Of a stretch of DNA of 64,000 nt, positions 1-64,000 are shown piece by piece. The first letter of the stretch is position 1. Each line of letters opens with the position of its first letter. The stretch is taken from positions 434,001 to 498,000 of the forward strand of contig NZ_FZNX01000002.1 of assembly GCF_900188355.1 (NCBI RefSeq), read 5' to 3'. The DNA comes from Lutibacter flavus (GTDB taxonomy: Bacteria > Bacteroidota > Bacteroidia > Flavobacteriales > Flavobacteriaceae). The notes below the pieces were generated by a model. That model was not told the DNA's origin. It saw only the letters and a list, made by a program, of their open reading frames with translations, and did not search any database. A program made the position numbers and the translations under genes.

Positions 1-138
1 TTAACTAATTAAATATTTTGTGATATGAATGCAAGATTATTTTATTAGAAAAATTGAAATATTTTGTGACTTTTTGAGTGGAAAATAGTCTTATAGATAT
101 ATTTATACATGCTAAAAAAATAAATTAAAATTAACATT

Positions 139-1059
139 ATGAAAAAAGTAGGATTGGTATTATTAATGGTGTTTGGAGTTACTTTTATGTATGCTCAAAC
201 ATTGGAAGAATTAAAGGCTGAACAAGGACCTAAAAATGATTCAATAGCAGCTTTACAAGCTAAAGTAAATGCTATTCAAGGTAAAATTGATGCCCTTCCA
301 GGATGGAAGAAAGGTGCATTTGGTACTATTGGTGCAAACCTTGCTGGTTTTGACAATTGGTATTCAAAAGGAACACCAAACTCGTCTAATGGGAATATTG
401 GCTTTACAGTTAACGCTTTTGCAAATCTTAAGCAAGAGAAATTTTTCTGGAGAAATTCAGCAAATGTAAATTTAGGTTGGGTAAAGTTTGATGATAAAGA
501 CGATGAAACTGACAAAAAAGATTTTCAAGAAGCATCAGATGTTTTTAGTATTACTTCATTGTATGGACATAAATTAAGTGAGAAATTTGCAATTTCAACT
601 TTAGGAGAGTATAGAACTACTATTTTAAGTAATTTTAATGATCCTGGATATTTAGATCTTGGTTTAGGTGCTACCTGGACACCAATTGCAGATTTAGTTG
701 TTGTTATTCACCCATTGAACTACAACTTTGTATTTAGTAAAGGAGAAAGTGTTTTTGAATCTTCTTTGGGTGCAAAAATAGTTGCTGATTATACGAAACA
801 ACTAGGTGCTGTAAAGTTTAAAACAAATCTTTCTGCATTTCAAAGTTATAAAAGTTCAGATTTTTCTAACTGGACTTGGACAAACTCTTTTGGTTACACG
901 TTATGGAAAGGGATTGGTGTAGGATTTGATTTAGGTTTAAGAAAGAACAAACAAGAAGCTTTAAATTATACACTTGCAGATGATCCAAGTGCAACATTTG
1001 AAACTGTAGATAATAAATTGCAATCTTATTGGTTGTTTGGTTTAAACTATGGATTCTAA
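139..1059 (+). CDS. DUF3078 domain-containing outer-membrane-type protein
   Basis: 306 aa. Residues 1-19 form a Sec signal peptide ending in YAQ. A short coiled stretch (about 21-52) follows, then an aromatic, beta-rich body with GANLAGFDNWYSKG near residue 65 and a C-terminal ...WLFGLNYGF, the aromatic ending expected of an outer-membrane beta-barrel. This is the layout of the Bacteroidota DUF3078 family, whose function is unknown. The ATG lies 138 bp from the window edge and a strong terminator follows, so it is probably monocistronic. Family recognition is by memory of the motif pattern; an outer-membrane location is inferred. Confidence 0.85.
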   Translation: MKKVGLVLLMVFGVTFMYAQTLEELKAEQGPKNDSIAALQAKVNAIQGKIDALPGWKKGAFGTIGANLAGFDNWYSKGTPNSSNGNIGFTVNAFANLKQEKFFWRNSANVNLGWVKFDDKDDETDKKDFQEASDVFSITSLYGHKLSEKFAISTLGEYRTTILSNFNDPGYLDLGLGATWTPIADLVVVIHPLNYNFVFSKGESVFESSLGAKIVADYTKQLGAVKFKTNLSAFQSYKSSDFSNWTWTNSFGYTLWKGIGVGFDLGLRKNKQEALNYTLADDPSATFETVDNKLQSYWLFGLNYGF

Positions 1060-1085
1060 TAGCTATTAAAAAATAATAGAAATTA

Positions 1086-1118
1086 AAAGCCTGTAAGTAA
1101 AACTTACAGGCTTTTTTT
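1086..1118 (+). terminator. Rho-independent terminator after the DUF3078 gene
   Basis: A 13-bp perfect stem (AAAGCCTGTAAGT / ACTTACAGGCTTT) with a 3-nt loop is followed directly by a T run. It sits 27 bp past the stop codon. Confidence 0.9.
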
Positions 1119-1387
1119 ATCAAATTTTTAATGACTCTTCACTTTTATTATGTTTTGGATGCTTTTATTATTTTGGTGTTTTAGTTGTTAACTTTATTGG
1201 AATTAAGGGTAAAACACATTTGAAATTAAGCTTTAGCTGTAATTGTGTTTATTAAATCATATTGTCCGATATTTGTATTAGATAGAAGTGCCTGTATGCA
1301 GTCAATTTAAAATAGATTATCGAATAACCTTTTATTAACGAAAGGTATATTTTGAGTTTTTGTCTATTATTATTGATGTATAAAAAA
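1119..1387. other. Intergenic gap with no gene seen
   Basis: AT-rich DNA between two convergent genes. I find no convincing ORF, RNA gene or repeat here; the gap is bounded by one terminator on each side. Confidence 0.6.
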
Positions 1388-1407
1388 AGACCGCAATACA
1401 GCGGTCT
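1388..1407. terminator. Terminator hairpin of the TonB receptor-lipoprotein operon
   Basis: Stem AGACCGC / GCGGTCT with a 6-nt loop, A run on one side and T run on the other, so it can act in both directions. It lies 25 bp beyond the minus-strand lipoprotein stop. Confidence 0.85.
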
Positions 1408-1432
1408 CTTTTTAAATATAAAAATATATTAT

Positions 1433-2500
1433 TTATTGTAGTACATAAGCACCTCCACTTAAAATAACTTTCATTTCCCAAATTTCAGCAGCACCTGAAT
1501 AAACATTATAGCTAACAACATATTTTTGTCCTTCAGCACTTGAAGGGAAGTTGTTAAGTAAAATAGTGTTTATTTTATCTAATCTTACTTCAACAGATTC
1601 TTCAGCCTTTCCACCTCTAACATCAAAGTTACCATAATTACCATTACCAACTAAATCATAATCAGCTGCAGTAAGTGTATACTTAATAGTGTTGTCAGGT
1701 ACCCAAGTAGATCCATCATGACCAAATTTAATTGTTTCTTCAGCAACATTATTATATGTAGACCAAGTTGAACCATCAAAAACGTAATTATTTACATAAC
1801 TTTTTGTAACACCACCACCTTTATATAATTCATACATAGCTTGTACAATGTCTCCTGCGCTTTTTGGGCTAAATTTAAAAATATCTGGTAATGCTAATGG
1901 TATTTTTAGAGCAGCTTCATCATGACTTGAAAAGTTAGGGTAGCTTTCTCCCATTGATTTGTACTCATCTTCAGTAAATCCAGCAAATCTACTCCATTCA
2001 CCATTTTCAAATAAGAAACCATCGGTTAATGTACTTTCACCACCTGCGTAAAAACGATATCTTAAAGAATAGAAATCACCTTCACTTGGAGATGTGTATG
2101 TAGCTTCTAAATAATCAAAAATATGGTAATCTCTATCAAAATTCCCATACGTTTTTCCAGTAATTGCGTTGTGTTCATCATCACTTAATTCATAAACTTC
2201 AGCACTTGGAGAACTTATTGGGTTGTATAATTTAAAAGTAACGGTTGCTAAAGAACCATCTCCCCATACTGGGTATTTGTCTGTTAAAAGCTCAGGAATC
2301 ATTGATTTAGCATCATCAATTGAGCTAAAATTTCCGTAAGATAAATCTAAATCATCGTAATCGTCATCACTTAAAGAAAACTCAATCTCACCAGTAATAA
2401 TTTCCTTTTGAGCATCGATTTCATTGTAGATATCTTCCATTGGGTCACAGGCTGTAAAAACAAGCCCTAAAACCATAAATAAATAAATAAATTTTTTCAT
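1433..2500 (-). CDS. Surface lipoprotein with four internal repeats, partner of TonB receptor
   Basis: 355 aa. A lipoprotein signal peptide ends at Cys18 (LVFTAC-DP). The mature protein is acidic and built from about four divergent repeats, each centred on a YGNF/YPNF motif (residues 55-58, 118-121, 187-190, 289-292). Each motif is preceded by a D/E-rich segment of the LsxxDY type and followed by an aromatic strand with 'DGSTW'-like turns. The gene starts 18 bp downstream of the TonB-receptor stop, so the two are surely co-transcribed. The arrangement resembles SusCD-like or BtuBG-like receptor-lipoprotein pairs, but the protein shows no SusD features. I do not recognise a named family. Role inferred: ligand capture at the cell surface for the adjacent receptor. 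Confidence 0.85.
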   Translation of the reverse strand: MKKFIYLFMVLGLVFTACDPMEDIYNEIDAQKEIITGEIEFSLSDDDYDDLDLSYGNFSSIDDAKSMIPELLTDKYPVWGDGSLATVTFKLYNPISSPSAEVYELSDDEHNAITGKTYGNFDRDYHIFDYLEATYTSPSEGDFYSLRYRFYAGGESTLTDGFLFENGEWSRFAGFTEDEYKSMGESYPNFSSHDEAALKIPLALPDIFKFSPKSAGDIVQAMYELYKGGGVTKSYVNNYVFDGSTWSTYNNVAEETIKFGHDGSTWVPDNTIKYTLTAADYDLVGNGNYGNFDVRGGKAEESVEVRLDKINTILLNNFPSSAEGQKYVVSYNVYSGAAEIWEMKVILSGGAYVLQ

Positions 2501-2518
2501 TGTTTTTTATTTTTTAAA

Positions 2519-5050
2519 TTAAAATCTAATTTTAGCACTAACATCAAATGTTCTTCCGAAACCAAACCATACTAAAGCAGTTTGATCAACAGAACCAGCA
2601 CCATCTAAAGCATCTGCAATATATTCCGTGTTGAATACATTGTTCATTCTACCTATTAATGTAGTGTCCAAATCACCAATTTTGAAACCATATCTAATAC
2701 TCGCATCAAAAGTACTATAAGCTGGAGCTTTCCAAGCTTGAGGTGCACCTTGCGTACCTCTATCATTCGGATCATATTGAGCATATAAATCATCAAAATA
2801 GTTAAAATCTACAGTGAAGTGAGTTTTAGGCATTAATTCATAATCTAAACCTAAAGCGGCTGTTGTTTGAGCAGCATCAGACACTTTTAATCCAGCAATA
2901 TATAAATTAACAGTGTCAATTAAATTTTGCTCTTCATCATATATATTAACATCTTCAACATCATTATCCCATTCCCAGTTTCCTAAAGAAAGCATACCAA
3001 TTATAGATAATTTGTCAGAAGGTTTATAAGTGAAATCAAATTCAATACCTTGATGAAGTGCATTAACACCTAAAATATTAGCGGTACTAAAGGTACCATC
3101 AGGATTTTGAAACCCTTCAGTTAATGTTCTGTCATTCCACTGTGTTCTATATACATTTAAATTCGCTGCAAACTCTGCACCTCTAAATCCATATCCTAAT
3201 TCAGTACTAAATATTTTTTGATTTTCAGCATCTTCATTAATATGATCATTATCAAATTGTAAAAATACAGAGTCAAATCCTGCTGCTTTTTCAAAATAGC
3301 CAATATTAGCAAATACATTATGTTGATCGTCAATTCTATAGTTAGCACCACCTTTTACGCTATATCCTGTAAAATTATATTTGTCTGTTTCTTGATTTCC
3401 TGGAACATATTGGAAATAATCAATTCTTCTGTAAGAAGTATTAGATACTGCGGCTGAAACAAAAGTTGATAAGTTGTCAGTATTATACTCTAATTGAGTA
3501 AAAAGACCTTGCCATCCAACTTCACCATCATTGTAATAAGAAAATTTATCACCAACTTTTAAAGCGGTATTTGGGTTGTTTATGTTTGAATTGTCTTCAA
3601 CATAGTTTCCTCCTAATAAATCTGTTACTTCTCTAAAGTGTTTTCCAGTATAATCTCTTAAATCAAGACCTGCAATAAAAGATAAGTTGTCGTTGAAATC
3701 TGTTTTAAATGTTGATAAAGCACCAAACCAACTATGGTCGTTACGTGAAGCTCTTAAAAATGCTTCAGAACCTAAACCTTGAGTTCCATTAGCTCTGTTT
3801 ATTGCAACAATATTGTCTAAATCCATTGGTTGGTCATCACCACCTATTCTAACATTAAATAAATCTCTGTTAGAACCAGCAGTACCACCACCACCTCCTG
3901 TACCCCAAGAAGCATAAAGTGCAGTTGATAAATTAGTTTTATCACTAATAGTCCAATAGTGATTTAAAGAAGTTTGTGATTTGTGATAAAAGTTATCTTC
4001 TACATGAACAACTTGTCCGTTTTTAATACCCCAATCTGGGTTAAATTTGTTACCACTTTCAGCATTTCTGTATTTTGAAATTAAACTTCTGTTTTGTCTT
4101 TGACCATGTCTTTGTGGTGCTCCAAAAGAAGTTATCGCTAATTTGTGATTGTCATTTATTTGTTTAGAAATGTTTACAAAGTAGTTGAAACCATCAAACT
4201 CAGTTCCATCAACATAACCATTTCCTTGAGTTCTAGAAGCTGCAACTGTCGCTGCAAAACCATTATCTAATAATCCTGTAGAAACTGTCGCTCCATATTT
4301 TTGGTAACCGTCATTTCCAACAGCTGTGAAAATATTACCTCCTTTTTCTACATCTGTAGTTTTAGATAAAATGTTTACGGTACCACCAATTGAAGGAACA
4401 GCAAGTTTTGAAGCTCCTAAACCTCTTTGTACTTGCATAGCACTTGTAACATCAGCTAAACCAGCCCAGTTAGACCAATAAACTCTACCGTTTTCCATAT
4501 CATTAACAGGCACACCGTTAATCATTACAGCTACATTTTCAGAGTTAAAACCTCTTAGTGTTAATCTACCATCACCAAAACCTCCACCTGACTTGGTTGC
4601 ATAAACACCTGGTGTAGATTTTAAAATTTCAGGGAATTCTTGTGATCCTAATTTGTTTTCAATTACATCTGCTTTTATTGTAGATACAGCAACAGGTGTT
4701 TTTCTGTCAATTGCAAAAGAAGTTGCTGTAATAATAATTTCCTCTAAAGACTCTGCCGATGGTTTTAATGCAACTGAACCAAAATTGGTAGTTCCATTAA
4801 AAGCAATAGTTTTAGATTCGTACCCAACAAATGAAACTAATACGTTTCCACTTGTAGTTGAAGACTCAAATGAAAAGTTTCCATCAAAATCAGTTGAAGA
4901 TCCAGTTTGTGTTCCTGTAATAACCACAGAAGCACCTGGTAAAGGTTGATTTGATTCATCAACTACTTTTCCAGAAAGTTTAGTTTGAGCAAAAATGGTA
5001 GCTGAAGAACATATCAGTACTACCATTAACAAATTTTTAAATTTTCTCAT
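2519..5050 (-). CDS. TonB-dependent receptor with carboxypeptidase-regulatory-like domain
   Basis: 843 aa outer-membrane active transporter. A signal peptide (1-21, ending FAQ) is followed by a CarboxypepD_reg-like beta-sandwich (about 23-105, with the PLPGASVVITGT and DFDGNFSF signatures). A plug domain (about 120-225, with TPGVYATKSGGGFGDGRLTLRG and INGVPVNDMENGRVYW) leads into a 22-strand-type barrel ending in ...FDVSAKIRF. There is no SusD partner; the downstream gene is a repeat lipoprotein. The substrate cannot be read from sequence; this plug type also occurs in receptors for siderophores, cobalamin-like ligands and oligosaccharides. A palindrome upstream (5104-5126) may control it. 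Confidence 0.92.
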   Translation of the reverse strand: MRKFKNLLMVVLICSSATIFAQTKLSGKVVDESNQPLPGASVVITGTQTGSSTDFDGNFSFESSTTSGNVLVSFVGYESKTIAFNGTTNFGSVALKPSAESLEEIIITATSFAIDRKTPVAVSTIKADVIENKLGSQEFPEILKSTPGVYATKSGGGFGDGRLTLRGFNSENVAVMINGVPVNDMENGRVYWSNWAGLADVTSAMQVQRGLGASKLAVPSIGGTVNILSKTTDVEKGGNIFTAVGNDGYQKYGATVSTGLLDNGFAATVAASRTQGNGYVDGTEFDGFNYFVNISKQINDNHKLAITSFGAPQRHGQRQNRSLISKYRNAESGNKFNPDWGIKNGQVVHVEDNFYHKSQTSLNHYWTISDKTNLSTALYASWGTGGGGGTAGSNRDLFNVRIGGDDQPMDLDNIVAINRANGTQGLGSEAFLRASRNDHSWFGALSTFKTDFNDNLSFIAGLDLRDYTGKHFREVTDLLGGNYVEDNSNINNPNTALKVGDKFSYYNDGEVGWQGLFTQLEYNTDNLSTFVSAAVSNTSYRRIDYFQYVPGNQETDKYNFTGYSVKGGANYRIDDQHNVFANIGYFEKAAGFDSVFLQFDNDHINEDAENQKIFSTELGYGFRGAEFAANLNVYRTQWNDRTLTEGFQNPDGTFSTANILGVNALHQGIEFDFTYKPSDKLSIIGMLSLGNWEWDNDVEDVNIYDEEQNLIDTVNLYIAGLKVSDAAQTTAALGLDYELMPKTHFTVDFNYFDDLYAQYDPNDRGTQGAPQAWKAPAYSTFDASIRYGFKIGDLDTTLIGRMNNVFNTEYIADALDGAGSVDQTALVWFGFGRTFDVSAKIRF

Positions 5051-5385
5051 GTTTTAATTTTAATTTGAATTAAATGTGGTGCAAAAATGCAATTTTTTGT
5101 TGATTAACATTTTAATTAAATGTTAAAATTTAACAAAAAATTAAGAATGTCTAAATTTACAAAAACCAACATATCTGATTGCTTAAAAAACAAATAGATA
5201 TTAACAAAAACCAACAAAAAATCAATGAATTGTTGAAAACAATGAGGATAACATTTTTTTTACATATAAAACATAATAATACTATTATTTATATAATTAT
5301 GAAATTATTTAATAATTAACAGAAATGTTAAATTAAGCCAAGTAAAATGTTAAAAAAAGCGATGTTTATATGAAAAAAATATAAT
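5051..5385. other. 335-bp AT-rich intergenic region upstream of the TonB receptor
   Basis: No ORF or RNA gene is visible. The region holds the receptor promoter, the palindrome at 5104-5126 and a 13-bp direct repeat. I see no clear terminator for the minus-strand pgi gene, which ends at 5386. Confidence 0.6.
5104..5126. promoter_or_regulatory. Palindrome upstream of the TonB receptor (candidate operator)
   Basis: Two perfect 9-bp arms, TTAACATTT and AAATGTTAA, are separated by 5 bp and lie 54-76 bp upstream of the receptor start. The same gap carries a 13-bp direct repeat, ACAAAAACCAACA, at 5159-5171 and 5204-5216. The AT bias makes chance palindromes more likely, so confidence is modest. 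Confidence 0.4.
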
Positions 5386-6954
5386 TTATTTATTTTGATT
5401 TAAAAACTTGTTTGCAAGTTCTTTTCCAAGCTCAACACCAAACTGATCAAAACTAAAAATATTCCAAATAATACCTTGAATAAATATTTTACATTCATAA
5501 AAAGCAATTAAGCTACCTAGAGATTTTGGAGTTAATTTTTCAATTAAAATAGTTGTACTAGGTTTATTCCCATCAAAAACCTTAAAAGGTAATAAGGTTT
5601 CAATTTCTTCTAATTTACCTTGAGTTTTTAAATCTAAATGCGCTTCTTCTTTGGTTTTTCCCTGTGCTAGGGCTTCCGTTTGGGCAAAAAAGTTAGCCAT
5701 TAGTTTGTTGTGGTGATCTTTATCTCCATAAAGTGACTCTTTAAATCCAATAAAATCTGCAGGAATTAATTTAGTCCCCTGATGTAATAACTGCATAAAT
5801 GCATGTTGAGAGTTTGATCCCGGAGCACCCCAAATAATATTACCAGTTTGATAATTTACTTTGCTACCATTTCTATCAACACTTTTACCATTGCTTTCCA
5901 TAATAGCTTGTTGAAGGTAAGGTGCTAATTTACTTAGGTATTGTGAGTAAGGTAAAATAACTTCAGTTTCACATTTAAAAAAGTTTGTATACCAAATGCC
6001 AATTAAACTTAAAATAACCGGAGCGTTTTTTTCGAACGGAGTATTTTTAAAATGCTCATCCATTTCAAAAGCGCCAATTAATAAATCTTTGAAATTATTA
6101 AAACCAACAGCCAAACTGATAGTTAAACCAACAGTACTCCATAAAGAGAAACGGCCACCAACCCAATTCCACATTGTAAAAATGTTGTCATGGTCTATAC
6201 CAAATTCACTTACAGTTTTTAAGTTTGTTGAAACAGCTACAAAATGTTTTGCAACGTCTTTTTCAGATGCTGATTGTAAAAACCACTTTTTAATGGTTGT
6301 TGCATTTGTAAGTGTTTCTTGGGTAGTAAATGTTTTTGAAACGATTACAAATAAAGTTGTTTCAGGATTTAAATTTTTAATTACTTCCTGAACATGGTCA
6401 CCATCAATATTTGATACAAAATGTATATTTAAGTGATTTTTATAAAATTTTAAAGATTCAACAACCATATCTGGCCCTAAATCTGAACCTCCAATACCAA
6501 TATTTACAACATCTGATATTGATTTATTAGTAAATCCTTTCCAATCTCCAGAAACTACTTTGTTAGTAAAAGATTCCATTTTATTTAAGGTTTCTCTTAT
6601 TTCGGGCATTACGTTTTTCCCATCTACTAAAACCTCACTATTAGATTGATTTCTTAAAGCAGTATGTAAAACAGCCCTTTTTTCTGTTTGATTAATTTTT
6701 TCTCCAGAAAAATAAGAATCCATTGCACTTTTTAAATCAACTTCATTTGCTAATTCTAATAGATAATTTAATGTTTCATCAGTAATTCTATTTTTTGAAT
6801 AATCAAATTCAAACTCATTAAAATTAATAGTGTAATTATTTTTCCTATTACTATCATTATTAAATAATGATTTTAAATGAGTGTCTTTAGTTTCGTTATA
6901 ATGTTTGGTAAGTTTTTGCCAAGCTTTAGTTTGGGTTGGATTTACATTCTTCAT
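5386..6954 (-). CDS. pgi: Glucose-6-phosphate isomerase
   Basis: 522 aa, close to the usual length. It interconverts glucose-6-phosphate and fructose-6-phosphate in cytosolic glycolysis and gluconeogenesis. Visible signatures are the phosphate-binding segment [10 protein letters not shown] (about 152-161), the catalytic-glutamate region ESNGKS (about 352), and the PGI signature [11 protein letters not shown] (about 376-386). The M23 peptidase gene ends 24 bp upstream on the same strand, so the two may share a transcript. Nothing is unusual. Confidence 0.97.
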
Positions 6955-6978
6955 TGTAAAAATTTATGGTATTAGTTT

Positions 6979-8241
6979 CTAATTAGAAACAATAATTTCG
7001 TTATTAATTGTTGAATATTTTATTGCGTTTAGTTCTTCTTTTATAGGTTTAATAAAATCAAAATAAACTGGTTTTATATTTTCTTTCATTGGTTCTGCTG
7101 CGGGTAATTTTTGTTTTAGTGGATCAACTTGAGCTCCATTTTTCCAAAAACGATAACAAACATGTGGGCCTGCAGTATTTCCTGTCATGCCAATATATCC
7201 AATTACATCACCTTGTTTAACAACATCACCAACTTTTACAGCCCGTTTACTCATATGTAAATATTGGGTACTATAGGTTCCGTTATGTCTTACTTTTACA
7301 TAATTTCCATTACCACCTTTTCTTGCGGATTCTACAACAGTTCCATTTGCAGTACTCATAATTTCAGTTCCAATTGGTGCTGCAAAGTCTGTACCTTTAT
7401 GTGCTCGTATTTTATTTCCGTAATAAGCAATTCTTCTTTTTAAGTTGTATCGAGATGAAATTCGGCTAAACTTAACAGGCATTTTTAAAAATTGACGACG
7501 CAAATTCGTTGCTTCATCATCAAAGTAATCTGGAATGTCTAGAATTGAATCAGCTGTATATTTAAATGCATAAAAAGGTTTTCCACCATGTTCAAAATAG
7601 GCCGCTTTTACTTCACCAATACCAACAGGAATAGTATCGTTAATATAAAGTTGTTCGTATATTAATTTGAATTTATCTTCTTTTTGAAGTCGTGAAAAAT
7701 CAATGGTCCAAGCATAAATATCATCAGCCATTTTGAAAGTTAAATAAGAACTAAGTCCTTGCTCTTCCATTGCTTCAGATAGATTTGTATTTATAACACC
7801 TGAAGCCGTTTTCCATTCAACTTTTACAGGTACTTTTCCATTATATGCTGCAATTATTGAATCTTTAAAATTAACTACGGTATATTTTACCTTTGAATGT
7901 TTGTAAATAAATATTTCAGCTTGTTCAGTAGAATCTTTTTTAGCTAAAATAGTATATGGTATTCCACTTCTAATTCTTCTAACATTAAAAGTGTCTTTTA
8001 TTTTATTTACTATTTCTAAAACTTTTGGAAAATCAATATGATTTCTATCTAGGATTTCACTAAAATTTTCCCCTGGTTTTATAGTATCATTTATAACTTT
8101 AAAGTTATTTAAGTTAAACCCATACTTATAAACATCTTCTGGTATTGAAAGAGATGAGGCTGCATCTGAAATGGATATTTTAGAATCCTCTTTACAAGAA
8201 AAAACTAAGATAAGGGTTAGGAGAACTATTAATTTTTTCAA
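6979..8241 (-). CDS. M23 family metallopeptidase, lipoprotein
   Basis: 420 aa. A lipoprotein signal peptide ends at Cys16 (LVFSC-KED; the acidic residues after Cys resemble the Bacteroidota surface-export signal). The N-terminal half contains an OapA/LysM-like segment and the C-terminal half a LytM/M23 domain with the zinc motif HKGTD (about 280-284) and the second motif HVCYRF (about 360; the usual HLHF is H-x-C-Y here). It probably acts as a peptidoglycan DD-endopeptidase in the envelope. It lies between a DUF3108 gene and pgi on the same strand. The C-terminal 40 residues extend past the peptidase fold. Confidence 0.9.
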   Translation of the reverse strand: MKKLIVLLTLILVFSCKEDSKISISDAASSLSIPEDVYKYGFNLNNFKVINDTIKPGENFSEILDRNHIDFPKVLEIVNKIKDTFNVRRIRSGIPYTILAKKDSTEQAEIFIYKHSKVKYTVVNFKDSIIAAYNGKVPVKVEWKTASGVINTNLSEAMEEQGLSSYLTFKMADDIYAWTIDFSRLQKEDKFKLIYEQLYINDTIPVGIGEVKAAYFEHGGKPFYAFKYTADSILDIPDYFDDEATNLRRQFLKMPVKFSRISSRYNLKRRIAYYGNKIRAHKGTDFAAPIGTEIMSTANGTVVESARKGGNGNYVKVRHNGTYSTQYLHMSKRAVKVGDVVKQGDVIGYIGMTGNTAGPHVCYRFWKNGAQVDPLKQKLPAAEPMKENIKPVYFDFIKPIKEELNAIKYSTINNEIIVSN

Positions 8242-8294
8242 AAGTAGTTGTATTACGTATTAAAGGGTTAAAAAATAAAACGCAAAAGTACAAA

Positions 8295-9119
8295 TTAATT
8301 GTCAAAAATAATGTTAAAAGGGTGTGCTAAACCTTTAAAAGCATCTAAATCTGCTCTAAGTGAACCAACCTTTAAATCTGCTTTAATACGCAATGGAATT
8401 TTATTTTGGTCATCACTAACCCAAATGGTAAGACTTTCTTGCTCTTTAAAAACACGACCAGCCTGAACCATTGGTCTAAACGCAAGCGTATTTATTTTTC
8501 CAAACTTTGTTTTAATAACTTCTTTACCTAAAAAATGAAGTTTAAAATTATTTATTTCTTGATCAAAAAACATTTGTAATTCTATTTCTTGACCAACTTC
8601 TAAATTGTTTAAGTTTTGATTTCTTAAAAAATATAAAGATGACAATATGTCTTGTATATCGCTGCTAATTGGATGTTTTGTTTCAGTATTATGCTTGTAA
8701 TTTTTTACAGTTGCCTCATTTGTACTATAATCAAACAATATTTCCTGATCTTTTGTATATCCACCCTCATCAATTTTTCTAATAAAGCGATATGGTTTTA
8801 AAGTCTCTTTATACATATACGTTTGGTAATCGTCTTTTACCTTAAAAAATAAACTAACCAATCCGGTAGATTTCCCATTTCCAGTAATGTGAAAAGCCGG
8901 TAAACCCTCATTTTTAGTCTCTTTTACTTCAATTGTAGAAAAACCAGCATTTAAAAAATTACTATAACTCAACCTAAATTTTAACCACTCACCATGTTGA
9001 AATGCTAATTTTTTTTCAGATTTTTCTGATGGAGCTATTGCACTAAATGACGTTTTTACAGATTGACTAAATGAAGCCACTGTTATAAACAGAAATAATA
9101 TTAAAAAATGTTTTTTCAT
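8295..9119 (-). CDS. DUF3108 domain-containing protein
   Basis: 274 aa with a Sec signal peptide (1-18, ending SFSQS). The body matches the DUF3108 pattern of Bacteroidota (GEWLKFRLSYSNFLNAG near 43-60 and an IWVSDDQNKIPLRIKADL segment near 230), a predicted periplasmic or outer-membrane-associated beta-rich fold of unknown function. It lies directly upstream of the M23 lipoprotein (53 bp gap), suggesting a shared cell-wall role by context only. Confidence 0.85.
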   Translation of the reverse strand: MKKHFLILFLFITVASFSQSVKTSFSAIAPSEKSEKKLAFQHGEWLKFRLSYSNFLNAGFSTIEVKETKNEGLPAFHITGNGKSTGLVSLFFKVKDDYQTYMYKETLKPYRFIRKIDEGGYTKDQEILFDYSTNEATVKNYKHNTETKHPISSDIQDILSSLYFLRNQNLNNLEVGQEIELQMFFDQEINNFKLHFLGKEVIKTKFGKINTLAFRPMVQAGRVFKEQESLTIWVSDDQNKIPLRIKADLKVGSLRADLDAFKGLAHPFNIIFDN

Positions 9120-9172
9120 TTAATAGTTAATAATGATTTATTATAAAATTGCAATTATTGTTCCAAAAATAA

Positions 9173-9204
9173 TAAAAGCCTAACGTTTAAAAGTTAAGCT
9201 TTTA
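9173..9204 (-). terminator. Terminator after the NifU-domain gene
   Basis: An imperfect hairpin (TAAAAGC-c-TAAC pairing with GTTA-a-GCTTTTA, 8-nt loop) lies 48 bp past the minus-strand NifU-domain stop and before the DUF3108 start. Confidence 0.65.
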
Positions 9205-9251
9205 TTAAAATTAAGTTTTTAAAAACCTATTTATAATTTTTTGAATAAAGA

Positions 9252-9500
9252 TTAAAACGTAATTCCGCTTATTTCAATAACTCGCTTAATTTGCGGTGCA
9301 TGTCTTTTTATTGTAGCTTCTACACCATTTTTTAATGTCATTTGATTTACAGAACAGCCTAAACAAGCTCCTTCTAACTGAACGCTCACGGTATCATCAG
9401 TTATTTCAACTACAGAGATATTGCCTCCATCAGCTTCTAAATAAGGTCTTATTTCTTGTAGCGCATTTTCTACGCAAATTTTAAGTTCTTCTGGGTTCAT
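9252..9500 (-). CDS. NifU C-terminal-domain Fe-S scaffold/carrier protein
   Basis: 82 aa, a stand-alone NifU C-terminal (Nfu) domain. The CxxC pair in ACLGCSVNQMTLKNGVE binds a bridging Fe-S cluster, and the start LEADGGNISVVEI is typical. It delivers Fe-S clusters to apo-proteins in the cytosol. The gene begins 9 bp downstream of mrp, so the two Fe-S assembly genes form an operon. Assignment to Nfu is secure; the specific symbol (nfuA or nifU) is not, because the N-terminal A-type domain of NfuA is absent. Confidence 0.93.
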   Translation of the reverse strand: MNPEELKICVENALQEIRPYLEADGGNISVVEITDDTVSVQLEGACLGCSVNQMTLKNGVEATIKRHAPQIKRVIEISGITF

Positions 9501-9509
9501 TTTTTAAAA

Positions 9510-10637
9510 TTATTTGGTGCTACAGCCACTCATTGTTGTAATTCGTACAATTTCAGTTGGAGGCAAATCCTTATTTCTTTTTACCAGTTGAGATAATGCA
9601 TTTTTAGTTATTTCAGAAAAAGCATTTTCCAAGACTGTATTGTCTTGTAACGCTACTGGATGTCCAACATCTCCTGCTTCTCTAATACTTTGTACCAATG
9701 GCACTTCACCCAAAAATGCTGCGCCAATATCTTCTGCTAAATTTTTAGCTCCATCTTTTCCAAAGATATAATATTTATTATCAGGAAGTTCATCTGGTGT
9801 AAAGTAGCTCATGTTTTCAACAATCCCTAAAACTGGGACATTAATGTTTTCTTGTTGAAACATCGCAACTCCTTTTTTAGCATCTGCTAAAGCAATGTTT
9901 TGAGGAGTACTTACAATTACCGCTCCAGTTACTGGAACTGCTTGTACAATTGATAAATGAATATCTCCTGTTCCTGGAGGTAAATCAATTAAAAGGAAGT
10001 CTAATTCTCCCCAATGTGCATCGAAAATCATTTGATTTAAGGCTTTTGAAGCCATTGCACCACGCCAAATTACAGCCTGGTTTGCATCAGTAAAAAAGCC
10101 TAACGATAATATTTTTACTCCGTAGCTTTCAACAGGTTGCATTTTTGATCTGCCATCTATTTCAATAGATAAAGGTCTAGCAGTGGCAACATCAAACATT
10201 AAGTGAATTGAAGGGCCATAAACATCTGCATCTAAGATTCCAACTTTGAAACCCATTTTCTGCAATGAAACAGCCATATTTGCCGTAATTGTAGATTTTC
10301 CAACACCACCTTTACCTGAAGCAATTGCAATAATATTTTGAATTCCTGGAACTTTTGGTTTTGTGTTGTCTATTGGTTGAGCAGGAGGTGCAACAGCTGT
10401 AACATTTACTTTTACATCTATTTTTTGGCCAACATGTTCATGAATTGCTTTCATGATTTCAACTTCAACCTTCTTTTTAGCTTGTAATGTAGGGTTGCCA
10501 ATGGTTACATCTATAATAACTTCTTTGTCAAAAGTTACAATATTTTTTACTGCTCCACTTTCAATTAAGCTTTTTCCTTCACCAGGTGCTGTAATTGTAT
10601 CAAGTGCTTTTGTTATATCTTTTTTACTTATTGTCAT
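9510..10637 (-). CDS. Mrp/NBP35-family iron-sulfur cluster carrier ATPase
   Basis: 375 aa. An N-terminal DUF59/MIP18-like domain (about 1-90) is joined to a P-loop ATPase with the deviant Walker A GKGGVGKST (about 109-117), switch region LDADVYGPSI and DLPPGTGDIH. The C-terminus ends in MSGCSTK. This is the ApbC/Mrp family, cytosolic Fe-S cluster carriers. It is translated just ahead of the NifU-domain gene. The CxxC seen in eukaryotic NBP35 and in ApbC is not evident; a single Cys remains in the tail. Confidence 0.93.
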   Translation of the reverse strand: MTISKKDITKALDTITAPGEGKSLIESGAVKNIVTFDKEVIIDVTIGNPTLQAKKKVEVEIMKAIHEHVGQKIDVKVNVTAVAPPAQPIDNTKPKVPGIQNIIAIASGKGGVGKSTITANMAVSLQKMGFKVGILDADVYGPSIHLMFDVATARPLSIEIDGRSKMQPVESYGVKILSLGFFTDANQAVIWRGAMASKALNQMIFDAHWGELDFLLIDLPPGTGDIHLSIVQAVPVTGAVIVSTPQNIALADAKKGVAMFQQENINVPVLGIVENMSYFTPDELPDNKYYIFGKDGAKNLAEDIGAAFLGEVPLVQSIREAGDVGHPVALQDNTVLENAFSEITKNALSQLVKRNKDLPPTEIVRITTMSGCSTK

Positions 10638-10745
10638 AATTGTTTATGTAAAATCATTCTAAACAACAAATATACAGAGTTCAAACGGATATAAAAAAAA
10701 TCACATAGAAAAGAAATGTAGTAGTGGTTACATTCTAAAAAGAGG

Positions 10746-11084
10746 TTATTGAATGCCTAATTCTTTAAAAGGATCCCAAAAGACTGTTTCAAAATTTTGA
10801 ATTTGATTATCATTAACAGTAATACCTTCACTTTCTAACAATTGTTGCATTAGATTTGTGCCGTCAAAGTGTAGTTTCCCAGTTAAAAGACCTTTTCTAT
10901 TTACTACCCTATGTGCTGGAATTTCATCGTTATTATGAGAAGCATTCATTGCCCAACCCACCATTCTTGCCGATCGTGCGGCTCCTAAATATTTTGCAAT
11001 TGCACCGTAGCTAGTAACCCTTCCATATGGAATCTGTTTCGCTACTTTATAAACTTTTTCGAAAAAATTTTCGGATGTACCCAT
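10746..11084 (-). CDS. Alkyltransferase-like protein (MGMT fold without active-site Cys)
   Basis: 112 aa, the single C-terminal DNA-binding domain of the O6-alkylguanine-DNA alkyltransferase family. The catalytic PCHR motif is replaced by PAHR (residues 56-59), so it cannot accept alkyl groups. Helix-turn-helix residues (GRVTSYGAIAKYLGAARSARMVGWAMN, about 21-47) are intact, including the arginine finger region. Known ATL proteins bind O6-alkylguanine and hand lesions to nucleotide excision repair; that role is inferred here. It follows trmB with a 16-bp gap on the same strand. Confidence 0.9.
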   Translation of the reverse strand: MGTSENFFEKVYKVAKQIPYGRVTSYGAIAKYLGAARSARMVGWAMNASHNNDEIPAHRVVNRKGLLTGKLHFDGTNLMQQLLESEGITVNDNQIQNFETVFWDPFKELGIQ

Positions 11085-11100
11085 TCGTTAAAAATAATAA

Positions 11101-11772
11101 TTAATAACGAATTTTAAATTTTATATAGGTTATTGGTTTTCCAACTTCTAAATATTGGGCCTCATAAAATGTTTGTGTTGAAGTAACTTCTTCAGGAGCA
11201 TGAAAATTTTTGTAAATATCATGGTGTGCATATAAAATTTCATGACCAGCACCATGCAATAACCCTAAAGTGTAACCATGCATAAATTCACTATCAGTTT
11301 TTAAATTTACGATACCTTCTGGTTTTAAAACGTGATGGTATTTTTTTAAGAACTCTGCGTTGGTTAATCTATGTTTTGTGCGGGTGTATTTAATTTGTGG
11401 ATCTGGAAATGTTATCCAAATTTCAGAAACTTCATTTTCACTAAAAAGTAAATCGATTAGCTCTATTTGAGTTCTAATAAATGCTACGTTGGTTAAGTTT
11501 TCTTCTAATGCTGTTTTAGCACCTCTCCAAAAACGTGCACCTTTTAAGTCTATTCCAATATAGTTTATATTTGGATTTTTTCTGGCTAAAGCAATCGTGT
11601 ATTCGCCTTTTCCACATCCTAATTCAAGAACAATAGGATTGTCATTTTCAAAAACAGCATGCCATTTTCCTTTTTTTGAGAAACCTTCAAGAACTTCTTC
11701 TCGCGTTGGTTGAATTACATTGGAAAAAGTATCGTTTTCACGAAATCTTTTAAGTTTATTTTTGCTACCCAC
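11101..11772 (-). CDS. trmB: tRNA (guanine-N7-)-methyltransferase
   Basis: 223 aa. It methylates G46 in the tRNA variable loop using SAM. Motif I is LELGCGKGEYTIALARKNP (about 48-66); the family-specific FPDPQIKYTRTKHRLT segment (about 125-140) is present. The start at 11772 is GTG (GTG GGT AGC AAA); no better ATG precedes the conserved region. It is co-directional with the ATL gene downstream. Confidence 0.93.
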   Translation of the reverse strand: MGSKNKLKRFRENDTFSNVIQPTREEVLEGFSKKGKWHAVFENDNPIVLELGCGKGEYTIALARKNPNINYIGIDLKGARFWRGAKTALEENLTNVAFIRTQIELIDLLFSENEVSEIWITFPDPQIKYTRTKHRLTNAEFLKKYHHVLKPEGIVNLKTDSEFMHGYTLGLLHGAGHEILYAHHDIYKNFHAPEEVTSTQTFYEAQYLEVGKPITYIKFKIRY

Positions 11773-11818
11773 AAATGGTGTATTTAAAAAAGGAATATGA
11801 AATTATAATTATAACGAA

Positions 11819-12016
11819 TTATTCGTTACCCGCTTTTTTGTATTTTCTTATTTCGCCAATCCAGTAAAAGAATGCAATAAAAGTAATTACAATAAATATC
11901 CAACTTACCGTATTTTGAGCCCACCAATTATCCATAGATCTAATTGAATTGTAAGGAGCGAATAAAACATCTGTACAAAAATCACCTATCGCTTTAAAAA
12001 TATTGTTTGCAATCAT
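11819..12016 (-). CDS. Small membrane protein, DUF6341-like
   Basis: 65 aa with one transmembrane helix (about 38-53), a conserved-looking N-terminus with FLFAPYN-like residues (VLFAPYNSIRSMDNWWAQNT) and a charged C-terminus RKYKKAGNE. I believe this is the small flavobacterial family numbered DUF6341; function unknown. It is divergent from the DUF6427 gene, 40 bp away, and the two proteins share the start MIAN. A shared promoter region is likely. Confidence 0.75.
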   Translation of the reverse strand: MIANNIFKAIGDFCTDVLFAPYNSIRSMDNWWAQNTVSWIFIVITFIAFFYWIGEIRKYKKAGNE

Positions 12017-12056
12017 TTCTTAGTTATATTTACAGGCAAAAGTATGAAATATAGTA

Positions 12057-12980
12057 ATGATAGCAAATTTTTTTAATAAAACTAAACCGGCGATTGTACT
12101 AAATCTAATAATGCTTTTTGCTTTATTTTATTTTACCTCAGTATTTTTATTTCATTCTATTGATATAAGTATCGCTTCTATAGGCCTAATTATTGGTGTT
12201 TTTTTATGTTTTGTATTTATGTTATTGCTCTTAAATTTTATTTTAAGAAAAAATAATTTAACGGAAGATAACTCATATGCACTTTTAATAACAATACTAT
12301 TGCTTGGAAGTTTTTATGAAACTATGTTTGAACTGAATATTTTTTTTTCAAATTTAGTTTTACTACTAGCGTTTAGAAAAATTTATAGTATTGGGTCCGG
12401 AATTAAAATTAAAAGTAAATTATTTGATGCTGGTTTTTGGGTAGGAATTGCAACATTAATATATTCCTGGAGTATTATATTTTTAATTTTGGTTTATGTT
12501 GGAATGCTTGTTTTTAGAAAAATGAATGTAAAAAATTTATTTATACCTATAGTTGGATTTATAACTCCATTAATAATATATTTTACCTATCATTTTTATT
12601 TTGATAACCTTAATTTTTTCTATGATACACTAAATTTTGATATGAGTTTTAATTTTGTTACATATAATGCATTAAAACTTCTAATCCCAATAACATTATT
12701 GTTGGCTCTGATAATTTGGTGTGTTGTTACACTTAGTCCAAAAGTGGTGTTAATAAGTAATAATTTTAAATTATCATGGAAAATAATTATGATCCATCTT
12801 ATAGTTTCAATAGTTATTGTAGTTGTTTCTCCTTTAAAAAATGGTTCCGAATTATTTTTCTTAATAATTCCTGTAGCAATAATAATTGCAAATTTTATTC
12901 ATAAAACAGGATCTTCAACTTTTAAAAACTTAATCTTATACTTGTTTTTAGCTATTTCTATTGGCGTTTATTTTTTATAA
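12057..12980 (+). CDS. DUF6427 family polytopic membrane protein
   Basis: 307 aa, strongly hydrophobic with about 9-10 predicted transmembrane helices and short basic loops (RKNN, RKIYSIGSG, RKMNVKN). It matches the flavobacterial DUF6427 family of unknown function, which in my memory sits next to upp as here. The stop overlaps the convergent upp stop by 6 bp. No catalytic motif is visible; transport or a membrane scaffold role would be guesswork. Confidence 0.85.
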   Translation: MIANFFNKTKPAIVLNLIMLFALFYFTSVFLFHSIDISIASIGLIIGVFLCFVFMLLLLNFILRKNNLTEDNSYALLITILLLGSFYETMFELNIFFSNLVLLLAFRKIYSIGSGIKIKSKLFDAGFWVGIATLIYSWSIIFLILVYVGMLVFRKMNVKNLFIPIVGFITPLIIYFTYHFYFDNLNFFYDTLNFDMSFNFVTYNALKLLIPITLLLALIIWCVVTLSPKVVLISNNFKLSWKIIMIHLIVSIVIVVVSPLKNGSELFFLIIPVAIIIANFIHKTGSSTFKNLILYLFLAISIGVYFL

Positions 12981-13625
12981 TTTCACACCAAATGCTAAAT
13001 CTCCTGCGTCTCCTAATCCTGGAACAATGTATCCTTTATCGTTTAAATTATCATCAACAGTTGCAATCCATAATTTGGTATTTTCAGGAAAGTAATTTTT
13101 AATATATTCAATTCCTTCAATTGAACCAATAACACAAGCTAAATGAATTTCTTTTGGTGTTCCGTGTTTTTTTAATCCTTCATAAACAGCAACAATAGAT
13201 TGACCTGTAGCTAACATTGGATCAGCAAGAATCAAAGTCTTATTGTCTAAATTTGGTGAGGCAAAATATTCAACTTTAATTTCAAATTCAGTATCATTTC
13301 TATGTTTTCTATATGCTGAAATAAAGGCATTTTCAGCATCATCAAAATAATTTAGAAGTCCATCATGCAATGGTAAGCCAGCTCTTAGAATTGAACATAA
13401 AACAATGTCTTTTTTTGGTGTGTCAACTATTTTGGTTCCTAATGGTGTGGTAATCGTATTTTTTTCAAAAGAAAGAGATTGACTTAATTCATAACCTATT
13501 ATTTCACCAATTCTGCCAATATTTCTCCTAAACCTCATTGAATCCTTTTGAATATTGACATCTCTAATTTCTGAAATAAATTTATTTAATATTGATTTTT
13601 TTTTATCTAAAATATTGACAATCAT
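12975..13625 (-). CDS. upp: Uracil phosphoribosyltransferase
   Basis: 216 aa from the ATG at 13625. It makes UMP from uracil and PRPP in pyrimidine salvage. The PRPP-binding loop is seen in LILADPMLATGQSI and the uracil-site tail in GLGDAGDLAFG. An upstream in-frame ATG at 13655 would add 10 residues, but it overlaps a perfect -7 element (13642-13649), so the shorter start fits better. It is convergent with the DUF6427 gene. Confidence 0.95.
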   Translation of the reverse strand: MIVNILDKKKSILNKFISEIRDVNIQKDSMRFRRNIGRIGEIIGYELSQSLSFEKNTITTPLGTKIVDTPKKDIVLCSILRAGLPLHDGLLNYFDDAENAFISAYRKHRNDTEFEIKVEYFASPNLDNKTLILADPMLATGQSIVAVYEGLKKHGTPKEIHLACVIGSIEGIEYIKNYFPENTKLWIATVDDNLNDKGYIVPGLGDAGDLAFGVKL

Positions 13626-13641
13626 ATAAAAGTATTTTCTG

Positions 13642-13649
13642 CAAAAATA
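13642..13649 (-). promoter_or_regulatory. upp promoter -7 element
   Basis: TATTTTTG on the minus strand is a perfect match to the Bacteroidota -7 consensus TAnnTTTG, 16 bp ahead of the ATG at 13625. It supports the shorter upp start. Confidence 0.65.
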
Positions 13650-13749
13650 AAACATTAAAATGATTTTTGATAAATAAAGGTTTGGTTTAATTTTTGTATA
13701 TTACAATCTGATAATAAAAACAATTAATTAATTAAAAAAAGAAAAAGAC

Positions 13750-14235
13750 ATGGGATTATTTTCATTTATAAAGAATGCTGGAGCAAAAGTATTCGGAATT
13801 GGAAAAACTACAGCTGAAGAAGCTGCAGACAAAGCTGTTGCAGCTGCTGCAGAAGCTAAATTTAAAGCATCTAAGCTTACTAATGCTGTTGAAACTTTAG
13901 GTTTTGAAGTGTTAGATTTAAATATTGAAGTTACAGGAGACAATGCTACTGTATGGGGACAAGCGGCTTCACAAGCAACTCGTGAAAAAGTGGTGTTGGT
14001 TATTGGTAATACAGAAGGTATTGCAACAGTTGACGATAGAATGACTGTTGAAGTTGAAGAGCCTGCGGCACAGTTTCATACTGTTGTTAGTGGTGATTAC
14101 TTAAGTAAAATTGCGAAAAAATATTATGGTGATGCTATGAAATACCCAATTATTTTTGAAGCTAACAAACCAATGCTTTCAGATCCAGATAAAATTTATC
14201 CAGGGCAAGTATTAAGAATACCTGCTTTAGATTAA
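13750..14235 (+). CDS. lysM: BON and LysM domain protein, YgaU/Kbp-like
   Basis: 161 aa with no signal peptide. Residues 1-40 form an Ala-rich amphipathic helix, residues about 40-105 a BON domain (VLDLNIEVTGDNATVWG, with the conserved central Gly), and residues about 109-158 a LysM domain (HTVVSGDYLSKIAKKYYGDAMKY, PGQVLRIP). The architecture equals that of E. coli YgaU/Kbp, a cytosolic K+-binding protein. K+ sensing is inferred from the family. It is monocistronic, with a strong terminator downstream. Confidence 0.92.
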   Translation: MGLFSFIKNAGAKVFGIGKTTAEEAADKAVAAAAEAKFKASKLTNAVETLGFEVLDLNIEVTGDNATVWGQAASQATREKVVLVIGNTEGIATVDDRMTVEVEEPAAQFHTVVSGDYLSKIAKKYYGDAMKYPIIFEANKPMLSDPDKIYPGQVLRIPALD

Positions 14236-14253
14236 AGGTTTAAAACAAAACTT

Positions 14254-14284
14254 AAAGGCTTGCAATTTGCAAGCCTTTTTTATT
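14254..14284. terminator. Bidirectional terminator
   Basis: Perfect stem AAAGGCTTGC / GCAAGCCTTT with a 5-nt loop, T run on the right. It ends the BON/LysM gene and touches the stop codon of the convergent GT9 gene. Confidence 0.9.
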
Positions 14285-15317
14285 TAATAGTGTTTATTAA
14301 TTTTTGAACTACATCCTTTGGAGAAATTGTTCTCATAACATCTTCATAACCTTCACAAACTTTATTTCCATAAATAGAACAGGGAATATTTGGGTATTTT
14401 TCTAAGTCTGGTAAGAGAGCATTTTCAAGTGGTTGATTAAATGGGGCAAAACCAGTAAACGGATGTGTAATTCCCCAAATTGTTATTGTTGGCACTCCAA
14501 ACATTGCCGAAAAATGGGCATTTCCAGAATCCATACTTAACATACAATCTAAATTAGAAATAAGATTAAGTTCAACACCAAATTTAATTTTTCCAGCAAC
14601 ATTAATGGTATTAATATAGTTGTTTGCAATTTTATCTAAAAAATCAACTTCTTTTTTACCACCACCAAATAACAAAACTTTTAAGTTTTCTTTTTTTGAT
14701 AATTCAGAAATTACTTGTTCCATTAAATCTAATGGGTACATTTTAGAATTGTATTGAGCAAAAGGAGCAATTCCAATCCATTTTTCAGTTTTAGCGCCAG
14801 TAATTTTAATAATTTCTTGAGTTAATTGTAATTGTTGAGGAAATTCAGGATTTGATAAATCTAATTGAAAACCTAGATTTCTAAAAACATCAGCATAGCG
14901 TTCATGAGTTGTTTTTAGTTGTTTAAACACTTTGTTTTTAGTGCTTGTTAATGCTTTTTTCTCGGTTCTTCCTTTATCAATAAAGCTTACATTTTTAATG
15001 GATAGTTTAAAAAATGTGCGTACTATTTTTGAGCGTAGAACATTATGCAAATCGGCAACAGCATCAATATTCAGCAATTTTAGTTCTTTATAAAGTTTTA
15101 AAAGTCCAAAAAAACCTTTGTGTTCTTTAGTGACATCTGCTGCATAAAAGTTTACATTTTTAATATCTGCAAATAATGGCTTTAAAAAAGGTTTTGAAAG
15201 AACGGTTATTTTTGTGGTTGGATGTTGTTTTACAAAAGCTCTTAATACTGGAATTGTCATAGCAACATCTCCCATTGCAGATAACCTAATAACTAATAAA
15301 TGTTTGTAATTACTCAA
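14280..15317 (-). CDS. Glycosyltransferase family 9 (heptosyltransferase-like)
   Basis: About 345 aa. It has the GT9 start KHLLVIRLSAMGDVAMTIPVL and C-terminal GT-B features (MLSMDSGNAHFSAMFGVPTITIWGITHPFTGFAPF). GT9 enzymes add heptose or related sugars to lipopolysaccharide core at the cytosolic face. No ATG precedes the conserved start. TTG codons are available at 15317 and 15374; the 15317 start gives MSNYKHLLVIRL, which matches the family better than the longer form, whose extra 19 hydrophobic residues look like untranslated leader. It is divergent from yicC. Confidence 0.85.
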   Translation of the reverse strand: MSNYKHLLVIRLSAMGDVAMTIPVLRAFVKQHPTTKITVLSKPFLKPLFADIKNVNFYAADVTKEHKGFFGLLKLYKELKLLNIDAVADLHNVLRSKIVRTFFKLSIKNVSFIDKGRTEKKALTSTKNKVFKQLKTTHERYADVFRNLGFQLDLSNPEFPQQLQLTQEIIKITGAKTEKWIGIAPFAQYNSKMYPLDLMEQVISELSKKENLKVLLFGGGKKEVDFLDKIANNYINTINVAGKIKFGVELNLISNLDCMLSMDSGNAHFSAMFGVPTITIWGITHPFTGFAPFNQPLENALLPDLEKYPNIPCSIYGNKVCEGYEDVMRTISPKDVVQKLINTIK

Positions 15318-15420
15318 AATAATGCTAATTATAGTTTGAATTAGAAGCAAAAATACGTAATAGTTTTTGTTCAAAAACAGATACTAGTGTCATAAAATAG
15401 GTCAAGTATTGAAAATGCAT

Positions 15421-15428
15421 TAAATTTG
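15421..15428 (+). promoter_or_regulatory. yicC promoter -7 element
   Basis: TAAATTTG matches TAnnTTTG perfectly and lies 18 bp ahead of the yicC ATG. Confidence 0.6.
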
Positions 15429-15446
15429 CCTAAATTTTTTGAATAG

Positions 15447-16304
15447 ATGATACAATCAATGACTGGTTACGGGAAAACCGTATTACAACTTCCAACTAAA
15501 AAAATTACGATTGAATTAAAATCGTTAAACAGTAAAAACTTAGATTTAAGTGTTAGAATGCCTTCTTATTATAGAGAAAAAGAACTTGATATTCGAAAAA
15601 AAATGGCTTCAACATTAGAAAGAGGAAAGGTTGATTTTTCTATTTTTATTGAAAATAATGGAGTGGAACTTTCATCAAAAATAAATGAAAATGTGGTGAA
15701 AGAATATATGAATCAATTAAGAAGTATAGTTGATACTATTGAAATTGAGTTATTAAAAATGGCCGTTCGTTTACCAGATTCGTTAAAAACCGAAAGAGAA
15801 GAGTTAGACGAAAAAGAGTGGGCTCAAATTGATGAAGCAATAAATCAAACCATTTTAGAAATAAACAAATATAGATCTGATGAGGGAGAAGTTTTACTTG
15901 CTGATTTTGTGGGGAGAATTTCTAATATAGAAGAATTATTAATGAAAGTTGTTGAAATTGATCCAGAACGTATAGAAGCTGTAAGAGAAAAAATAAACAA
16001 AGGTATTGCTGAATTAGAAGTTAAGATAGACCAAAACAGGTTTGAGCAGGAACTTATTTATTATATTGAAAAATTAGACATTACAGAAGAAAAGGTTCGT
16101 TTAAAAAATCATTTAGAATACTTTAAAAAAGCATTAAAATCGGACGATTCTAATGGGAAAAAGTTAGGTTTTATAACACAAGAAATAGGAAGAGAGATTA
16201 ATACAATTGGTTCAAAATCTAATTTTGCACCTATGCAAAAACTGGTTGTACAAATGAAAGATGAGCTTGAAAAAATTAAAGAACAAAATTTAAACGTATT
16301 ATAA
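15447..16304 (+). CDS. yicC: YicC family endoribonuclease-like protein
   Basis: 285 aa. The N-terminal YicC domain opens with MIQSMTGYGK and the C-terminal DUF1732 domain ends with GSKSNFAPMQKLVVQMKDELEKIKEQNLNVL, both family signatures. E. coli YicC is reported to act as an endoribonuclease. It begins a tight run with gmk (4 bp gap) and nadD, a common bacterial association. Confidence 0.93.
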   Translation: MIQSMTGYGKTVLQLPTKKITIELKSLNSKNLDLSVRMPSYYREKELDIRKKMASTLERGKVDFSIFIENNGVELSSKINENVVKEYMNQLRSIVDTIEIELLKMAVRLPDSLKTEREELDEKEWAQIDEAINQTILEINKYRSDEGEVLLADFVGRISNIEELLMKVVEIDPERIEAVREKINKGIAELEVKIDQNRFEQELIYYIEKLDITEEKVRLKNHLEYFKKALKSDDSNGKKLGFITQEIGREINTIGSKSNFAPMQKLVVQMKDELEKIKEQNLNVL

Positions 16305-16308
16305 TCCT

Positions 16309-16884
16309 GTGAAAAAAGAAGGAAAACTTATTGTTTTTTCAGCTCCTTCAGGTTCTGGTAAAACTACTATTGTACATCATTTATTAGCACAACCTGAATT
16401 AAATTTGGATTTTTCAATTTCAGCTACTTCAAGAAAAAGCAGAGGTAAAGAAATAAATGGAAAAGACTACTATTTTATTTCGGCAAAAAAGTTTCAAAAA
16501 CATATTGAAAAAGATGACTTTATTGAATGGGAAGAAGTCTATACCGATAATTATTACGGAACCTTAAAAAAGGAAGTTAAGCGTATTTGGAAACTTGGAA
16601 AACATGTAATTTTTGATATTGATGTTGTTGGAGGTTTGTCTATTAAAAATAAATTTCCAGATAAAACATTGGCTATTTTTGTGCAGCCACCATCTATTGA
16701 AGAGATGGAACGTAGATTAAGAAATAGAAAGACTGATAGCGAAGAAAAAATAAAAGAACGCGTTGCTAAAGCTGAAAAAGAATTGAAGTTTGCTAAAGAT
16801 TTTGATGTTATTTTAGTAAATGATAATTTAGAACAGGCAAAAGAAAAAGCTTATAAATTAGTTGAAAAATTTATAAATAAATGA
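16309..16884 (+). CDS. gmk: Guanylate kinase
   Basis: 191 aa, normal length. It phosphorylates GMP to GDP. The P-loop APSGSGKTTI lies at about 11-20, with the GMP-binding SxxTRxxR-like segment SATSRKSRGKEINGKDYYF. The start is GTG at 16309 (GTG AAA AAA GAA). Its stop overlaps the nadD start in an ATGA arrangement, implying translational coupling. Confidence 0.96.
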   Translation: MKKEGKLIVFSAPSGSGKTTIVHHLLAQPELNLDFSISATSRKSRGKEINGKDYYFISAKKFQKHIEKDDFIEWEEVYTDNYYGTLKKEVKRIWKLGKHVIFDIDVVGGLSIKNKFPDKTLAIFVQPPSIEEMERRLRNRKTDSEEKIKERVAKAEKELKFAKDFDVILVNDNLEQAKEKAYKLVEKFINK

Positions 16885-17462
16885 AGGTAGGGTTGTTTTT
16901 TGGCACTTTTAATCCAATTCATGTTGGGCATATGATTATTGCAAATTATATGGCAGAATTTTCTGATTTGGATGAGGTTTGGTTTGTTATAACACCAATG
17001 AGTCCATTTAAACAAAAAAGCTCAATGCTTAGCAATCTGCATAGATTGGCAATTGTTAATGTTGCTGTTGAAAATTACCCAAAACTAAAAACTTCTGATA
17101 TTGAGTTTAAATTACCACAACCAAATTACACTATAAATACATTAATTCATATTGAGGAGAAATATCCAGAACATCAGTTTTGTTTAATAATGGGCGAGGA
17201 TAATTTAAAAGGGTTTCATAAATGGAAAAACTATGAAACTATTTTAGAAAATTATGAATTGTATGTATACCCAAGAATTTCTGAGGGTAAAACGGAGAGT
17301 CAATTTTTAAAACACCCAAAAGTTCATACGGTAAACGCTCCAATAGTTCAGGTTTCTTCTACTTTTATTAGAAAAGCAATAAAAGGCAAAAAAGATATAA
17401 GTACTATGTTGCCTTCAAATGTTTGGAAATATATAGATGAAATGAACTTCTATAAAACATAA
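16881..17462 (+). CDS. nadD: Nicotinate-nucleotide adenylyltransferase
   Basis: 193 aa. It joins nicotinate mononucleotide and ATP in NAD synthesis. GTFNPIHVGHMIIA (about 8-21) carries the nucleotidyltransferase HxGH motif, and ISSTFIR-type VSSTFIRKAIKGKKDI carries the second ATP motif. It overlaps gmk by 4 bp. Confidence 0.96.
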   Translation: MKVGLFFGTFNPIHVGHMIIANYMAEFSDLDEVWFVITPMSPFKQKSSMLSNLHRLAIVNVAVENYPKLKTSDIEFKLPQPNYTINTLIHIEEKYPEHQFCLIMGEDNLKGFHKWKNYETILENYELYVYPRISEGKTESQFLKHPKVHTVNAPIVQVSSTFIRKAIKGKKDISTMLPSNVWKYIDEMNFYKT

Positions 17463-17525
17463 TTTTAGCGAAGTTTTAACACTTCAAAACAAATAAACTG
17501 AAATTATAATAATATAAATTCGTTG

Positions 17526-17533
17526 TATATTTG
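17526..17533 (+). promoter_or_regulatory. Promoter -7 element before the M23 gene
   Basis: TATATTTG, a perfect TAnnTTTG match, 14 bp before the ATG. It suggests the M23-GH3-MOSC run can be transcribed separately from gmk-nadD. Confidence 0.6.
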
Positions 17534-17547
17534 TTTTAGAGAAAAAT

Positions 17548-18417
17548 ATGGTAAAAAAATCCAAAAATAAAGGAAAATTCAGGCAAAAATTAATTAATAA
17601 GTACCGTTTGGTGGTGTTGAATGAAGATACTTTTGAAGAAAAAGTATCATTTAAATTAACAAGATTAAATGTATTTATATTAGGAAGCATATTTTCTATT
17701 TTATTAATTGTTGGAACTATTTATTTAATAGCGTTTACTCCTTTAAAAGAATATATTCCAGGTTATTCTTCAACAAAACTAAAAAAAGAAGCTACTCAAT
17801 TAATTTATAAAGTGGATTCTTTAGAACAAACTCTTCAAGTAAATAATGTTTACATACAAAAAGTTAGAGAATTATTAACTGGTGAAATTTCTGAAGTCAT
17901 GTTTGATACAGATTCAGTTTTGGAAGCAATAAAATATGACAAAGACACAATTAATTTAAGTCCTTCAGAAGCAGATTTAGAATTTAGGTTAGATATTGAA
18001 AGTGAAAATAGATACAGTATTTTTAGCGAGGCCACAAAAGATGTAGATATTGTGTTTTTTGCCCCAGTTGTTGGAACTTTATCAGATGGATATAACCCAA
18101 AAACCAAGCATTTTGCTGTTGATATTGCAGTAGAAATGGGAACGCCAGTTAAGTCCGTTGCAGATGGTACTGTAATTTTTGCAGCTTGGACATCAGAAAC
18201 TGGTCATGTTATTATTGTAGAACATTCGGGTGGATTTATATCAGTTTATAAACACAACACAGCATTACATAAAGAGCAGGGAGATTTGGTAAAATCTGGA
18301 GAGGTTATTGCCTCAGCGGGAAATACTGGTGAATTTAGTACAGGGCCGCATTTGCATTTTGAATTGTGGAATGAGGGCTATGCAGTTAATCCAATAAATT
18401 ACATTGACTTCGAATAA
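17548..18417 (+). CDS. M23 family peptidase, membrane anchored
   Basis: 289 aa. A basic cytosolic tail (1-38) and one transmembrane helix (about 40-62) lead to a coiled segment (about 75-110) and a C-terminal LytM/M23 domain. The zinc motif is HFAVD (about 190) and the second motif HLHFELW (about 271). Both zinc-ligand motifs are intact, so it is probably an active periplasmic peptidoglycan endopeptidase. It is followed 3 bp later by the GH3-family gene. Confidence 0.92.
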   Translation: MVKKSKNKGKFRQKLINKYRLVVLNEDTFEEKVSFKLTRLNVFILGSIFSILLIVGTIYLIAFTPLKEYIPGYSSTKLKKEATQLIYKVDSLEQTLQVNNVYIQKVRELLTGEISEVMFDTDSVLEAIKYDKDTINLSPSEADLEFRLDIESENRYSIFSEATKDVDIVFFAPVVGTLSDGYNPKTKHFAVDIAVEMGTPVKSVADGTVIFAAWTSETGHVIIVEHSGGFISVYKHNTALHKEQGDLVKSGEVIASAGNTGEFSTGPHLHFELWNEGYAVNPINYIDFE

Positions 18418-18420
18418 ATT

Positions 18421-19917
18421 ATGAATATTAAATCAATATTAGCAAAACCTTTTGCAAAAAGAATTGCAGCTAGATTTTACAAACAAAGCAATAATGCCGT
18501 AAAAGTTCAACAAAAAGTTTTTAAAAAATTAATTTCTCAGGCACAACAAACAGCCTTTGGGAAAGATCATAATTTTGATAGAATAAAAACCTACCAAAAT
18601 TTTAAAGAACAAGTTCCAATTAGAGATTATGAAGGTTTAAAAACCTATGTAGATAGAGTTGTAGATGGCGAGTCGGACATATTATGGAAAGGGAAACCAC
18701 TTTATTTTGCCAAAACATCAGGCACAACATCAGGTACAAAATACATTCCATTAACAAAAGAATCTATGCCAATGCATATAAAGGCAGCGCGTAATGCATT
18801 GTTGTTATATATTGCCGAAACTAAAAAAGTAGATTTTTTAAAAGGGAAAATGATTTTTTTGCAAGGGAGTCCAGAGTTAAAAGAAAAAAATGGTATTAAT
18901 ATTGGAAGATTGTCTGGAATTACCGCACATTATATTCCTAAATACCTGATGAAAAATAGATTGCCAAGTTGGGAGACAAATTGTATTGAAGACTGGGAAA
19001 TCAAAATTGAAGCTATTATAGATGAAACTATAAATGAAGACATGACGTTAATTGGAGGGATTCCTCCTTGGGTTCAAATGTATTTTGAAAGAATAGTTGA
19101 AAGAACTGGGAAAAAGGTTGGAGAGGTTTTTCCTAATTTTAATTTGTTTGCATATGGAGGTGTTAATTATGAACCTTACAGAAATAAATTTGAAGAATTA
19201 ATTGGTAGAAAAGTTGACACTATTGAAATGTATCCTGCATCAGAAGGATTTATTGCATATCAAGACTCTCAAACTGAAACTGGAATGATGCTTTTGGTGA
19301 ATGGTGGAATTTTTTATGAATTTATTCCTTCAGAAGAATTTTTTAATGAAAACCCTACACGAATTTCTTTAGCCGATGTAAAAATTGGTGTAAATTATGT
19401 AATTATATTAAATACGAATGCAGGTCTTTGGGGTTATAACATTGGTGATACAATAGAATTTTTATCTATCAATCCGCCAAGAATTGTTGTTACTGGAAGA
19501 ATAAAACATTTTATTTCAGCTTTTGGAGAACACGTAATTGGTAAAGAAGTTGAAGACTCTATAAATGCGCATACAATTGATACTGGAATTAGTGTTAGCG
19601 AATTTACGGTTGCTCCGCAAATTACACCTAAAGAAGGACTTCCATATCATGAGTGGTTTATCGAATTTGATCAAAAACCAGGGAATGTTAAAGAATTTTC
19701 TGAAAAAATTGATGCTTCTTTACAGTTGCAAAATAGTTATTATTTCGACTTGATAAAAGGGAAAATATTACAGCCATTAAAAATTACTGTAATTGAAAAA
19801 GGAGGTTTTAATAAATATATGAAATCAGTTGGTAAACTTGGTGGTCAAAATAAAGTTCCGAGGTTATCAAATGACCGAAAGATAGCAGATGAACTTTCAA
19901 AATTCGAAGAAAAATGA
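18421..19917 (+). CDS. GH3 family acyl-adenylating protein
   Basis: 498 aa. It belongs to the GH3 auxin-responsive promoter family of the ANL adenylating-enzyme superfamily. The ATP-binding motif SGTTSGTKYIPLT is at about 100-112; EMYPASEGFIA (about 278) and NTNAGLWGYNIGDTIEF (about 335) are the other adenylation motifs. Plant GH3 proteins conjugate amino acids to acyl acids; the substrate of the bacterial ones is not established. It is embedded in a cell-wall/metabolism run and its stop overlaps the MOSC start (ATGA). Confidence 0.92.
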   Translation: MNIKSILAKPFAKRIAARFYKQSNNAVKVQQKVFKKLISQAQQTAFGKDHNFDRIKTYQNFKEQVPIRDYEGLKTYVDRVVDGESDILWKGKPLYFAKTSGTTSGTKYIPLTKESMPMHIKAARNALLLYIAETKKVDFLKGKMIFLQGSPELKEKNGINIGRLSGITAHYIPKYLMKNRLPSWETNCIEDWEIKIEAIIDETINEDMTLIGGIPPWVQMYFERIVERTGKKVGEVFPNFNLFAYGGVNYEPYRNKFEELIGRKVDTIEMYPASEGFIAYQDSQTETGMMLLVNGGIFYEFIPSEEFFNENPTRISLADVKIGVNYVIILNTNAGLWGYNIGDTIEFLSINPPRIVVTGRIKHFISAFGEHVIGKEVEDSINAHTIDTGISVSEFTVAPQITPKEGLPYHEWFIEFDQKPGNVKEFSEKIDASLQLQNSYYFDLIKGKILQPLKITVIEKGGFNKYMKSVGKLGGQNKVPRLSNDRKIADELSKFEEK

Positions 19918-20459
19918 AAGTAATTTCGGTAAATTTAGGAGAGAAAAAATCAATTAATTATAAAGGAAAAATAATTGAAACCGGAATTTTTAAATACCCC
20001 GTTCAATTTCCTATATTTTTAGGGGAAGAAGATGTGGAAAAAGATGCTGTTATTGATAGAAGATATCATGGAGGGGTTGATAAAGCGGTTTATGCATATT
20101 CTGAAAATCATTATGAATATTGGAAACCTTTATATCCAAATTTAGATTGGAAATATGGAATGTTTGGTGAAAATTTAACAATTTCTAATTTAGAAGAAAC
20201 TAAAATTCATATTGGCGATACTTTTAAATTAGGAGAGGTTATTTTAGAAGTAACCAAACCAAGAGAGCCTTGTATGAAATTAGGTTTAAGATTTGGAACT
20301 CAAAAAGTGTTGAAACAATTTTGGAACTCAACTAAAAGTGGCATCTACTTTAAAGTGCTACAAACAGGAAATGTTTGCATAGGAGATGAACTAGTTTTGA
20401 TTAAAAAAAATGAGATATCTCCAACCATAGCAGTGGTTTATGAAACTAAAAAAAGTTAA
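19914..20459 (+). CDS. MOSC domain-containing protein, YiiM-like
   Basis: 181 aa with a MOSC fold: DRRYHGGVDKAVYAYSENHYEYW (about 49-71) and the conserved-cysteine region EVTKPREPCMKLGLRFG (about 112-128). MOSC proteins bind sulfur through that Cys or handle molybdenum cofactor substrates; YiiM detoxifies N-hydroxylated compounds. Exact substrate unknown. It is translationally coupled to the GH3 gene. Confidence 0.9.
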   Translation: MKVISVNLGEKKSINYKGKIIETGIFKYPVQFPIFLGEEDVEKDAVIDRRYHGGVDKAVYAYSENHYEYWKPLYPNLDWKYGMFGENLTISNLEETKIHIGDTFKLGEVILEVTKPREPCMKLGLRFGTQKVLKQFWNSTKSGIYFKVLQTGNVCIGDELVLIKKNEISPTIAVVYETKKS

Positions 20460-20464
20460 TAAAA

Positions 20465-20491
20465 AAAAGGCTCGCAATTGTGAGCCTTTTT
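20465..20491. terminator. Bidirectional terminator
   Basis: Stem AAAAGGCTC / GAGCCTTTT with an 8-nt loop between the convergent MOSC and mscL genes. Confidence 0.88.
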
Positions 20492-20510
20492 AATTAAAAA
20501 AAGTTTGGTT

Positions 20511-20918
20511 TTATTTTTTCTTCAATAAATCTCTAATTTCACCTAATAAATCATTATCAGATGGTCCAGCAGGTGCAGGGGCCTCAACTGGTTTTTTAGT
20601 TTTGTTATAAGCTTTTACAATTATAAACATTACAAAACCTACAATTAATAAGTTTATTATAGTGTTTATCCAGGCACCATATGCTATTACTGCTCCACCA
20701 GCTTCTTTTGCAGCAGCAACAGTTTCATAATCACTACCATCCATTGCATAGTGAAGATCAGCAAAATCAATACCTCCAGCAAAATACCCAACAAAAGGCA
20801 TTGCGATATTATCTACAAATCCTTTGATAACACCACCAAGTGCTCCGGCCATAATAACTGCTACTGCAAAATCAATAACATTCCCAGTCATTATAAAATT
20901 CTTAAATTCTTTTAACAT
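20511..20918 (-). CDS. mscL: Large-conductance mechanosensitive channel
   Basis: 135 aa homopentameric osmotic safety valve of the inner membrane. It shows the family N-terminus (MLKEFKNFIMTGNVIDFAVAVIMAGALG), two transmembrane helices (about 15-45 and 82-105) and a charged C-terminal helix DNDLLGEIRDLLKKK. The periplasmic loop is longer than in E. coli and includes an Ala/Glu-rich stretch. Confidence 0.96.
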   Translation of the reverse strand: MLKEFKNFIMTGNVIDFAVAVIMAGALGGVIKGFVDNIAMPFVGYFAGGIDFADLHYAMDGSDYETVAAAKEAGGAVIAYGAWINTIINLLIVGFVMFIIVKAYNKTKKPVEAPAPAGPSDNDLLGEIRDLLKKK

Positions 20919-20967
20919 AATTTATTATTTAATTGGTTAACAAGGAGCTAATATAGTAAATTAACAT

Positions 20968-22071
20968 TTATTTAACAATTCTTTTTACACGTTGAGAAAT
21001 AGCTGTTAGCAATTCATAAGAAATGGTATCAATTGCTTTGGCTAAACCTTCTAAATGTTCTTGATTTTTATAAATAATTACATCATCACCTTCATTACAA
21101 TTAATATTTGTAACATCAACCATTACCATGTCCATACAAACATTTCCAACTATTGGAGCTTTTTTATTATTTATAAAAACAAAGCCCAGACCATTTCCAA
21201 ATTGTCTTGAAATTCCATCTGCATGACCAATTGGAATTGTAGCTGTTTTTATAGTTGATTTGGCAGTAAACGCTCTGTTATACCCTACAGATTCACCTTC
21301 GTTTATAACATTAATTTGTGATATTACCGATTTTAAAGTGAGTACGTTTTTAAGCTTAGAAGTTTCAATATTGTTATTTCCAAAGCCAAATAATCCAATA
21401 CCTAATCGTACCATATCAAATTGCGCCTCTTCTGCATAATTTATAATACCTGAAGTATTTAGCATATGTTTAAACGGAATGTTGTTTAAATGTTTAATAA
21501 ATTCGTTGGAAACAACGTTGAATTTATATATTTGTTGGAGTGTGAATTTACGTTCATTTAAATCTTCACTTGCTGCAATATGAGAAAATACAGAAGTTAC
21601 TTTTAAAGCTGATTGATTGTTTATAATTGACAGTAATTCTGAAATATCCTTTTGGTTAAAACCCAATCTATTTAATCCAGTATTAAATTTTATATGTATT
21701 GGATATTTTTGAAGACCTAAGTTGGTGGTTTTTTTAATAAATGCTTTTAATAACTTTATGGAATAAATGTTAGGCTCTAAATTGTATTTAATAATTTGTT
21801 CTATATTCGCTTCTTGAGGATGTAATACTAAAATTGGAGTTTTAATTCCAGCATTTCTTAAAGCAATACCTTCATCTAAATAAGCAACAGCAAAATATGC
21901 TACTTTTGATTCTAAAAACTTTGCTACTTCAACAGCACTAGATCCATAGCCAAATGCCTTAACAACTACTAATATTTTAGTGTCTTTATGAAGTTTAGAC
22001 TTAAAATAATTTAAATTAAATTCAATAGAGTTTAGGTCTATTTCAAGAACAGTAACGTGGTTATTTCCCAT
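20968..22071 (-). CDS. alr: Alanine racemase
   Basis: 367 aa PLP enzyme making D-alanine for peptidoglycan. The PLP lysine is Lys38 in [11 protein letters not shown]; the catalytic tyrosine region is SVGYNRAF (about 258-265), and [13 protein letters not shown] is the C-terminal family segment. Its start overlaps the end of tdk by 11 bp, so the genes are cotranscribed. Confidence 0.96.
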
Positions 22072-22678
22072 TGTTATTTTGTTCAGCTTTTTTCTTTTTT
22101 TCTTGTTGTATAGCCTTGTAATATGCGGCTCTGCTTAAAGGCTCATATTCTTGAGTTTCACCTAATAAAACCAAGTCTTCACTGGCGGCTTTCCTATGAC
22201 TAAAATGTGCTAAATTACCGGTTCTTGTACAAACGGCATGAACTTTAGTTACATATTCAGCAGTTGCCATTAATGCAGGCATTGGACCAAAAGGATTTCC
22301 TTTAAAATCCATATCTAAGCCGGCAACTATAACTCTTACACCTCTGTTTGCCAAATCATTACAAACGGCTACAATTTCGTCATCAAAAAATTGAGCTTCA
22401 TCAATACCAACAACTTCAACATCTGAAGCTAATATTCTTATATTTCCAGAAGAAGGAACAGGCGTAGATCTTATTTCGTTTGCATCATGAGAAACAACCA
22501 TTTCCTCATCATATCTTATATCAATTGCAGGTTTAAAAATTTCCACTTTTTGTTTTGCAAATTGTGCTCGTTTTAACCTACGAATTAACTCTTCTGTTTT
22601 ACCAGAAAACATAGAGCCGCAAATAACTTCTATCCAGCCAAATTGTTCGGTATGATTTACTGTATTTTCAAGAAACAT
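22061..22678 (-). CDS. tdk: Thymidine kinase (type II)
   Basis: 205 aa. It phosphorylates thymidine in salvage. The P-loop [11 protein letters not shown] is at 21-31, the DEAQFF magnesium motif at about 114, and the thymidine-binding lasso [12 protein letters not shown] at about 142. The C-terminus is Lys/Gln rich. It is upstream of and overlaps alr, the order common in Bacteroidota. Confidence 0.96.
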
Positions 22679-22853
22679 TTTGTAATTTCACGCTTCAAAG
22701 GTTATTGTATTTTTAGTTTTAATTTAATGCAATAAGATAAAATTATATTTTTTCACATTAAATTGTTAAAATTGTAAAACAGGAATGCTGTTTTTTTAAT
22801 TTTTACAAATTTATTAAAAATAACACATCAATAATCATAAAATAGATCAACTT

Positions 22854-23609
22854 ATGCACAAAAAATTAGAAGCGGAACTTGTTAGTTTGGCACACAGTAT
22901 TTTACAAATGAAAAATAAAGATGATGTAAATGCACTGCATAAAAAAGCTCATGATATTTATGAAAAGTTATCTGTATTAAAGTTTGTTGATGAATATATT
23001 AATACGACTCCAAATGCTATTGAAACAAAAGAAGAAATTATTGATAAAATTGAAACAGTTTCAACCGAAGATATAAAAAAGGATTTATTGGAAGAAGTTG
23101 AAATTAAAGAGGAGGTTTTTAAAGTTGAAGAAGTTGAAGAAAAAATAACAGAATCTATTGAAAGAAAGGCACTTATTGAAGAGGAAGTTTTTAGTGCTGA
23201 TAATGACATGATAAAAGATGACAGAAAAGAATTATCTTCTATTCAAATTACTTTAGAAGAAGAATTTAAAGATGCTATTTCTGCTGATGTTGCTACTCAA
23301 CTTTTTGAAAAAGCAACTAAAGAAAACCCTGTTATTGAGGAAGAAACCAATCAAAAACGTTCTTTAAATGATACCATATTTAAAAATAATTTACAAATTG
23401 GGTTAAATGATAGAATTGCCTTTGTGAAGCATTTATTTGATGGGAGTCAGGAAGATTTTAATAGAGTTTTGTCACAATTAAATTCTTTTAAAACAGAAGA
23501 AGAAGCATTAAGTTTTATGAGCGATTTTGTAAAGCCAGATTATGATTGGAGTACTAAAGAAGATTATGAGCAGCGACTAATGGATATTATTAAGCGTAAA
23601 TTTTCTTAA
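22854..23609 (+). CDS. Conserved acidic flavobacterial protein of unknown function
   Basis: 251 aa, no signal peptide or membrane helix. It has a short N-terminal helical domain (about 1-50), a long low-complexity Glu/Lys/Val middle (about 58-150, probably disordered or coiled), and a C-terminal domain (about 168-251) with LNDRIAFVKHLFDGSQEDFNRV and VKPDYDWSTKEDYEQR. I recognise this C-terminal pattern as widespread next to tdk in flavobacteria, but know no function. It heads the + strand run that contains the R-M pair. Confidence 0.85.
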   Translation: MHKKLEAELVSLAHSILQMKNKDDVNALHKKAHDIYEKLSVLKFVDEYINTTPNAIETKEEIIDKIETVSTEDIKKDLLEEVEIKEEVFKVEEVEEKITESIERKALIEEEVFSADNDMIKDDRKELSSIQITLEEEFKDAISADVATQLFEKATKENPVIEEETNQKRSLNDTIFKNNLQIGLNDRIAFVKHLFDGSQEDFNRVLSQLNSFKTEEEALSFMSDFVKPDYDWSTKEDYEQRLMDIIKRKFS

Positions 23610-23615
23610 TTGTAA

Positions 23616-24251
23616 ATGGATTATAATTTGCTTGAAAATGAATTGAAGAAAAGATTAAATTACCCATACATATGGGGGCGAAAACAAGCAGATAATTTTG
23701 ATAAGCAAACTAATTTTATCTATGAAACTTTCTTTTTTGAAGAATTATTAGATAAAATTGAGAGTAACTTTAAAGATGAATTAGATTACGATCAACTTAA
23801 AAATTACACATTAAATAGATGGTTTAATTTTTGGTCTGCCAAAGCAATTGAATCTATTTTTTGTGAACATGAGAATGTTGAAGCGCATTTAAATTCGAAA
23901 GATAAATATACAGATTTTTATATTTCAAGCGTTCCATTCGACCATAAAACAACTGTTTTCCCAAAAGGTTTTAATAAGTCGGTTCCTTATGCAATTGAGC
24001 ATAAAAATGAATTAATAGAATGGCTATACATTAACCAGAGTCAACAAAAAAGACAACACACTAAAAATAGACTGTTTTTAGTAGTTTTAGACTATTTAAA
24101 TCCAAAAGACAATTGGAAATTAAAAGCCGAAATTGGTTGGATGAGGGAAATTATATCAGCTTATTTACGTAGTTTTGACAACTCAAAATTATACAATATT
24201 TCAATTGAAAATTCAACAATAAACGCCGATATTATATGGGCAATTAAATAA
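23616..24251 (+). CDS. Putative type II restriction endonuclease, PD-(D/E)xK-like
   Basis: 211 aa, unrecognised family. The central region has an acidic helix residue Glu79, then D100 at the start of a beta strand and D109-x-K111 at its end (TDFYISSVPFDHKTTVF). That D-x8-DxK spacing with a preceding Glu helix is the layout of a PD-(D/E)xK nuclease core. It starts 6 bp after the previous gene and ends 5 bp before a D12-class adenine methyltransferase, the usual pairing of a type II R-M system. The function is inferred from motif and context; activity and recognition site are unknown. The next-best alternative is an uncharacterised methyltransferase-associated protein. Confidence 0.65.
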   Translation: MDYNLLENELKKRLNYPYIWGRKQADNFDKQTNFIYETFFFEELLDKIESNFKDELDYDQLKNYTLNRWFNFWSAKAIESIFCEHENVEAHLNSKDKYTDFYISSVPFDHKTTVFPKGFNKSVPYAIEHKNELIEWLYINQSQQKRQHTKNRLFLVVLDYLNPKDNWKLKAEIGWMREIISAYLRSFDNSKLYNISIENSTINADIIWAIK

Positions 24252-24256
24252 ATTAA

Positions 24257-25252
24257 GTGAATTATATAGGTTCTAAACATAGGTTATCAAAATTTATAAA
24301 AGATACCATTACCAATACTGTTGAAGGTGACTTAACGAATCTGGTTTTTTGCGATTTATTTGCCGGTACCGGGATAGTGGGTAGAACATTTAAACCGTTG
24401 GTAAAGCAAGTTATTTCTAACGATGTAGAGTTTTATAGTTTTGCGTTAAATAGAAATTATATTGGTAATTTTAAGGAAATAAGTATTCAAGATAGGTTTA
24501 TTTTTTTAAATGAATTGATTGGAGTAGAGGGTTTTATTTATAAAAATTATTGCGAAAATGGAAGCGAAGGAAGATTGTATTTTTCAGCTGAAAATGGAAA
24601 AAAGATTGATGCAATTAGAATTCAAATTGAATCTTGGAAAGCTAAAAATGAAATAAATGAAGATGCATATTTTTATTTATTAGCATCATTAATTGAAAGT
24701 GCAGATAAAGTTGCAAATACAGCTTCAGTTTATGGAGCTTATCTAAAAAAAATAAAAAAATCAGCGCAAAAAACCATTGTTGTTGAGCCGGCAAATTTTG
24801 ACATCACAAAAAAAAACCATCAAGTTTTTAATTTAGATAGCAACAAACTTATTAAAAAAATTAAAGGGGATATATTGTATTTAGACCCACCGTACAATGC
24901 CCGACAATATGGTTCAAATTATCATTTATTAACAACCATTGCAAAATATGATGATTTTGTTCCTCAAGGAAAAACAGGTTTAAGAAATTATTATCGTTCA
25001 TCTTATTGTAAAAAAAATGAAGTTAAAAATTCCTTCGAGGAACTAATAAAAAACGCTAACTTTAGATACATTTTTTTAAGTTATAACAACGAGGGTTTAA
25101 TGTCTGAAAATGAAGTGAGTGAGATAATGTCGGCTTATGGAAAATACAGCTTAAGAACAACAAATTATCAACGTTTTAAAGCAGATAAAACAGAAAACAG
25201 AAATCACAAAGCAACTTCAACAGTTGAATATTTACACATTTTAGAAAAATAA
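24257..25252 (+). CDS. D12-class N6-adenine DNA methyltransferase
   Basis: 331 aa. The N-terminus MNYIGSKHRLSKFI is the K-motif (motif X) of D12/Dam-like enzymes of the NlaIII/FokI type. The SAM motif I is DLFAGTG (about 33-39) and the catalytic motif IV is DPPYNARQYG (from residue 210). Residues about 60-205 between them would hold the target-recognition domain, giving the alpha order I-TRD-IV. The start is GTG at 24257. It follows the putative endonuclease by 5 bp and precedes DUF4254 by 2 bp. A solitary regulatory methyltransferase is the alternative. Confidence 0.9.
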   Translation: MNYIGSKHRLSKFIKDTITNTVEGDLTNLVFCDLFAGTGIVGRTFKPLVKQVISNDVEFYSFALNRNYIGNFKEISIQDRFIFLNELIGVEGFIYKNYCENGSEGRLYFSAENGKKIDAIRIQIESWKAKNEINEDAYFYLLASLIESADKVANTASVYGAYLKKIKKSAQKTIVVEPANFDITKKNHQVFNLDSNKLIKKIKGDILYLDPPYNARQYGSNYHLLTTIAKYDDFVPQGKTGLRNYYRSSYCKKNEVKNSFEELIKNANFRYIFLSYNNEGLMSENEVSEIMSAYGKYSLRTTNYQRFKADKTENRNHKATSTVEYLHILEK

Positions 25253-25254
25253 GT

Positions 25255-25857
25255 ATGAGTGCACAAAAATACAACCAGTTATTTGATGAAGTAATTAAAA
25301 AATATCACATTTTAGATAATGTAGATCAACCATTTAAAAATCCATTTGAATCAACTTCTTTTGAACATTTATTATATAGAAAAAGTTGGATTGATACTGT
25401 ACAATGGCATTATGAAGATATTATTCGATTACCGGATATTGATCCTATTGAAGCCTTAGTTTTAAAACGTAAAATTGATGCTTCTAACCAAGATAGAACT
25501 GATATGGTTGAATATATAGATAGTTACTTTTTGGATAAATTTAAAGATGTTAAAGTTAAAAAAGGAGCTAAGATTAATTCGGAAACTCCGGCTTGGGCTA
25601 TTGATAGACTTTCTATTTTAGCTTTAAAAATTTACCATATGAATGAGGAAGCAACAAGAGAATCTGCTTCTGATGAACATAGAGCAAAATGCCAGGAGAA
25701 ATTAAATGTGTTGTTAGAACAGCGTGTTGATTTATCAACAGCAATAGATGATTTGCTAAATGATTTTGCTGCTGGAGATAAGTATGTAAAGGTTTACAAA
25801 CAAATGAAAATGTATAACGATGAGGATACAAACCCTATGTTGTACAAAAAGAAATAA
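25255..25857 (+). CDS. DUF4254 domain-containing protein
   Basis: 200 aa, soluble and helical. It carries the DUF4254 signatures FEHLLYRKSWIDTVQWHYEDIIR (about 36-58) and IDASNQDRTDMVEYID (about 77-92). The family is frequent in Bacteroidota near glycosyltransferase genes; function unknown. It begins 2 bp after the methyltransferase stop, so it is probably co-transcribed with the R-M pair although unrelated. Confidence 0.9.
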   Translation: MSAQKYNQLFDEVIKKYHILDNVDQPFKNPFESTSFEHLLYRKSWIDTVQWHYEDIIRLPDIDPIEALVLKRKIDASNQDRTDMVEYIDSYFLDKFKDVKVKKGAKINSETPAWAIDRLSILALKIYHMNEEATRESASDEHRAKCQEKLNVLLEQRVDLSTAIDDLLNDFAAGDKYVKVYKQMKMYNDEDTNPMLYKKK

Positions 25858-25859
25858 AT

Positions 25860-26882
25860 TTGATTAAAAGATTAAAATCTTATTTTAAATTTCTTGCTGC
25901 AATTGTTTTACTAATTAGTTTAGGTAGTTGTAAAACAATTGCTTTGCCTCTTTTTTCATCTCAACCTTTCCCACAAGTACCAAATTATGAAAATGATTCT
26001 GCATGGGCAGTTTTGCCTTCTAATTACCCAATAGATTTATTAGATAAGCAATCAAATACAGCTAATTTACCGGCAGATGTATTTTATATTTATCCAACTT
26101 TAAATATTGAAAAGAAAGATTTACGTTGGAATGTTCCAATATCTGATACTGTTCAAAATGAAAAAGTTATAAATACTGCTGTGAAATTTCAAGCTTCTGC
26201 CTTTGTAAATGCGGGAAGATTATATGTTCCCTATTACAGACAAGCACATTTAAGATCTTATTCAAATATAGAAAAAGGAGGCGAATCTGCTTTAAATTTA
26301 GCTTATAGTGATATTAAAATTGCCTTTGAGACTTATATGGAAAAATATAATAATGGCAGGCCAATTATTATTGCTTCTCATAGTCAAGGCACTACTCATG
26401 CAATAAGATTATTGAAGGATTTTTTTGATGATAAAGAGTTACAGTCTATGTTGATTGCTGCATATTTACCAGGAATTGGAATTTCCAAAAATGAGTTTGA
26501 AACAATTAATTTAATGACTGAACCATCAGAAACAGGTGGTTTTGTAACCTGGAACACTTTTAAAAAGAACTACTATCCTAAAAATTATTCAAAATGGTTT
26601 GAAGGAAATGCTGTTTCAAATCCGATAACTTGGGATTCTGAAATTAGTTCTAGTAGAATGGATCATAAAGGTTTTTTATTTACTAATAATAAAATATATG
26701 AACAAGCATTAGAGGTGTTTGTAAAAGATGGAATTTTATGGACGAGTTTGCCACATTTTCCCTTTAGAATTTTTCTAATGGGTAAAAAAAACTATCATGT
26801 TGGGGATATTAATTTATTTTGGGAGGACATAAATTCAAATGCTGTTTTAAGAGTTAAAACTTACTTTAATACTAAAGATTAA
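25860..26882 (+). CDS. DUF3089 alpha/beta-hydrolase-like lipoprotein
   Basis: 340 aa. The start at 25860 is TTG, 2 bp after the DUF4254 stop. A lipoprotein signal ends at Cys24 (ISLGSC-KT). The body is the DUF3089 family with an alpha/beta-hydrolase nucleophile elbow S-H-S-Q-G (173-177; Ser175 the likely nucleophile, first Gly replaced by Ser). The DVFYIYPTL segment (about 71-79) is typical. A surface or periplasmic esterase is plausible; no substrate is known. Confidence 0.88.
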   Translation: MIKRLKSYFKFLAAIVLLISLGSCKTIALPLFSSQPFPQVPNYENDSAWAVLPSNYPIDLLDKQSNTANLPADVFYIYPTLNIEKKDLRWNVPISDTVQNEKVINTAVKFQASAFVNAGRLYVPYYRQAHLRSYSNIEKGGESALNLAYSDIKIAFETYMEKYNNGRPIIIASHSQGTTHAIRLLKDFFDDKELQSMLIAAYLPGIGISKNEFETINLMTEPSETGGFVTWNTFKKNYYPKNYSKWFEGNAVSNPITWDSEISSSRMDHKGFLFTNNKIYEQALEVFVKDGILWTSLPHFPFRIFLMGKKNYHVGDINLFWEDINSNAVLRVKTYFNTKD

Positions 26883-26937
26883 TTAGTTAAAAGTTACAAA
26901 AAAGTGATTTAATCGTCTTAAATGAAACACCTTTTTT

Positions 26938-27411
26938 ATGAAAAATAGAATTTTAATTTTAGCAGTTGCTCTTATTTTAAGTTCCTGTGCAACAAAATCA
27001 TCGTTTCATACTTTTTACCAAGAAAATAAACAAGAATCAGATTTCTCAATAAGCGTCTCAGCTTTTATTGGCAACATGTTTATTCCTAAAAAAGATTTGG
27101 GAGAATATAAAAGTTTGTTGAGAAAAGCCCAAAATTATGACTTGATGGTTTTTTCTGATTCAGAAGCTATACTAGATAAAAAACTAAACAAATTTATTAA
27201 AAGAAAGAAGTATTCAACCATTTTTAGGGTAGCTGAGAATGGTGATAAGGTTCAACTTTATTTTTTGAAAGATAATAATATGATAAAAGAAATTTTATTG
27301 AAGGTGAAAAGTGAAAATGATTATGTTTTGATTGGTGCAAAAACTAAAATTTTAGAAGAGGATTTAAATAGAATTATTAAAAAATCAGAACTAAAGATAA
27401 CAAGTAATTAG
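26938..27411 (+). CDS. DUF4252-like lipoprotein
   Basis: 157 aa. A lipoprotein signal ends at Cys17 (ILSSC-ATK). The small alpha/beta body has ISVSAFIGNMFIP and LLRKAQNYDLMVFSD segments and an 'FIKRKKYSTIFRVAENGDKVQLYFLKDN' strand pair that resemble the DUF4252 family. The family call is moderate; the gene itself is well supported by an ATG, signal peptide and downstream terminator. Confidence 0.75.
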   Translation: MKNRILILAVALILSSCATKSSFHTFYQENKQESDFSISVSAFIGNMFIPKKDLGEYKSLLRKAQNYDLMVFSDSEAILDKKLNKFIKRKKYSTIFRVAENGDKVQLYFLKDNNMIKEILLKVKSENDYVLIGAKTKILEEDLNRIIKKSELKITSN

Positions 27412-27423
27412 ATGTTATCTAAT

Positions 27424-27457
27424 AAAAAAGCCGGTTGTTTTAACAACCAGCTTTTTT
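27424..27457. terminator. Bidirectional terminator
   Basis: Stem AAAAAAGC-c-GGTTGTT pairing with AACAACC-a-GCTTTTTT and a 2-nt loop, between convergent genes. Confidence 0.88.
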
Positions 27458-27487
27458 AGTTTAAAGAATTAGTTTTTGAAATGAATT

Positions 27488-28348
27488 TCATTTAGATACT
27501 TTTTGCTCAAAAGTGCAAGTTATTCCAAAATTAATCCCAAAAGAAGAGTATGGAACTCGTTGAGCTAATTTTTTAGAAGGATCTGTATTGTTATGTGGTA
27601 ATTCATCAACATAGTCTGATTTTATTACATAGCCTGTTGGTAAGTTTTCTAAAGAATATAATGAAGATACGGCAACAGTGCCATCAGGCAGCATAATATT
27701 AGTATTGAATTCACTAATTTCTGAATCTTTTCTTTTAACACTAATACCTAAATATTCAGCTTCAATAAACAAACCGAAATTTTTATTAAAATCAAGTTTA
27801 TATCCAAATGCACCTACAAATCCTAACGGTAAAACACCATGATAGTCTTCTGTATATTCTGTTACGGAGTAAGATCCTGAAGGAAGCCCTTGTGCAGAGG
27901 CTTCAGAATCTGAGAATGAGGTTTTGTTGTATACAACTGCTTCAGTTTTTCCTCCAGCTTTTATTAAAGCTCCAAAACGACCATAAATTTTATTTGAAAA
28001 TTTATAAACTAATGAAGGAGATAAACCAAAAGCTCTTGCTCTGGCAATTGCATTAATTTCTTGATTTGATAAGCTTACTTTTGTAATTGTTTGATCTGCT
28101 CCATGTAAGTATGCAATACCAAAATCCACCCCAAATGTTTCATTAAAAAAGTAACCTGCTCTAAGTTGAAAGTTAGTTCCTTCTCCATAACTCCCATAGG
28201 AGTTCTCAGATTGTGATGGAGTTACAATCTCTCCAAATTTCACTTCAGCACTTCCAATTGTTTGGCCAATACTAGATGAAAAGTATATTTGACTAAAAGA
28301 TAAATTTATAGAGCATATTGCAACTATTAATAATAAATGTTTTCTCAT
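27488..28348 (-). CDS. Outer-membrane beta-barrel protein (OmpA/OprF-porin-like barrel)
   Basis: 286 aa with a signal peptide (1-19, ending SFSQ). Alternating aromatic/polar strands (FQLRAGYFFNETFGVDFGIAYLHG, LVYKFSNKIYGRFGALIKAGG, FGINFGITCTFEQ) indicate an eight-stranded-type barrel. No periplasmic OmpA domain is present. Function unknown; it is probably monocistronic. Confidence 0.82.
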   Translation of the reverse strand: MRKHLLLIVAICSINLSFSQIYFSSSIGQTIGSAEVKFGEIVTPSQSENSYGSYGEGTNFQLRAGYFFNETFGVDFGIAYLHGADQTITKVSLSNQEINAIARARAFGLSPSLVYKFSNKIYGRFGALIKAGGKTEAVVYNKTSFSDSEASAQGLPSGSYSVTEYTEDYHGVLPLGFVGAFGYKLDFNKNFGLFIEAEYLGISVKRKDSEISEFNTNIMLPDGTVAVSSLYSLENLPTGYVIKSDYVDELPHNNTDPSKKLAQRVPYSSFGINFGITCTFEQKVSK

Positions 28349-28473
28349 AATTTTCTTATATTTTAAAGCGGACTAAATTACCTTTATTTATAAGATGTAT
28401 TATGATTTAACTCATTTCTTTTTCACTAAAATAAATTTATAAGAACTTTGTAAAAAAATTGTAAAAAACGATA

Positions 28474-28812
28474 TTATTTTATAAAAATATCAACTCTTTT
28501 TTGAGTATTTCCAACATAAACTTCACCATCGTTAATAATAACAGGGCGCTTTAAAAAAGTATATTCATCTAAAATAAGTTGTCGATAATCTTTTTCAGTT
28601 AAAGTTTGATTTTTTAAATCCATTTGTTTGTATTTTTTTGCTCTTCTGCTAAATAATACTTCATAAGATTTTGTAAGCGCCACTATTTCTTCAAGTTGAT
28701 TTGCAGTAATTGGTTCTGTTTTAATTTCCTGCAAAATAAATCCGGTAGTATCTATTTCTTTTAGAATTCTTCTACATGTATCACAGGTTTTTAAGTAGTA
28801 TATTTTTTTCAT
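28474..28812 (-). CDS. ArsC/Spx-family thioredoxin-fold protein
   Basis: 112 aa. Thioredoxin-fold ArsC family with a CDTCRR redox pair (Cys10, Cys13), 'FLKRPVIINDGEVYVG' near the C-terminus, and no extra arsenate-specific Cys triad evident. It could be a glutaredoxin-dependent arsenate reductase or a YffB/Spx-type protein; no ars neighbours are present, so an arsenic role is not supported by context. Confidence 0.88.
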   Translation of the reverse strand: MKKIYYLKTCDTCRRILKEIDTTGFILQEIKTEPITANQLEEIVALTKSYEVLFSRRAKKYKQMDLKNQTLTEKDYRQLILDEYTFLKRPVIINDGEVYVGNTQKRVDIFIK

Positions 28813-28862
28813 CTTTAAATTATAGGTTATTAAAGTAAATTTACGATGTTTTTATTTTAAAT

Positions 28863-29345
28863 TTGAGCGAATCTAATAAATACTATGAAATGCAAAAACA
28901 ATTTGAAGATTTACTTAAGACAAGGCAATTTTTATTAAAAGTGACAGAAAAAGCAACTATTGATCAATTAAATAAAATTCCAAAAGGGTTTAAAAATAAC
29001 ATAGCTTGGAATATTGCCCATCTCGTAGTAACTCAGCAACTATTGTGTTATAAATTATCAGGTATAGAATGTTTGATTTCTGAAGAAATGATTACCAATT
29101 TTCAAAAAGGAACCAATCCAAATTATTCGGTTTCAGAAAGCGAAATGGGAACAATTAAAACTCAATTAATTGAAATACCAGTTAAATTAGAGGAAGATTA
29201 TTCAAAAGGGATATTTAAAAGTTACAATAAGTATACTACAAGCATTGGCGTGTCTTTAAACTCTATTGATGAAGCAATTGCTTTTAATGCCTACCATGAG
29301 GGTATTCATCTTGGAGTTATTTTACAATTATTAAAATTTATTTAA
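28863..29345 (+). CDS. DinB family protein
   Basis: 160 aa four-helix-bundle DinB-like protein. Three histidines in the family pattern, one in AWNIAHLVVTQQ (about 53) and two in YHEGIHLG (about 144 and 148), would bind a divalent metal. The start is TTG at 28863; an ATG at 28887 would shorten it by 8 residues. The next gene begins directly after its stop. Family members act as thiol-dependent transferases; substrate unknown. Confidence 0.85.
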   Translation: MSESNKYYEMQKQFEDLLKTRQFLLKVTEKATIDQLNKIPKGFKNNIAWNIAHLVVTQQLLCYKLSGIECLISEEMITNFQKGTNPNYSVSESEMGTIKTQLIEIPVKLEEDYSKGIFKSYNKYTTSIGVSLNSIDEAIAFNAYHEGIHLGVILQLLKFI

Positions 29346-30584
29346 ATGAGTTTGTACGCTATAGCATCAATCCTAATAGTGATTTCAGCACTTTTTGGAT
29401 ATCTAAATGTTCGTTTTTTAAAATTGCCAACAACAATTGGTTTAATGGTAATTACCATTGTTTTTACATTGTTAGTTTTAGCAACAAGTATGTTTAATGA
29501 TACACTTTTAGAACAGGAGCGATTATTTATTTCTCAAATCGATTTTGAAACAGTTCTATTAGATGTAATGTTGAGTTTTTTGCTTTTTGCAGGAGCATTA
29601 CACACTAATTTTCAACAATTAAAAGTTCAGAGGAAACCAATTATGGCATTTGCTACTTTTAGTACTTTAACGTCTACTTTTTTGGTTGGAATATTTTCAT
29701 ATTTTCTTTTAAAATTAGTAAACTTAGATGTTGATTTTATTTATTGTTTACTGTTTGGGGCATTAATATCACCTACCGATCCTATTGCGGTTTTAGGGAT
29801 TTTAAAACAGGTTGGAGCTCCAAAAAAACTGGAGACTAAAATAGTTGGTGAATCTTTGTTTAATGATGGTGTAGGAGTTGTGGTGTTTTTAACTATTTAT
29901 CAAATTGCAAAAGGTGGAGGGAATATTACTTTTAGCCATGTTGCTGAAATGTTTTTGGTTGAAGTTGTGGGAGGAATTGCGCTGGGATTATTATTAGGAT
30001 GGATTACATACAGACTTTTAAAATCAATTGATGATTATGATGTTGAAGTAATTATAACAATAGCGGCAGTAATGGGAGGAACAGTTCTAGCGCAATACCT
30101 GCACTTATCTGCTCCATTAGCGATGGTTACTGCGGGATTAATAGTTGGTACAGACACTGTAAGAGAAACATCTATGAGTAAAATAACAGAACAATATGTA
30201 GATAAGTTTTGGGAGTTGATAGACATTCTTTTAAATACTGTTTTATTTGTAATGATAGGTATGGAAATATTAATTCTTACATTTAATAATCAATATATTT
30301 TAGCAGGATTATTGTTGGTTCCTACATTATTATTGGCACGATTTTTATCTTTAATGTTGCCAATAAAGTTATATGCTAAAAAATTAGATTTTGTACCAAA
30401 AACCAATTTAATTATGACTTGGGGTGGATTGCGTGGTGGAATTTCTATTGCATTAGCATTAAGTTTAACACAAGAAATGCATCGAGATTTATTTTTAGTA
30501 ATTACCTATATTATAGTGGTATTTTCTATAATAGTACAGGGTTTAACTGTGGGTAAATTAATTAAAAAATTTACTAATAAATAG
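29346..30584 (+). CDS. Na+/H+ antiporter, CPA1/NhaP family
   Basis: 412 aa polytopic membrane protein with about 12 helices. CPA1 signatures are FAGALHTNF (about 77-85), GALISPTDPIAVLG (about 138-151), GESLFNDGVGVVVF (about 164-177, with the ND ion-binding pair) and TWGGLRGGISIALALS (about 358-373). It exchanges Na+ (or K+) for H+ at the inner membrane. The stop of the DinB gene directly precedes its ATG. Confidence 0.95.
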   Translation: MSLYAIASILIVISALFGYLNVRFLKLPTTIGLMVITIVFTLLVLATSMFNDTLLEQERLFISQIDFETVLLDVMLSFLLFAGALHTNFQQLKVQRKPIMAFATFSTLTSTFLVGIFSYFLLKLVNLDVDFIYCLLFGALISPTDPIAVLGILKQVGAPKKLETKIVGESLFNDGVGVVVFLTIYQIAKGGGNITFSHVAEMFLVEVVGGIALGLLLGWITYRLLKSIDDYDVEVIITIAAVMGGTVLAQYLHLSAPLAMVTAGLIVGTDTVRETSMSKITEQYVDKFWELIDILLNTVLFVMIGMEILILTFNNQYILAGLLLVPTLLLARFLSLMLPIKLYAKKLDFVPKTNLIMTWGGLRGGISIALALSLTQEMHRDLFLVITYIIVVFSIIVQGLTVGKLIKKFTNK

Positions 30585-30586
30585 AT

Positions 30587-31387
30587 TTAGTTTAAGTAAT
30601 AAATATAGCCTACGTGAATCCATAACAGCCAATCGTTGTATTTGTTTTCAGGAGCCTGTCTTGCATTTAGTCCATCAACATAGTTTGAGAAAAAATATTG
30701 CCATCGAGATTCAATTAAAAGGTCTGAATAGTAACCTAATTTTCGACGAGTTCCAATACCTAATGTGGCTGACATAGTTATTCCTGGTGTTATACGTGCG
30801 GCATCTGGAAAATTATTAGGGTCCCATTTTGGGTATAAAACACCCGGATCTCTCCAGTCACCTAAGTCTGAATAAATTGAAGGATTATAAAAATCTACAA
30901 AAGCTCCAGCACTAACATAAGGAGACCATTTTAAATCTGGAATTCTTCTTGACCCAAAATCGACAATATCTACCCAGTGAAATTCTAATTGTGCGCCAAG
31001 ATTTACTAAGTAAGTTTTTCCGTGGTGAGCTCTTAGTAAAACTCCTCCATCAGTAGATAAATCATCAGCCCATTGTCCAAAATGATCTAATTTTGAAGAC
31101 ATATATGATAATTCTGCACGAACTCTAAAGTGTTCTGCCCAATAATTTGTACGTTGATTCCAACGATATCTATAATCAGTAAAATTTAAATAGTAAATAA
31201 CACCCATTCCCATACCTACATTCCCACCAACATTACTCTGAAAGTTATTTCTTTCGCCGTAATCTGTTGTAAATGATGCTGAGCCAGAGATGAATCCAAT
31301 TTCATGACTGCTTTGGTCTTGTGCTTGTAAATTTACCATAAAGAGGCAAATATAAATTGGGGCTATTATTTTGAAAATTTTATGCAC
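30587..31387 (-). CDS. Flavobacterial outer-membrane protein, THC0290_0291-like
   Basis: About 266 aa. With the GTG at 31387 the protein begins MHKIFKIIAPIYICLF..., a normal signal peptide ending LQAQ; the longer ORF from a TTG at 31408 adds 7 residues. The body is Trp/Tyr rich with barrel-like strands and an ending ...WIHVGYIYYL. I recall a PGAP family name THC0290_0291 for such proteins, with low certainty. Function unknown. It is convergent with the antiporter gene, 2 bp away. Confidence 0.7.
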   Translation of the reverse strand: MHKIFKIIAPIYICLFMVNLQAQDQSSHEIGFISGSASFTTDYGERNNFQSNVGGNVGMGMGVIYYLNFTDYRYRWNQRTNYWAEHFRVRAELSYMSSKLDHFGQWADDLSTDGGVLLRAHHGKTYLVNLGAQLEFHWVDIVDFGSRRIPDLKWSPYVSAGAFVDFYNPSIYSDLGDWRDPGVLYPKWDPNNFPDAARITPGITMSATLGIGTRRKLGYYSDLLIESRWQYFFSNYVDGLNARQAPENKYNDWLLWIHVGYIYYLN

Positions 31388-31455
31388 AAATAGGGTTTGT
31401 TTTATCAAATGTACTAAATTCTATATAATTAAGGTTATCTAAATGAAAAATTCAA

Positions 31456-33060
31456 TTATTCAACAATAAAAGGTTCTGTTATATCCCAATTTGCTCTAAG
31501 TTCAATTAATTTGTCAAAAAACTTAACTATTTCCGGTTGACGTTTCTCTAAAAAACTGCCTGTATCCCAAATACCATTATTGTTTTCATCTATTGTAATT
31601 CTAACAAAATAACTACCTGGGTCTAAAGATTCAAAATTAACAATGCCAGGTTTATTTATTTTACCAATTCTAATAACTGCATCTTTACTGTCTAATAATT
31701 CAACTATAAATGATGATTTTTTAGCACTAACTACTTCTATATTTAAAATTCCATAATCTTCAGGTGTTTTAGTAGAAACTTGGAAAGACAAAGTGTCGTT
31801 TGGCATTTCGTAAATATCAGTAATTGCATTTGGAAGAATATCAATAGTATATTTTGATGCTGGTTTTTTATCAAAATTTAAATACAATTTAGATTTAGAT
31901 TTTGCCAGAATTGTTTTAAAGGCAACATTTAAAGTATCTTGATCAATTATAGAAATTAGTGTTGTGTCTATATTAATAATTGGTGTATTACTTAATATGG
32001 TAAGAGTATCAATTAAATTTAGTGTGTTTCCTCCTTTACCTTTCGTAATTTTTAAGGTATCCAATTTAGAGCTTCTAAGTCTAGTAGTAAGCTCTTCAAA
32101 ATAATCTCCTTTGGAAACTGAAAAATTTAATGAATCTGCCTCAAAAGGAGTATACCAATAATTAATAGTATCCTTATCAACTTCATAGATAATTTCAGAT
32201 TTAAAATTAGCAGGTGTTTCTGATGAAATTTTAATATCTAGATCTTTTGGGTTTCCTTTATAGCCAAAAATTAAGTGTCCTTTGGTGACTTCTTTTGGTT
32301 TAATTATCTTAAATTCAGGAATTTCCTTAAAAATGGAGAAGTTGAATATTTTTTCTGTAGGCAGAGTTATCGTGTCTTTAACAAAGCCTATTTTGTCAAT
32401 ATCCGGATCATATACTTTATTATTATTAGCATCTTTTAGTGCAATAAGTAAATATTTTCCTTCACGAATATTTGTAATTTCAAATAAGGTACTATCAAGT
32501 GTATTTGCAATATATCGAGGTTTTTGTTTAAAAACTATGGAGTCTGTAAATGTACTATCATATTCATACAACATTACATCTAGGTTCGTTGCAGATTCTT
32601 TTACTGATGGATCCGTAACTTCTCCACTAATTAATAGAGAATCTATATATGTTCCTGTTGAAAAAATATATTTAAAGTTCCCTAGCTTATTTTCTTCGTT
32701 ATTGTCAACAATACTATTTCCAAAATTATACACGTAAGTGGTATTTGCATCTAAAGTGTCTAATATTTTTATTGAAATAAATTTACTTGCGGTTCCAACT
32801 GGTGTTATTATAGGTTCGTTTTTTTGTGGAGGTGAAATAACAAGCTGAGTTTTAACATCTTTAAGTTTTATATACTCGTCAAAGTAAATTTTTATCTTTT
32901 TATCTTTAAAGTTAACGCTTTCATTTATTGGCAATGATTTCACTAAAATTGGAGGAATAGAGTCTTTTTCCCCTCCAGTTGGAGTGCCTCTTCTAGCACA
33001 ACTTGCAAGGATACTTACTATAAAAAATAGGTGTAATAACTTAGATAAAGATAGCCTCAT
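31456..33060 (-). CDS. Ig-like (Big_5) domain lipoprotein
   Basis: 534 aa. A lipoprotein signal ends at Cys21 (ILASC-ARR), followed by the characteristic GTPTGGEKDSIPP. An Ig-like Big_5 domain (about 37-135) with FKDKKIKIYFDEYIKLKDV leads into several beta-sandwich repeats; a DENNNGIWDTG segment near the C-terminus is a calcium-loop-like turn. It is widespread in Bacteroidota; function unknown, presumably at the cell surface. ComF is encoded upstream on the same strand. Confidence 0.88.
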   Translation of the reverse strand: MRLSLSKLLHLFFIVSILASCARRGTPTGGEKDSIPPILVKSLPINESVNFKDKKIKIYFDEYIKLKDVKTQLVISPPQKNEPIITPVGTASKFISIKILDTLDANTTYVYNFGNSIVDNNEENKLGNFKYIFSTGTYIDSLLISGEVTDPSVKESATNLDVMLYEYDSTFTDSIVFKQKPRYIANTLDSTLFEITNIREGKYLLIALKDANNNKVYDPDIDKIGFVKDTITLPTEKIFNFSIFKEIPEFKIIKPKEVTKGHLIFGYKGNPKDLDIKISSETPANFKSEIIYEVDKDTINYWYTPFEADSLNFSVSKGDYFEELTTRLRSSKLDTLKITKGKGGNTLNLIDTLTILSNTPIINIDTTLISIIDQDTLNVAFKTILAKSKSKLYLNFDKKPASKYTIDILPNAITDIYEMPNDTLSFQVSTKTPEDYGILNIEVVSAKKSSFIVELLDSKDAVIRIGKINKPGIVNFESLDPGSYFVRITIDENNNGIWDTGSFLEKRQPEIVKFFDKLIELRANWDITEPFIVE

Positions 33061-33142
33061 ATAAATTTATTTTGAATACAAAATAACAATTATTTTATTT
33101 AAAAAACGCAGTAAATAATTTTGTATTATAATTTTGCACATT

Positions 33143-33829
33143 TTATTTTGTATATGCCATTGCAGCAATACTAATTGTGCTGTTTTTTGCATTTTTTATT
33201 GAAAGAACACATGCTTCTAATGTCGCTCCTGTTGTAATAATATCATCAATAATTAGTACATGTTTATTTTCAATTAATTCTATATTTTCAATTTTAAATA
33301 GATGTTCTGCATTTTTCCATCTATCTAACCGTAATTTTTTAGTTTGAGTTGTGGTTGAAGTAGTTTTAGTTAAAACATTTTCATAAAAAGGAATGTTTAG
33401 CTTTTGGGATAAACTTTGTCCAAAAGTAATAACCTGGTTGTAACCTCTTTGTTTTTGTTTTTTCTTGTGAAGAGGCACAGGAATTATACAATCAATAGTT
33501 TTAAACCTTTCGGATTCTAAAATTTCTTCACTTAACCATTCACCTATAAAAGTACCAACTTGTTGTTGTTTGTTATATTTTAATTCATGTATAAGTTGTT
33601 GAACCTTTCCTTTTTTTAAAAAATAAAAGAGACTTGTAGCTTCCTGAATAGGAACCCTGCCATAAAATATTTTTTCAACTAAGTTATCTTTTTCATCAGT
33701 AAAATTAGTAACGGGTAAATCATGTCTACAAGTAATACAAATTGTTTTTTCATTTGTTGTTAATTGATTCTTACAGCATACACATATTTCTGGATAAAAA
33801 ATATTAAATATTTCTTTAATAATATTCAT
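33143..33829 (-). CDS. comF: ComF family phosphoribosyltransferase-like protein
   Basis: 228 aa. N-terminal zinc-ribbon cysteines (CVCCKN...CITC, about 16-34) precede a PRTase-fold domain with the PRPP loop VLIIDDIITTGATLEAC (about 187-203) and QRGYNQ. In naturally competent bacteria ComF acts in DNA uptake or processing; no other competence gene is in view, so the role here is by family only. Confidence 0.9.
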   Translation of the reverse strand: MNIIKEIFNIFYPEICVCCKNQLTTNEKTICITCRHDLPVTNFTDEKDNLVEKIFYGRVPIQEATSLFYFLKKGKVQQLIHELKYNKQQQVGTFIGEWLSEEILESERFKTIDCIIPVPLHKKKQKQRGYNQVITFGQSLSQKLNIPFYENVLTKTTSTTTQTKKLRLDRWKNAEHLFKIENIELIENKHVLIIDDIITTGATLEACVLSIKNAKNSTISIAAMAYTK

Positions 33830-34021
33830 AGTAGTTTTTTTAAATTTAGAAAAAAGATTTAAATATGCTCTTTTTTTTTATATAAAATTATGTTTTTTAA
33901 TAAAAAAGAATTAACTTTAGTATTCCTCAAGAAAATATTCCTCAAAATTTTCATCGCTCTTTTATAATTTAATTAAACGTTTAGCGTTCAATTAAAAAAT
34001 AACCCCTTAAAAACCTTATCA

Positions 34022-34909
34022 ATGGAAGAAAATAAAAAATCAAACAGTAAGCTTATTGTAATTGTGTTAGCACTTTTACTAGTTGGTGCTTTGGCATATA
34101 CTTTTTATAATAACAGTCAGCATAAAGAGTTAACAGATGCCATACAAGAAGAGAAAGAAGAAATTGAACAAAATTTGGATGGAATGATTGTTAAATATGA
34201 AGATGCCATCGGTCAAAATACTTCAATGTCTAATGAATTAGCCTTTGAACGGGATAGAATAATTGCACTTAGAGATTCAATTAAAGAATTAAAAGGAACA
34301 AATTATAATTTAATAAGAAGATTCAGAAGGGAAATAGCAAAATTAGAAGAAAAGAACAAAGAATTATTTTCATTGAATGAAATGTTAACTAACAAAAATA
34401 TCTTACTCACTAGTAATTTGGATAGTGCTAGAGTAAATATTTCACGACAAATTGCAGTAAATGATACTTTAGCAATGCAAAATACTAATTTGGCAGAAAA
34501 AGTTGCTATTGGGTCTGTTTTAAAAGTGAATTCTGCTAAAGTTTTAGCAATGAGAGAAAGATCAAGTGGGAAATTGGTTGAAACTGCCAGAGCTAGAAAT
34601 ACAGATGCTTTTAGAATTAATTTCACAATAGCCAAAAACGAAATTTCAGAACAAGGTGAGCGTCAAGTATTTATTCAAATTGTTGATGTTACTACTGGAA
34701 ATACTGTTGCTAGTGTTGGAGAATTGACATTGTTAGATGGTAAAACAGTAAGTTATAGCGACACAACAACAATCAATTATTTAAATGAAGCAGTAGATAT
34801 TGTTTCTTTGGTTGAAGTTGATAGAGATTTAATAGAAAGAGGAGTTTATGCAGTTAATATCTATGCAGAAAATAGATTAGTTGGTGTAAGTGATATTACA
34901 CTAAAGTAA
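34022..34909 (+). CDS. Membrane-anchored coiled-coil protein of unknown function
   Basis: 295 aa. A short cytosolic N-terminus, one transmembrane helix (about 10-28), a long coiled coil (about 33-155, rich in E/K/N with leucine heptads) and a C-terminal beta-rich domain (about 185-295) form a signal-anchored envelope protein. The pattern is common in flavobacteria next to glyS and comF, as here, but no function is known to me. A strong terminator follows. Confidence 0.85.
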   Translation: MEENKKSNSKLIVIVLALLLVGALAYTFYNNSQHKELTDAIQEEKEEIEQNLDGMIVKYEDAIGQNTSMSNELAFERDRIIALRDSIKELKGTNYNLIRRFRREIAKLEEKNKELFSLNEMLTNKNILLTSNLDSARVNISRQIAVNDTLAMQNTNLAEKVAIGSVLKVNSAKVLAMRERSSGKLVETARARNTDAFRINFTIAKNEISEQGERQVFIQIVDVTTGNTVASVGELTLLDGKTVSYSDTTTINYLNEAVDIVSLVEVDRDLIERGVYAVNIYAENRLVGVSDITLK

Positions 34910-34949
34910 AATAAGTAACTCCAAATTAGTATTATTTAATGTTAATTGG

Positions 34950-34983
34950 GTGGAAATAGTTTCGGCTATTTCCACTTTTTTGT
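34950..34983 (+). terminator. Rho-independent terminator
   Basis: Stem GTGGAAATAG / CTATTTCCAC with a 6-nt loop and T run. Its T run overlaps the presumed -33 region of the glyS promoter. Confidence 0.9.
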
Positions 34984-35005
34984 TTTTTAGTACTAAAAGC
35001 TTTAC

Positions 35006-35013
35006 TATTTTTG
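35006..35013 (+). promoter_or_regulatory. glyS promoter -7 element close to the start codon
   Basis: TATTTTTG matches TAnnTTTG perfectly and ends 4 bp before the glyS ATG; a TTG at 34980-34982 is 23 bp upstream and could be the -33 element. Transcription would then begin at or next to the ATG. Confidence 0.6.
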
Positions 35014-35017
35014 CACA

Positions 35018-36559
35018 ATGGCAAATCAAGATGATCAATTTAAAAAAGTAGTTTCACACGCAAAAGAATACGGATACGTATTTCAATCTAGTGAAATTTA
35101 TGATGGTTTAAGCGCAGTATACGACTACGCTCAAAACGGTGTTGAGTTAAAGAAAAATATTAGAGATTACTGGTGGAAAGCAATGGTGCAAATGCATGAA
35201 AATATTGTAGGTTTAGATGCTGCAATTTTTATGCACCCTACAACTTGGAAAGCTTCAGGGCATATAGACGCATTTAACGATCCATTAATAGATAATAAAG
35301 ATTCTAAAAAAAGATATAGAGCAGATGTTTTAATTGAAGACTATGTTGGTAAATTAGATGCTAAAATTGAAAAGGAAGTTGCAAAAGCAGCTAAACGTTT
35401 TGGTGATTCTTTTGATAAAGAACAATTTTTAGCAACCAACCCTCGTGTTGTAGGTTATAAAGAAAAAGGCGATGCAATTTTACATCGTATGGGTAAATCT
35501 TTAGAAAATGAAGATTTAGCAGATGTAAAATTATTGATTGAAGAATTAGAAATAGGTTGCCCTTTGTCAGGTTCAAAAAACTGGACGGATGTAAAGCAAT
35601 TTAATTTAATGTTCGGTACTAAAATAGGTGCATCAGCTGATACAGCAATGGATTTATATTTACGTCCAGAAACTGCTCAAGGTATTTTTGTAAACTTTTT
35701 AAATGTTCAAAAAACTGGGAGAATGAAAATTCCTTTTGGAATTGCTCAAACAGGTAAAGCATTTAGAAATGAAATAGTTGCACGTCAATTTATTTTTAGA
35801 ATGCGTGAATTTGAACAAATGGAAATGCAATTTTTTGTACGTCCTGGCACGCAAAAAGAATGGTACGAGCAATGGAAAGAAACGCGTTTAAAATGGCACT
35901 TATCATTAGGAATGGGTGAAGATAATTACCGTTTTCATGACCATGAAAAGTTAGCGCATTATGCAGATGCTGCAGCAGATATTGAATTTAGATTTCCATT
36001 TGGGTTTAAAGAATTAGAAGGGATACATTCTCGTACAGATTTTGACTTGTCAAGTCACGAAAAACATTCTGGTAAAAAAATGCAATATTTTGATCCGGAA
36101 TTAAATGAACGTTATGTGCCTTATGTAGTTGAAACTTCTATTGGTTTAGATAGAATGTTTTTGGCGGTTTTTTCACACTCTTTAGTGGAAGAAGAATTGG
36201 AAAATGGAACTGTAAGAACAGTATTGAAATTGCCAGCAGTTTTGGCTCCAACTAAAGCTGCTATTTTACCATTGGTAAAAAAAGATGGTTTACCTGAAAT
36301 TGCTCGTAAAATTGTTGAAGATTTAAAATGGGATTTTAATGTAGCGTATGATGAAAAAGATGCCGTTGGAAGGCGTTATAGAAGACAAGATGCTGCAGGA
36401 ACTCCATTTTGTATTACAGTTGATCACAATACATTAAATGATGACACTGTTACTATTAGACATAGAGATACTATGGAGCAACAACGTGTTAAAATTGCTG
36501 ATTTAAAAGCAATCATAAAAGAAGAAGTTGATGTAAAAAACTGGTTAATGAAAATGTAG
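35018..36559 (+). CDS. glyS: Glycine--tRNA ligase, single-chain alpha2 type
   Basis: 513 aa class II synthetase charging tRNA-Gly. It is the eukaryote/archaea-like homodimeric type, not the alpha-beta GlyQS type. Visible are the class II motif 2 region (GIAQTGKAFRNEI...REFEQMEMQFF), motif 3 (SIGLDRMFLAVF) and the C-terminal anticodon-binding domain. A leaderless transcript is possible. A terminator follows. Confidence 0.96.
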   Translation: MANQDDQFKKVVSHAKEYGYVFQSSEIYDGLSAVYDYAQNGVELKKNIRDYWWKAMVQMHENIVGLDAAIFMHPTTWKASGHIDAFNDPLIDNKDSKKRYRADVLIEDYVGKLDAKIEKEVAKAAKRFGDSFDKEQFLATNPRVVGYKEKGDAILHRMGKSLENEDLADVKLLIEELEIGCPLSGSKNWTDVKQFNLMFGTKIGASADTAMDLYLRPETAQGIFVNFLNVQKTGRMKIPFGIAQTGKAFRNEIVARQFIFRMREFEQMEMQFFVRPGTQKEWYEQWKETRLKWHLSLGMGEDNYRFHDHEKLAHYADAAADIEFRFPFGFKELEGIHSRTDFDLSSHEKHSGKKMQYFDPELNERYVPYVVETSIGLDRMFLAVFSHSLVEEELENGTVRTVLKLPAVLAPTKAAILPLVKKDGLPEIARKIVEDLKWDFNVAYDEKDAVGRRYRRQDAAGTPFCITVDHNTLNDDTVTIRHRDTMEQQRVKIADLKAIIKEEVDVKNWLMKM

Positions 36560-36580
36560 AATTTCAGTTTTATATTATTT

Positions 36581-36614
36581 AAAAGGCGTTTCATTTATTT
36601 GAGCGCCTTTTTTT
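36581..36614 (+). terminator. Terminator after glyS
   Basis: Stem AAAGGCG / CGCCTTT with a 15-nt loop and a T run, 22 bp past the stop. Confidence 0.8.
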
Positions 36615-36707
36615 GTTAAAAAAATGATAAAATTGAATATCATAATGGCTATTTAAATAGTTTTAAGGAGATTTATAGTTAAATCAATTTTTAACCAAAT
36701 ATTAATT

Positions 36708-39245
36708 ATGAAAAAAATAATAGTATTGTTATTTGTAATGGGTACGTGTGTAGTTTTTGCACAAAACTATGAAGCTACAAAAGTACCTACTCCAAATTAC
36801 AGATTGGCCTCAAAATTTTCACCAACAAATCTGGCAAAATTAGTTCATTCAACAAATGTTCGTCCTAATTGGCTAAAAAAAGGAAACCGTTTTTGGTATC
36901 AATATAAGACTACCAATGGTTCTAATTATTATTTAGTTGATGCAGATAGAAGAACCAAAACCAAATTATTTGACAATGATAAAATGGCTGAATGGTTAAC
37001 TGAAATAACTAAAGATCCTTATGATGGTCAACACTTGCCAAAATTTGATTTCAAGTTTGTAAAGGATGAAACTGCTATACAATTTCGTGTAACTTCAACA
37101 GAAGAAGTAGAGGCAAAAGATGAAAAAAAGGATGAGGATACTGAGGATGAAGAAAAGGAAGATGTAAAAAAAGATTCTACCGACACGAAAAAAGCAAAAA
37201 AGAAAAAGCCTAAAATGGAGAAAAAGGTATATCACCTTGAATATCGTTTAGGTGGGCGCGGTTTAACTGTTATAGGTAATTCAAAAAAAGAAGATAAATT
37301 AAAGCGATGGGCAAATATTGCACCCGATAGTTCAATCGTTCTTTTCTCTAAAAATTACAATCTATATTGGATGGATAAAGAGAACTTCTTAAAAGCTATT
37401 AAGGATGATAAAGACACAACAATTGTTGAAAATCAGTGGACCAAAGATGGTGTAGAACACTATGGTTATGGTGGTAGTGGAAGAGGTGAAAACAATGAAA
37501 CAAAAGAAGAGAAAAAAGACGATAGAAAAGGAGTTAGGGGTATTTGGACGAGAGATTCGAAAAAATTCATTTATGAAAGATCCGACTCAAGACATATTAA
37601 AGATTTGTGGGTGATTAACTCTGTATCTAAGAAAAGACCCACTCTTGAAACCTATAAATACCATATGCCAGGGGAACAAGAATATTATAAGTTTGAATTA
37701 CAAGTTTTTGATATTCCTTCAAAAAATGTTATGAACGTAAAGTTAGATACTTCGAAGCAACAGAGTATAAATGTTTACAGACATCGATATAAAAAATCAG
37801 AAGCTAGTGATGAGTTTAAACCGTCGTTATTACTTTCAAAAAAAGGTAAAATTTATTTTAGTACCATAAGCAGAGATCGAAAAAAATTAGACATCTGTGT
37901 TGCCGATATTTTAACCGGTGATGTTGAGGTTTTAATTGAAGAGCGTTTCAACACTTATATTGAAGAACAACAATTAGTATTGTTTAATAACGAAACTGAA
38001 ATGTTATATTGGGCCGAGCGTGATGGTTGGGCACATTATTATTTATATGATTCCAAAGGGAATTTAAAAAACCAAATTACAAATGGTGCTTATCATGTAG
38101 ATGGTTTTAATGGAATTGATGAAAAAGAACGTGTTTTATATTTTACAGCCAATGGTGTAAATAAAAGTATTGATCCATATTATGCTCATTTATATAGAAT
38201 TAATTTAGATGGTTCTGGGCTTAGAAATATAAATTCAGGAGACTTTACAACAAATGTAAGTACATCAGATTCTAACAAGTATTTTGTAAGTAATTTTTCT
38301 AGAGTTGATAGCACCCCAAAATCTGAATTAAGAAGTAATACTGGTGCGCTTATTATGAGTTTAGAAGAGGCTGACTTAACTCAGCTATTTGCAACAGGTT
38401 ATAAATTTCCAGAAACCTTTAAAATGAAAGCGAATGATGGTATTACAGATATTTATGGTGTTATGTACAAACCATTCGATTTTGATGCCACAAAAAGTTA
38501 TCCTTTATTAGAGTATGTATATCCTGGTCCTCAAACAGAAGCTGTAAATAAAGCATTTTCAGTACGAATGGATCGTTTAGATCGAATGGCTCAAGTTGGA
38601 TTTATTGTGGTTACTATGGGGAATAGAGGAGGTCATCCAGATCGTTCAAAATGGTATCATAATTATGGATATGGAAATTTGAGAGACTATGGTTTGGCAG
38701 ATAAAAAATATGTTGCTGAACAATTAGCAGACAGCTTCGATTTTATTGATATTAACAAAGTTGGAATTTATGGTCATTCTGGAGGTGGATTTATGTCTAC
38801 TGCGGCAATGTTAGTATATCCAGATTTCTTTAAGGCAGCTGTATCTTCAGCTGGAAATCATGATAATTCTATGTACAATAGTTGGTGGAGTGAAACACAC
38901 CATGGTGTAAAAGAAGAGATTGAAGCTGATGGTAGTATCGAACACAAGTATGACATTGATAAAAATCAATCATTAGCAGCAAATTTAAAAGGGAATTTAA
39001 TGTTGATTCATGGAGATATTGACAATAATGTTCATCCTGGAGGGACTATTAGGATGGCTGATGCTTTAATAAAAGCAAATAAACGTTTTAAATTTATGGT
39101 AATGCCAGGTCAACGTCATGGTTTTGGAAAAATGACGGAATATTCATTTTGGTTAAGAGCCGATCATTTTAGTAAATACTTTTTAGGTGAAGAAGCTACT
39201 AGTGTTGATATTTTAGAAATGAATAGAGACAAGCCAAAGAAATAA
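36708..39245 (+). CDS. S9 family (DPP-IV-like) prolyl peptidase
   Basis: 845 aa exported peptidase. Signal peptide 1-19 (VVFAQ), beta-propeller DPPIV_N domain (about 200-560) and C-terminal alpha/beta hydrolase. The triad is Ser691 (GHSGG), Asp772 (HGDIDNNVH) and His804 (GQRHGF). Family members remove N-terminal dipeptides. Residues about 133-173 are an unusual, highly charged insert: acidic (DEKKDEDTEDEEKED) then basic (KKAKKKKPKMEKK). A repeat element follows the stop. Confidence 0.93.
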   Translation: MKKIIVLLFVMGTCVVFAQNYEATKVPTPNYRLASKFSPTNLAKLVHSTNVRPNWLKKGNRFWYQYKTTNGSNYYLVDADRRTKTKLFDNDKMAEWLTEITKDPYDGQHLPKFDFKFVKDETAIQFRVTSTEEVEAKDEKKDEDTEDEEKEDVKKDSTDTKKAKKKKPKMEKKVYHLEYRLGGRGLTVIGNSKKEDKLKRWANIAPDSSIVLFSKNYNLYWMDKENFLKAIKDDKDTTIVENQWTKDGVEHYGYGGSGRGENNETKEEKKDDRKGVRGIWTRDSKKFIYERSDSRHIKDLWVINSVSKKRPTLETYKYHMPGEQEYYKFELQVFDIPSKNVMNVKLDTSKQQSINVYRHRYKKSEASDEFKPSLLLSKKGKIYFSTISRDRKKLDICVADILTGDVEVLIEERFNTYIEEQQLVLFNNETEMLYWAERDGWAHYYLYDSKGNLKNQITNGAYHVDGFNGIDEKERVLYFTANGVNKSIDPYYAHLYRINLDGSGLRNINSGDFTTNVSTSDSNKYFVSNFSRVDSTPKSELRSNTGALIMSLEEADLTQLFATGYKFPETFKMKANDGITDIYGVMYKPFDFDATKSYPLLEYVYPGPQTEAVNKAFSVRMDRLDRMAQVGFIVVTMGNRGGHPDRSKWYHNYGYGNLRDYGLADKKYVAEQLADSFDFIDINKVGIYGHSGGGFMSTAAMLVYPDFFKAAVSSAGNHDNSMYNSWWSETHHGVKEEIEADGSIEHKYDIDKNQSLAANLKGNLMLIHGDIDNNVHPGGTIRMADALIKANKRFKFMVMPGQRHGFGKMTEYSFWLRADHFSKYFLGEEATSVDILEMNRDKPKK

Positions 39246-39255
39246 AAGCTTAATT

Positions 39256-39345
39256 AAAAAGAGGCTGTTTAGAAAGTATTGAAAACCGTCATTCTGAATT
39301 TATTTCAGTTTAACGAAAATTTCACTTTTAAACAGCTTCTTTTTA
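39256..39345. repeat. Palindromic intergenic repeat, short copy (family A)
   Basis: Terminal inverted arms AAAAAGAGGCTGTTT (39256-39270) and AAACAGCTTCTTTTT (39331-39345, one mismatch) enclose AGTATTGAAAACCGTCATTC and a TTTATTTCAG segment. A longer copy of the same element is at 49524-49662; this one lacks the central ~55 bp. It lies between the S9 peptidase stop and a minus-strand pseudogene and could also serve as a terminator. Confidence 0.85.
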
Positions 39346-39363
39346 TTCTATTAATTGAGTATT

Positions 39364-39913
39364 TTATTGAAATCTATATCCAATTGAAACACCACCTCGG
39401 CCAACAACTTCAATATCACTGTTGCCCAACATATCTCTTCCAATTCCTAGGTAAATCTTAGCTATAAAACCTCTTTTTGTAACAAATTTAGCTCCAGCAG
39501 AAATACCTACAGCAAAGTAGGTATATTTGTTCCTTTCGTAATTGCTATAATAAGTGTCAGTTGCTGATTCGTAATAATCATTATAAATTTCTTCATCCCC
39601 TGTGTGCAGCATTGTAAAAGCTTCAACAAAAAATCCTTGTGCATATTTACTTGAAAAAAAATATCTGTAATAAGGTGTTATAGAAAAAGTTCTGTATTCA
39701 TCTATTCCTTCTATTTCTGAGTCTAAGCTAACCAATGTACCAAAACCAATTGAAGATTCTTCATTTAATTATTCTCTCATAACCTAAGTCTAACCATTTG
39801 AAACCAATTAAGTTCGACATATTAATTTTCAACTCATTTTTAGGTTAAAAAGTTTCTTGGGCATTTAAATTGAACCCAATAAAAATTATTAAGGTGAAAA
39901 GTAGTTTTTTTAT
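39364..39913 (-). pseudogene. Decayed outer-membrane protein gene
   Basis: An ORF of 123 aa remains (39364-39735) and reads as the barrel-forming C-terminal part of an OM protein ending IGYRFQ. Reading further upstream on the minus strand recovers the missing N-terminus in pieces: a signal peptide KKLLFTLIIFIGFNLNAQ preceded by ATA at the start position (39913-39911), an in-frame TAA just after the cleavage site (about 39848), then NELKINMSNLIGFKWLDLGY, then a +1 shift in an A run at 39764-39766 that restores the ESSIGFGTLVSLD frame. Three independent lesions (start, nonsense, frameshift) make expression very unlikely. Confidence 0.85.
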
Positions 39914-39963
39914 AGGTCTAGATTATTGGGTTTATGATTAAACAATTAATTATTTAAAACACT

Positions 39964-41280
39964 TTATGATGAAAATAATTTCACAATATCATTTCCATTT
40001 GCTAATAAAAGTAAGGCGATTAAAATTAAGAACCCAGTAATTTGAGCATATTCTAAAAATTTATCATTTGGTTTTCTACCAGTTATCATTTCATATAAAG
40101 TGAATACAACATGACCACCATCTAAAGCAGGAATAGGTAATAAGTTCATAAACCCTAGCATAATAGATAAAAACGCTGTGATGCTCCAAAAAGATGACCA
40201 ACTCCAAGTTGCAGGAAAAATATTACCAATGGCAATAAAACCACCAATACTTGTAGCGCCTTTTTTAGTAAATACGTATTTAAACTGTGAGATATAATCT
40301 TTTAAAGTCCAGATTGCTAAAGAATTTCCTTTAGAAATACTTTCTAAAAATGAATAATCTTTATGTTCAATTGTCATTCCACTTTGTCTATAGTTAGAAA
40401 CGCCAATTGTTTTATCTTCTCTTGGAGTAATTGTTATGCTTTTTGTGATACCATCTCGTTGAATATCTAAAGTAATATCGTTTTCAGATTTGGCGGCAAT
40501 TGCTGAAAATTCTTGCCAATAGTTAATAGGAGTATTATTTACAGCAATTATTTTATCATTTTTTAAAAGTCCAGCTTTTTCGGCAGGAGACGCAACAACA
40601 ACTGTATCTATTACTGGAAGAGTTCTTACAGAAAATGGTTCCATAACACCTTTTTCCCACATAACATCTCCAACATTTTCAGGTAAATTTAATACTTCTG
40701 TATTTCCATCTTCATGAATAACTTCTAAAGAAGTAAGTCCTCTTAAAAATAAATGTTTATTTACATCTGTAACATCTAAAGGTGTTTCGCCATTAAATTT
40801 TATGATTTTATCACCGTCCCTAAATCCGAATTCTTTAAAAGATTCGTGAACAGCAAATCCTTCTTTTACTCCTTCAGGTTTTACAAAATCAATTCCCCAA
40901 ACAAAGGTGATCATAATATAAATTAGAATACCTAAAATAAAATTAACAACTACACCACCCAACATAATAATTAAACGTTGCCAAGCTGGTTTAGATCTAA
41001 ATTCCCACGGTTGAGCAGGTTGTTTTAGTTGTTCGGTATCCATACTCTCATCAATCATTCCAGATATTTTCACATATCCACCAAGTGGAATCCAACCAAT
41101 TCCATATTCTGTATCTCCAATTTTCTTTTTAAGTAACGAGAATTTGTAATCAAAAAATAAGTAGAATTTTTCAACACGTGTTTTAAATATTTTTGCAGGA
41201 ATAAAATGTCCTAACTCGTGCAATACAATTAAAAACGATAAACTTAAAATAAATTGGGAAGCCTTTATTAATATTTCCAT
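39964..41280 (-). CDS. rseP: RIP metalloprotease (site-2 protease)
   Basis: 438 aa from the ATG at 41280. It cleaves membrane-bound substrates such as anti-sigma factors within the membrane. HELGH zinc motif (about 21-25), one or two PDZ domains in the middle (VVASPAEKAGLLKNDKIIAVNN), and the third-ligand motif LPIPALDGGHV (about 383-393) are intact. A longer ORF begins with GTG at 41307, but a perfect -7 element at 41307-41314 overlaps it, favouring the shorter start. Confidence 0.94.
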   Translation of the reverse strand: MEILIKASQFILSLSFLIVLHELGHFIPAKIFKTRVEKFYLFFDYKFSLLKKKIGDTEYGIGWIPLGGYVKISGMIDESMDTEQLKQPAQPWEFRSKPAWQRLIIMLGGVVVNFILGILIYIMITFVWGIDFVKPEGVKEGFAVHESFKEFGFRDGDKIIKFNGETPLDVTDVNKHLFLRGLTSLEVIHEDGNTEVLNLPENVGDVMWEKGVMEPFSVRTLPVIDTVVVASPAEKAGLLKNDKIIAVNNTPINYWQEFSAIAAKSENDITLDIQRDGITKSITITPREDKTIGVSNYRQSGMTIEHKDYSFLESISKGNSLAIWTLKDYISQFKYVFTKKGATSIGGFIAIGNIFPATWSWSSFWSITAFLSIMLGFMNLLPIPALDGGHVVFTLYEMITGRKPNDKFLEYAQITGFLILIALLLLANGNDIVKLFSS

Positions 41281-41306
41281 ATATGTTTTTTCAAAATAAA
41301 ATCGCA

Positions 41307-41314
41307 CAAATGTA
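41307..41314 (-). promoter_or_regulatory. rseP promoter -7 element
   Basis: TACATTTG on the minus strand, a perfect TAnnTTTG match, 26 bp ahead of the ATG at 41280. Confidence 0.6.
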
Positions 41315-41409
41315 CGGTTTTATATACAGTTTATAAAAAGGATTAATTAAGAACTGGGCGTTTTAACAAAGTTTTAAAACACTTAGTGAGTAATGATTGC
41401 TTATTGTAT

Positions 41410-41417
41410 TAAATTTG
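41410..41417 (+). promoter_or_regulatory. SCO gene promoter -7 element
   Basis: TAAATTTG matches TAnnTTTG perfectly, 19 bp before the SCO ATG. Confidence 0.55.
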
Positions 41418-41436
41418 TGTTTTTAAAATATAAAAA

Positions 41437-42114
41437 ATGGATTTAAAATTCTTCAAAAAATCAATTCCAACCTTGGCAGTAATGGGTGTGTTTTCAGTTA
41501 TTATGATTTATGCCATATATTCTTTACTTACTCCAGAGAAAAAATTACCAGTTTATAATCCTGCAGATGTAAATCCAAAGTTAGTAGATGAAAGTTTGGT
41601 GCATATTAGAAGAAATCATAAAGTAGCAGATTTTGAATTGATAAATCAAAACGGTGAAACAATTACTCAAAGGGATTATGAAGGTAAAATTTATGTTGCT
41701 GACTTTTTCTTTACAAAATGTATGACTATTTGCCCTGTTATGACTAATAATATTGGGAAATTACAAGAGGTTTTTATTAATGATGATGATGTTAAATTTT
41801 TATCACATTCGGTAACACCAGATATTGATAGTGTTTCGGTATTAAGAGCATATGCTGATGAAAAAGGAGTGATTGATAGCAAATGGAATATAACCACAGG
41901 CCCTAAAAAACATATTTATGAATTGGCACGTAAGAGTTATTTTGCAGTTTTGGATGAAGGAGATGGGGGCTTACAAGATTTTATTCATACAGAAAATTTT
42001 ATTCTAGTAGATAAAAAAAGCCAAATCCGTGGCTTTTATGATGGTACAGACACTGAAGACATACAAAGATTAATTGCAGATATTAATATTTTGCAAAATG
42101 AATCTAGGGATTAA
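41437..42114 (+). CDS. SCO family copper-chaperone/thioredoxin-like protein
   Basis: 225 aa. N-terminal membrane anchor (about 11-30) and periplasmic thioredoxin-fold domain with the copper/redox motif C95-x3-C99 (TKCMTICPVMT) and the conserved His in FIHTENFILVD (about 188). SCO proteins assemble the CuA centre of cytochrome oxidase. Its stop codon overlaps a perfect palindrome that belongs to the feoA promoter region, so it is probably a separate unit. Confidence 0.92.
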   Translation: MDLKFFKKSIPTLAVMGVFSVIMIYAIYSLLTPEKKLPVYNPADVNPKLVDESLVHIRRNHKVADFELINQNGETITQRDYEGKIYVADFFFTKCMTICPVMTNNIGKLQEVFINDDDVKFLSHSVTPDIDSVSVLRAYADEKGVIDSKWNITTGPKKHIYELARKSYFAVLDEGDGGLQDFIHTENFILVDKKSQIRGFYDGTDTEDIQRLIADINILQNESRD

Positions 42115-42158
42115 TGATATTTATCATTGTTTAGAATGATTCTAATTTAGTATATTTG
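42113..42158 (+). promoter_or_regulatory. feoA promoter with two adjacent palindromes (candidate iron-responsive operators)
   Basis: Two perfect inverted repeats lie side by side: AATGATATTTATCATT (42113-42128) and TTAGAATGATTCTAA (42131-42145, 7-1-7 layout like Fur boxes). A TTG at 42127-42129 and a perfect -7 element TATATTTG at 42151-42158 are 21 bp apart, so the second palindrome fills the promoter spacer. Repressor binding there would block RNA polymerase. Iron control is inferred from the downstream feoAB genes. Confidence 0.7.
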
Positions 42159-42186
42159 CTCATATTATTTATAATAATTCTTAATA

Positions 42187-42414
42187 ATGGGCGATACAAT
42201 TGGAAGTTTAAAGATTGGAGAAGTAGGAGTGATTGAAGATTTTTCATTAGACATTATTCCTCTATGCCTATTAGAAATGGGTTGTTTGCCAGGAAAAGAG
42301 GTGCGTTTATTACAAGTTGCACCGTTAAAAGATCCTTTATATATTAAAGTTAATGGTAGCCATTTAGCCATAAGAAAAGAAATGGCCTCTCAAATTAATA
42401 TTACTAAGCTATAA
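42187..42414 (+). CDS. feoA: FeoA family protein
   Basis: 75 aa SH3-like domain (LPLCLLEMGCLPGKEVRLLQVAPLKDPLYIKVNGSHLAIRKEMA). It assists the ferrous iron transporter FeoB. It lies 2 bp upstream of feoB, behind the double palindrome. Confidence 0.95.
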   Translation: MGDTIGSLKIGEVGVIEDFSLDIIPLCLLEMGCLPGKEVRLLQVAPLKDPLYIKVNGSHLAIRKEMASQINITKL

Positions 42415-42416
42415 AA

Positions 42417-44528
42417 ATGAAAAACAATTCGGTTGTTAACATTGCTTTAGTTGGGAACCCTAATACTGGTAAAACATCACTATTCAATCAACTTACAGGT
42501 TTAAAACAAAAAGTAGGAAATTATCCAGGAATTACAGTAGATAAAAAACACGGAAAATGTAAAATCTCTGATAAATTAACGGCCGAAATAGTTGATTTAC
42601 CTGGAACATATAGTATAAATCCTCAAACTTTGGATGAAACTATTGTTCTTGATACGCTTTTAAATGAAGAAAACGATTCATATCCTGATTTAATTGTTGT
42701 TGTAGCAGAAGTTGAAAACTTAAAACGAAACTTATTATTATTCTCACAAATTAAAGATTTACAAATTCCAACTATTTTAGCTATTAATATGGCTGATCAA
42801 ATGGAAAGAAAAGGAATTTCTATAGATCTTCAAAAACTTAAAGAGGAATTAAAAACTGAAATAGTTTTAATAAGTGCTAGAAAAAATATTGGGATTGGTC
42901 AGTTAAAAAACGAAATTGAGAATTTTAAAAATTGGAATACAGAGCCTATTGCTAATATATCTACTAAAATTGATGCTGAATTTTTTAAAGATTTAGAAAC
43001 TAATTTCCCTAAAAATACATTATATAAATCTTGGTTATTAATAACCCAACAAGATTACTGTCATTTTTTAACGAATGAACAACATGCAAAAATAAATAGC
43101 TTTAAAGAAAATACTGAAAAAATTAAAAAATATCAGCATAAAGAAACCATTTATCGCTATCAAATAATTAATGATATTTTAAGGAAGACCTATAAAGTTG
43201 ATAAATCTCAAGCTACTGATTTACGTTCGAAACTTGACAGGGTTTTAACTCATAAAATATTTGGGTATGTAATATTTGTGGGCATTTTATTGCTCATTTT
43301 TCAATCTATTTTTGAATGGGCTAGTTTCCCAATGGATTTAATTGATGGGCTATTTGCAAATTTGAGCGAAATAGCCAAAAATAATTTACCAGAAGGTGCA
43401 TTTACCAATTTAATAGCTGAAGGAGTAATACCGGGTATTGGTGGAGTTGTTATTTTTATTCCTCAAATAGCCATTTTATTTTTGTTTATTTCGGTATTAG
43501 AAGAAACGGGCTATATGAGTAGAGTTGTTTTTTTGATGGATAAAATAATGCGTAAATTTGGAATGAGCGGAAAGAGTATTATTCCATTAATTTCGGGTAC
43601 GGCTTGTGCTATTCCTGCAATTATGGCTTCCAGAAATATAAGTAGTTGGAAAGAGAGATTAATCACTATTTTAGTTGTTCCATTTACAACCTGTTCAGCA
43701 CGGTTACCAGTTTATGCAATATTAATTGCATTAATAATACCTAGTAAACGCATTTTTGGAATTTTTAATTTACAAGGTTTAACATTAATGGGGTTGTATT
43801 TTCTTGGTTTTCTAGCTGCGATTTTATCCGCTATTTTATTGCATAAAGTTTTAAAAATTGAAAATAAAAGTTTGTTTATAATTGAAATGCCAAATTATAA
43901 ATTACCATCTTTTAAGAATGTTTTTTATGAAGTTGTTGAAAAAACAAAAGCATTTATTTTTGGAGCTGGTAAAATAATTTTAGCCATTTCAATTGTATTA
44001 TGGTTTTTAGCTTCAAATGGAACATCATCTTTTAAAAATGCTGAAGAATTTATAACTTCCAAAGAAGAAAATAAAAATTTACCTGAAGAAGCACTTCAAA
44101 AGAAAATAGCATCCTATAAGTTGGAGAATTCTTATATTGGTAAAATGGGAAAAACTATTGAACCTGTTATTAAGCCTTTAGGTTACGATTGGAAAATAGG
44201 AATTGCTTTAATAAGTTCATTTGCCGCCAGAGAGGTTTTTGTTGGTGCTTTAGCAACAATTTACAGTGTAGAAAGTGAAGGAGAAGATGTTGGAACCATA
44301 AAAGAGCGTATGGCATCTGAGGTTAATTCTGTAACTGGTAAAAAAAGGTTCAATTTACCAACAGGTATGTCCTTACTTATGTTTTATGCTTTTGCTATGC
44401 AATGTATTGGTACCTTAGCAATAGTTAAACGTGAAACAAAAAGTTGGAAATGGCCAATTTTACAATTAGTAGGTATGGGAATACTAGCCTATGTTTCTGC
44501 CTTTTTAACCTTTATAATTTTTAGTTAA
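42417..44528 (+). CDS. feoB: Ferrous iron transport protein B
   Basis: 703 aa. N-terminal GTPase (G1 GNPNTGKT at about 12-19; G3 DLPGTYSINP; G4 NMAD) followed by about eight transmembrane helices with the conserved Gate motifs (GTACAIPAIMASR; PFTTCSARLPVY). It imports Fe2+ across the inner membrane. It is in operon feoA-feoB-small Cys-rich protein; its TAA overlaps the next ATG. Confidence 0.96.
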   Translation: MKNNSVVNIALVGNPNTGKTSLFNQLTGLKQKVGNYPGITVDKKHGKCKISDKLTAEIVDLPGTYSINPQTLDETIVLDTLLNEENDSYPDLIVVVAEVENLKRNLLLFSQIKDLQIPTILAINMADQMERKGISIDLQKLKEELKTEIVLISARKNIGIGQLKNEIENFKNWNTEPIANISTKIDAEFFKDLETNFPKNTLYKSWLLITQQDYCHFLTNEQHAKINSFKENTEKIKKYQHKETIYRYQIINDILRKTYKVDKSQATDLRSKLDRVLTHKIFGYVIFVGILLLIFQSIFEWASFPMDLIDGLFANLSEIAKNNLPEGAFTNLIAEGVIPGIGGVVIFIPQIAILFLFISVLEETGYMSRVVFLMDKIMRKFGMSGKSIIPLISGTACAIPAIMASRNISSWKERLITILVVPFTTCSARLPVYAILIALIIPSKRIFGIFNLQGLTLMGLYFLGFLAAILSAILLHKVLKIENKSLFIIEMPNYKLPSFKNVFYEVVEKTKAFIFGAGKIILAISIVLWFLASNGTSSFKNAEEFITSKEENKNLPEEALQKKIASYKLENSYIGKMGKTIEPVIKPLGYDWKIGIALISSFAAREVFVGALATIYSVESEGEDVGTIKERMASEVNSVTGKKRFNLPTGMSLLMFYAFAMQCIGTLAIVKRETKSWKWPILQLVGMGILAYVSAFLTFIIFS

Positions 44529-44641
44529 TGCAACAATTTTTAGTATACCTAACAGTTATTTTAGCCATAGGCTTTTTAGTTAAAAAGTACTTCTTTAAAA
44601 CTAAAAAGAAAGGTAACTGTAGTTCAGATTGTGGTTGTTAA
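44528..44641 (+). CDS. FeoB-associated Cys-rich membrane protein
   Basis: 37 aa, overlapping the feoB stop (TAATG). One transmembrane helix (about 4-18, FLVYLTVILAIGFLV), a basic stretch (KKYFFKTKKKG) and a Cys-rich tail NCSSDCGC. This is the layout of the FeoB-associated Cys-rich family that replaces FeoC in many bacteria. The position, coupling and tail make it a confident gene despite its size. Role inferred: a partner of FeoB, possibly sensing or relaying iron. Confidence 0.9.
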   Translation: MQQFLVYLTVILAIGFLVKKYFFKTKKKGNCSSDCGC

Positions 44642-44669
44642 TGTTTTCAAATTTTTGAAATGTTTACTA

Positions 44670-45491
44670 TTATCCTAAACCAACATCTAAAGTCATCATA
44701 ATAATAAAACCTCCAATAAATCCTAAGGTTGCAATATCTGTATATTTGTCTCGTTGAGTTTCAGGAATAACTTCTTCAACTACAACAAATATCATTGCTC
44801 CAGCTGCAAAAGATAAAGCATAAGGCAATATAGGTTGAAATGTCATTACGGCCCAAGCTCCAATTACAGCGGCAATTGGTTCAACTAAAGCTGAAGATTG
44901 TCCATACATAAAGCTTTTCCATTTGCTAGCACCTTGTCTTCTAATTGGCATTGAGACAGCGAATCCTTCTGGGAAGTTTTGTAAACCAATTCCAATAGCT
45001 AAAGCAACTGCTCCTCCAATTGTTGCTCCATCAAATCCAGCAGCTACACCACCAAATAGAACACCAACGGCTAAACCTTCTGGGATATTATGTAGGGTAA
45101 TTGCTAAAACTAATAAAGTTGTTTTGTGCCAAGGTGTTTTAACACCTTCTTTTTCAGATTCTTTAAAGTTGACATGTAAATGAGGTAAGATTTTATCCAG
45201 ACCAAAGAGAAACAAAGCTCCTAAACCAAAACCAACAACCGCAGGTATTACCTTAATAAAGCCTTCACCAGGGCTCATTTCAATTCCTGGCGCTAGCAAG
45301 CTCCAAAAGCTGGCAGCCACCATTACACCTCCAGTAAAACCTAGCATTCCATCAAAAAAAGCTCGATTCAATCCTTTAAATAAAAACACTAATGCAGCTC
45401 CTAAAGCGGTTAAAGCCCAAGTAAATAAAGTTGCGTAAAACGCAGCTAATATTGGATCAATACTTTCTAAATATGTTATAATTTGTTCCAT
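44670..45491 (-). CDS. ZIP family metal transporter
   Basis: 273 aa with about eight helices. Metal-site motifs H134-N-I-P-E138-G and Q171-N-F-P-E175-G are those of ZIP transporters (Zn2+, Mn2+ or Fe2+ import); the cytosolic loop has HLHVNF. The gene starts 2 bp after the DtxR-type regulator stop, so both are in one operon, suggesting metal-dependent control. Confidence 0.93.
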   Translation of the reverse strand: MEQIITYLESIDPILAAFYATLFTWALTALGAALVFLFKGLNRAFFDGMLGFTGGVMVAASFWSLLAPGIEMSPGEGFIKVIPAVVGFGLGALFLFGLDKILPHLHVNFKESEKEGVKTPWHKTTLLVLAITLHNIPEGLAVGVLFGGVAAGFDGATIGGAVALAIGIGLQNFPEGFAVSMPIRRQGASKWKSFMYGQSSALVEPIAAVIGAWAVMTFQPILPYALSFAAGAMIFVVVEEVIPETQRDKYTDIATLGFIGGFIIMMTLDVGLG

Positions 45492-45493
45492 TT

Positions 45494-46150
45494 TTATATT
45501 TTTTTAACAAATAAATTTTTTGAAATCTGATGTGATATTGAATAGTTATTTTTATTATTTTCAATAACCATTGAATTGTCAAATTCCTCTTTTGATATCA
45601 CTTTTAAAGTACTCCCTAATTTAATGTTTTTTTTATCTAAAAACTTTAAAAATATTGAAGATGAATCCTTAACACCTATTACAGTGCATTCATCAAGGAT
45701 ATCAACAGAAGAAAGCATTAAGTTTTTATGATGTTCAATGTTGCCATCTTTATCAGGAATTGGATCTCCGTGCGGATCAAATGCTGGGTAATCTAAAAAC
45801 TCTTCTAGTTTATCAATTAATGAATCAGACTTAATATGTTCTAATTGCTCGGCTAAATCATGTACTTCATCCCAGGAGAAGTCAAGTTTGTTAACTAAAA
45901 AAGCTTCCCATAATCTATGTTTTCTAACAATTTTAACTGCTATTTTTTTTCCTTTTGAAGTAAGGCTAGTACCTTGATATTTTTTATAATTAACTAAGTT
46001 TTTTTCAGCTAATTTTTTAATCATATCTGTAACAGAAGAAGCTTTTGTTTTTAGTTTTTCGGCAATATTATTTGTGCTAACACTTTTTCCATTGTGTAGC
46101 TCAATACTATAAATTGCTTTTAAATAATTTTCTTCTGATTGAGAGTGCAT
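45494..46150 (-). CDS. DtxR/MntR-family metal-dependent transcriptional regulator
   Basis: 218 aa from the ATG at 46150 (the longer ORF starts with TTG at 46171). N-terminal winged helix SEENYLKAIYSIE...STNNIAEKLKTKASSVTDMIKKLAEKNLVNYKKYQG, dimerisation domain with metal ligands (HKLW-type KHRLWEAF, E, H in AEQLEHIKSD, FDPHGDPIP), and a C-terminal FeoA-like SH3 domain. It likely represses metal uptake genes when Mn2+ or Fe2+ is plentiful. It is co-transcribed with ZIP; the divergent promoter carries a perfect palindrome. Confidence 0.93.
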   Translation of the reverse strand: MHSQSEENYLKAIYSIELHNGKSVSTNNIAEKLKTKASSVTDMIKKLAEKNLVNYKKYQGTSLTSKGKKIAVKIVRKHRLWEAFLVNKLDFSWDEVHDLAEQLEHIKSDSLIDKLEEFLDYPAFDPHGDPIPDKDGNIEHHKNLMLSSVDILDECTVIGVKDSSSIFLKFLDKKNIKLGSTLKVISKEEFDNSMVIENNKNNYSISHQISKNLFVKKI

Positions 46151-46184
46151 TATTCGCTTTATTTTAGACAAATATAATCAAATA

Positions 46185-46200
46185 TTTAGACTTGTCTAAA
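46185..46200. promoter_or_regulatory. 16-bp palindrome between DtxR-type regulator and OM transporter gene
   Basis: TTTAGACTTGTCTAAA is a perfect inverted repeat, the general shape of DtxR/MntR boxes. A lone half site TTTAGAC is at 46163-46169. Perfect -7 elements lie on both sides: minus strand TATATTTG (46171-46178) toward the regulator and plus strand TAGATTTG (46210-46217) toward the 46232 gene. Auto- and cross-regulation by the adjacent regulator is the natural reading. Confidence 0.75.
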
Positions 46201-46231
46201 AAATATTTATAGATTTGCATAAAAATTTAAA

Positions 46232-47002
46232 ATGATACAAAACAAAACAATAATTTTTATTCTGATTTTTTTTACTTCAATAGTTACGTTTTCTCAAGAA
46301 ATAATTACAGATAGACCGGACCAAACCGAATCAACAGTCACTGTTGGGAAACAAAATTTTCAAATAGAAAGTGGAATTATATTTCAAAATACAAACGATA
46401 ATTCAGTTAACAGTTTTTTTGGACCTTCAACCCTTTTGAGGTATGGAATTTCAGACGGAGTTGAACTTCGTTTCGTTTCTCAATATGAATCAACAGAAAT
46501 TGGGTTAAATGGAGCTAATATTGATTATTCCGGGTTTAATGATTTAGAATTAGGGGTTAAAATTCAGGTTTTAAAAAAAGAGAACTCAAATACCGAAATT
46601 GCATTTTTATCACATATAATTATACCAACAGGTAAAGAAAATTTAACAACAAACAATTTAGGGGTTGTAAATAAATTAGCTGTATCTCATGTATTAATTA
46701 AAAATGTTAGTGTTGGTTACAATATTGGTTATGATAATATTGAAAGGAAAAGTTCAATAACATACTCTGTGGCTTTGGGAATAAGACTTTCAAATACTGT
46801 TGGTTTTTATATTGAACCTTATGGAGCTTGGGGAGAATCAAATACTTTTGAAAGCAATCTAGATACAGGTTTCACATATTTAGTGAATAATAATTTTCAA
46901 TTAGATGTTTCTTATGGGGTTGGTTTAAATAACGATATGAAGTATTTATCGGCAGGATTTAGCTGGATAATTCCAAAATTTTTAGCCCAAAATAAACTCT
47001 AA
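46232..47002 (+). CDS. Outer-membrane transporter-like protein (phenol MetA-type barrel)
   Basis: 256 aa. Signal peptide 1-21 (ending TFSQ) then the signature ITDRPDQTES, seen in the Phenol_MetA_deg/'transporter' beta-barrel family, and amphipathic strands to the C-terminus. It lies divergent from, and shares an operator with, the DtxR-type regulator, so metal-dependent expression and a metal-related role in the outer membrane are inferred. Confidence 0.85.
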   Translation: MIQNKTIIFILIFFTSIVTFSQEIITDRPDQTESTVTVGKQNFQIESGIIFQNTNDNSVNSFFGPSTLLRYGISDGVELRFVSQYESTEIGLNGANIDYSGFNDLELGVKIQVLKKENSNTEIAFLSHIIIPTGKENLTTNNLGVVNKLAVSHVLIKNVSVGYNIGYDNIERKSSITYSVALGIRLSNTVGFYIEPYGAWGESNTFESNLDTGFTYLVNNNFQLDVSYGVGLNNDMKYLSAGFSWIIPKFLAQNKL

Positions 47003-47033
47003 AACTGTATTTTTGATATTAAATAAATATCTA

Positions 47034-47957
47034 ATGAATATTGTAATTTATGGAACGGGTGGTGTTGGTGGTTATTTTGGAACTCGTTTAGTTCAGGCAG
47101 GAAACAACGTTACTTTTATTGCCCGTGGAAGGCATTTGGAAGCAATTCAAAAAAATGGTGTACAACTTAAAAGCATTAAAGGAGATTATTTGGTAAAACC
47201 AGCAAATGCAACTGCTAGTATTTCTGAAGTTAAAGACATTGATTTAATATTAATTTGTGTAAAAACTTGGCAATTGGCTGAAGTTGCTAAACAAATAAAG
47301 CCTGTTTTGAATGACAATACAATGGTAATTTCATTATTGAACGGAGCTGATAATGCAGCTATTTTATGTAATATTATTGATGCAAAACATGTGTTAGGAG
47401 GTTTATGCAAAGTAATTAGCAAAGTTGAAGATTTCGGTATTATTAACCATATTTCTTATGAGCCAACAATTATTTTTGGAGAGTTAAATAATGAGAAAAC
47501 AAAGAGAGCTCATTTATTAGAAAGAACATTTTTAAATGCTGGTATAAAAACTGAACTAGCTGAAGATATTCAAGTTGCTATTTGGACTAAGTTTTTATTT
47601 ATTTCAACTATTAGTGCAATTGGCGCTTTAACTAGAGCTACTTTAGGAGAAATGATTATAATTCCTGAAATAAAAAAAATGATGCGCAAAACTGCTGAAG
47701 AAATTGCAATAATTGCCAAAGCTAAAGGAGTTAATTTACCTGAGGATACTATTGATAATCAGTTTAAAATAATTGAGAGTCAACCTTATGATGCAACTTC
47801 TTCTTTACAAAGAGATGTTTTGGATGGTAAACCTTCAGAGTTAGAAGCTCAAAATGGAGCTATTGTAAAAATGGGTATCGAATTGGAAATTCCAACTCCA
47901 GTAAATGACTTTATTTATTATTCTTTATTACCACAAGAAAAAAGAGCGCGAAAATAA
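47034..47957 (+). CDS. panE: 2-dehydropantoate 2-reductase family protein
   Basis: 307 aa from the ATG at 47034 (a TTG at 47013 is a longer but poorer start). NAD(P)-binding GTGGVGGYFG (about 6-15), ApbA_C domain with catalytic Lys in AIWTKFLFISTISAIGAL, and SSLQRDVLDGKPSELEAQNG typical of ketopantoate reductases (NADPH-dependent, pantothenate synthesis). No other pantothenate gene is nearby, so paralogous ketoacid-reductase function cannot be excluded. Confidence 0.85.
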   Translation: MNIVIYGTGGVGGYFGTRLVQAGNNVTFIARGRHLEAIQKNGVQLKSIKGDYLVKPANATASISEVKDIDLILICVKTWQLAEVAKQIKPVLNDNTMVISLLNGADNAAILCNIIDAKHVLGGLCKVISKVEDFGIINHISYEPTIIFGELNNEKTKRAHLLERTFLNAGIKTELAEDIQVAIWTKFLFISTISAIGALTRATLGEMIIIPEIKKMMRKTAEEIAIIAKAKGVNLPEDTIDNQFKIIESQPYDATSSLQRDVLDGKPSELEAQNGAIVKMGIELEIPTPVNDFIYYSLLPQEKRARK

Positions 47958-47958
47958 T

Positions 47959-48873
47959 TTAGGTTAATTTTATTTTTGGCTTTTTGCTAATCATGAAAAC
48001 ACCCAAAATTACCATAAAGCAACTTAGTATTTTTATCAAATTAATATCTTGTGAATATTCTTCGTGTCCAAAGGCAAAAGCATAAATACTAACTATAATA
48101 AAACTCAAAACCGGCTGCAAATAAATATAGCTTCCATTAACAGATGGCGGCACATGACTTAATGCATAAATGTTAAATAAGTAAGTTAAAAAAGTAGTTC
48201 CAATAATTACAAAAGTTAATGCTAAATAAGTATTGGTTGTGAAAGTACTAAAATCTATTGTTGCTAAATCACTAATTCCAAAAGGAATTATAAAGATAAG
48301 CCCAAACAAAAACACCCAACTTATAACCGTAATAGCTTTGTATTTTTTCATTAAAGGTTTTACTAAAACCAAATACAAACCATAAGAGCAAGCATTTAAA
48401 AACACAAATAAATTACCTAAAAAAGAACTGGTTCCTTCTGAAGTTTTTCCATATAAGATTAGAAAAACAGCTCCAATACCTCCTAAAATTATACCTAAAT
48501 ATTTGTTAGTTGTTATTCTTTCTTTTAAAAGAAAAGCGCTTAAAATTAAAACAATTACCGGGGTTGTTGTCATAATTATTGAAGCATCAATAGGTGATGT
48601 TAAACTAAGTCCGTGGAAAAAGAGCAGCATATTTGTAGAAATTCCAAATAATCCGCAAAAAGCAAGAAGCTTAAAATCTTTCTTTTCTATCTTTTCTTTT
48701 ACAAATTGTTTTACTATCCAAAATAATAATCCAGCAGCAATTACTCTTAATAAAACCAATGCTGAAGGTTTAAAATAATTTGGCATTAATCCTTTAGCTA
48801 TTAAAAAATTAGCACCGTATATAATGTTTGCTCCAAGTAATGCTAAATGAGCTTTTATGTTCTTGTTTTTCAA
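47959..48873 (-). CDS. EamA/DMT family transporter
   Basis: 304 aa, ten transmembrane helices in two EamA halves (N-half signature LLGANIIYGANFLIAKG; second-half signature NACSYGLYLVLVKPLM). Inner-membrane drug/metabolite exporter of unknown substrate. Convergent with the reductase gene. Confidence 0.92.
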   Translation of the reverse strand: MKNKNIKAHLALLGANIIYGANFLIAKGLMPNYFKPSALVLLRVIAAGLLFWIVKQFVKEKIEKKDFKLLAFCGLFGISTNMLLFFHGLSLTSPIDASIIMTTTPVIVLILSAFLLKERITTNKYLGIILGGIGAVFLILYGKTSEGTSSFLGNLFVFLNACSYGLYLVLVKPLMKKYKAITVISWVFLFGLIFIIPFGISDLATIDFSTFTTNTYLALTFVIIGTTFLTYLFNIYALSHVPPSVNGSYIYLQPVLSFIIVSIYAFAFGHEEYSQDINLIKILSCFMVILGVFMISKKPKIKLT

Positions 48874-48994
48874 ACTGAAATGTAAAATAATTTTAAGCGA
48901 AATTAAACAATATTATGAAAGGAGATTAATTTGGGTTTAAACTTTCGCAATTTATCCTTTAACAAAAAATGCATTTGTAGTTGCTGTTTTAGCA

Positions 48995-49501
48995 ATGGGA
49001 TTAATGTTTACAAATGAAATTACAGCTCAAAAATTTACAAAATTAGATGCAAGTCCAATGGACGCGGCTTCTTACCCTTCAAGTTATAAAGAGGCTAACA
49101 AAATGGTTAAAATAATTTATAGCAGACCTCAATTAAAAGGTAGAACTGTTGCAGAATTAGCGCCAAATGATAAAGTTTGGAGAACAGGAGCAAATGAAGC
49201 AGCTGAAATTACATTTTATAAAGATGTTACTTTTGGAGGTGAAGCTGTAAAGGCCGGAACGTATACTTTATTTACAATTCCAGGTGATGGTGAATGGACT
49301 GTAATATTAAGTACAGCAAAAAATGTTTGGGGATCTTATTTCTATAAAAAAAGTGAAGATGTTGTAAGAGTTAAAGGAACAGTTTCTAAAAGCGAGGATT
49401 CTATTGAAGCTTTTTCAATTGCTTTTGATGGAACTGATAGTGATGTAAATATGTATCTTGGATTTGGAAATACAGTGGTTACTGTTCCGATAAAAGGATA
49501 G
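48995..49501 (+). CDS. DUF2911 domain-containing protein, start codon uncertain
   Basis: 168 aa from the first in-frame ATG. The DUF2911 body is complete (DASPMDAASYPSSY, IIYSRPQLKGRTVAELAPNDKVWRTGANEAAEITF, AGTYTLFTIPG). Upstream in the same frame the DNA encodes KNAFVVAVLAMG-LMFTNEITAQ, a normal signal peptide, but no ATG, GTG or TTG precedes it before a TAA at 48938; only ATT at 48950 is open. From the ATG at 48995 the signal peptide would be too short to work. Either a non-canonical start is used or the start has been lost. Confidence 0.8.
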   Translation: MGLMFTNEITAQKFTKLDASPMDAASYPSSYKEANKMVKIIYSRPQLKGRTVAELAPNDKVWRTGANEAAEITFYKDVTFGGEAVKAGTYTLFTIPGDGEWTVILSTAKNVWGSYFYKKSEDVVRVKGTVSKSEDSIEAFSIAFDGTDSDVNMYLGFGNTVVTVPIKG

Positions 49502-49523
49502 CCCATCGAATAATAAAATAGTT

Positions 49524-49662
49524 AAAAGAGGCTGTTTAAAAAGTATTGAAAACCGTCATTCTGAATTTATTTCAGAATTTCATCATACTGATAATTAATC
49601 AATATTAGAACCTGAATCAAGTTTAGGTTGACGAAAATTTTACTTTTTAGACAGCCTCTTTT
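49524..49662. repeat. Palindromic intergenic repeat, long copy (family A)
   Basis: About 139 bp with terminal inverted repeats of roughly 30 bp (AAAAGAGGCTGTTTAAAAAG at the left; its near-complement CTTTTTAGACAGCCTCTTTT at the right, one mismatch in the first 20 positions). The interior includes GTCATTCTGAATTTATTTCAG. It shares both ends with the copy at 39256-39345. It lies 120 bp upstream of leuS. MITE-like, non-coding. Confidence 0.88.
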
Positions 49663-49749
49663 TTTATACAAATGTTACAAGAGTTTTATTATTATTTTAA
49701 GGTGTTTTATTATATAAGTTAAACGCTTTATTGTTTTCTATTTAAAATG

Positions 49750-49757
49750 TAACTTTG
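49750..49757 (+). promoter_or_regulatory. leuS promoter -7 element
   Basis: TAACTTTG matches TAnnTTTG, 25 bp before the leuS ATG. Confidence 0.6.
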
Positions 49758-49782
49758 CGCTTTCAAAATTTGAATAGAAAGA

Positions 49783-52700
49783 ATGGAATACAATTTTAGA
49801 GAGATAGAAGCCAAATGGCAAAAGTATTGGGCAGAAAACCAAACATTTAAAGCTGAAAATAAATCTAGCAAACCAAAGTTTTTTGTACTTGATATGTTTC
49901 CTTATCCATCAGGTGCAGGTTTGCATGTTGGGCATCCGCTTGGTTACATAGCATCAGATATTTATGCTCGTTATAAACGTCATAAAGGTTTTAATGTAAT
50001 GCATCCTCAAGGTTATGATTCTTTTGGGTTGCCTGCCGAACAATATGCTATTCAAACAGGACAACATCCGGCAGTTACCACTGAAGCCAATATTAAAACA
50101 TATAGAAAACAATTAGATCAAATTGGTTTTTCATTCGATTGGTCTCGTGAAGTAAGAACTTCTGATCCAAATTATTACAAATGGACCCAATGGATTTTTA
50201 TTCAATTATTCAATTCTTGGTACAATAAAATAAGTGATAAAGCGGAAGATATTGAAACTTTAATTGCTATTTTTTCTTCGGAAGGAAATGCTGCGGTAAA
50301 AGCTGCTTGTGATGAAGATATTGAAATATTCACTGCTAAAGATTGGAAAGGTTTTTCAGAAGAACAACAACAAAATATATTATTAAAATACCGATTAACA
50401 TTTTTATCTGAAACAGAAGTGAACTGGTGCCCTGCTTTGGGAACTGTGTTAGCAAATGATGAAATTGTAAATGGTGTTTCAGAGCGTGGTGGACATACTG
50501 TAGTTCGTAAAAAAATGATGCAATGGAGTATGAGAATTACTGCCTATGCTCAACGATTATTAGATGGTTTAGCTAAAATTGACTGGCCACAACCTTTAAA
50601 AGATTCCCAAACATATTGGATTGGTCGTTCGGAAGGAGCAATGGTAACATTTAAGGTGTTATCAACTTCAACAAATTCTGATATAAGAGATATGAAATTG
50701 TCTTTTAAAGAGTTTGAAAAATTAAAAGAAAACAGATCGAACCCTTCTAAAGTAGAGGGATTATTATGGGATAGATTAAAAAAGAAAAAAGGATCTTCAA
50801 AATTTAGAGCTAAATATATGGTTGGTTCTTTTCTTGTAGATTTTGTTTGTTTTACAAAAAATACAATTGTCGAATTTTCAGGAAAAGAAGACGAAAAAGA
50901 AAGAAGCAAATTTTTTGAAAGCGAAGGTTTTAGCGTTGTTAGAATTTCTCCAGAAGATATTTTAGAAAATATAGATGCGGTTGTTTCAAAAATTGATTCG
51001 GCATTGCAATTTCCTGTAATTTCTAAGGTAAATGAGAATAAAAGCGGAAATGAAATTCCAGTTGAAAAAGATTCAGGAATGGAAATTTCTGTTTTTACAA
51101 CGCGTCCTGATACTATTTTTGGTGTTAGTTTTATGACCTTGGCTCCAGAGCACGAATTGGTTTCAAAGATTACAACTGCCGAGCAAAAAAAGGATGTTGA
51201 GGCTTATGTAAAAGCTACTGCAAAACGTAGTGAGTTAGAGCGTATGGCTGATGTAAAAACCATTTCAGGTGTATTTACTGGAGCGTATGCAAAGCATCCA
51301 TTTTCAGGTGAAAAAGTACAGATTTGGATTGGAGATTATGTGTTGGCGGGATACGGAACTGGGGCTGTAATGGCGGTTCCTTGTGGCGATGAACGTGATT
51401 ATGCATTTGCAAAACATTTCGGATTAGATATTCCTAATATTTTTGAAGGAGTAGATATTTCTGAAGAAGCTTGTTCAGATAAAGAAGGAGTGAAAATTGC
51501 TAATTCAGATTTTTTAAATGGGTTGACCTATAAAAGGGCAATGAAAACCATTATTTACGAAATTGAAAAACGTGGTATTGGTTTTGGAAAAATAAATTAT
51601 CGTTTACGTGACGCTGTTTTTAGCCGTCAACGTTATTGGGGAGAACCTTTTCCAGTCTATTATAAAAATGGTTTGCCGCAAATGATTGACAAACAATATT
51701 TACCAATTGTATTGCCGGAAGTTGAAAAATATTTACCAACTGAAGATGGAAAACCACCTTTAGGAAACGCAGCAGTTTGGTCTTGGGATACTTCAAAAAA
51801 TAAAGTAGTTTCAAATGATTTAATTGATAATGTAACTATTTTTCCTTTAGAATTAAATACAATGCCAGGTTGGGCAGGAAGTTCTTCATATTTCAATAGA
51901 TATATGGATCCTGAAAATACTGAAGAATTTGTAAGCAAAGAAGCGGTTGAATATTGGCAAGATGTTGATTTATATATTGGAGGTAGCGAACACGCAACGG
52001 GACATTTATTATACTCTCGTTTTTGGCAAAAATTCTTGTTTGATAAAGGAATTGTACCAGTTGATGAATATGCTAAAAAGTTGATCAACCAAGGTATGAT
52101 TACTGGAACTTCAGCTTTTGTTTATAGAGTTGAAGGAGAAAATAAATTTGTTTCAAAAGGATTAATTGAAGGATTAAAAGTACAACCAATTCATTCGGAT
52201 GTATCATTTGTAAATGGTTCTGATGAGCTAGATGTCGAAGCCTTTAAAAATTGGCGTGAAGAATATAAAGATGCAGAATTTGTTTTAGAAGATGGTAAAT
52301 ACATATGCGGGCGTGAAGTTGAAAAAATGTCAAAATCTAAATACAATGTTGTAAACCCAGATACTATTTGTGAAAAATACGGAGCGGATAGTTTACGATT
52401 ATTCGAAATGTTTTTAGGTCCGTTAGAGCAATCAAAACCTTGGAAAACTTCAGGAATTTCAGGAGTTTATAGTTTCTTGAAAAAATTATGGAAATTATAT
52501 GTTGTAAATGGTGAGTTTTCAGTTTCTGATGAAGAACCAACAGCAGATGAGTTAAAAACTTTACATAAAACAATTAAAAAAGTAGAATACGATATTGCTA
52601 ATTTTTCTTTTAATACATCGGTTTCTAATTTTATGATTGCTGTAAATGAGTTAACCGCTTTAGAATGTAATAAACGTGCAATTTTAGAACCATTGGCTAT

Positions 52701-53004
52701 TATAATTGAGCCTTATGCGCCACACATTGCTGAAGAATTATGGAATAAATTAGGACATAAAACTTCAGTTTCAACAGAGGAATTTCCGATATTTGAGCCT
52801 AAATATTTGGTTGAAAGTAGTAAAGAATATCCAGTTTCTTTCAACGGAAAAATGCGTTTTAAAATAGAACTATCTTTAGATTTGGGAGTAAAGGAAATTG
52901 AAGAGATTGTTATGGCACATGAAAAAACACAAGCGCAATTACAAGGACGTACTCCTAAAAAAGTGATTATAGTTCCTGGTAAAATAATTAACATTGTTGG
53001 GTAA
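49783..53004 (+). CDS. leuS: Leucine--tRNA ligase with inserted DUF559 nuclease-like domain
   Basis: 1073 aa against about 930-950 in related bacteria. Class I synthetase: HVGH (48-51), KMSKS (848-852), CP1 editing domain with TTRPDT (439-444) and GTGAVMAVP, DERDYAF. Between F290 and I435, at the root of CP1 just after GRSEGAMVTF, about 140 residues are inserted. Residues about 311-408 read as a DUF559 domain: EGLLWDRLKK, KFRAKYMVGSFLVDFVC with D353, TIVEFSG with E364, then FFESEGFSVVRISPEDILENID. The usual DUF559 'DG..H' after the Glu is SGKED, so catalysis may be lost. Aminoacylation and editing motifs are intact. Confidence 0.95.
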   Translation: MEYNFREIEAKWQKYWAENQTFKAENKSSKPKFFVLDMFPYPSGAGLHVGHPLGYIASDIYARYKRHKGFNVMHPQGYDSFGLPAEQYAIQTGQHPAVTTEANIKTYRKQLDQIGFSFDWSREVRTSDPNYYKWTQWIFIQLFNSWYNKISDKAEDIETLIAIFSSEGNAAVKAACDEDIEIFTAKDWKGFSEEQQQNILLKYRLTFLSETEVNWCPALGTVLANDEIVNGVSERGGHTVVRKKMMQWSMRITAYAQRLLDGLAKIDWPQPLKDSQTYWIGRSEGAMVTFKVLSTSTNSDIRDMKLSFKEFEKLKENRSNPSKVEGLLWDRLKKKKGSSKFRAKYMVGSFLVDFVCFTKNTIVEFSGKEDEKERSKFFESEGFSVVRISPEDILENIDAVVSKIDSALQFPVISKVNENKSGNEIPVEKDSGMEISVFTTRPDTIFGVSFMTLAPEHELVSKITTAEQKKDVEAYVKATAKRSELERMADVKTISGVFTGAYAKHPFSGEKVQIWIGDYVLAGYGTGAVMAVPCGDERDYAFAKHFGLDIPNIFEGVDISEEACSDKEGVKIANSDFLNGLTYKRAMKTIIYEIEKRGIGFGKINYRLRDAVFSRQRYWGEPFPVYYKNGLPQMIDKQYLPIVLPEVEKYLPTEDGKPPLGNAAVWSWDTSKNKVVSNDLIDNVTIFPLELNTMPGWAGSSSYFNRYMDPENTEEFVSKEAVEYWQDVDLYIGGSEHATGHLLYSRFWQKFLFDKGIVPVDEYAKKLINQGMITGTSAFVYRVEGENKFVSKGLIEGLKVQPIHSDVSFVNGSDELDVEAFKNWREEYKDAEFVLEDGKYICGREVEKMSKSKYNVVNPDTICEKYGADSLRLFEMFLGPLEQSKPWKTSGISGVYSFLKKLWKLYVVNGEFSVSDEEPTADELKTLHKTIKKVEYDIANFSFNTSVSNFMIAVNELTALECNKRAILEPLAIIIEPYAPHIAEELWNKLGHKTSVSTEEFPIFEPKYLVESSKEYPVSFNGKMRFKIELSLDLGVKEIEEIVMAHEKTQAQLQGRTPKKVIIVPGKIINIVG

Positions 53005-53051
53005 AATAATTTATTGAAGGCTAGACATACTTAACTTTAAAATATCATATT

Positions 53052-53131
53052 TGTCATTTTGAGCGGAGCGAAAAATCTCTTCAAATTAATGAGGATTATT
53101 CAAAAGATTCTTCATTTCATTCAGAATGACA
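53052..53131. repeat. Palindromic intergenic repeat (family B)
   Basis: Ends TGTCATTTTGA (53052-53062) and TCAGAATGACA (53121-53131) are inverted with one mismatch; inside is GAGCGGAGCGAAAAATCTC. Such 'GTCATTT-GAGC-GAGC' repeats are common between flavobacterial genes. It differs in sequence from family A and lies 48 bp after leuS. Confidence 0.82.
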
Positions 53132-53153
53132 TTTTTTAATTAAATTAATAAAA

Positions 53154-53411
53154 ATGATAGATTCTTACGAAATTGTAGGCCTAATAGCCGCCATTTTAAC
53201 AACGTCTGCATTTGTGCCTCAAGTAGTTAAAGTTTGGAGATCGAAATCTACCGAAAGTTTATCATTAACAATGTATCTTGCTTTTTTTATTGGAATTGTA
53301 TTATGGCTAGTTTATGGAATTCATTTAAATAGTTTGGCAATGATACTTTCGAACATCGTTACTGGTGTTTTGGCTTTAATTCTTATTATTCTTAAACTTC
53401 GATACAAATAA
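53154..53411 (+). CDS. SemiSWEET family sugar transporter
   Basis: 85 aa, three transmembrane helices with the PQ-loop AFVPQVVKVWRSKSTESLS (about 20-38). SemiSWEETs dimerise to form a small sugar uniporter in the inner membrane. Substrate unknown; the cytosolic-face PQ motif is intact. Confidence 0.95.
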   Translation: MIDSYEIVGLIAAILTTSAFVPQVVKVWRSKSTESLSLTMYLAFFIGIVLWLVYGIHLNSLAMILSNIVTGVLALILIILKLRYK

Positions 53412-53477
53412 ATTTCTTGGTACATTTGTTGTGAGGTAGGCTATAAATTAATCTGTATATTTACGTTTAGTATAACC

Positions 53478-54938
53478 ATGAAAATTAAGCAACTTTCACT
53501 TCGAAATCGAATATTTTTAGCAATGATATTGTTAATATTGTTGGCATCTGTATTAATTGCAGCTGTTACAATATATCAATATAAGGAACAGACAGATGAA
53601 TACAACCAAGGTAGATTAGAGCGTAAAGAAGAATCTGTAAAAGCAGCAATTAATTATTGGTTAAATAGTGGAACCGGAAATACATTCCCTATAATTGAAG
53701 AAAATTTACCTTACATTTTTAGAGAAAAGATTTATGAAATTTCTGATATTGAAAAATTAGAAATTAATATTTATGACTTGTCTGGTAATATTGCCAAAAC
53801 TTCGCATTCCGGATTTGTTCAAAGCGATGCTTTAATTAAATTAAGTGATACAATTTTAAATAGTGTTGCCAATAATTTCGACCATCGATTTGTTAATACA
53901 AGAATAATTAATGATGTTAATTTACAATCTTCATATTCATATATTACAGATAACAAATTTAAGCCAATTGGAATATTGAATTTACAATATGTACAGGATA
54001 ATACAGCTCAAGATAAAGATTTGGAAGAGTTTTTAGTTAGGATGGCTTATGTTTATATGTTAATGTTTTTGTTGGCAATTGGCTTGGCTTATTTTATTTC
54101 TAGTTATATCACAAGAAATTTAAAAGCGATTACAGAAAAAATGAGTCGCACTAGATTAAATACTTCAAATGAAAAAATTATTTTAGGAAACGCAAGTTCA
54201 GAAATTTTTACACTTGTAAAAGCTTACAATAATATGGTTGATGAACTTGAAAAAAGTGCGGTAAAATTAGCAAAAGGAGAACGTGAGCAGGCTTGGCGGG
54301 AAATGGCAAAGCAAGTGGCACATGAAATTAAGAATCCACTTACTCCAATGCGACTTACAATTCAAAGTTTTCAACGAAAATTTGATGTAAATGATCCGGA
54401 TATTTATGATAAATTAAATGAATTTAGTAAAACCTTAATTCAGCAAATAGATACCATGAGTTCGATTGCTTCTGCATTTTCCAACTTCGCAAAAATGCCA
54501 AGTCAAAATCGTGAAGAATTAGAAGTAGTAGAGGTAATAAAACATGCGTTAGATATTTTTACGGAAGATTATATTTTTTATTTTCCGAAAAGTGAAAAAA
54601 TAATAGCCGAATTGGATAAAACACAACTTATAAGAGTGCTAACTAATTTGGTGAAAAATGCGACACAAGCATTGGTTGATGTCGAAAATAAAAAAATTGA
54701 GGTGTCTGTATGTGAGGATAATGGCAATGTTGAAATTATTGTTGCAGATAATGGAAAAGGAATTTCTGAAGAGGATAAAGACAAAATATTTGAGCCTAAA
54801 TTCACAACTAAATCTAGTGGGATGGGACTAGGTTTGCCAATGGTGAAGAATATTGTTGAAGCTTATAACGGAACAATAACTTTTACAACACAACATAATA
54901 AAGGAACAGTTTTTAAAGTAGTATTACCTAAAAAATAA
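53478..54938 (+). CDS. Sensor histidine kinase, NtrY-like
   Basis: 486 aa. Two transmembrane helices (about 12-32 and 188-210) enclose a periplasmic sensor region (about 35-185); a HAMP domain follows (about 207-258), then HisKA with His282 (VAHEIKNPLTPMRLT) and HATPase_c (NLVKNATQAL; ADNGKGI; GMGLGLPMVKNI). It autophosphorylates and passes phosphate to a response regulator. No regulator gene is adjacent, so it is an orphan here. Confidence 0.94.
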   Translation: MKIKQLSLRNRIFLAMILLILLASVLIAAVTIYQYKEQTDEYNQGRLERKEESVKAAINYWLNSGTGNTFPIIEENLPYIFREKIYEISDIEKLEINIYDLSGNIAKTSHSGFVQSDALIKLSDTILNSVANNFDHRFVNTRIINDVNLQSSYSYITDNKFKPIGILNLQYVQDNTAQDKDLEEFLVRMAYVYMLMFLLAIGLAYFISSYITRNLKAITEKMSRTRLNTSNEKIILGNASSEIFTLVKAYNNMVDELEKSAVKLAKGEREQAWREMAKQVAHEIKNPLTPMRLTIQSFQRKFDVNDPDIYDKLNEFSKTLIQQIDTMSSIASAFSNFAKMPSQNREELEVVEVIKHALDIFTEDYIFYFPKSEKIIAELDKTQLIRVLTNLVKNATQALVDVENKKIEVSVCEDNGNVEIIVADNGKGISEEDKDKIFEPKFTTKSSGMGLGLPMVKNIVEAYNGTITFTTQHNKGTVFKVVLPKK

Positions 54939-54942
54939 AAAT

Positions 54943-55719
54943 ATGGATTTCGAAAATATACTAATTAAGGAAAAGGGAAATTTAGCAATATTAACAATTA
55001 ATAGACCTTCAAAATTAAATGCGCTAAATAAGAATACAATTGAAGAATTACATCGAGCATTTAAAATGTTGAATGAAAATAAAACTATTAAAGTAATTAT
55101 AATTACTGGTAGTGGAGAAAAAGCTTTTGTTGCTGGTGCCGATATTTCTGAATTTGCAAATTTTAATGTTGAAGAAGGTACAGAATTGGCTAGAAAAGGG
55201 CAAGAAATATTATTTGATTTTGTTCAAAATTTAGGCACACCCGTTATTGCTGCTGTAAATGGTTTTGCTTTAGGAGGAGGATTGGAATTGGCAATGGCAG
55301 CGCATTTTAGAGTTGCAAGTTCTAATGCCAAAATGGGATTGCCAGAAGTTAGTTTAGGCGTTATTCCTGGTTATGGCGGTACTCAACGCTTGCCGCAATT
55401 GGTAGGTAAAGGAAAAGCAATGGAAATGATAATGACTGCAGGAATGATTTCTGCTGAAGAAGCCAAAGACTGGGGATTGGTAAACTATGTTGTTGAACAA
55501 GAAGAGTTATTACCGTTATGCGAAAAATTAGCTATAAAAATTATGCGAAATTCATCTGTAGCAATTGGTGCAGCAATAAAAGCAGTAAATGCAAATTATA
55601 CGAATTGTGTAAACGGTTTTAGTGTCGAAATTGAACAATTTGGAGTTAGCTTCGGAACCATTGATTTTGAAGAAGGTACAACTGCTTTTTTGGAAAAGCG
55701 TAAACCAAATTTTGAATAA
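54943..55719 (+). CDS. Enoyl-CoA hydratase/isomerase family protein
   Basis: 258 aa crotonase fold. Oxyanion-hole segments FVAGADISEF (about 65-74) and NGFALGGGLELAMA (about 104-117), and catalytic Glu region MGLPEVSLGVIPGYGGTQRL with both the expected glutamates positions. Hydrates enoyl-CoA in beta-oxidation or butanoate-type routes. It begins 4 bp after the kinase stop, so they may be co-transcribed. Confidence 0.93.
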   Translation: MDFENILIKEKGNLAILTINRPSKLNALNKNTIEELHRAFKMLNENKTIKVIIITGSGEKAFVAGADISEFANFNVEEGTELARKGQEILFDFVQNLGTPVIAAVNGFALGGGLELAMAAHFRVASSNAKMGLPEVSLGVIPGYGGTQRLPQLVGKGKAMEMIMTAGMISAEEAKDWGLVNYVVEQEELLPLCEKLAIKIMRNSSVAIGAAIKAVNANYTNCVNGFSVEIEQFGVSFGTIDFEEGTTAFLEKRKPNFE

Positions 55720-55762
55720 TATTTTGGGATAAAAAAGGTTATAATGTTACTCCAATTTTAAA

Positions 55763-56416
55763 TTAAGAGTTTCCATCCCATTCATTATAAAATTGCTGAA
55801 GAAAGGTTTCCATATAATTATGTCTATCTGCAGCGATTCGCTGCCCTGTTTTAGTATTCATTTTATCTTTTAGTAAAAGTAGCTTTTCATAAAAATGGTT
55901 TATAGTTGGAGCTTTAGATTTTTTGTACTCCTCTTTACTCATTGTTAAATTTGGAGTGATTTTTGGATTGTATAAAGGTCTGTTTTTAAAACCACCATAA
56001 TTAAAACAACGTGCAATTCCTACTGCTCCAATTGCATCTAGTCTATCTGCATCTTGTAAAACTTCTAGTTCTGGGGAGTTAAATTTTTGTTTAAAATTCC
56101 CTCCTTTATAAGAAATATTTGAAATGATATTTTCAATATGAATGATAACTTCATCAGGTACATTTTCATTTTCTAAAAATTCACGAGCAACTTTTGGCCC
56201 AATTGTTTCATCCCCTTTGTGAAATTTGGAATCTGCAATGTCATGTAATAAAGCACCTAATTCAACTATAAAAATATCAACGTTTTCATTTTTGGCAATT
56301 TGTTTTGCATTGTTCCAAACACGTAAAATATGAAACCAATCGTGGCCACCTTCAGCATCTTTTAAAGTTGATTTTACAAATTCTACTGTGTTGGATATTA
56401 TTTCTTTTTTATTCAT
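55763..56416 (-). CDS. HD domain phosphohydrolase
   Basis: 217 aa. HD-superfamily motif: H in GGHDWFHILRVW (about 24-27), HD pair in LLHDIADSKF (about 57-61), and D in LQDADRLDAIGAVGIAR (about 126). This is the YedJ/uncharacterised HD family; it probably hydrolyses a nucleotide or phosphate ester. Metal ligands are all present. Confidence 0.92.
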   Translation of the reverse strand: MNKKEIISNTVEFVKSTLKDAEGGHDWFHILRVWNNAKQIAKNENVDIFIVELGALLHDIADSKFHKGDETIGPKVAREFLENENVPDEVIIHIENIISNISYKGGNFKQKFNSPELEVLQDADRLDAIGAVGIARCFNYGGFKNRPLYNPKITPNLTMSKEEYKKSKAPTINHFYEKLLLLKDKMNTKTGQRIAADRHNYMETFLQQFYNEWDGNS

Positions 56417-56429
56417 TTTTTAAAAATAA

Positions 56430-56457
56430 AAAATCCGCTTTAATTAAAGCGGATTTT
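56430..56457. terminator. Terminator closing the sugar-degradation cluster
   Basis: Perfect stem AAAATCCGCTTT / AAAGCGGATTTT with a 4-nt loop, between the HD gene start and the last gene of the cluster. Confidence 0.88.
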
Positions 56458-56483
56458 AATTTAATTTTTTGTTTTAGGAAATA

Positions 56484-57230
56484 CTAAAGTTCTATTATTT
56501 TTATATTTCTAAATGAAACAGTATTACCGTGATCTTGAAGACCAATTTTACCTGTTTTATAAGTGCCAAAACCCGGCCAATCTTTAAATTTTGATTTAGA
56601 TATCATTGCATCCCATTCTTTACCGCTAACTTGAAAAGAAACAATTTCCTTATCATTCAACCAAATTTTACCAGCATTGGTTTTATGATTAATTTCAATA
56701 ATGCAAGTATTCCATTCACCTACTTTTTTAACTGCTTTTTCTGACGGTGCAATCATATCATACAACGCTCCAGATCTATGTGTTTCTTTTTCTTTGTCTG
56801 GATGATTTAGATCATCAAGAATCTGAATTTCAGGTCCGGTTTGATAAGGCACACTAAATTGTTCATCTTCAAAAACTCCATAGAAAATACCACTATTTCC
56901 GCCTTCAGAAATTTTCCAATCTATAGAAAGTTTAAAATTTGTATAATCATTATCCGTAACTAAATTATTAATTCCTCCATCTTTGTTTGGGTCTGGAGTA
57001 AAAACCATAGCTCCATCAATTATTTGCCATTCATCAGAAATAGTTTTGGTTTTATAATTGTGCCAACCATTAAAAGTTTTACCATCAAATAACGAAACCC
57101 ATTCTTCGGTTTCTGTTTGTTGGTTTTCTGAATTTTTTGAAGAATCGTCATCTTTTTTAAATAAGTATTTAGTTCCAAAAAAACCAATTGCAAAAACAAT
57201 TATAAACAGTATTATTTTTTTAAGATTCAT
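56484..57230 (-). CDS. DUF1080 (3-keto-disaccharide hydrolase-like) protein, membrane-anchored
   Basis: 248 aa. N-terminal helix (about 5-22, IILFIIVFAIGFFGTKYLF) without a lipobox Cys, then a DUF1080 concanavalin-like beta-sandwich (about 43-247: SLFDGKTFNGWHNY, EWQIIDGAMVF, GGNSGIFYGV, QDHGNTVSFRNIKI). DUF1080 proteins cleave 3-keto-glycosides in Bacteroides-type pathways (established for some members). Last gene of the cluster; 35 bp after a second DUF1080 gene. Confidence 0.9.
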   Translation of the reverse strand: MNLKKIILFIIVFAIGFFGTKYLFKKDDDSSKNSENQQTETEEWVSLFDGKTFNGWHNYKTKTISDEWQIIDGAMVFTPDPNKDGGINNLVTDNDYTNFKLSIDWKISEGGNSGIFYGVFEDEQFSVPYQTGPEIQILDDLNHPDKEKETHRSGALYDMIAPSEKAVKKVGEWNTCIIEINHKTNAGKIWLNDKEIVSFQVSGKEWDAMISKSKFKDWPGFGTYKTGKIGLQDHGNTVSFRNIKIIEL

Positions 57231-57265
57231 AATATCCTAATGTTTTTATTTTTAAAATTATTTGT

Positions 57266-58054
57266 TTATAGTTTTCTAATCCAAATATTTCTGTAACTAA
57301 CTTCACTATCATGGTCTTGCAAAGCAATTGGAGCATCACCGTGCGCATTATTTTTTGGCCAACCAATATATTCTGTTGTACCTTTTATTGTAACGTGATC
57401 TTGTACTAAAATACCATTATGTATAACAGTTATAGTAGCCGATTTTGTTTTAGTTCCATCCGCATTAAATTCAGGTGTGTGGTAAATAATATCATAAGTA
57501 TTCCATTCACCAGTCGGGGCAGACGCTTTAGCTAATGGGATAGATTGTTTGTATAAAGAACCTACTTGTCCGTTTACATAAGTATCATTATTGTTATTAT
57601 CTAAAACTTGAATTTCGTATCTGTTTTGAAGAAAAACACCACTATTTGCTCTATTTTGACCATCTCCTCGAATTTCTGAAGGTGATTTCCATTCAATATG
57701 TAGTTGAACACTTCCAAATGCTGTTTTAGTTTGAATATCTCCAGAGCCTCTATTTACAGTCATACTTCCATCCTCATTTATATTCCATTTTGCTGCTGTT
57801 GAATCTTTTGCACTTATCCATTCGTCAAGATTATTTCCGTCAAAAAGCACAATTGCATCAGAAGGTGCTGCATTATTTTTTGAAGGAATTACAATTGGAG
57901 GTTTTGGCTCCCAAATTTCAGTTTGTTCGGGTTTTGTAGGTTCTTGTTCATTAATTTCATCAATTAATATGGTATCAGTAGTTTCTTTTTTGATATCATT
58001 ATTACAAGAAATAATGAAGAGCATTAGAGCTAATAAAAAGATTATTTTTTTCAT
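57266..58054 (-). CDS. DUF1080 (3-keto-disaccharide hydrolase-like) lipoprotein
   Basis: 262 aa. A lipoprotein signal ends at Cys17 (LFIISC-NND). DUF1080 beta-sandwich (about 66-262: VLFDGNNLDEWIS, SGVFLQNRYEIQVLDN, GWPKNNAHGDAPIALQDHDSEVSYRNIWIRK). It is paralogous to the next gene but anchored differently (lipid against membrane helix). It is 12 bp after the isomerase stop, so co-transcribed. Confidence 0.92.
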   Translation of the reverse strand: MKKIIFLLALMLFIISCNNDIKKETTDTILIDEINEQEPTKPEQTEIWEPKPPIVIPSKNNAAPSDAIVLFDGNNLDEWISAKDSTAAKWNINEDGSMTVNRGSGDIQTKTAFGSVQLHIEWKSPSEIRGDGQNRANSGVFLQNRYEIQVLDNNNNDTYVNGQVGSLYKQSIPLAKASAPTGEWNTYDIIYHTPEFNADGTKTKSATITVIHNGILVQDHVTIKGTTEYIGWPKNNAHGDAPIALQDHDSEVSYRNIWIRKL

Positions 58055-58066
58055 AATTATGTGGAT

Positions 58067-59119
58067 TTAAATTCCCAATATTTTTTTAAGTTTTTCTTTA
58101 TCAACTTCAGCGCCTGCAAAGTCGTCAAAAGCTTTAGTAGTAGCTTCAATAATATGTTTTTGTATAAATGGAGCACCTTCCAAAGCTCCTTGTTCAGGAC
58201 TTTTTATACAACATTCCCATTCCATAACAGCCCAAACATCACAACCGTATTGAGTTAATTTTGAGAAAATTGTTTTAAAATCTATTTGTCCATCTCCTGG
58301 AGAGCGATATCTTCCAGCTCGATCTTTCCAGTCTTGATAACCACCAAATGTTCCACTTTTACCAGTTGAATTAAATTCAGCATCTTTTACATGAAACATT
58401 TTAATAAACTCGTGGTAATAATCTATGTACTGAATATAATCTAGTTGTTGTAAAACAAAATGACTAGGATCGTATAAAATATTTACTCTTTTATGATTGC
58501 CTGTTGCTTTTAAAAAGCGTTCAAAAGTTATACCATCGTGTAAATCCTCTCCAGGATGAATTTCATAACATACATCAACTCCATTTTCGTCAAATGTATT
58601 TAATATAGGAAGCCATCTTTTAGCTAATTCTTTAAACCCTAATTCAACCAAACCATCTGGTCGTTGTGGCCAAGGATGTGCAGTATGCCAAAGAAGCGCT
58701 CCAGAGAAAGTACCATGTACATTTAAACCAATATTTTTACTTGCTTTGGCGGCATTTTTAACCTGAGAAATAGCCCATTCTGTTCTTTTTTTAGGGTTGT
58801 TTTTATAATTGTCTGGAGCGAAATTATCGAACATAATATCATAAGCTGGATGCACAGCAACTAATTGCCCTTGTAAATGCGTGGATAGTTCAGTAATTTC
58901 AAGACCAAAAGATTCGACCGTTCCTTTTAATTCATCACAATACGTTTTACTTTCAGCGGCGGTTTCCAAGTTTATTAAACTTGTTTCCCAAGTAGGAATT
59001 TGTATTCCTTTATAGCCCAGATCAGCTGACCATTTGCATAAATTTTCTAAGTTATTAAATGGAGCTTCTGTACCCATAAATTGAGCTAAAAAAATTCCAG
59101 GTCCTTTTATCGTTTTCAT
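58067..59119 (-). CDS. Sugar phosphate isomerase/epimerase family protein (xylose isomerase-like TIM barrel)
   Basis: 350 aa, no signal peptide. AP_endonuc_2/xylose-isomerase-like TIM barrel with metal-ligand candidates E in DVCYEIHPGED, D/H in NILYDPSHF, H in FIKMFHVKDAEF and E in VMEWECC. Could isomerise, epimerise or eliminate a keto-sugar. It is cytosolic, next to Gfo/Idh/MocA and DUF1080 genes. Confidence 0.93.
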   Translation of the reverse strand: MKTIKGPGIFLAQFMGTEAPFNNLENLCKWSADLGYKGIQIPTWETSLINLETAAESKTYCDELKGTVESFGLEITELSTHLQGQLVAVHPAYDIMFDNFAPDNYKNNPKKRTEWAISQVKNAAKASKNIGLNVHGTFSGALLWHTAHPWPQRPDGLVELGFKELAKRWLPILNTFDENGVDVCYEIHPGEDLHDGITFERFLKATGNHKRVNILYDPSHFVLQQLDYIQYIDYYHEFIKMFHVKDAEFNSTGKSGTFGGYQDWKDRAGRYRSPGDGQIDFKTIFSKLTQYGCDVWAVMEWECCIKSPEQGALEGAPFIQKHIIEATTKAFDDFAGAEVDKEKLKKILGI

Positions 59120-59217
59120 GTGTCTATATTATTTTTTTTAATGGTCACATGCTGTTCGCAAATAATCATTTCCTTGTGTGATAAGTTTTTTAGCATGCTC
59201 GTTTCATATTTTAATTT

Positions 59218-60351
59218 TTAAAGTTGAACCCAGCTATTCCCATTTTTATGAGAATTTACACATTGTTCAATAAATTTCATACCTCGTACACCGTCATTCA
59301 TTACTGGAAATTCACTAGAATCATATGGTTCATTTCTAATCGCTTTTGCAACTCCAAGATAAATATTTGCCATAGAATCAAAAATTCCTTCAGGATGACC
59401 TGGTGGCAGTTTTGTTCCGTTTAAAGATAATTCAGAATTATATGAATGTCCTGGTTTGTAAACCTGCATAGGTTTATCTTCAGAAAGCAGATATAAAAAA
59501 TTAGGATTTTCTTGTTCCCATTTTAAACCTCCTTTTGTACCATAAATTTTAACTTGAAGTCCGTTTTCTTCACCAGTAGCAATTTGACTGGCTCGTATTA
59601 CCCCTTTCACATTTTCTGAATATCTTATTAATACAGTTCCGTCAATATCTAGTGTATTGTCTTCATATAAATAATTTAGATCTGCTAACAGAGATTTGAC
59701 TTCAAGTCCTGTTAGGTATTCAGCCATATTAAAAGCATGTGTTCCTATATCTCCAATGCAACAACTTATTCCACCTTTTTTTGGATCTAATCTCCAAATT
59801 GTATTTCGAAGGTTTTTGTCGTGGATAATTGTATTTATCCAACCTTGATAATATTGAATATCAACTTTTTGAATGGTTCCAATTTCACCGTTTTTAATCA
59901 TTTCACGCATTTGACGAACCATTGGATATCCAGTATAGGTATAGGTAACAGCAAATATTGTGTTGGATTTTTTAAGTGATTTTTCTAATATTTCAGCTTC
60001 TTCATAAGTTGTAGTTAATGGTTTTTCACAAATTACATGAAAACCATTTTCTATCAATTTTTTAGCCATTGGAAAATGTAAAAAATTTGGAGTAAGAACT
60101 GATACTACTTCAATTCTTTTATCTTTTGGTAGAGCAGTTTCTTTGGCTATAAAAGTGTCAAAATCAGGATAAATTCTTGAAGTATCTAAATCAATTTTTT
60201 TTGCAAAATTGATATTGTCTTCCCAAACAGGATTAAAAACAGCACCAACAATTTCGTAATTGTCATTCATAAAAGAGGCAATTCTATGTAAAACTCCTAT
60301 AAGAGAATCTCCACCGCCACCAATAATCCCTAATTTTATTTTTGAATTCAT
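59218..60351 (-). CDS. Gfo/Idh/MocA family oxidoreductase
   Basis: 377 aa. NAD(P)-binding GIIGGGG (8-14), CEKPL (about 107-111) with the catalytic Lys, and GDIGTHAFN (about 208). No signal peptide, so cytosolic. In known clusters such enzymes oxidise C3 of a glycoside or reduce the 3-keto product; the substrate here is unknown. It follows the MFS gene with a 1-bp gap. Confidence 0.94.
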   Translation of the reverse strand: MNSKIKLGIIGGGGDSLIGVLHRIASFMNDNYEIVGAVFNPVWEDNINFAKKIDLDTSRIYPDFDTFIAKETALPKDKRIEVVSVLTPNFLHFPMAKKLIENGFHVICEKPLTTTYEEAEILEKSLKKSNTIFAVTYTYTGYPMVRQMREMIKNGEIGTIQKVDIQYYQGWINTIIHDKNLRNTIWRLDPKKGGISCCIGDIGTHAFNMAEYLTGLEVKSLLADLNYLYEDNTLDIDGTVLIRYSENVKGVIRASQIATGEENGLQVKIYGTKGGLKWEQENPNFLYLLSEDKPMQVYKPGHSYNSELSLNGTKLPPGHPEGIFDSMANIYLGVAKAIRNEPYDSSEFPVMNDGVRGMKFIEQCVNSHKNGNSWVQL

Positions 60352-60352
60352 T

Positions 60353-61585
60353 TTATTGATCTTTATAAGTTACTTCTTCATTTTTGAAAAATATTGCAAA
60401 TAGAATCATTACAGCTAAAGCAAAAATTGCTGGGAACATCCAAATATTTTCCCAGTTGTGTGAATTTTCTGCAATTAAATAGGTGTCAGAAATTTTACCA
60501 GCAACCCAGAAACCTATTAACATTCCAACACCATAAGTTGCGAGTGTTATTAATCCTTGAGCGGCGCTTTTAAATTTTTCACCTGCTTTAGAATCTGTAT
60601 AAATTTGACCAGAAACAAAGAAGAAATCATAACAAATTCCGTGCAATGCAATACCAATTAAAAGCATAAACGATAACTCACCTGAATTCCCATAAGCAAA
60701 TAATACGTACCTAATTGCCCAGGCAATCATTCCAAATAACAATGTTTTTTTAAACCCGTATTTTTTAAAGAAAACAGGTAATAAAAGCATAAAAAGAACT
60801 TCTGAAATTTGACCAATTGTCATTTTTCCAGTTGGATTATTTACGCCAATTTCAGATAAAAACGGATTTGCGTTTTGATAATAGAATGCTAAAGGGATAC
60901 ATATTAGTACAGATGATAGAAAAAACACTAAAAAGTTTTTGTTTTTTAATAATTTTAAAGCATCCAAACCTAAAATATCTGAAATAGTAATTTTCTCATC
61001 TTTAGAAGCTTTAGGTGGTGTTTTTGGTAAGGCAAAGCTAAAAACCCCAAGAATTGCAGATGCAATTGCCGTCATTAAAAAAGTGTTTTGTAATAAACCA
61101 CTTTTTAAACCTTCCGCTGAATCCCAATGAAATAAATAACTTATAGCTAAACCAGCTACAATCCAACCAATTGTTCCCCAAACTCTTATGTAAGAAAATT
61201 CTTTTGCAGGATCCTTCATTTGATTAAATGACACTGAATTCACCAGAGCAAGTGTTGGCATATAGGCAATCATATATCCTAAAACGTAAGGGTAAAACAC
61301 GTTAAAATCGGTGGTTTTCGACATTTGAAACATTAAAATTGCACCAATAATATGCAACACACCCAATATTTTTTCGGCATTAAAAAATCGATCAGCAATC
61401 AAACCAATTATAAATGGTGCAATTATAGCGCCCCAGGATTGTGTGGAATATGCCATTCCCGTTTCTGCTCCAGTTGCATTTAAATTGTTACCTAAAAAAG
61501 TTCCTAGTGTTACAAACCATCCACCCCAGATAAAAAACTCAAGGAACATCATTATGGATAATTTAATTTGTGTTGATTTATTCAT
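60353..61585 (-). CDS. MFS transporter, nucleoside:H+ symporter-like family
   Basis: 410 aa, twelve transmembrane helices. The N-terminus MNKSTQIKLSIMMFLEFFIWGGWFVTLGTFL is typical of the Nuc_H_symport/NupG-like family. In Bacteroidota such permeases commonly sit with sugar dehydrogenase/isomerase genes and probably carry sugars or glycosides rather than nucleosides. Its context supports that reading. Confidence 0.92.
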   Translation of the reverse strand: MNKSTQIKLSIMMFLEFFIWGGWFVTLGTFLGNNLNATGAETGMAYSTQSWGAIIAPFIIGLIADRFFNAEKILGVLHIIGAILMFQMSKTTDFNVFYPYVLGYMIAYMPTLALVNSVSFNQMKDPAKEFSYIRVWGTIGWIVAGLAISYLFHWDSAEGLKSGLLQNTFLMTAIASAILGVFSFALPKTPPKASKDEKITISDILGLDALKLLKNKNFLVFFLSSVLICIPLAFYYQNANPFLSEIGVNNPTGKMTIGQISEVLFMLLLPVFFKKYGFKKTLLFGMIAWAIRYVLFAYGNSGELSFMLLIGIALHGICYDFFFVSGQIYTDSKAGEKFKSAAQGLITLATYGVGMLIGFWVAGKISDTYLIAENSHNWENIWMFPAIFALAVMILFAIFFKNEEVTYKDQ

Positions 61586-61603
61586 GGTTGAAAAAAGTAT
61601 TAG

Positions 61604-62605
61604 TTAGTTTAGATTTTTTGTTGCGTTTAATAATAAATTCTTAGTAGCAATAATACCATCAATTTCACCTAAACGACTGCCTTCATATTCTACTCCTATA
61701 AAACCATTATAACCTGCATCTTTTACTATTTTTAACATTTTACTGTAGTCTATAGTTGTTTCAATTCCATTTTCATCAAAATCATATGATTTGGCGCTTA
61801 CTGCTTTTGCTACAGGCATCATTTCTTTAACACCTTGGTATTTATCATATTCTTCAATACATGTTGCTCCCCAAAGTTCATCACCTTCACGCTTTAAACA
61901 AAAATTACCAAAATCTGGAAGTACTCCACAGTTAGAAGCATTTACAGCATGAATAACCTCAACAAGCAAGGCTGCATTTGAAGATAAATAACCATGGTTT
62001 TCTACAATAACATTTATGTTTTTTTCTTTAGCATAAGTAGCTAATTTTGAAAGGCCATCAGCAGCAGTTTTTTTCCAAACTTCAGGATCATTTGTTCCGA
62101 ATAGGTTTACTCTTATTGAATGACAACCTAAAAACTGAGCCGCATCAACCCATTTTTTATGATTTTCTACAGCCTCATTTCTTTTTTCTTCTTCCATAGC
62201 TGCTAAATCGCCCTCATTATCAACCATAATTAATAAATTTTGAACACCAAATGTTTCACTTTTTTCTTTTAAAGTGTTTAAAAGATCTGCCATAGCTGTT
62301 TTTGAATCAGGATTCTTTTTTAATTCTTCGGTGTATAATTGACTCACATATTCAATTCCTTCAAAACCTAGTTCGCTTGCTTTTTGAGCAAAATCTAATG
62401 GGCTCATTCTTCCTTCTAAAATTTCTTTATGGAGTGACCATTCAGCCAATGAGAGCTTAAAAAAAATTGAAGTATCTGCTTTTTTAATTTCTGAAACGTC
62501 TTCTACCGGTTTATTTTTTTTTGAGCTATTACATGAATATAATCCAAGTATTGCAAAAATTACTATTATTAAGGTCGTTTTAAAGGGGAATTGTTTGCGT
62601 ATCAT
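61604..62605 (-). CDS. Sugar isomerase/epimerase-like TIM-barrel lipoprotein
   Basis: 333 aa. A lipoprotein signal ends at Cys25 (LGLYSC-NSS). TIM-barrel body with FFKLSLAEWSLHKEILEG (about 48-65), 'VIVENHGYLSSNA' and 'GFIGVEYEGSR' and metal-ligand glutamates at both. It is the secreted paralogue of the 58067 enzyme. It is first in the structural run after AraC; the promoter carries the shared 33-bp element. The partition of two TIM barrels (exported and cytosolic) suggests different steps. Confidence 0.92.
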   Translation of the reverse strand: MIRKQFPFKTTLIIVIFAILGLYSCNSSKKNKPVEDVSEIKKADTSIFFKLSLAEWSLHKEILEGRMSPLDFAQKASELGFEGIEYVSQLYTEELKKNPDSKTAMADLLNTLKEKSETFGVQNLLIMVDNEGDLAAMEEEKRNEAVENHKKWVDAAQFLGCHSIRVNLFGTNDPEVWKKTAADGLSKLATYAKEKNINVIVENHGYLSSNAALLVEVIHAVNASNCGVLPDFGNFCLKREGDELWGATCIEEYDKYQGVKEMMPVAKAVSAKSYDFDENGIETTIDYSKMLKIVKDAGYNGFIGVEYEGSRLGEIDGIIATKNLLLNATKNLN

Positions 62606-62661
62606 ATTTTATAAATTGAAGTGAATCTGTTATGTGAAAGTAAAAAATCAAATCTTGAGTT

Positions 62662-62695
62662 TTGTTTATTTTTATTCAGTGAAAAAATTTGAACA
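62662..62695. promoter_or_regulatory. Shared 33-bp element upstream of the TIM-barrel lipoprotein gene
   Basis: Contains TGAAAAAATTTGAACA (62680-62695), identical to 63743-63758 near the AraC start, with similarity continuing for a further 17 bp (five mismatches). It lies 57-90 bp upstream of the gene start at 62605. Confidence 0.65.
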
Positions 62696-62731
62696 AAGTA
62701 TGTTATTTAATTTTGATAAATTTATTGCAAG

Positions 62732-63742
62732 TTAAATGATTTTTTGCCTGAATTCCAAAGGGGTGCACTTTTCATGTCGTTTAAAAATAGTTGAAAAGTA
62801 TTGACTTGTAGCGAATCCGCAACTATAGGCAACTTCAGCAATGCTTAAATTTTTATTTTCCATTAATATATTTTTAGCCATTTCAACTCGTTTCATACTA
62901 AGATATCTCATTGGAGTTAGGTTAGTTAGTTGTTTGCAATGATGTGTAAACCTTGTGATTCCTACGCCTGCAGATTTAGCCATTAGTTCAATAGTCCAAG
63001 CTTCTGGAAGGTTGTTTTTTAATTCATTTAGAAATAATTTAACACTTCTGGAGCTATCTGTAAGTGATTCATTTAAAACGACTTCATTAGTATTTAATAA
63101 GTCTAGTAATAGTATTAGAAGATAATTAACTAGCAATCTGATTCTTGAAGAATTACTCCCTTCATTATCAGTATCAACGGCTTCTCCAATTCTTTTAAAG
63201 CAATCTCTAATTTTTTTATCAGCCTTCCAAAGCCATTTTTCATTTTGTCTTAAAATAGTAGTAAGTCTTAAAAGGTCATTTGGCGCAAGCATGATCCAAT
63301 CTGGCCAATCCCAATTTTGATGCGGTCTTCTTACATCTAAATCTATAATTACCCAATAAAATTTCCCCATTCCAATGGATGGATTCCCAACTTTATGTGC
63401 TTCCCATGGGCGAGTGATTGTTAGGTGGTTAGGTGATAATTCTAATTCTTTATTTTCTTGTGAATATGGCATTGTGCCTGATTCTAAAAAGTGAATTTCA
63501 ATTCCTTCATTTCTGTGCCAATCTAATCCCCAATCTTGTGGTTCATTTGCATCCCAATAGCCTACGCTATTTAGACCAAGCGTATCTTCATTTAATCGGT
63601 CACCAGGATATGTATATCGGGCAAGTGCTTTAAACTTTAATTTTTTTCTTTTAACTGCATCAACCAATGGTAAGCACGTGTCTGCATGGTACACAACTCC
63701 ATCGGCTTCATAAGGTTGAATTTTCTGTATATTTATTTTCAC
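62732..63742 (-). CDS. AraC family transcriptional regulator
   Basis: About 336 aa from a GTG at 63742 (an ORF with ATG at 63790 adds 16 residues). N-terminal cupin-type ligand-binding region (IEIHFLESGTMPYSQ, TITRPWEAHKVGNP) and C-terminal AraC double helix-turn-helix (SIAEVAYSCGFATSQYFSTIFKRHEKCTPLEFRQ). The shared element at 63726-63758 overlaps the longer form, which favours the GTG start. It heads the sugar-degradation cluster and probably activates it. Confidence 0.9.
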   Translation of the reverse strand: MKINIQKIQPYEADGVVYHADTCLPLVDAVKRKKLKFKALARYTYPGDRLNEDTLGLNSVGYWDANEPQDWGLDWHRNEGIEIHFLESGTMPYSQENKELELSPNHLTITRPWEAHKVGNPSIGMGKFYWVIIDLDVRRPHQNWDWPDWIMLAPNDLLRLTTILRQNEKWLWKADKKIRDCFKRIGEAVDTDNEGSNSSRIRLLVNYLLILLLDLLNTNEVVLNESLTDSSRSVKLFLNELKNNLPEAWTIELMAKSAGVGITRFTHHCKQLTNLTPMRYLSMKRVEMAKNILMENKNLSIAEVAYSCGFATSQYFSTIFKRHEKCTPLEFRQKII

Positions 63743-63758
63743 TGAAAAAATTTGAACA
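63726..63758. promoter_or_regulatory. Shared 33-bp element at the AraC gene start
   Basis: Second copy of the element seen at 62662-62695; TGAAAAAATTTGAACA at 63743-63758 is exact. In both copies the centre is a TTTTCA/TGAAAA inverted pair on the minus strand. Likely bound by the AraC protein or acting in the 5' leader. Confidence 0.6.
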
Positions 63759-63876
63759 TTATTAATATGCAAAATACATAATTTGGACATTAATAATATA
63801 TTCTTTCTTAAATTTATTTGATTATTTGGATTCGGATTTAAAAATTTAATTTAAAAAAATTGATGAAATTTCTTTT

Positions 63877-63911
63877 CGAAAACGTTTTCGCTTTTACCGA
63901 AAACGTTTTCG
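63877..63911. promoter_or_regulatory. Two LacI-type operator palindromes
   Basis: CGAAAACGTTTTCG occurs twice, perfectly palindromic (63877-63890 and 63898-63911), with starts 21 bp apart, two helical turns. The central CG and symmetric arms are typical of LacI/GalR-family operators. The site lies upstream of AraC and at the edge of the window; the gene it serves may lie to the right. Confidence 0.75.
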
Positions 63912-64000
63912 ATAGAAAAGAGACCAACTAAAGAAAGTTTTGTATGTACTTTAGAATATGGGAATTAGATATTTTTTATAGCAGTATTTGCTATCGTTTT

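Follow-up and report, generated by a model that had tools for sequence, protein, structure and literature searches.

The window, a stretch of 64,000 nucleotides of the Lutibacter flavus genome (contig NZ_FZNX01000002.1), contains on its forward strand the gene leuS (positions 49783..53004), an open reading frame of 1073 amino acids which encodes leucyl-tRNA synthetase (LeuRS) with an additional domain inserted in frame. The protein scored 861.8 bits against the NCBIfam model TIGR00396 (leuS_bact; cut-off 548.4). A Pfam search, the check that had been proposed for the insert, revealed besides the usual LeuRS domains a match to PF04480 (DUF559) at residues 315-408, well above the cut-off (E 8.8e-15, 55.0 bits, cut-off 20.6), which assigns the insert to the DUF559 family. 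According to an alignment of 37 LeuRS sequences it is located in a beta-hairpin of the CP1 editing domain, flanked by the invariant residues F290 and I435; PYPSGAGLHVGHP, TTRPDT and KMSK are invariant in the same alignment. The original prediction of a DUF559 domain within CP1 of a synthetase with intact synthetase and editing motifs was confirmed by these results. The LeuRS proteins of nine insert-free Lutibacter comprise 937-946 amino acids and are 127-136 residues shorter than the window protein, in agreement with the surplus of about 130-140 residues over the expected length that had been noted.

The whole insert extends over residues 291-434 (50653..51084, forward strand, like all features given below), as defined by the F290/I435 bounds of the alignment and by empty alleles. 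It consists of a DUF559 core similar to Vsr and I-Bth0305I (residues 311-408, 50713..51006), delimited by the Pfam match and the predicted fold, and of a left linker (residues 291-310, 50653..50712) and a right linker (residues 409-434, 51007..51084). Both linkers are modelled with low confidence and occupy the positions of the left and right hairpins of active relatives described below. Downstream of leuS, at 53053-53131, we observed a stretch GTCATTTTGAGCGGAGCGAAAAATCTC ... GAATGACA which resembles a dispersed inverted repeat. A second, highly variable insertion site of LeuRS is present in other Lutibacter after GTSAFVYR, at about residues 784-800 of the window protein (L078-L085, L099-L103); because of this second site several LeuRS without the CP1 insert reach about 1000 amino acids.

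The structural model of residues 291-434 predicts a Vsr-like unit whose ends are flexible (mean pLDDT 77; 85-94 across model residues 31-120). Using Foldseek, the top two solved structures were 3hrl (E 2.7e-6) and 3r3p, the homing endonuclease I-Bth0305I (E 7.7e-4; TM 0.66 by target), so that the predicted fold is that of the EDxHD homing endonucleases; E. coli Vsr gave a weak match (E 0.53). A PDB search with a profile of 13 active DUF559 sequences recovered I-Bth0305I (E 2.1e-5). Judged by profile and model, the DUF559 domain is related to this homing endonuclease, and in PMC9403480 a DUF559 gene is likewise placed in the EDxHD family. The model of the full-length LeuRS (mean pLDDT 62.3) was too poor for placing the domain relative to the tRNA. 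PADLOC returned no match for the window copy; the one active relative analyzed matched a homing endonuclease model (3.8e-7) and, weakly, AbiO (0.0011). The suggestion of a toxin-like element found no support in this analysis, and a toxin or defence module was rejected on the basis of the blank PADLOC result for the window copy.

Two catalytic residues are retained in the window copy exactly where they had been predicted, the Asp of the VDF motif (D353, 50839..50841) and the catalytic Glu (E364, 50872..50874), as verified by codon check and alignment. The active leuS inserts additionally retain the motif E-(V/I)-D-G-x-x-H. In the alignment the EVDG of these relatives corresponds to EFSG in the window copy, an exchange of Asp for Ser; six residues are missing, the His among them, and RQH is replaced by AKY. 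The exchange and the subsequent deletion are located at SGKED (residues 366-370, 50878..50892). The earlier reading of SGKED as the remnant of a DG..H motif was correct in substance, and the loss of the Asp and His of the EDxHD catalytic set, with D353 and E364 remaining, makes a loss of catalysis probable.

LeuRS was matched in all 149 Flavobacteriaceae genomes drawn (among the matches listed), and 16 of these carry a DUF559 insert in CP1: the catalytic motif is intact in 13 and degenerate in three (the window genome G000, G097 and G002). The other genomes usually have a short turn at this position, which rules out an ordinary CP1 extension present in all Bacteroidota LeuRS. When named genomes were scanned for the degenerate form, 71 loci emerged, which belong to Polaribacter, Tenacibaculum, Lutibacter, Flavicella, Urechidicola and unplaced Flavobacteriaceae. 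The Lutibacter litoralis insert is identical to that of G153, and the L. agarilyticus insert, in the part printed, to that of G150. Sixty-nine of them are located in CP1 of leuS with clear bounds, the other two in open reading frames of LeuRS length. The window copy thus belongs to a derived leuS lineage which is shared by Lutibacter, Polaribacter, Tenacibaculum and others. Within 38 Lutibacter genomes (among the matches listed) leuS is degenerate in eight, carries a hairpin-ended insert in eight (including G169, where the contig stops and the left end alone is visible), is empty in 19 and is not readable in three. In four DUF559-less loci (L102, L103, L132, L141) the CP1 turn contains other in-frame repeats (VIASETKQS, VIPAEAGIS, SEMLK.VQHD...SELxSES), and the turn therefore appears to be a collector of repeats.

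Both ends of the active inserts are formed by inverted, pyrimidine-rich, REP-like hairpins which are translated together with the domain (FPKGE, LSPTLSEGKG ... PPSGARG), and the same layout of hairpin, DUF559 and hairpin also bounds DUF559 in other genes. We searched 150 nt to the left and 200 nt to the right of DUF559 in 56 in-frame loci (frames of at least 300 aa). A strong pyrimidine-rich hairpin was present on one side or more in 43 loci, 21 of which have one at each end, compared to a control rate of 0.016 per 150-nt window in the remainder of these open reading frames. This count omits L002 (the window copy), L043, L045-L049, L051, L052, L067 and L266, and from the in-frame class also the degenerate L042 and L044; it includes L226, L254 and L255, the hosts of which lack identification. 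In the three degenerate copies tested (the window copy, L042 and L044) no hairpins are left. Fifteen of 38 Lutibacter genomes contain the 26-bp end palindrome of the active Lutibacter insert, with up to 23 copies (the reversed control sequence gave none); the palindrome is absent from all eight degenerate Lutibacter genomes. Thirty copies were read in context: 26 lie in frames no longer than 93 aa, which suggests an intergenic position for most, and four lie in frames of 330-760 aa, namely leuS of G159, G163 and G169 and a class I synthetase of G180. The latter, which we take to be IleS (L297, G180:C45), contains an in-frame hairpin pair with the ends of the leuS element and no DUF559.

The DUF559 inserts are not confined to leuS. 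The 30 full matches in long frames of the family survey are distributed over LeuS (16), RecG (5), HemD (5), MetH (3) and HisD (1), with one host of each non-LeuS kind verified using Pfam. The loci fetched from the phylum, taken from the matches listed and no census, added restriction-modification and methylase hosts (HsdR, HsdM, an Eco57I-type methylase, Type ISP, an N6/N4 methylase), metabolic enzymes (methylmalonyl-CoA mutase, HisF, HemF, a CobB/CobQ-like amidotransferase of the PurL type, MetH) and also UvrD helicases, N-formylglutamate amidohydrolase, an M23 peptidase and the second LeuRS site. The restriction-modification hosts HsdR, HsdM, Eco57I-type and Type ISP are represented by L224, L228, L230, L235, L243, L244, L251, L262 and L269. 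The window genome itself contains a further in-frame DUF559 in metH (L001, G000:C4:230481-230801), which is located directly before the conserved GKILLATVKGDVHDIGKN, looks catalytically intact and has hairpin ends. It also contains a broken stand-alone DUF559 of a different subfamily (L003, 1300-1830, G000:C4), flanked by CCCCTAGCCCCTCTCAAGAGGGG palindromes and by genes which are presumably of the glycosyltransferase type; the three copies of the palindrome pattern of this genome are all located around this broken gene. Plasmid records gave 37 matches, all below 60% identity, with no Bacteroidota among the ten genera named. In the titles and abstract openings of mostly non-subscription literature we found no published report of an in-frame DUF559 in LeuRS or the other hosts. 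The window insert is real and well supported, and it is part of something wider than a single leuS case: DUF559 occurs in frame in many housekeeping genes, and by their sequences the related copies seem to be mobile. The survey supports one of the original proposals, that of a mobile nuclease trapped in an essential gene, both by catalytically intact, hairpin-ended copies at the identical site in relatives and by the sister DUF559 lineages in frame in many other genes.

In the DUF559 tree of the family set the seven host-gene groups require six changes, the minimum possible, and the sequences group by host gene and not by genome; the active leuS group alone needs five changes because other groups nest inside it. 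The phylum tree with 87 sequences gave the same picture, with 12 host-gene groups and 11 changes, again the minimum possible. MetH inserts of four families form a common branch (support 96/97) with the M23 peptidase insert among them, and HsdR inserts of three families form another (100/98). Exceptions are the leuS insert of G098, which is located outside the leuS group, a UvrD insert which falls within that group, and the second-site LeuRS inserts, the two of which fail to pair. A single leuS clade is not rejected in the phylum set (p 0.306), nor is a genus-only clade of the degenerate copies (AU p 0.347); L043 is absent from both trees. These two results fit a quite different history, in which DUF559 entered leuS once, was then inherited with frequent losses or passed on when the whole gene was transferred, and persists as a tolerated spacer that never homed. 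Insert and host distances are also correlated (Pearson 0.71 for active and 0.69 for degenerate copies), so much of the inheritance may be vertical or due to whole-gene transfer, and in close pairs of the degenerate lineage the synonymous divergence of insert and host is similar.

In the LeuRS core tree, however, the insert state changes 21 times over 79 rows (best tree), and for the label 'empty' the starred branches force 15 changes; an error of one or two in these counts is possible, as the partial L146 was left out and L098 (G159), an active insert, was scored empty from masked bases. A single old insertion would demand many clean losses. It is also at variance with the synonymous divergence of the active copies: the value of the insert lies below those of all host windows of equal size in 82 of 190 pairs and above them in two. 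For the six close active Lutibacter copies it lies below in seven of 15 pairs with none above, and for degenerate pairs in nine of 45 with three above. The closest pair with and without insert (G180 and G179) shows a local divergence peak, 0.129 near the site versus 0.028 far from it (ratio 4.59). Two other such pairs gave ratios of 1.86 and 1.84 and another close pair 0.76, most of the 11 close pairs being near 1; G180 and G181, which both carry the insert, gave 1.58, and across all pairs there is no general excess of divergence near the site (medians 0.95-1.07). Together with the sister lineages, which occupy fixed positions in other genes across several families, these observations make one old insertion without homing rather improbable. 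The grouping of DUF559 by host gene across families and the patchy occupancy of leuS form the pattern expected of site-specific homing, but of unspliced elements. From these comparisons of sequences movement of the inserts is likely, short of proof.

REPtrons consist of a Y1 transposase gene between two inverted REPs. By analogy, a Y1 transposase of the RAYT/IS200 type might move the hairpins in trans with DUF559 as a passenger, and the in-frame cases would be those tolerated by selection. A Y1_Tnp match was detected in all 15 palindrome-bearing Lutibacter genomes and in five of the 23 others (Fisher p 1e-6), a co-occurrence that is confounded by kinship, as most high-copy genomes belong to one clade; the window genome gave no Y1_Tnp match. 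The DUF559-less hairpin pair within the class I synthetase of G180 and the other in-frame palindromic repeats at the CP1 turn of some DUF559-less genomes fit this explanation as well. The association of the palindrome with DUF559 presence was not significant (13 of 26 versus 2 of 12 genomes, p 0.08). On the other hand, the CCTTTCC-type hairpin which bounds the leuS DUF559 was seen at none of the 22 Y1 loci read out of 64 matches, several of them truncated by a contig end, and the Y1 transposase as the flanked gene, the REPtron arrangement, was rejected on this basis. At least four palindrome copies are present in seven of the eight genomes with a hairpin-ended leuS insert versus two of the 30 others, and untargeted insertion is not expected to give host-gene-specific DUF559 lineages. 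We consider transport of DUF559 as REP cargo unlikely, although it is the strongest competitor of the homing interpretation.

The insert could also be removed from the product in the manner of an intein or intron. A precedent for DUF559 in such a context is the 717-aa protein L043 of a different Flavobacteriaceae genome (G109), which contains a true intein (PF14890) with DUF559 (PF04480) as its nuclease; this case also speaks for a homing-type origin of the family's inserts. Pfam detected no intein domain in the window protein (E <=1) or in the 19 host proteins scanned. Intein splicing needs Asn and Cys/Ser/Thr at the ends; the insert lacks these residues at its ends, and its frame stays open. 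An Rfam search of the leuS region (49700..53100) gave no match at E <=1, and at six other loci none except a Flavo-1 RNA outside the insert. An intein was dismissed as no Hint-type family was found, and a group I or II intron as no ribozyme RNA was present at the site. Removal of the insert is thus extremely improbable, and the domain would remain in the mature LeuRS.

For the degenerate copies we compared the evolution of insert and host. The dN/dS analysis comprised 64 loci, five of the 69 leuS CP1 loci being left out. The median dN/dS of the insert is 0.208 versus 0.089 for the host, and none of 376 close degenerate pairs reached a value of 1 or more; within Lutibacter the values are higher (0.22-0.78 in the 24 pairs printed). 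The constraint on the degenerate insert is real, yet weaker than that on its host, and purifying selection may merely reflect the need to fold and to spare LeuRS. Six residues near the former active site (D, E, K, D, E and R) are the same in every one of the 64 loci. One of the two patterns used to find the 71 loci was [VI]EFx[GA]K[EQK]DE, and the conservation of the motif and the absence of the His are partly due to this construction; the conserved D and R are independent of it, and the His is also absent from all ten copies found without the motif. The degenerate core is more basic than the active one (median net charge +1 versus -2; 64 and 19 sequences), and in the same sequences the stretch after LW has a median net charge of +5 versus +1. 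We read this as a probable loss of cleavage with a binding surface retained. A conserved derived form with a dN/dS of about 0.2 in 64 loci is consistent with the domestication that had been proposed.

Taken together, we favour, with a probability of roughly 60%, the interpretation that the window insert is the immobilised and domesticated descendant of a homing-type element which is kept as a domain of LeuRS. The ancestral element would have consisted of a DUF559 nuclease frame of the EDxHD/Vsr-like type between two inverted REP-like hairpins, open throughout, and because of the single open frame it could reside in a protein gene without splicing. Active forms may cleave or nick leuS alleles without an insert at the CP1 hairpin, whereupon recombination would copy the element into them; every host gene has a DUF559 lineage of its own. 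In the lineage of the window the hairpins have eroded and the catalytic Asp and His have been lost, while LeuRS has kept the domain as a separate unit. Its simplest role would be that of a basic appendage to the editing domain which binds nucleic acids and perhaps touches the tRNA.

The EDxHD homing endonucleases, represented by I-Bth0305I and the DUF559 family, share sequence profile and predicted fold with the insert. The members described in PMC3943268 are encoded by free-standing genes or reside in group I introns or inteins, whereas the LeuRS domain lies in frame within an essential enzyme next to no splicing element and, in the window copy, is devoid of the catalytic Asp and His. The active relatives resemble the Rickettsia palindromic elements, palindromic selfish DNA found in frame in unrelated protein genes (PMC10969869), in carrying an in-frame palindromic element; the window copy has no hairpin, and the Rickettsia elements are about 150 bp long with a short peptide, in contrast to the nuclease domain between the hairpins of the leuS element. 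With the REP/RAYT systems they share a gene between inverted REP-like hairpins and the dispersal of these hairpins in the genome, but the flanked gene is DUF559 and not a Y1 transposase. The RAP domain of FASTKD4 has a Vsr/I-Bth0305I-like fold in which the Asp is kept and the His lost; it binds RNA, and its authors regard it as no nuclease (PMC11879112). By analogy the window domain perhaps also binds RNA, as in the RNA-handling role among the original proposals, although FASTKD4 is a eukaryotic mitochondrial protein and RNA binding by the LeuRS domain is putative. VsrA of Caulobacter, which contains DUF559 and was compared with Vsr (PMC12907096), is a separate chromosomal gene proposed to encode a repair nuclease, in contrast to the in-frame LeuRS domain.

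Homing nucleases are thought to enter conserved genes by means of self-splicing introns or inteins (PMC3943268). The same nuclease family seemingly reaches leuS, metH, recG, hemD and restriction genes while its inserts stay in the finished protein. As a tentative extension, for which we would not yet claim even odds, Bacteroidota may harbour a third lifestyle of homing nucleases, in which hairpin-bounded DUF559 elements occupy fixed sites of conserved genes and are carried unspliced, and in which one leuS lineage would have been disarmed and turned into a permanent RNA-contacting proofreading domain. Since empty, active and disarmed leuS alleles are present within one genus, the route by which a selfish element becomes an enzyme domain is directly testable. 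The unspliced DUF559 inserts show which insertions essential enzymes tolerate and map natural permissive sites in these proteins.
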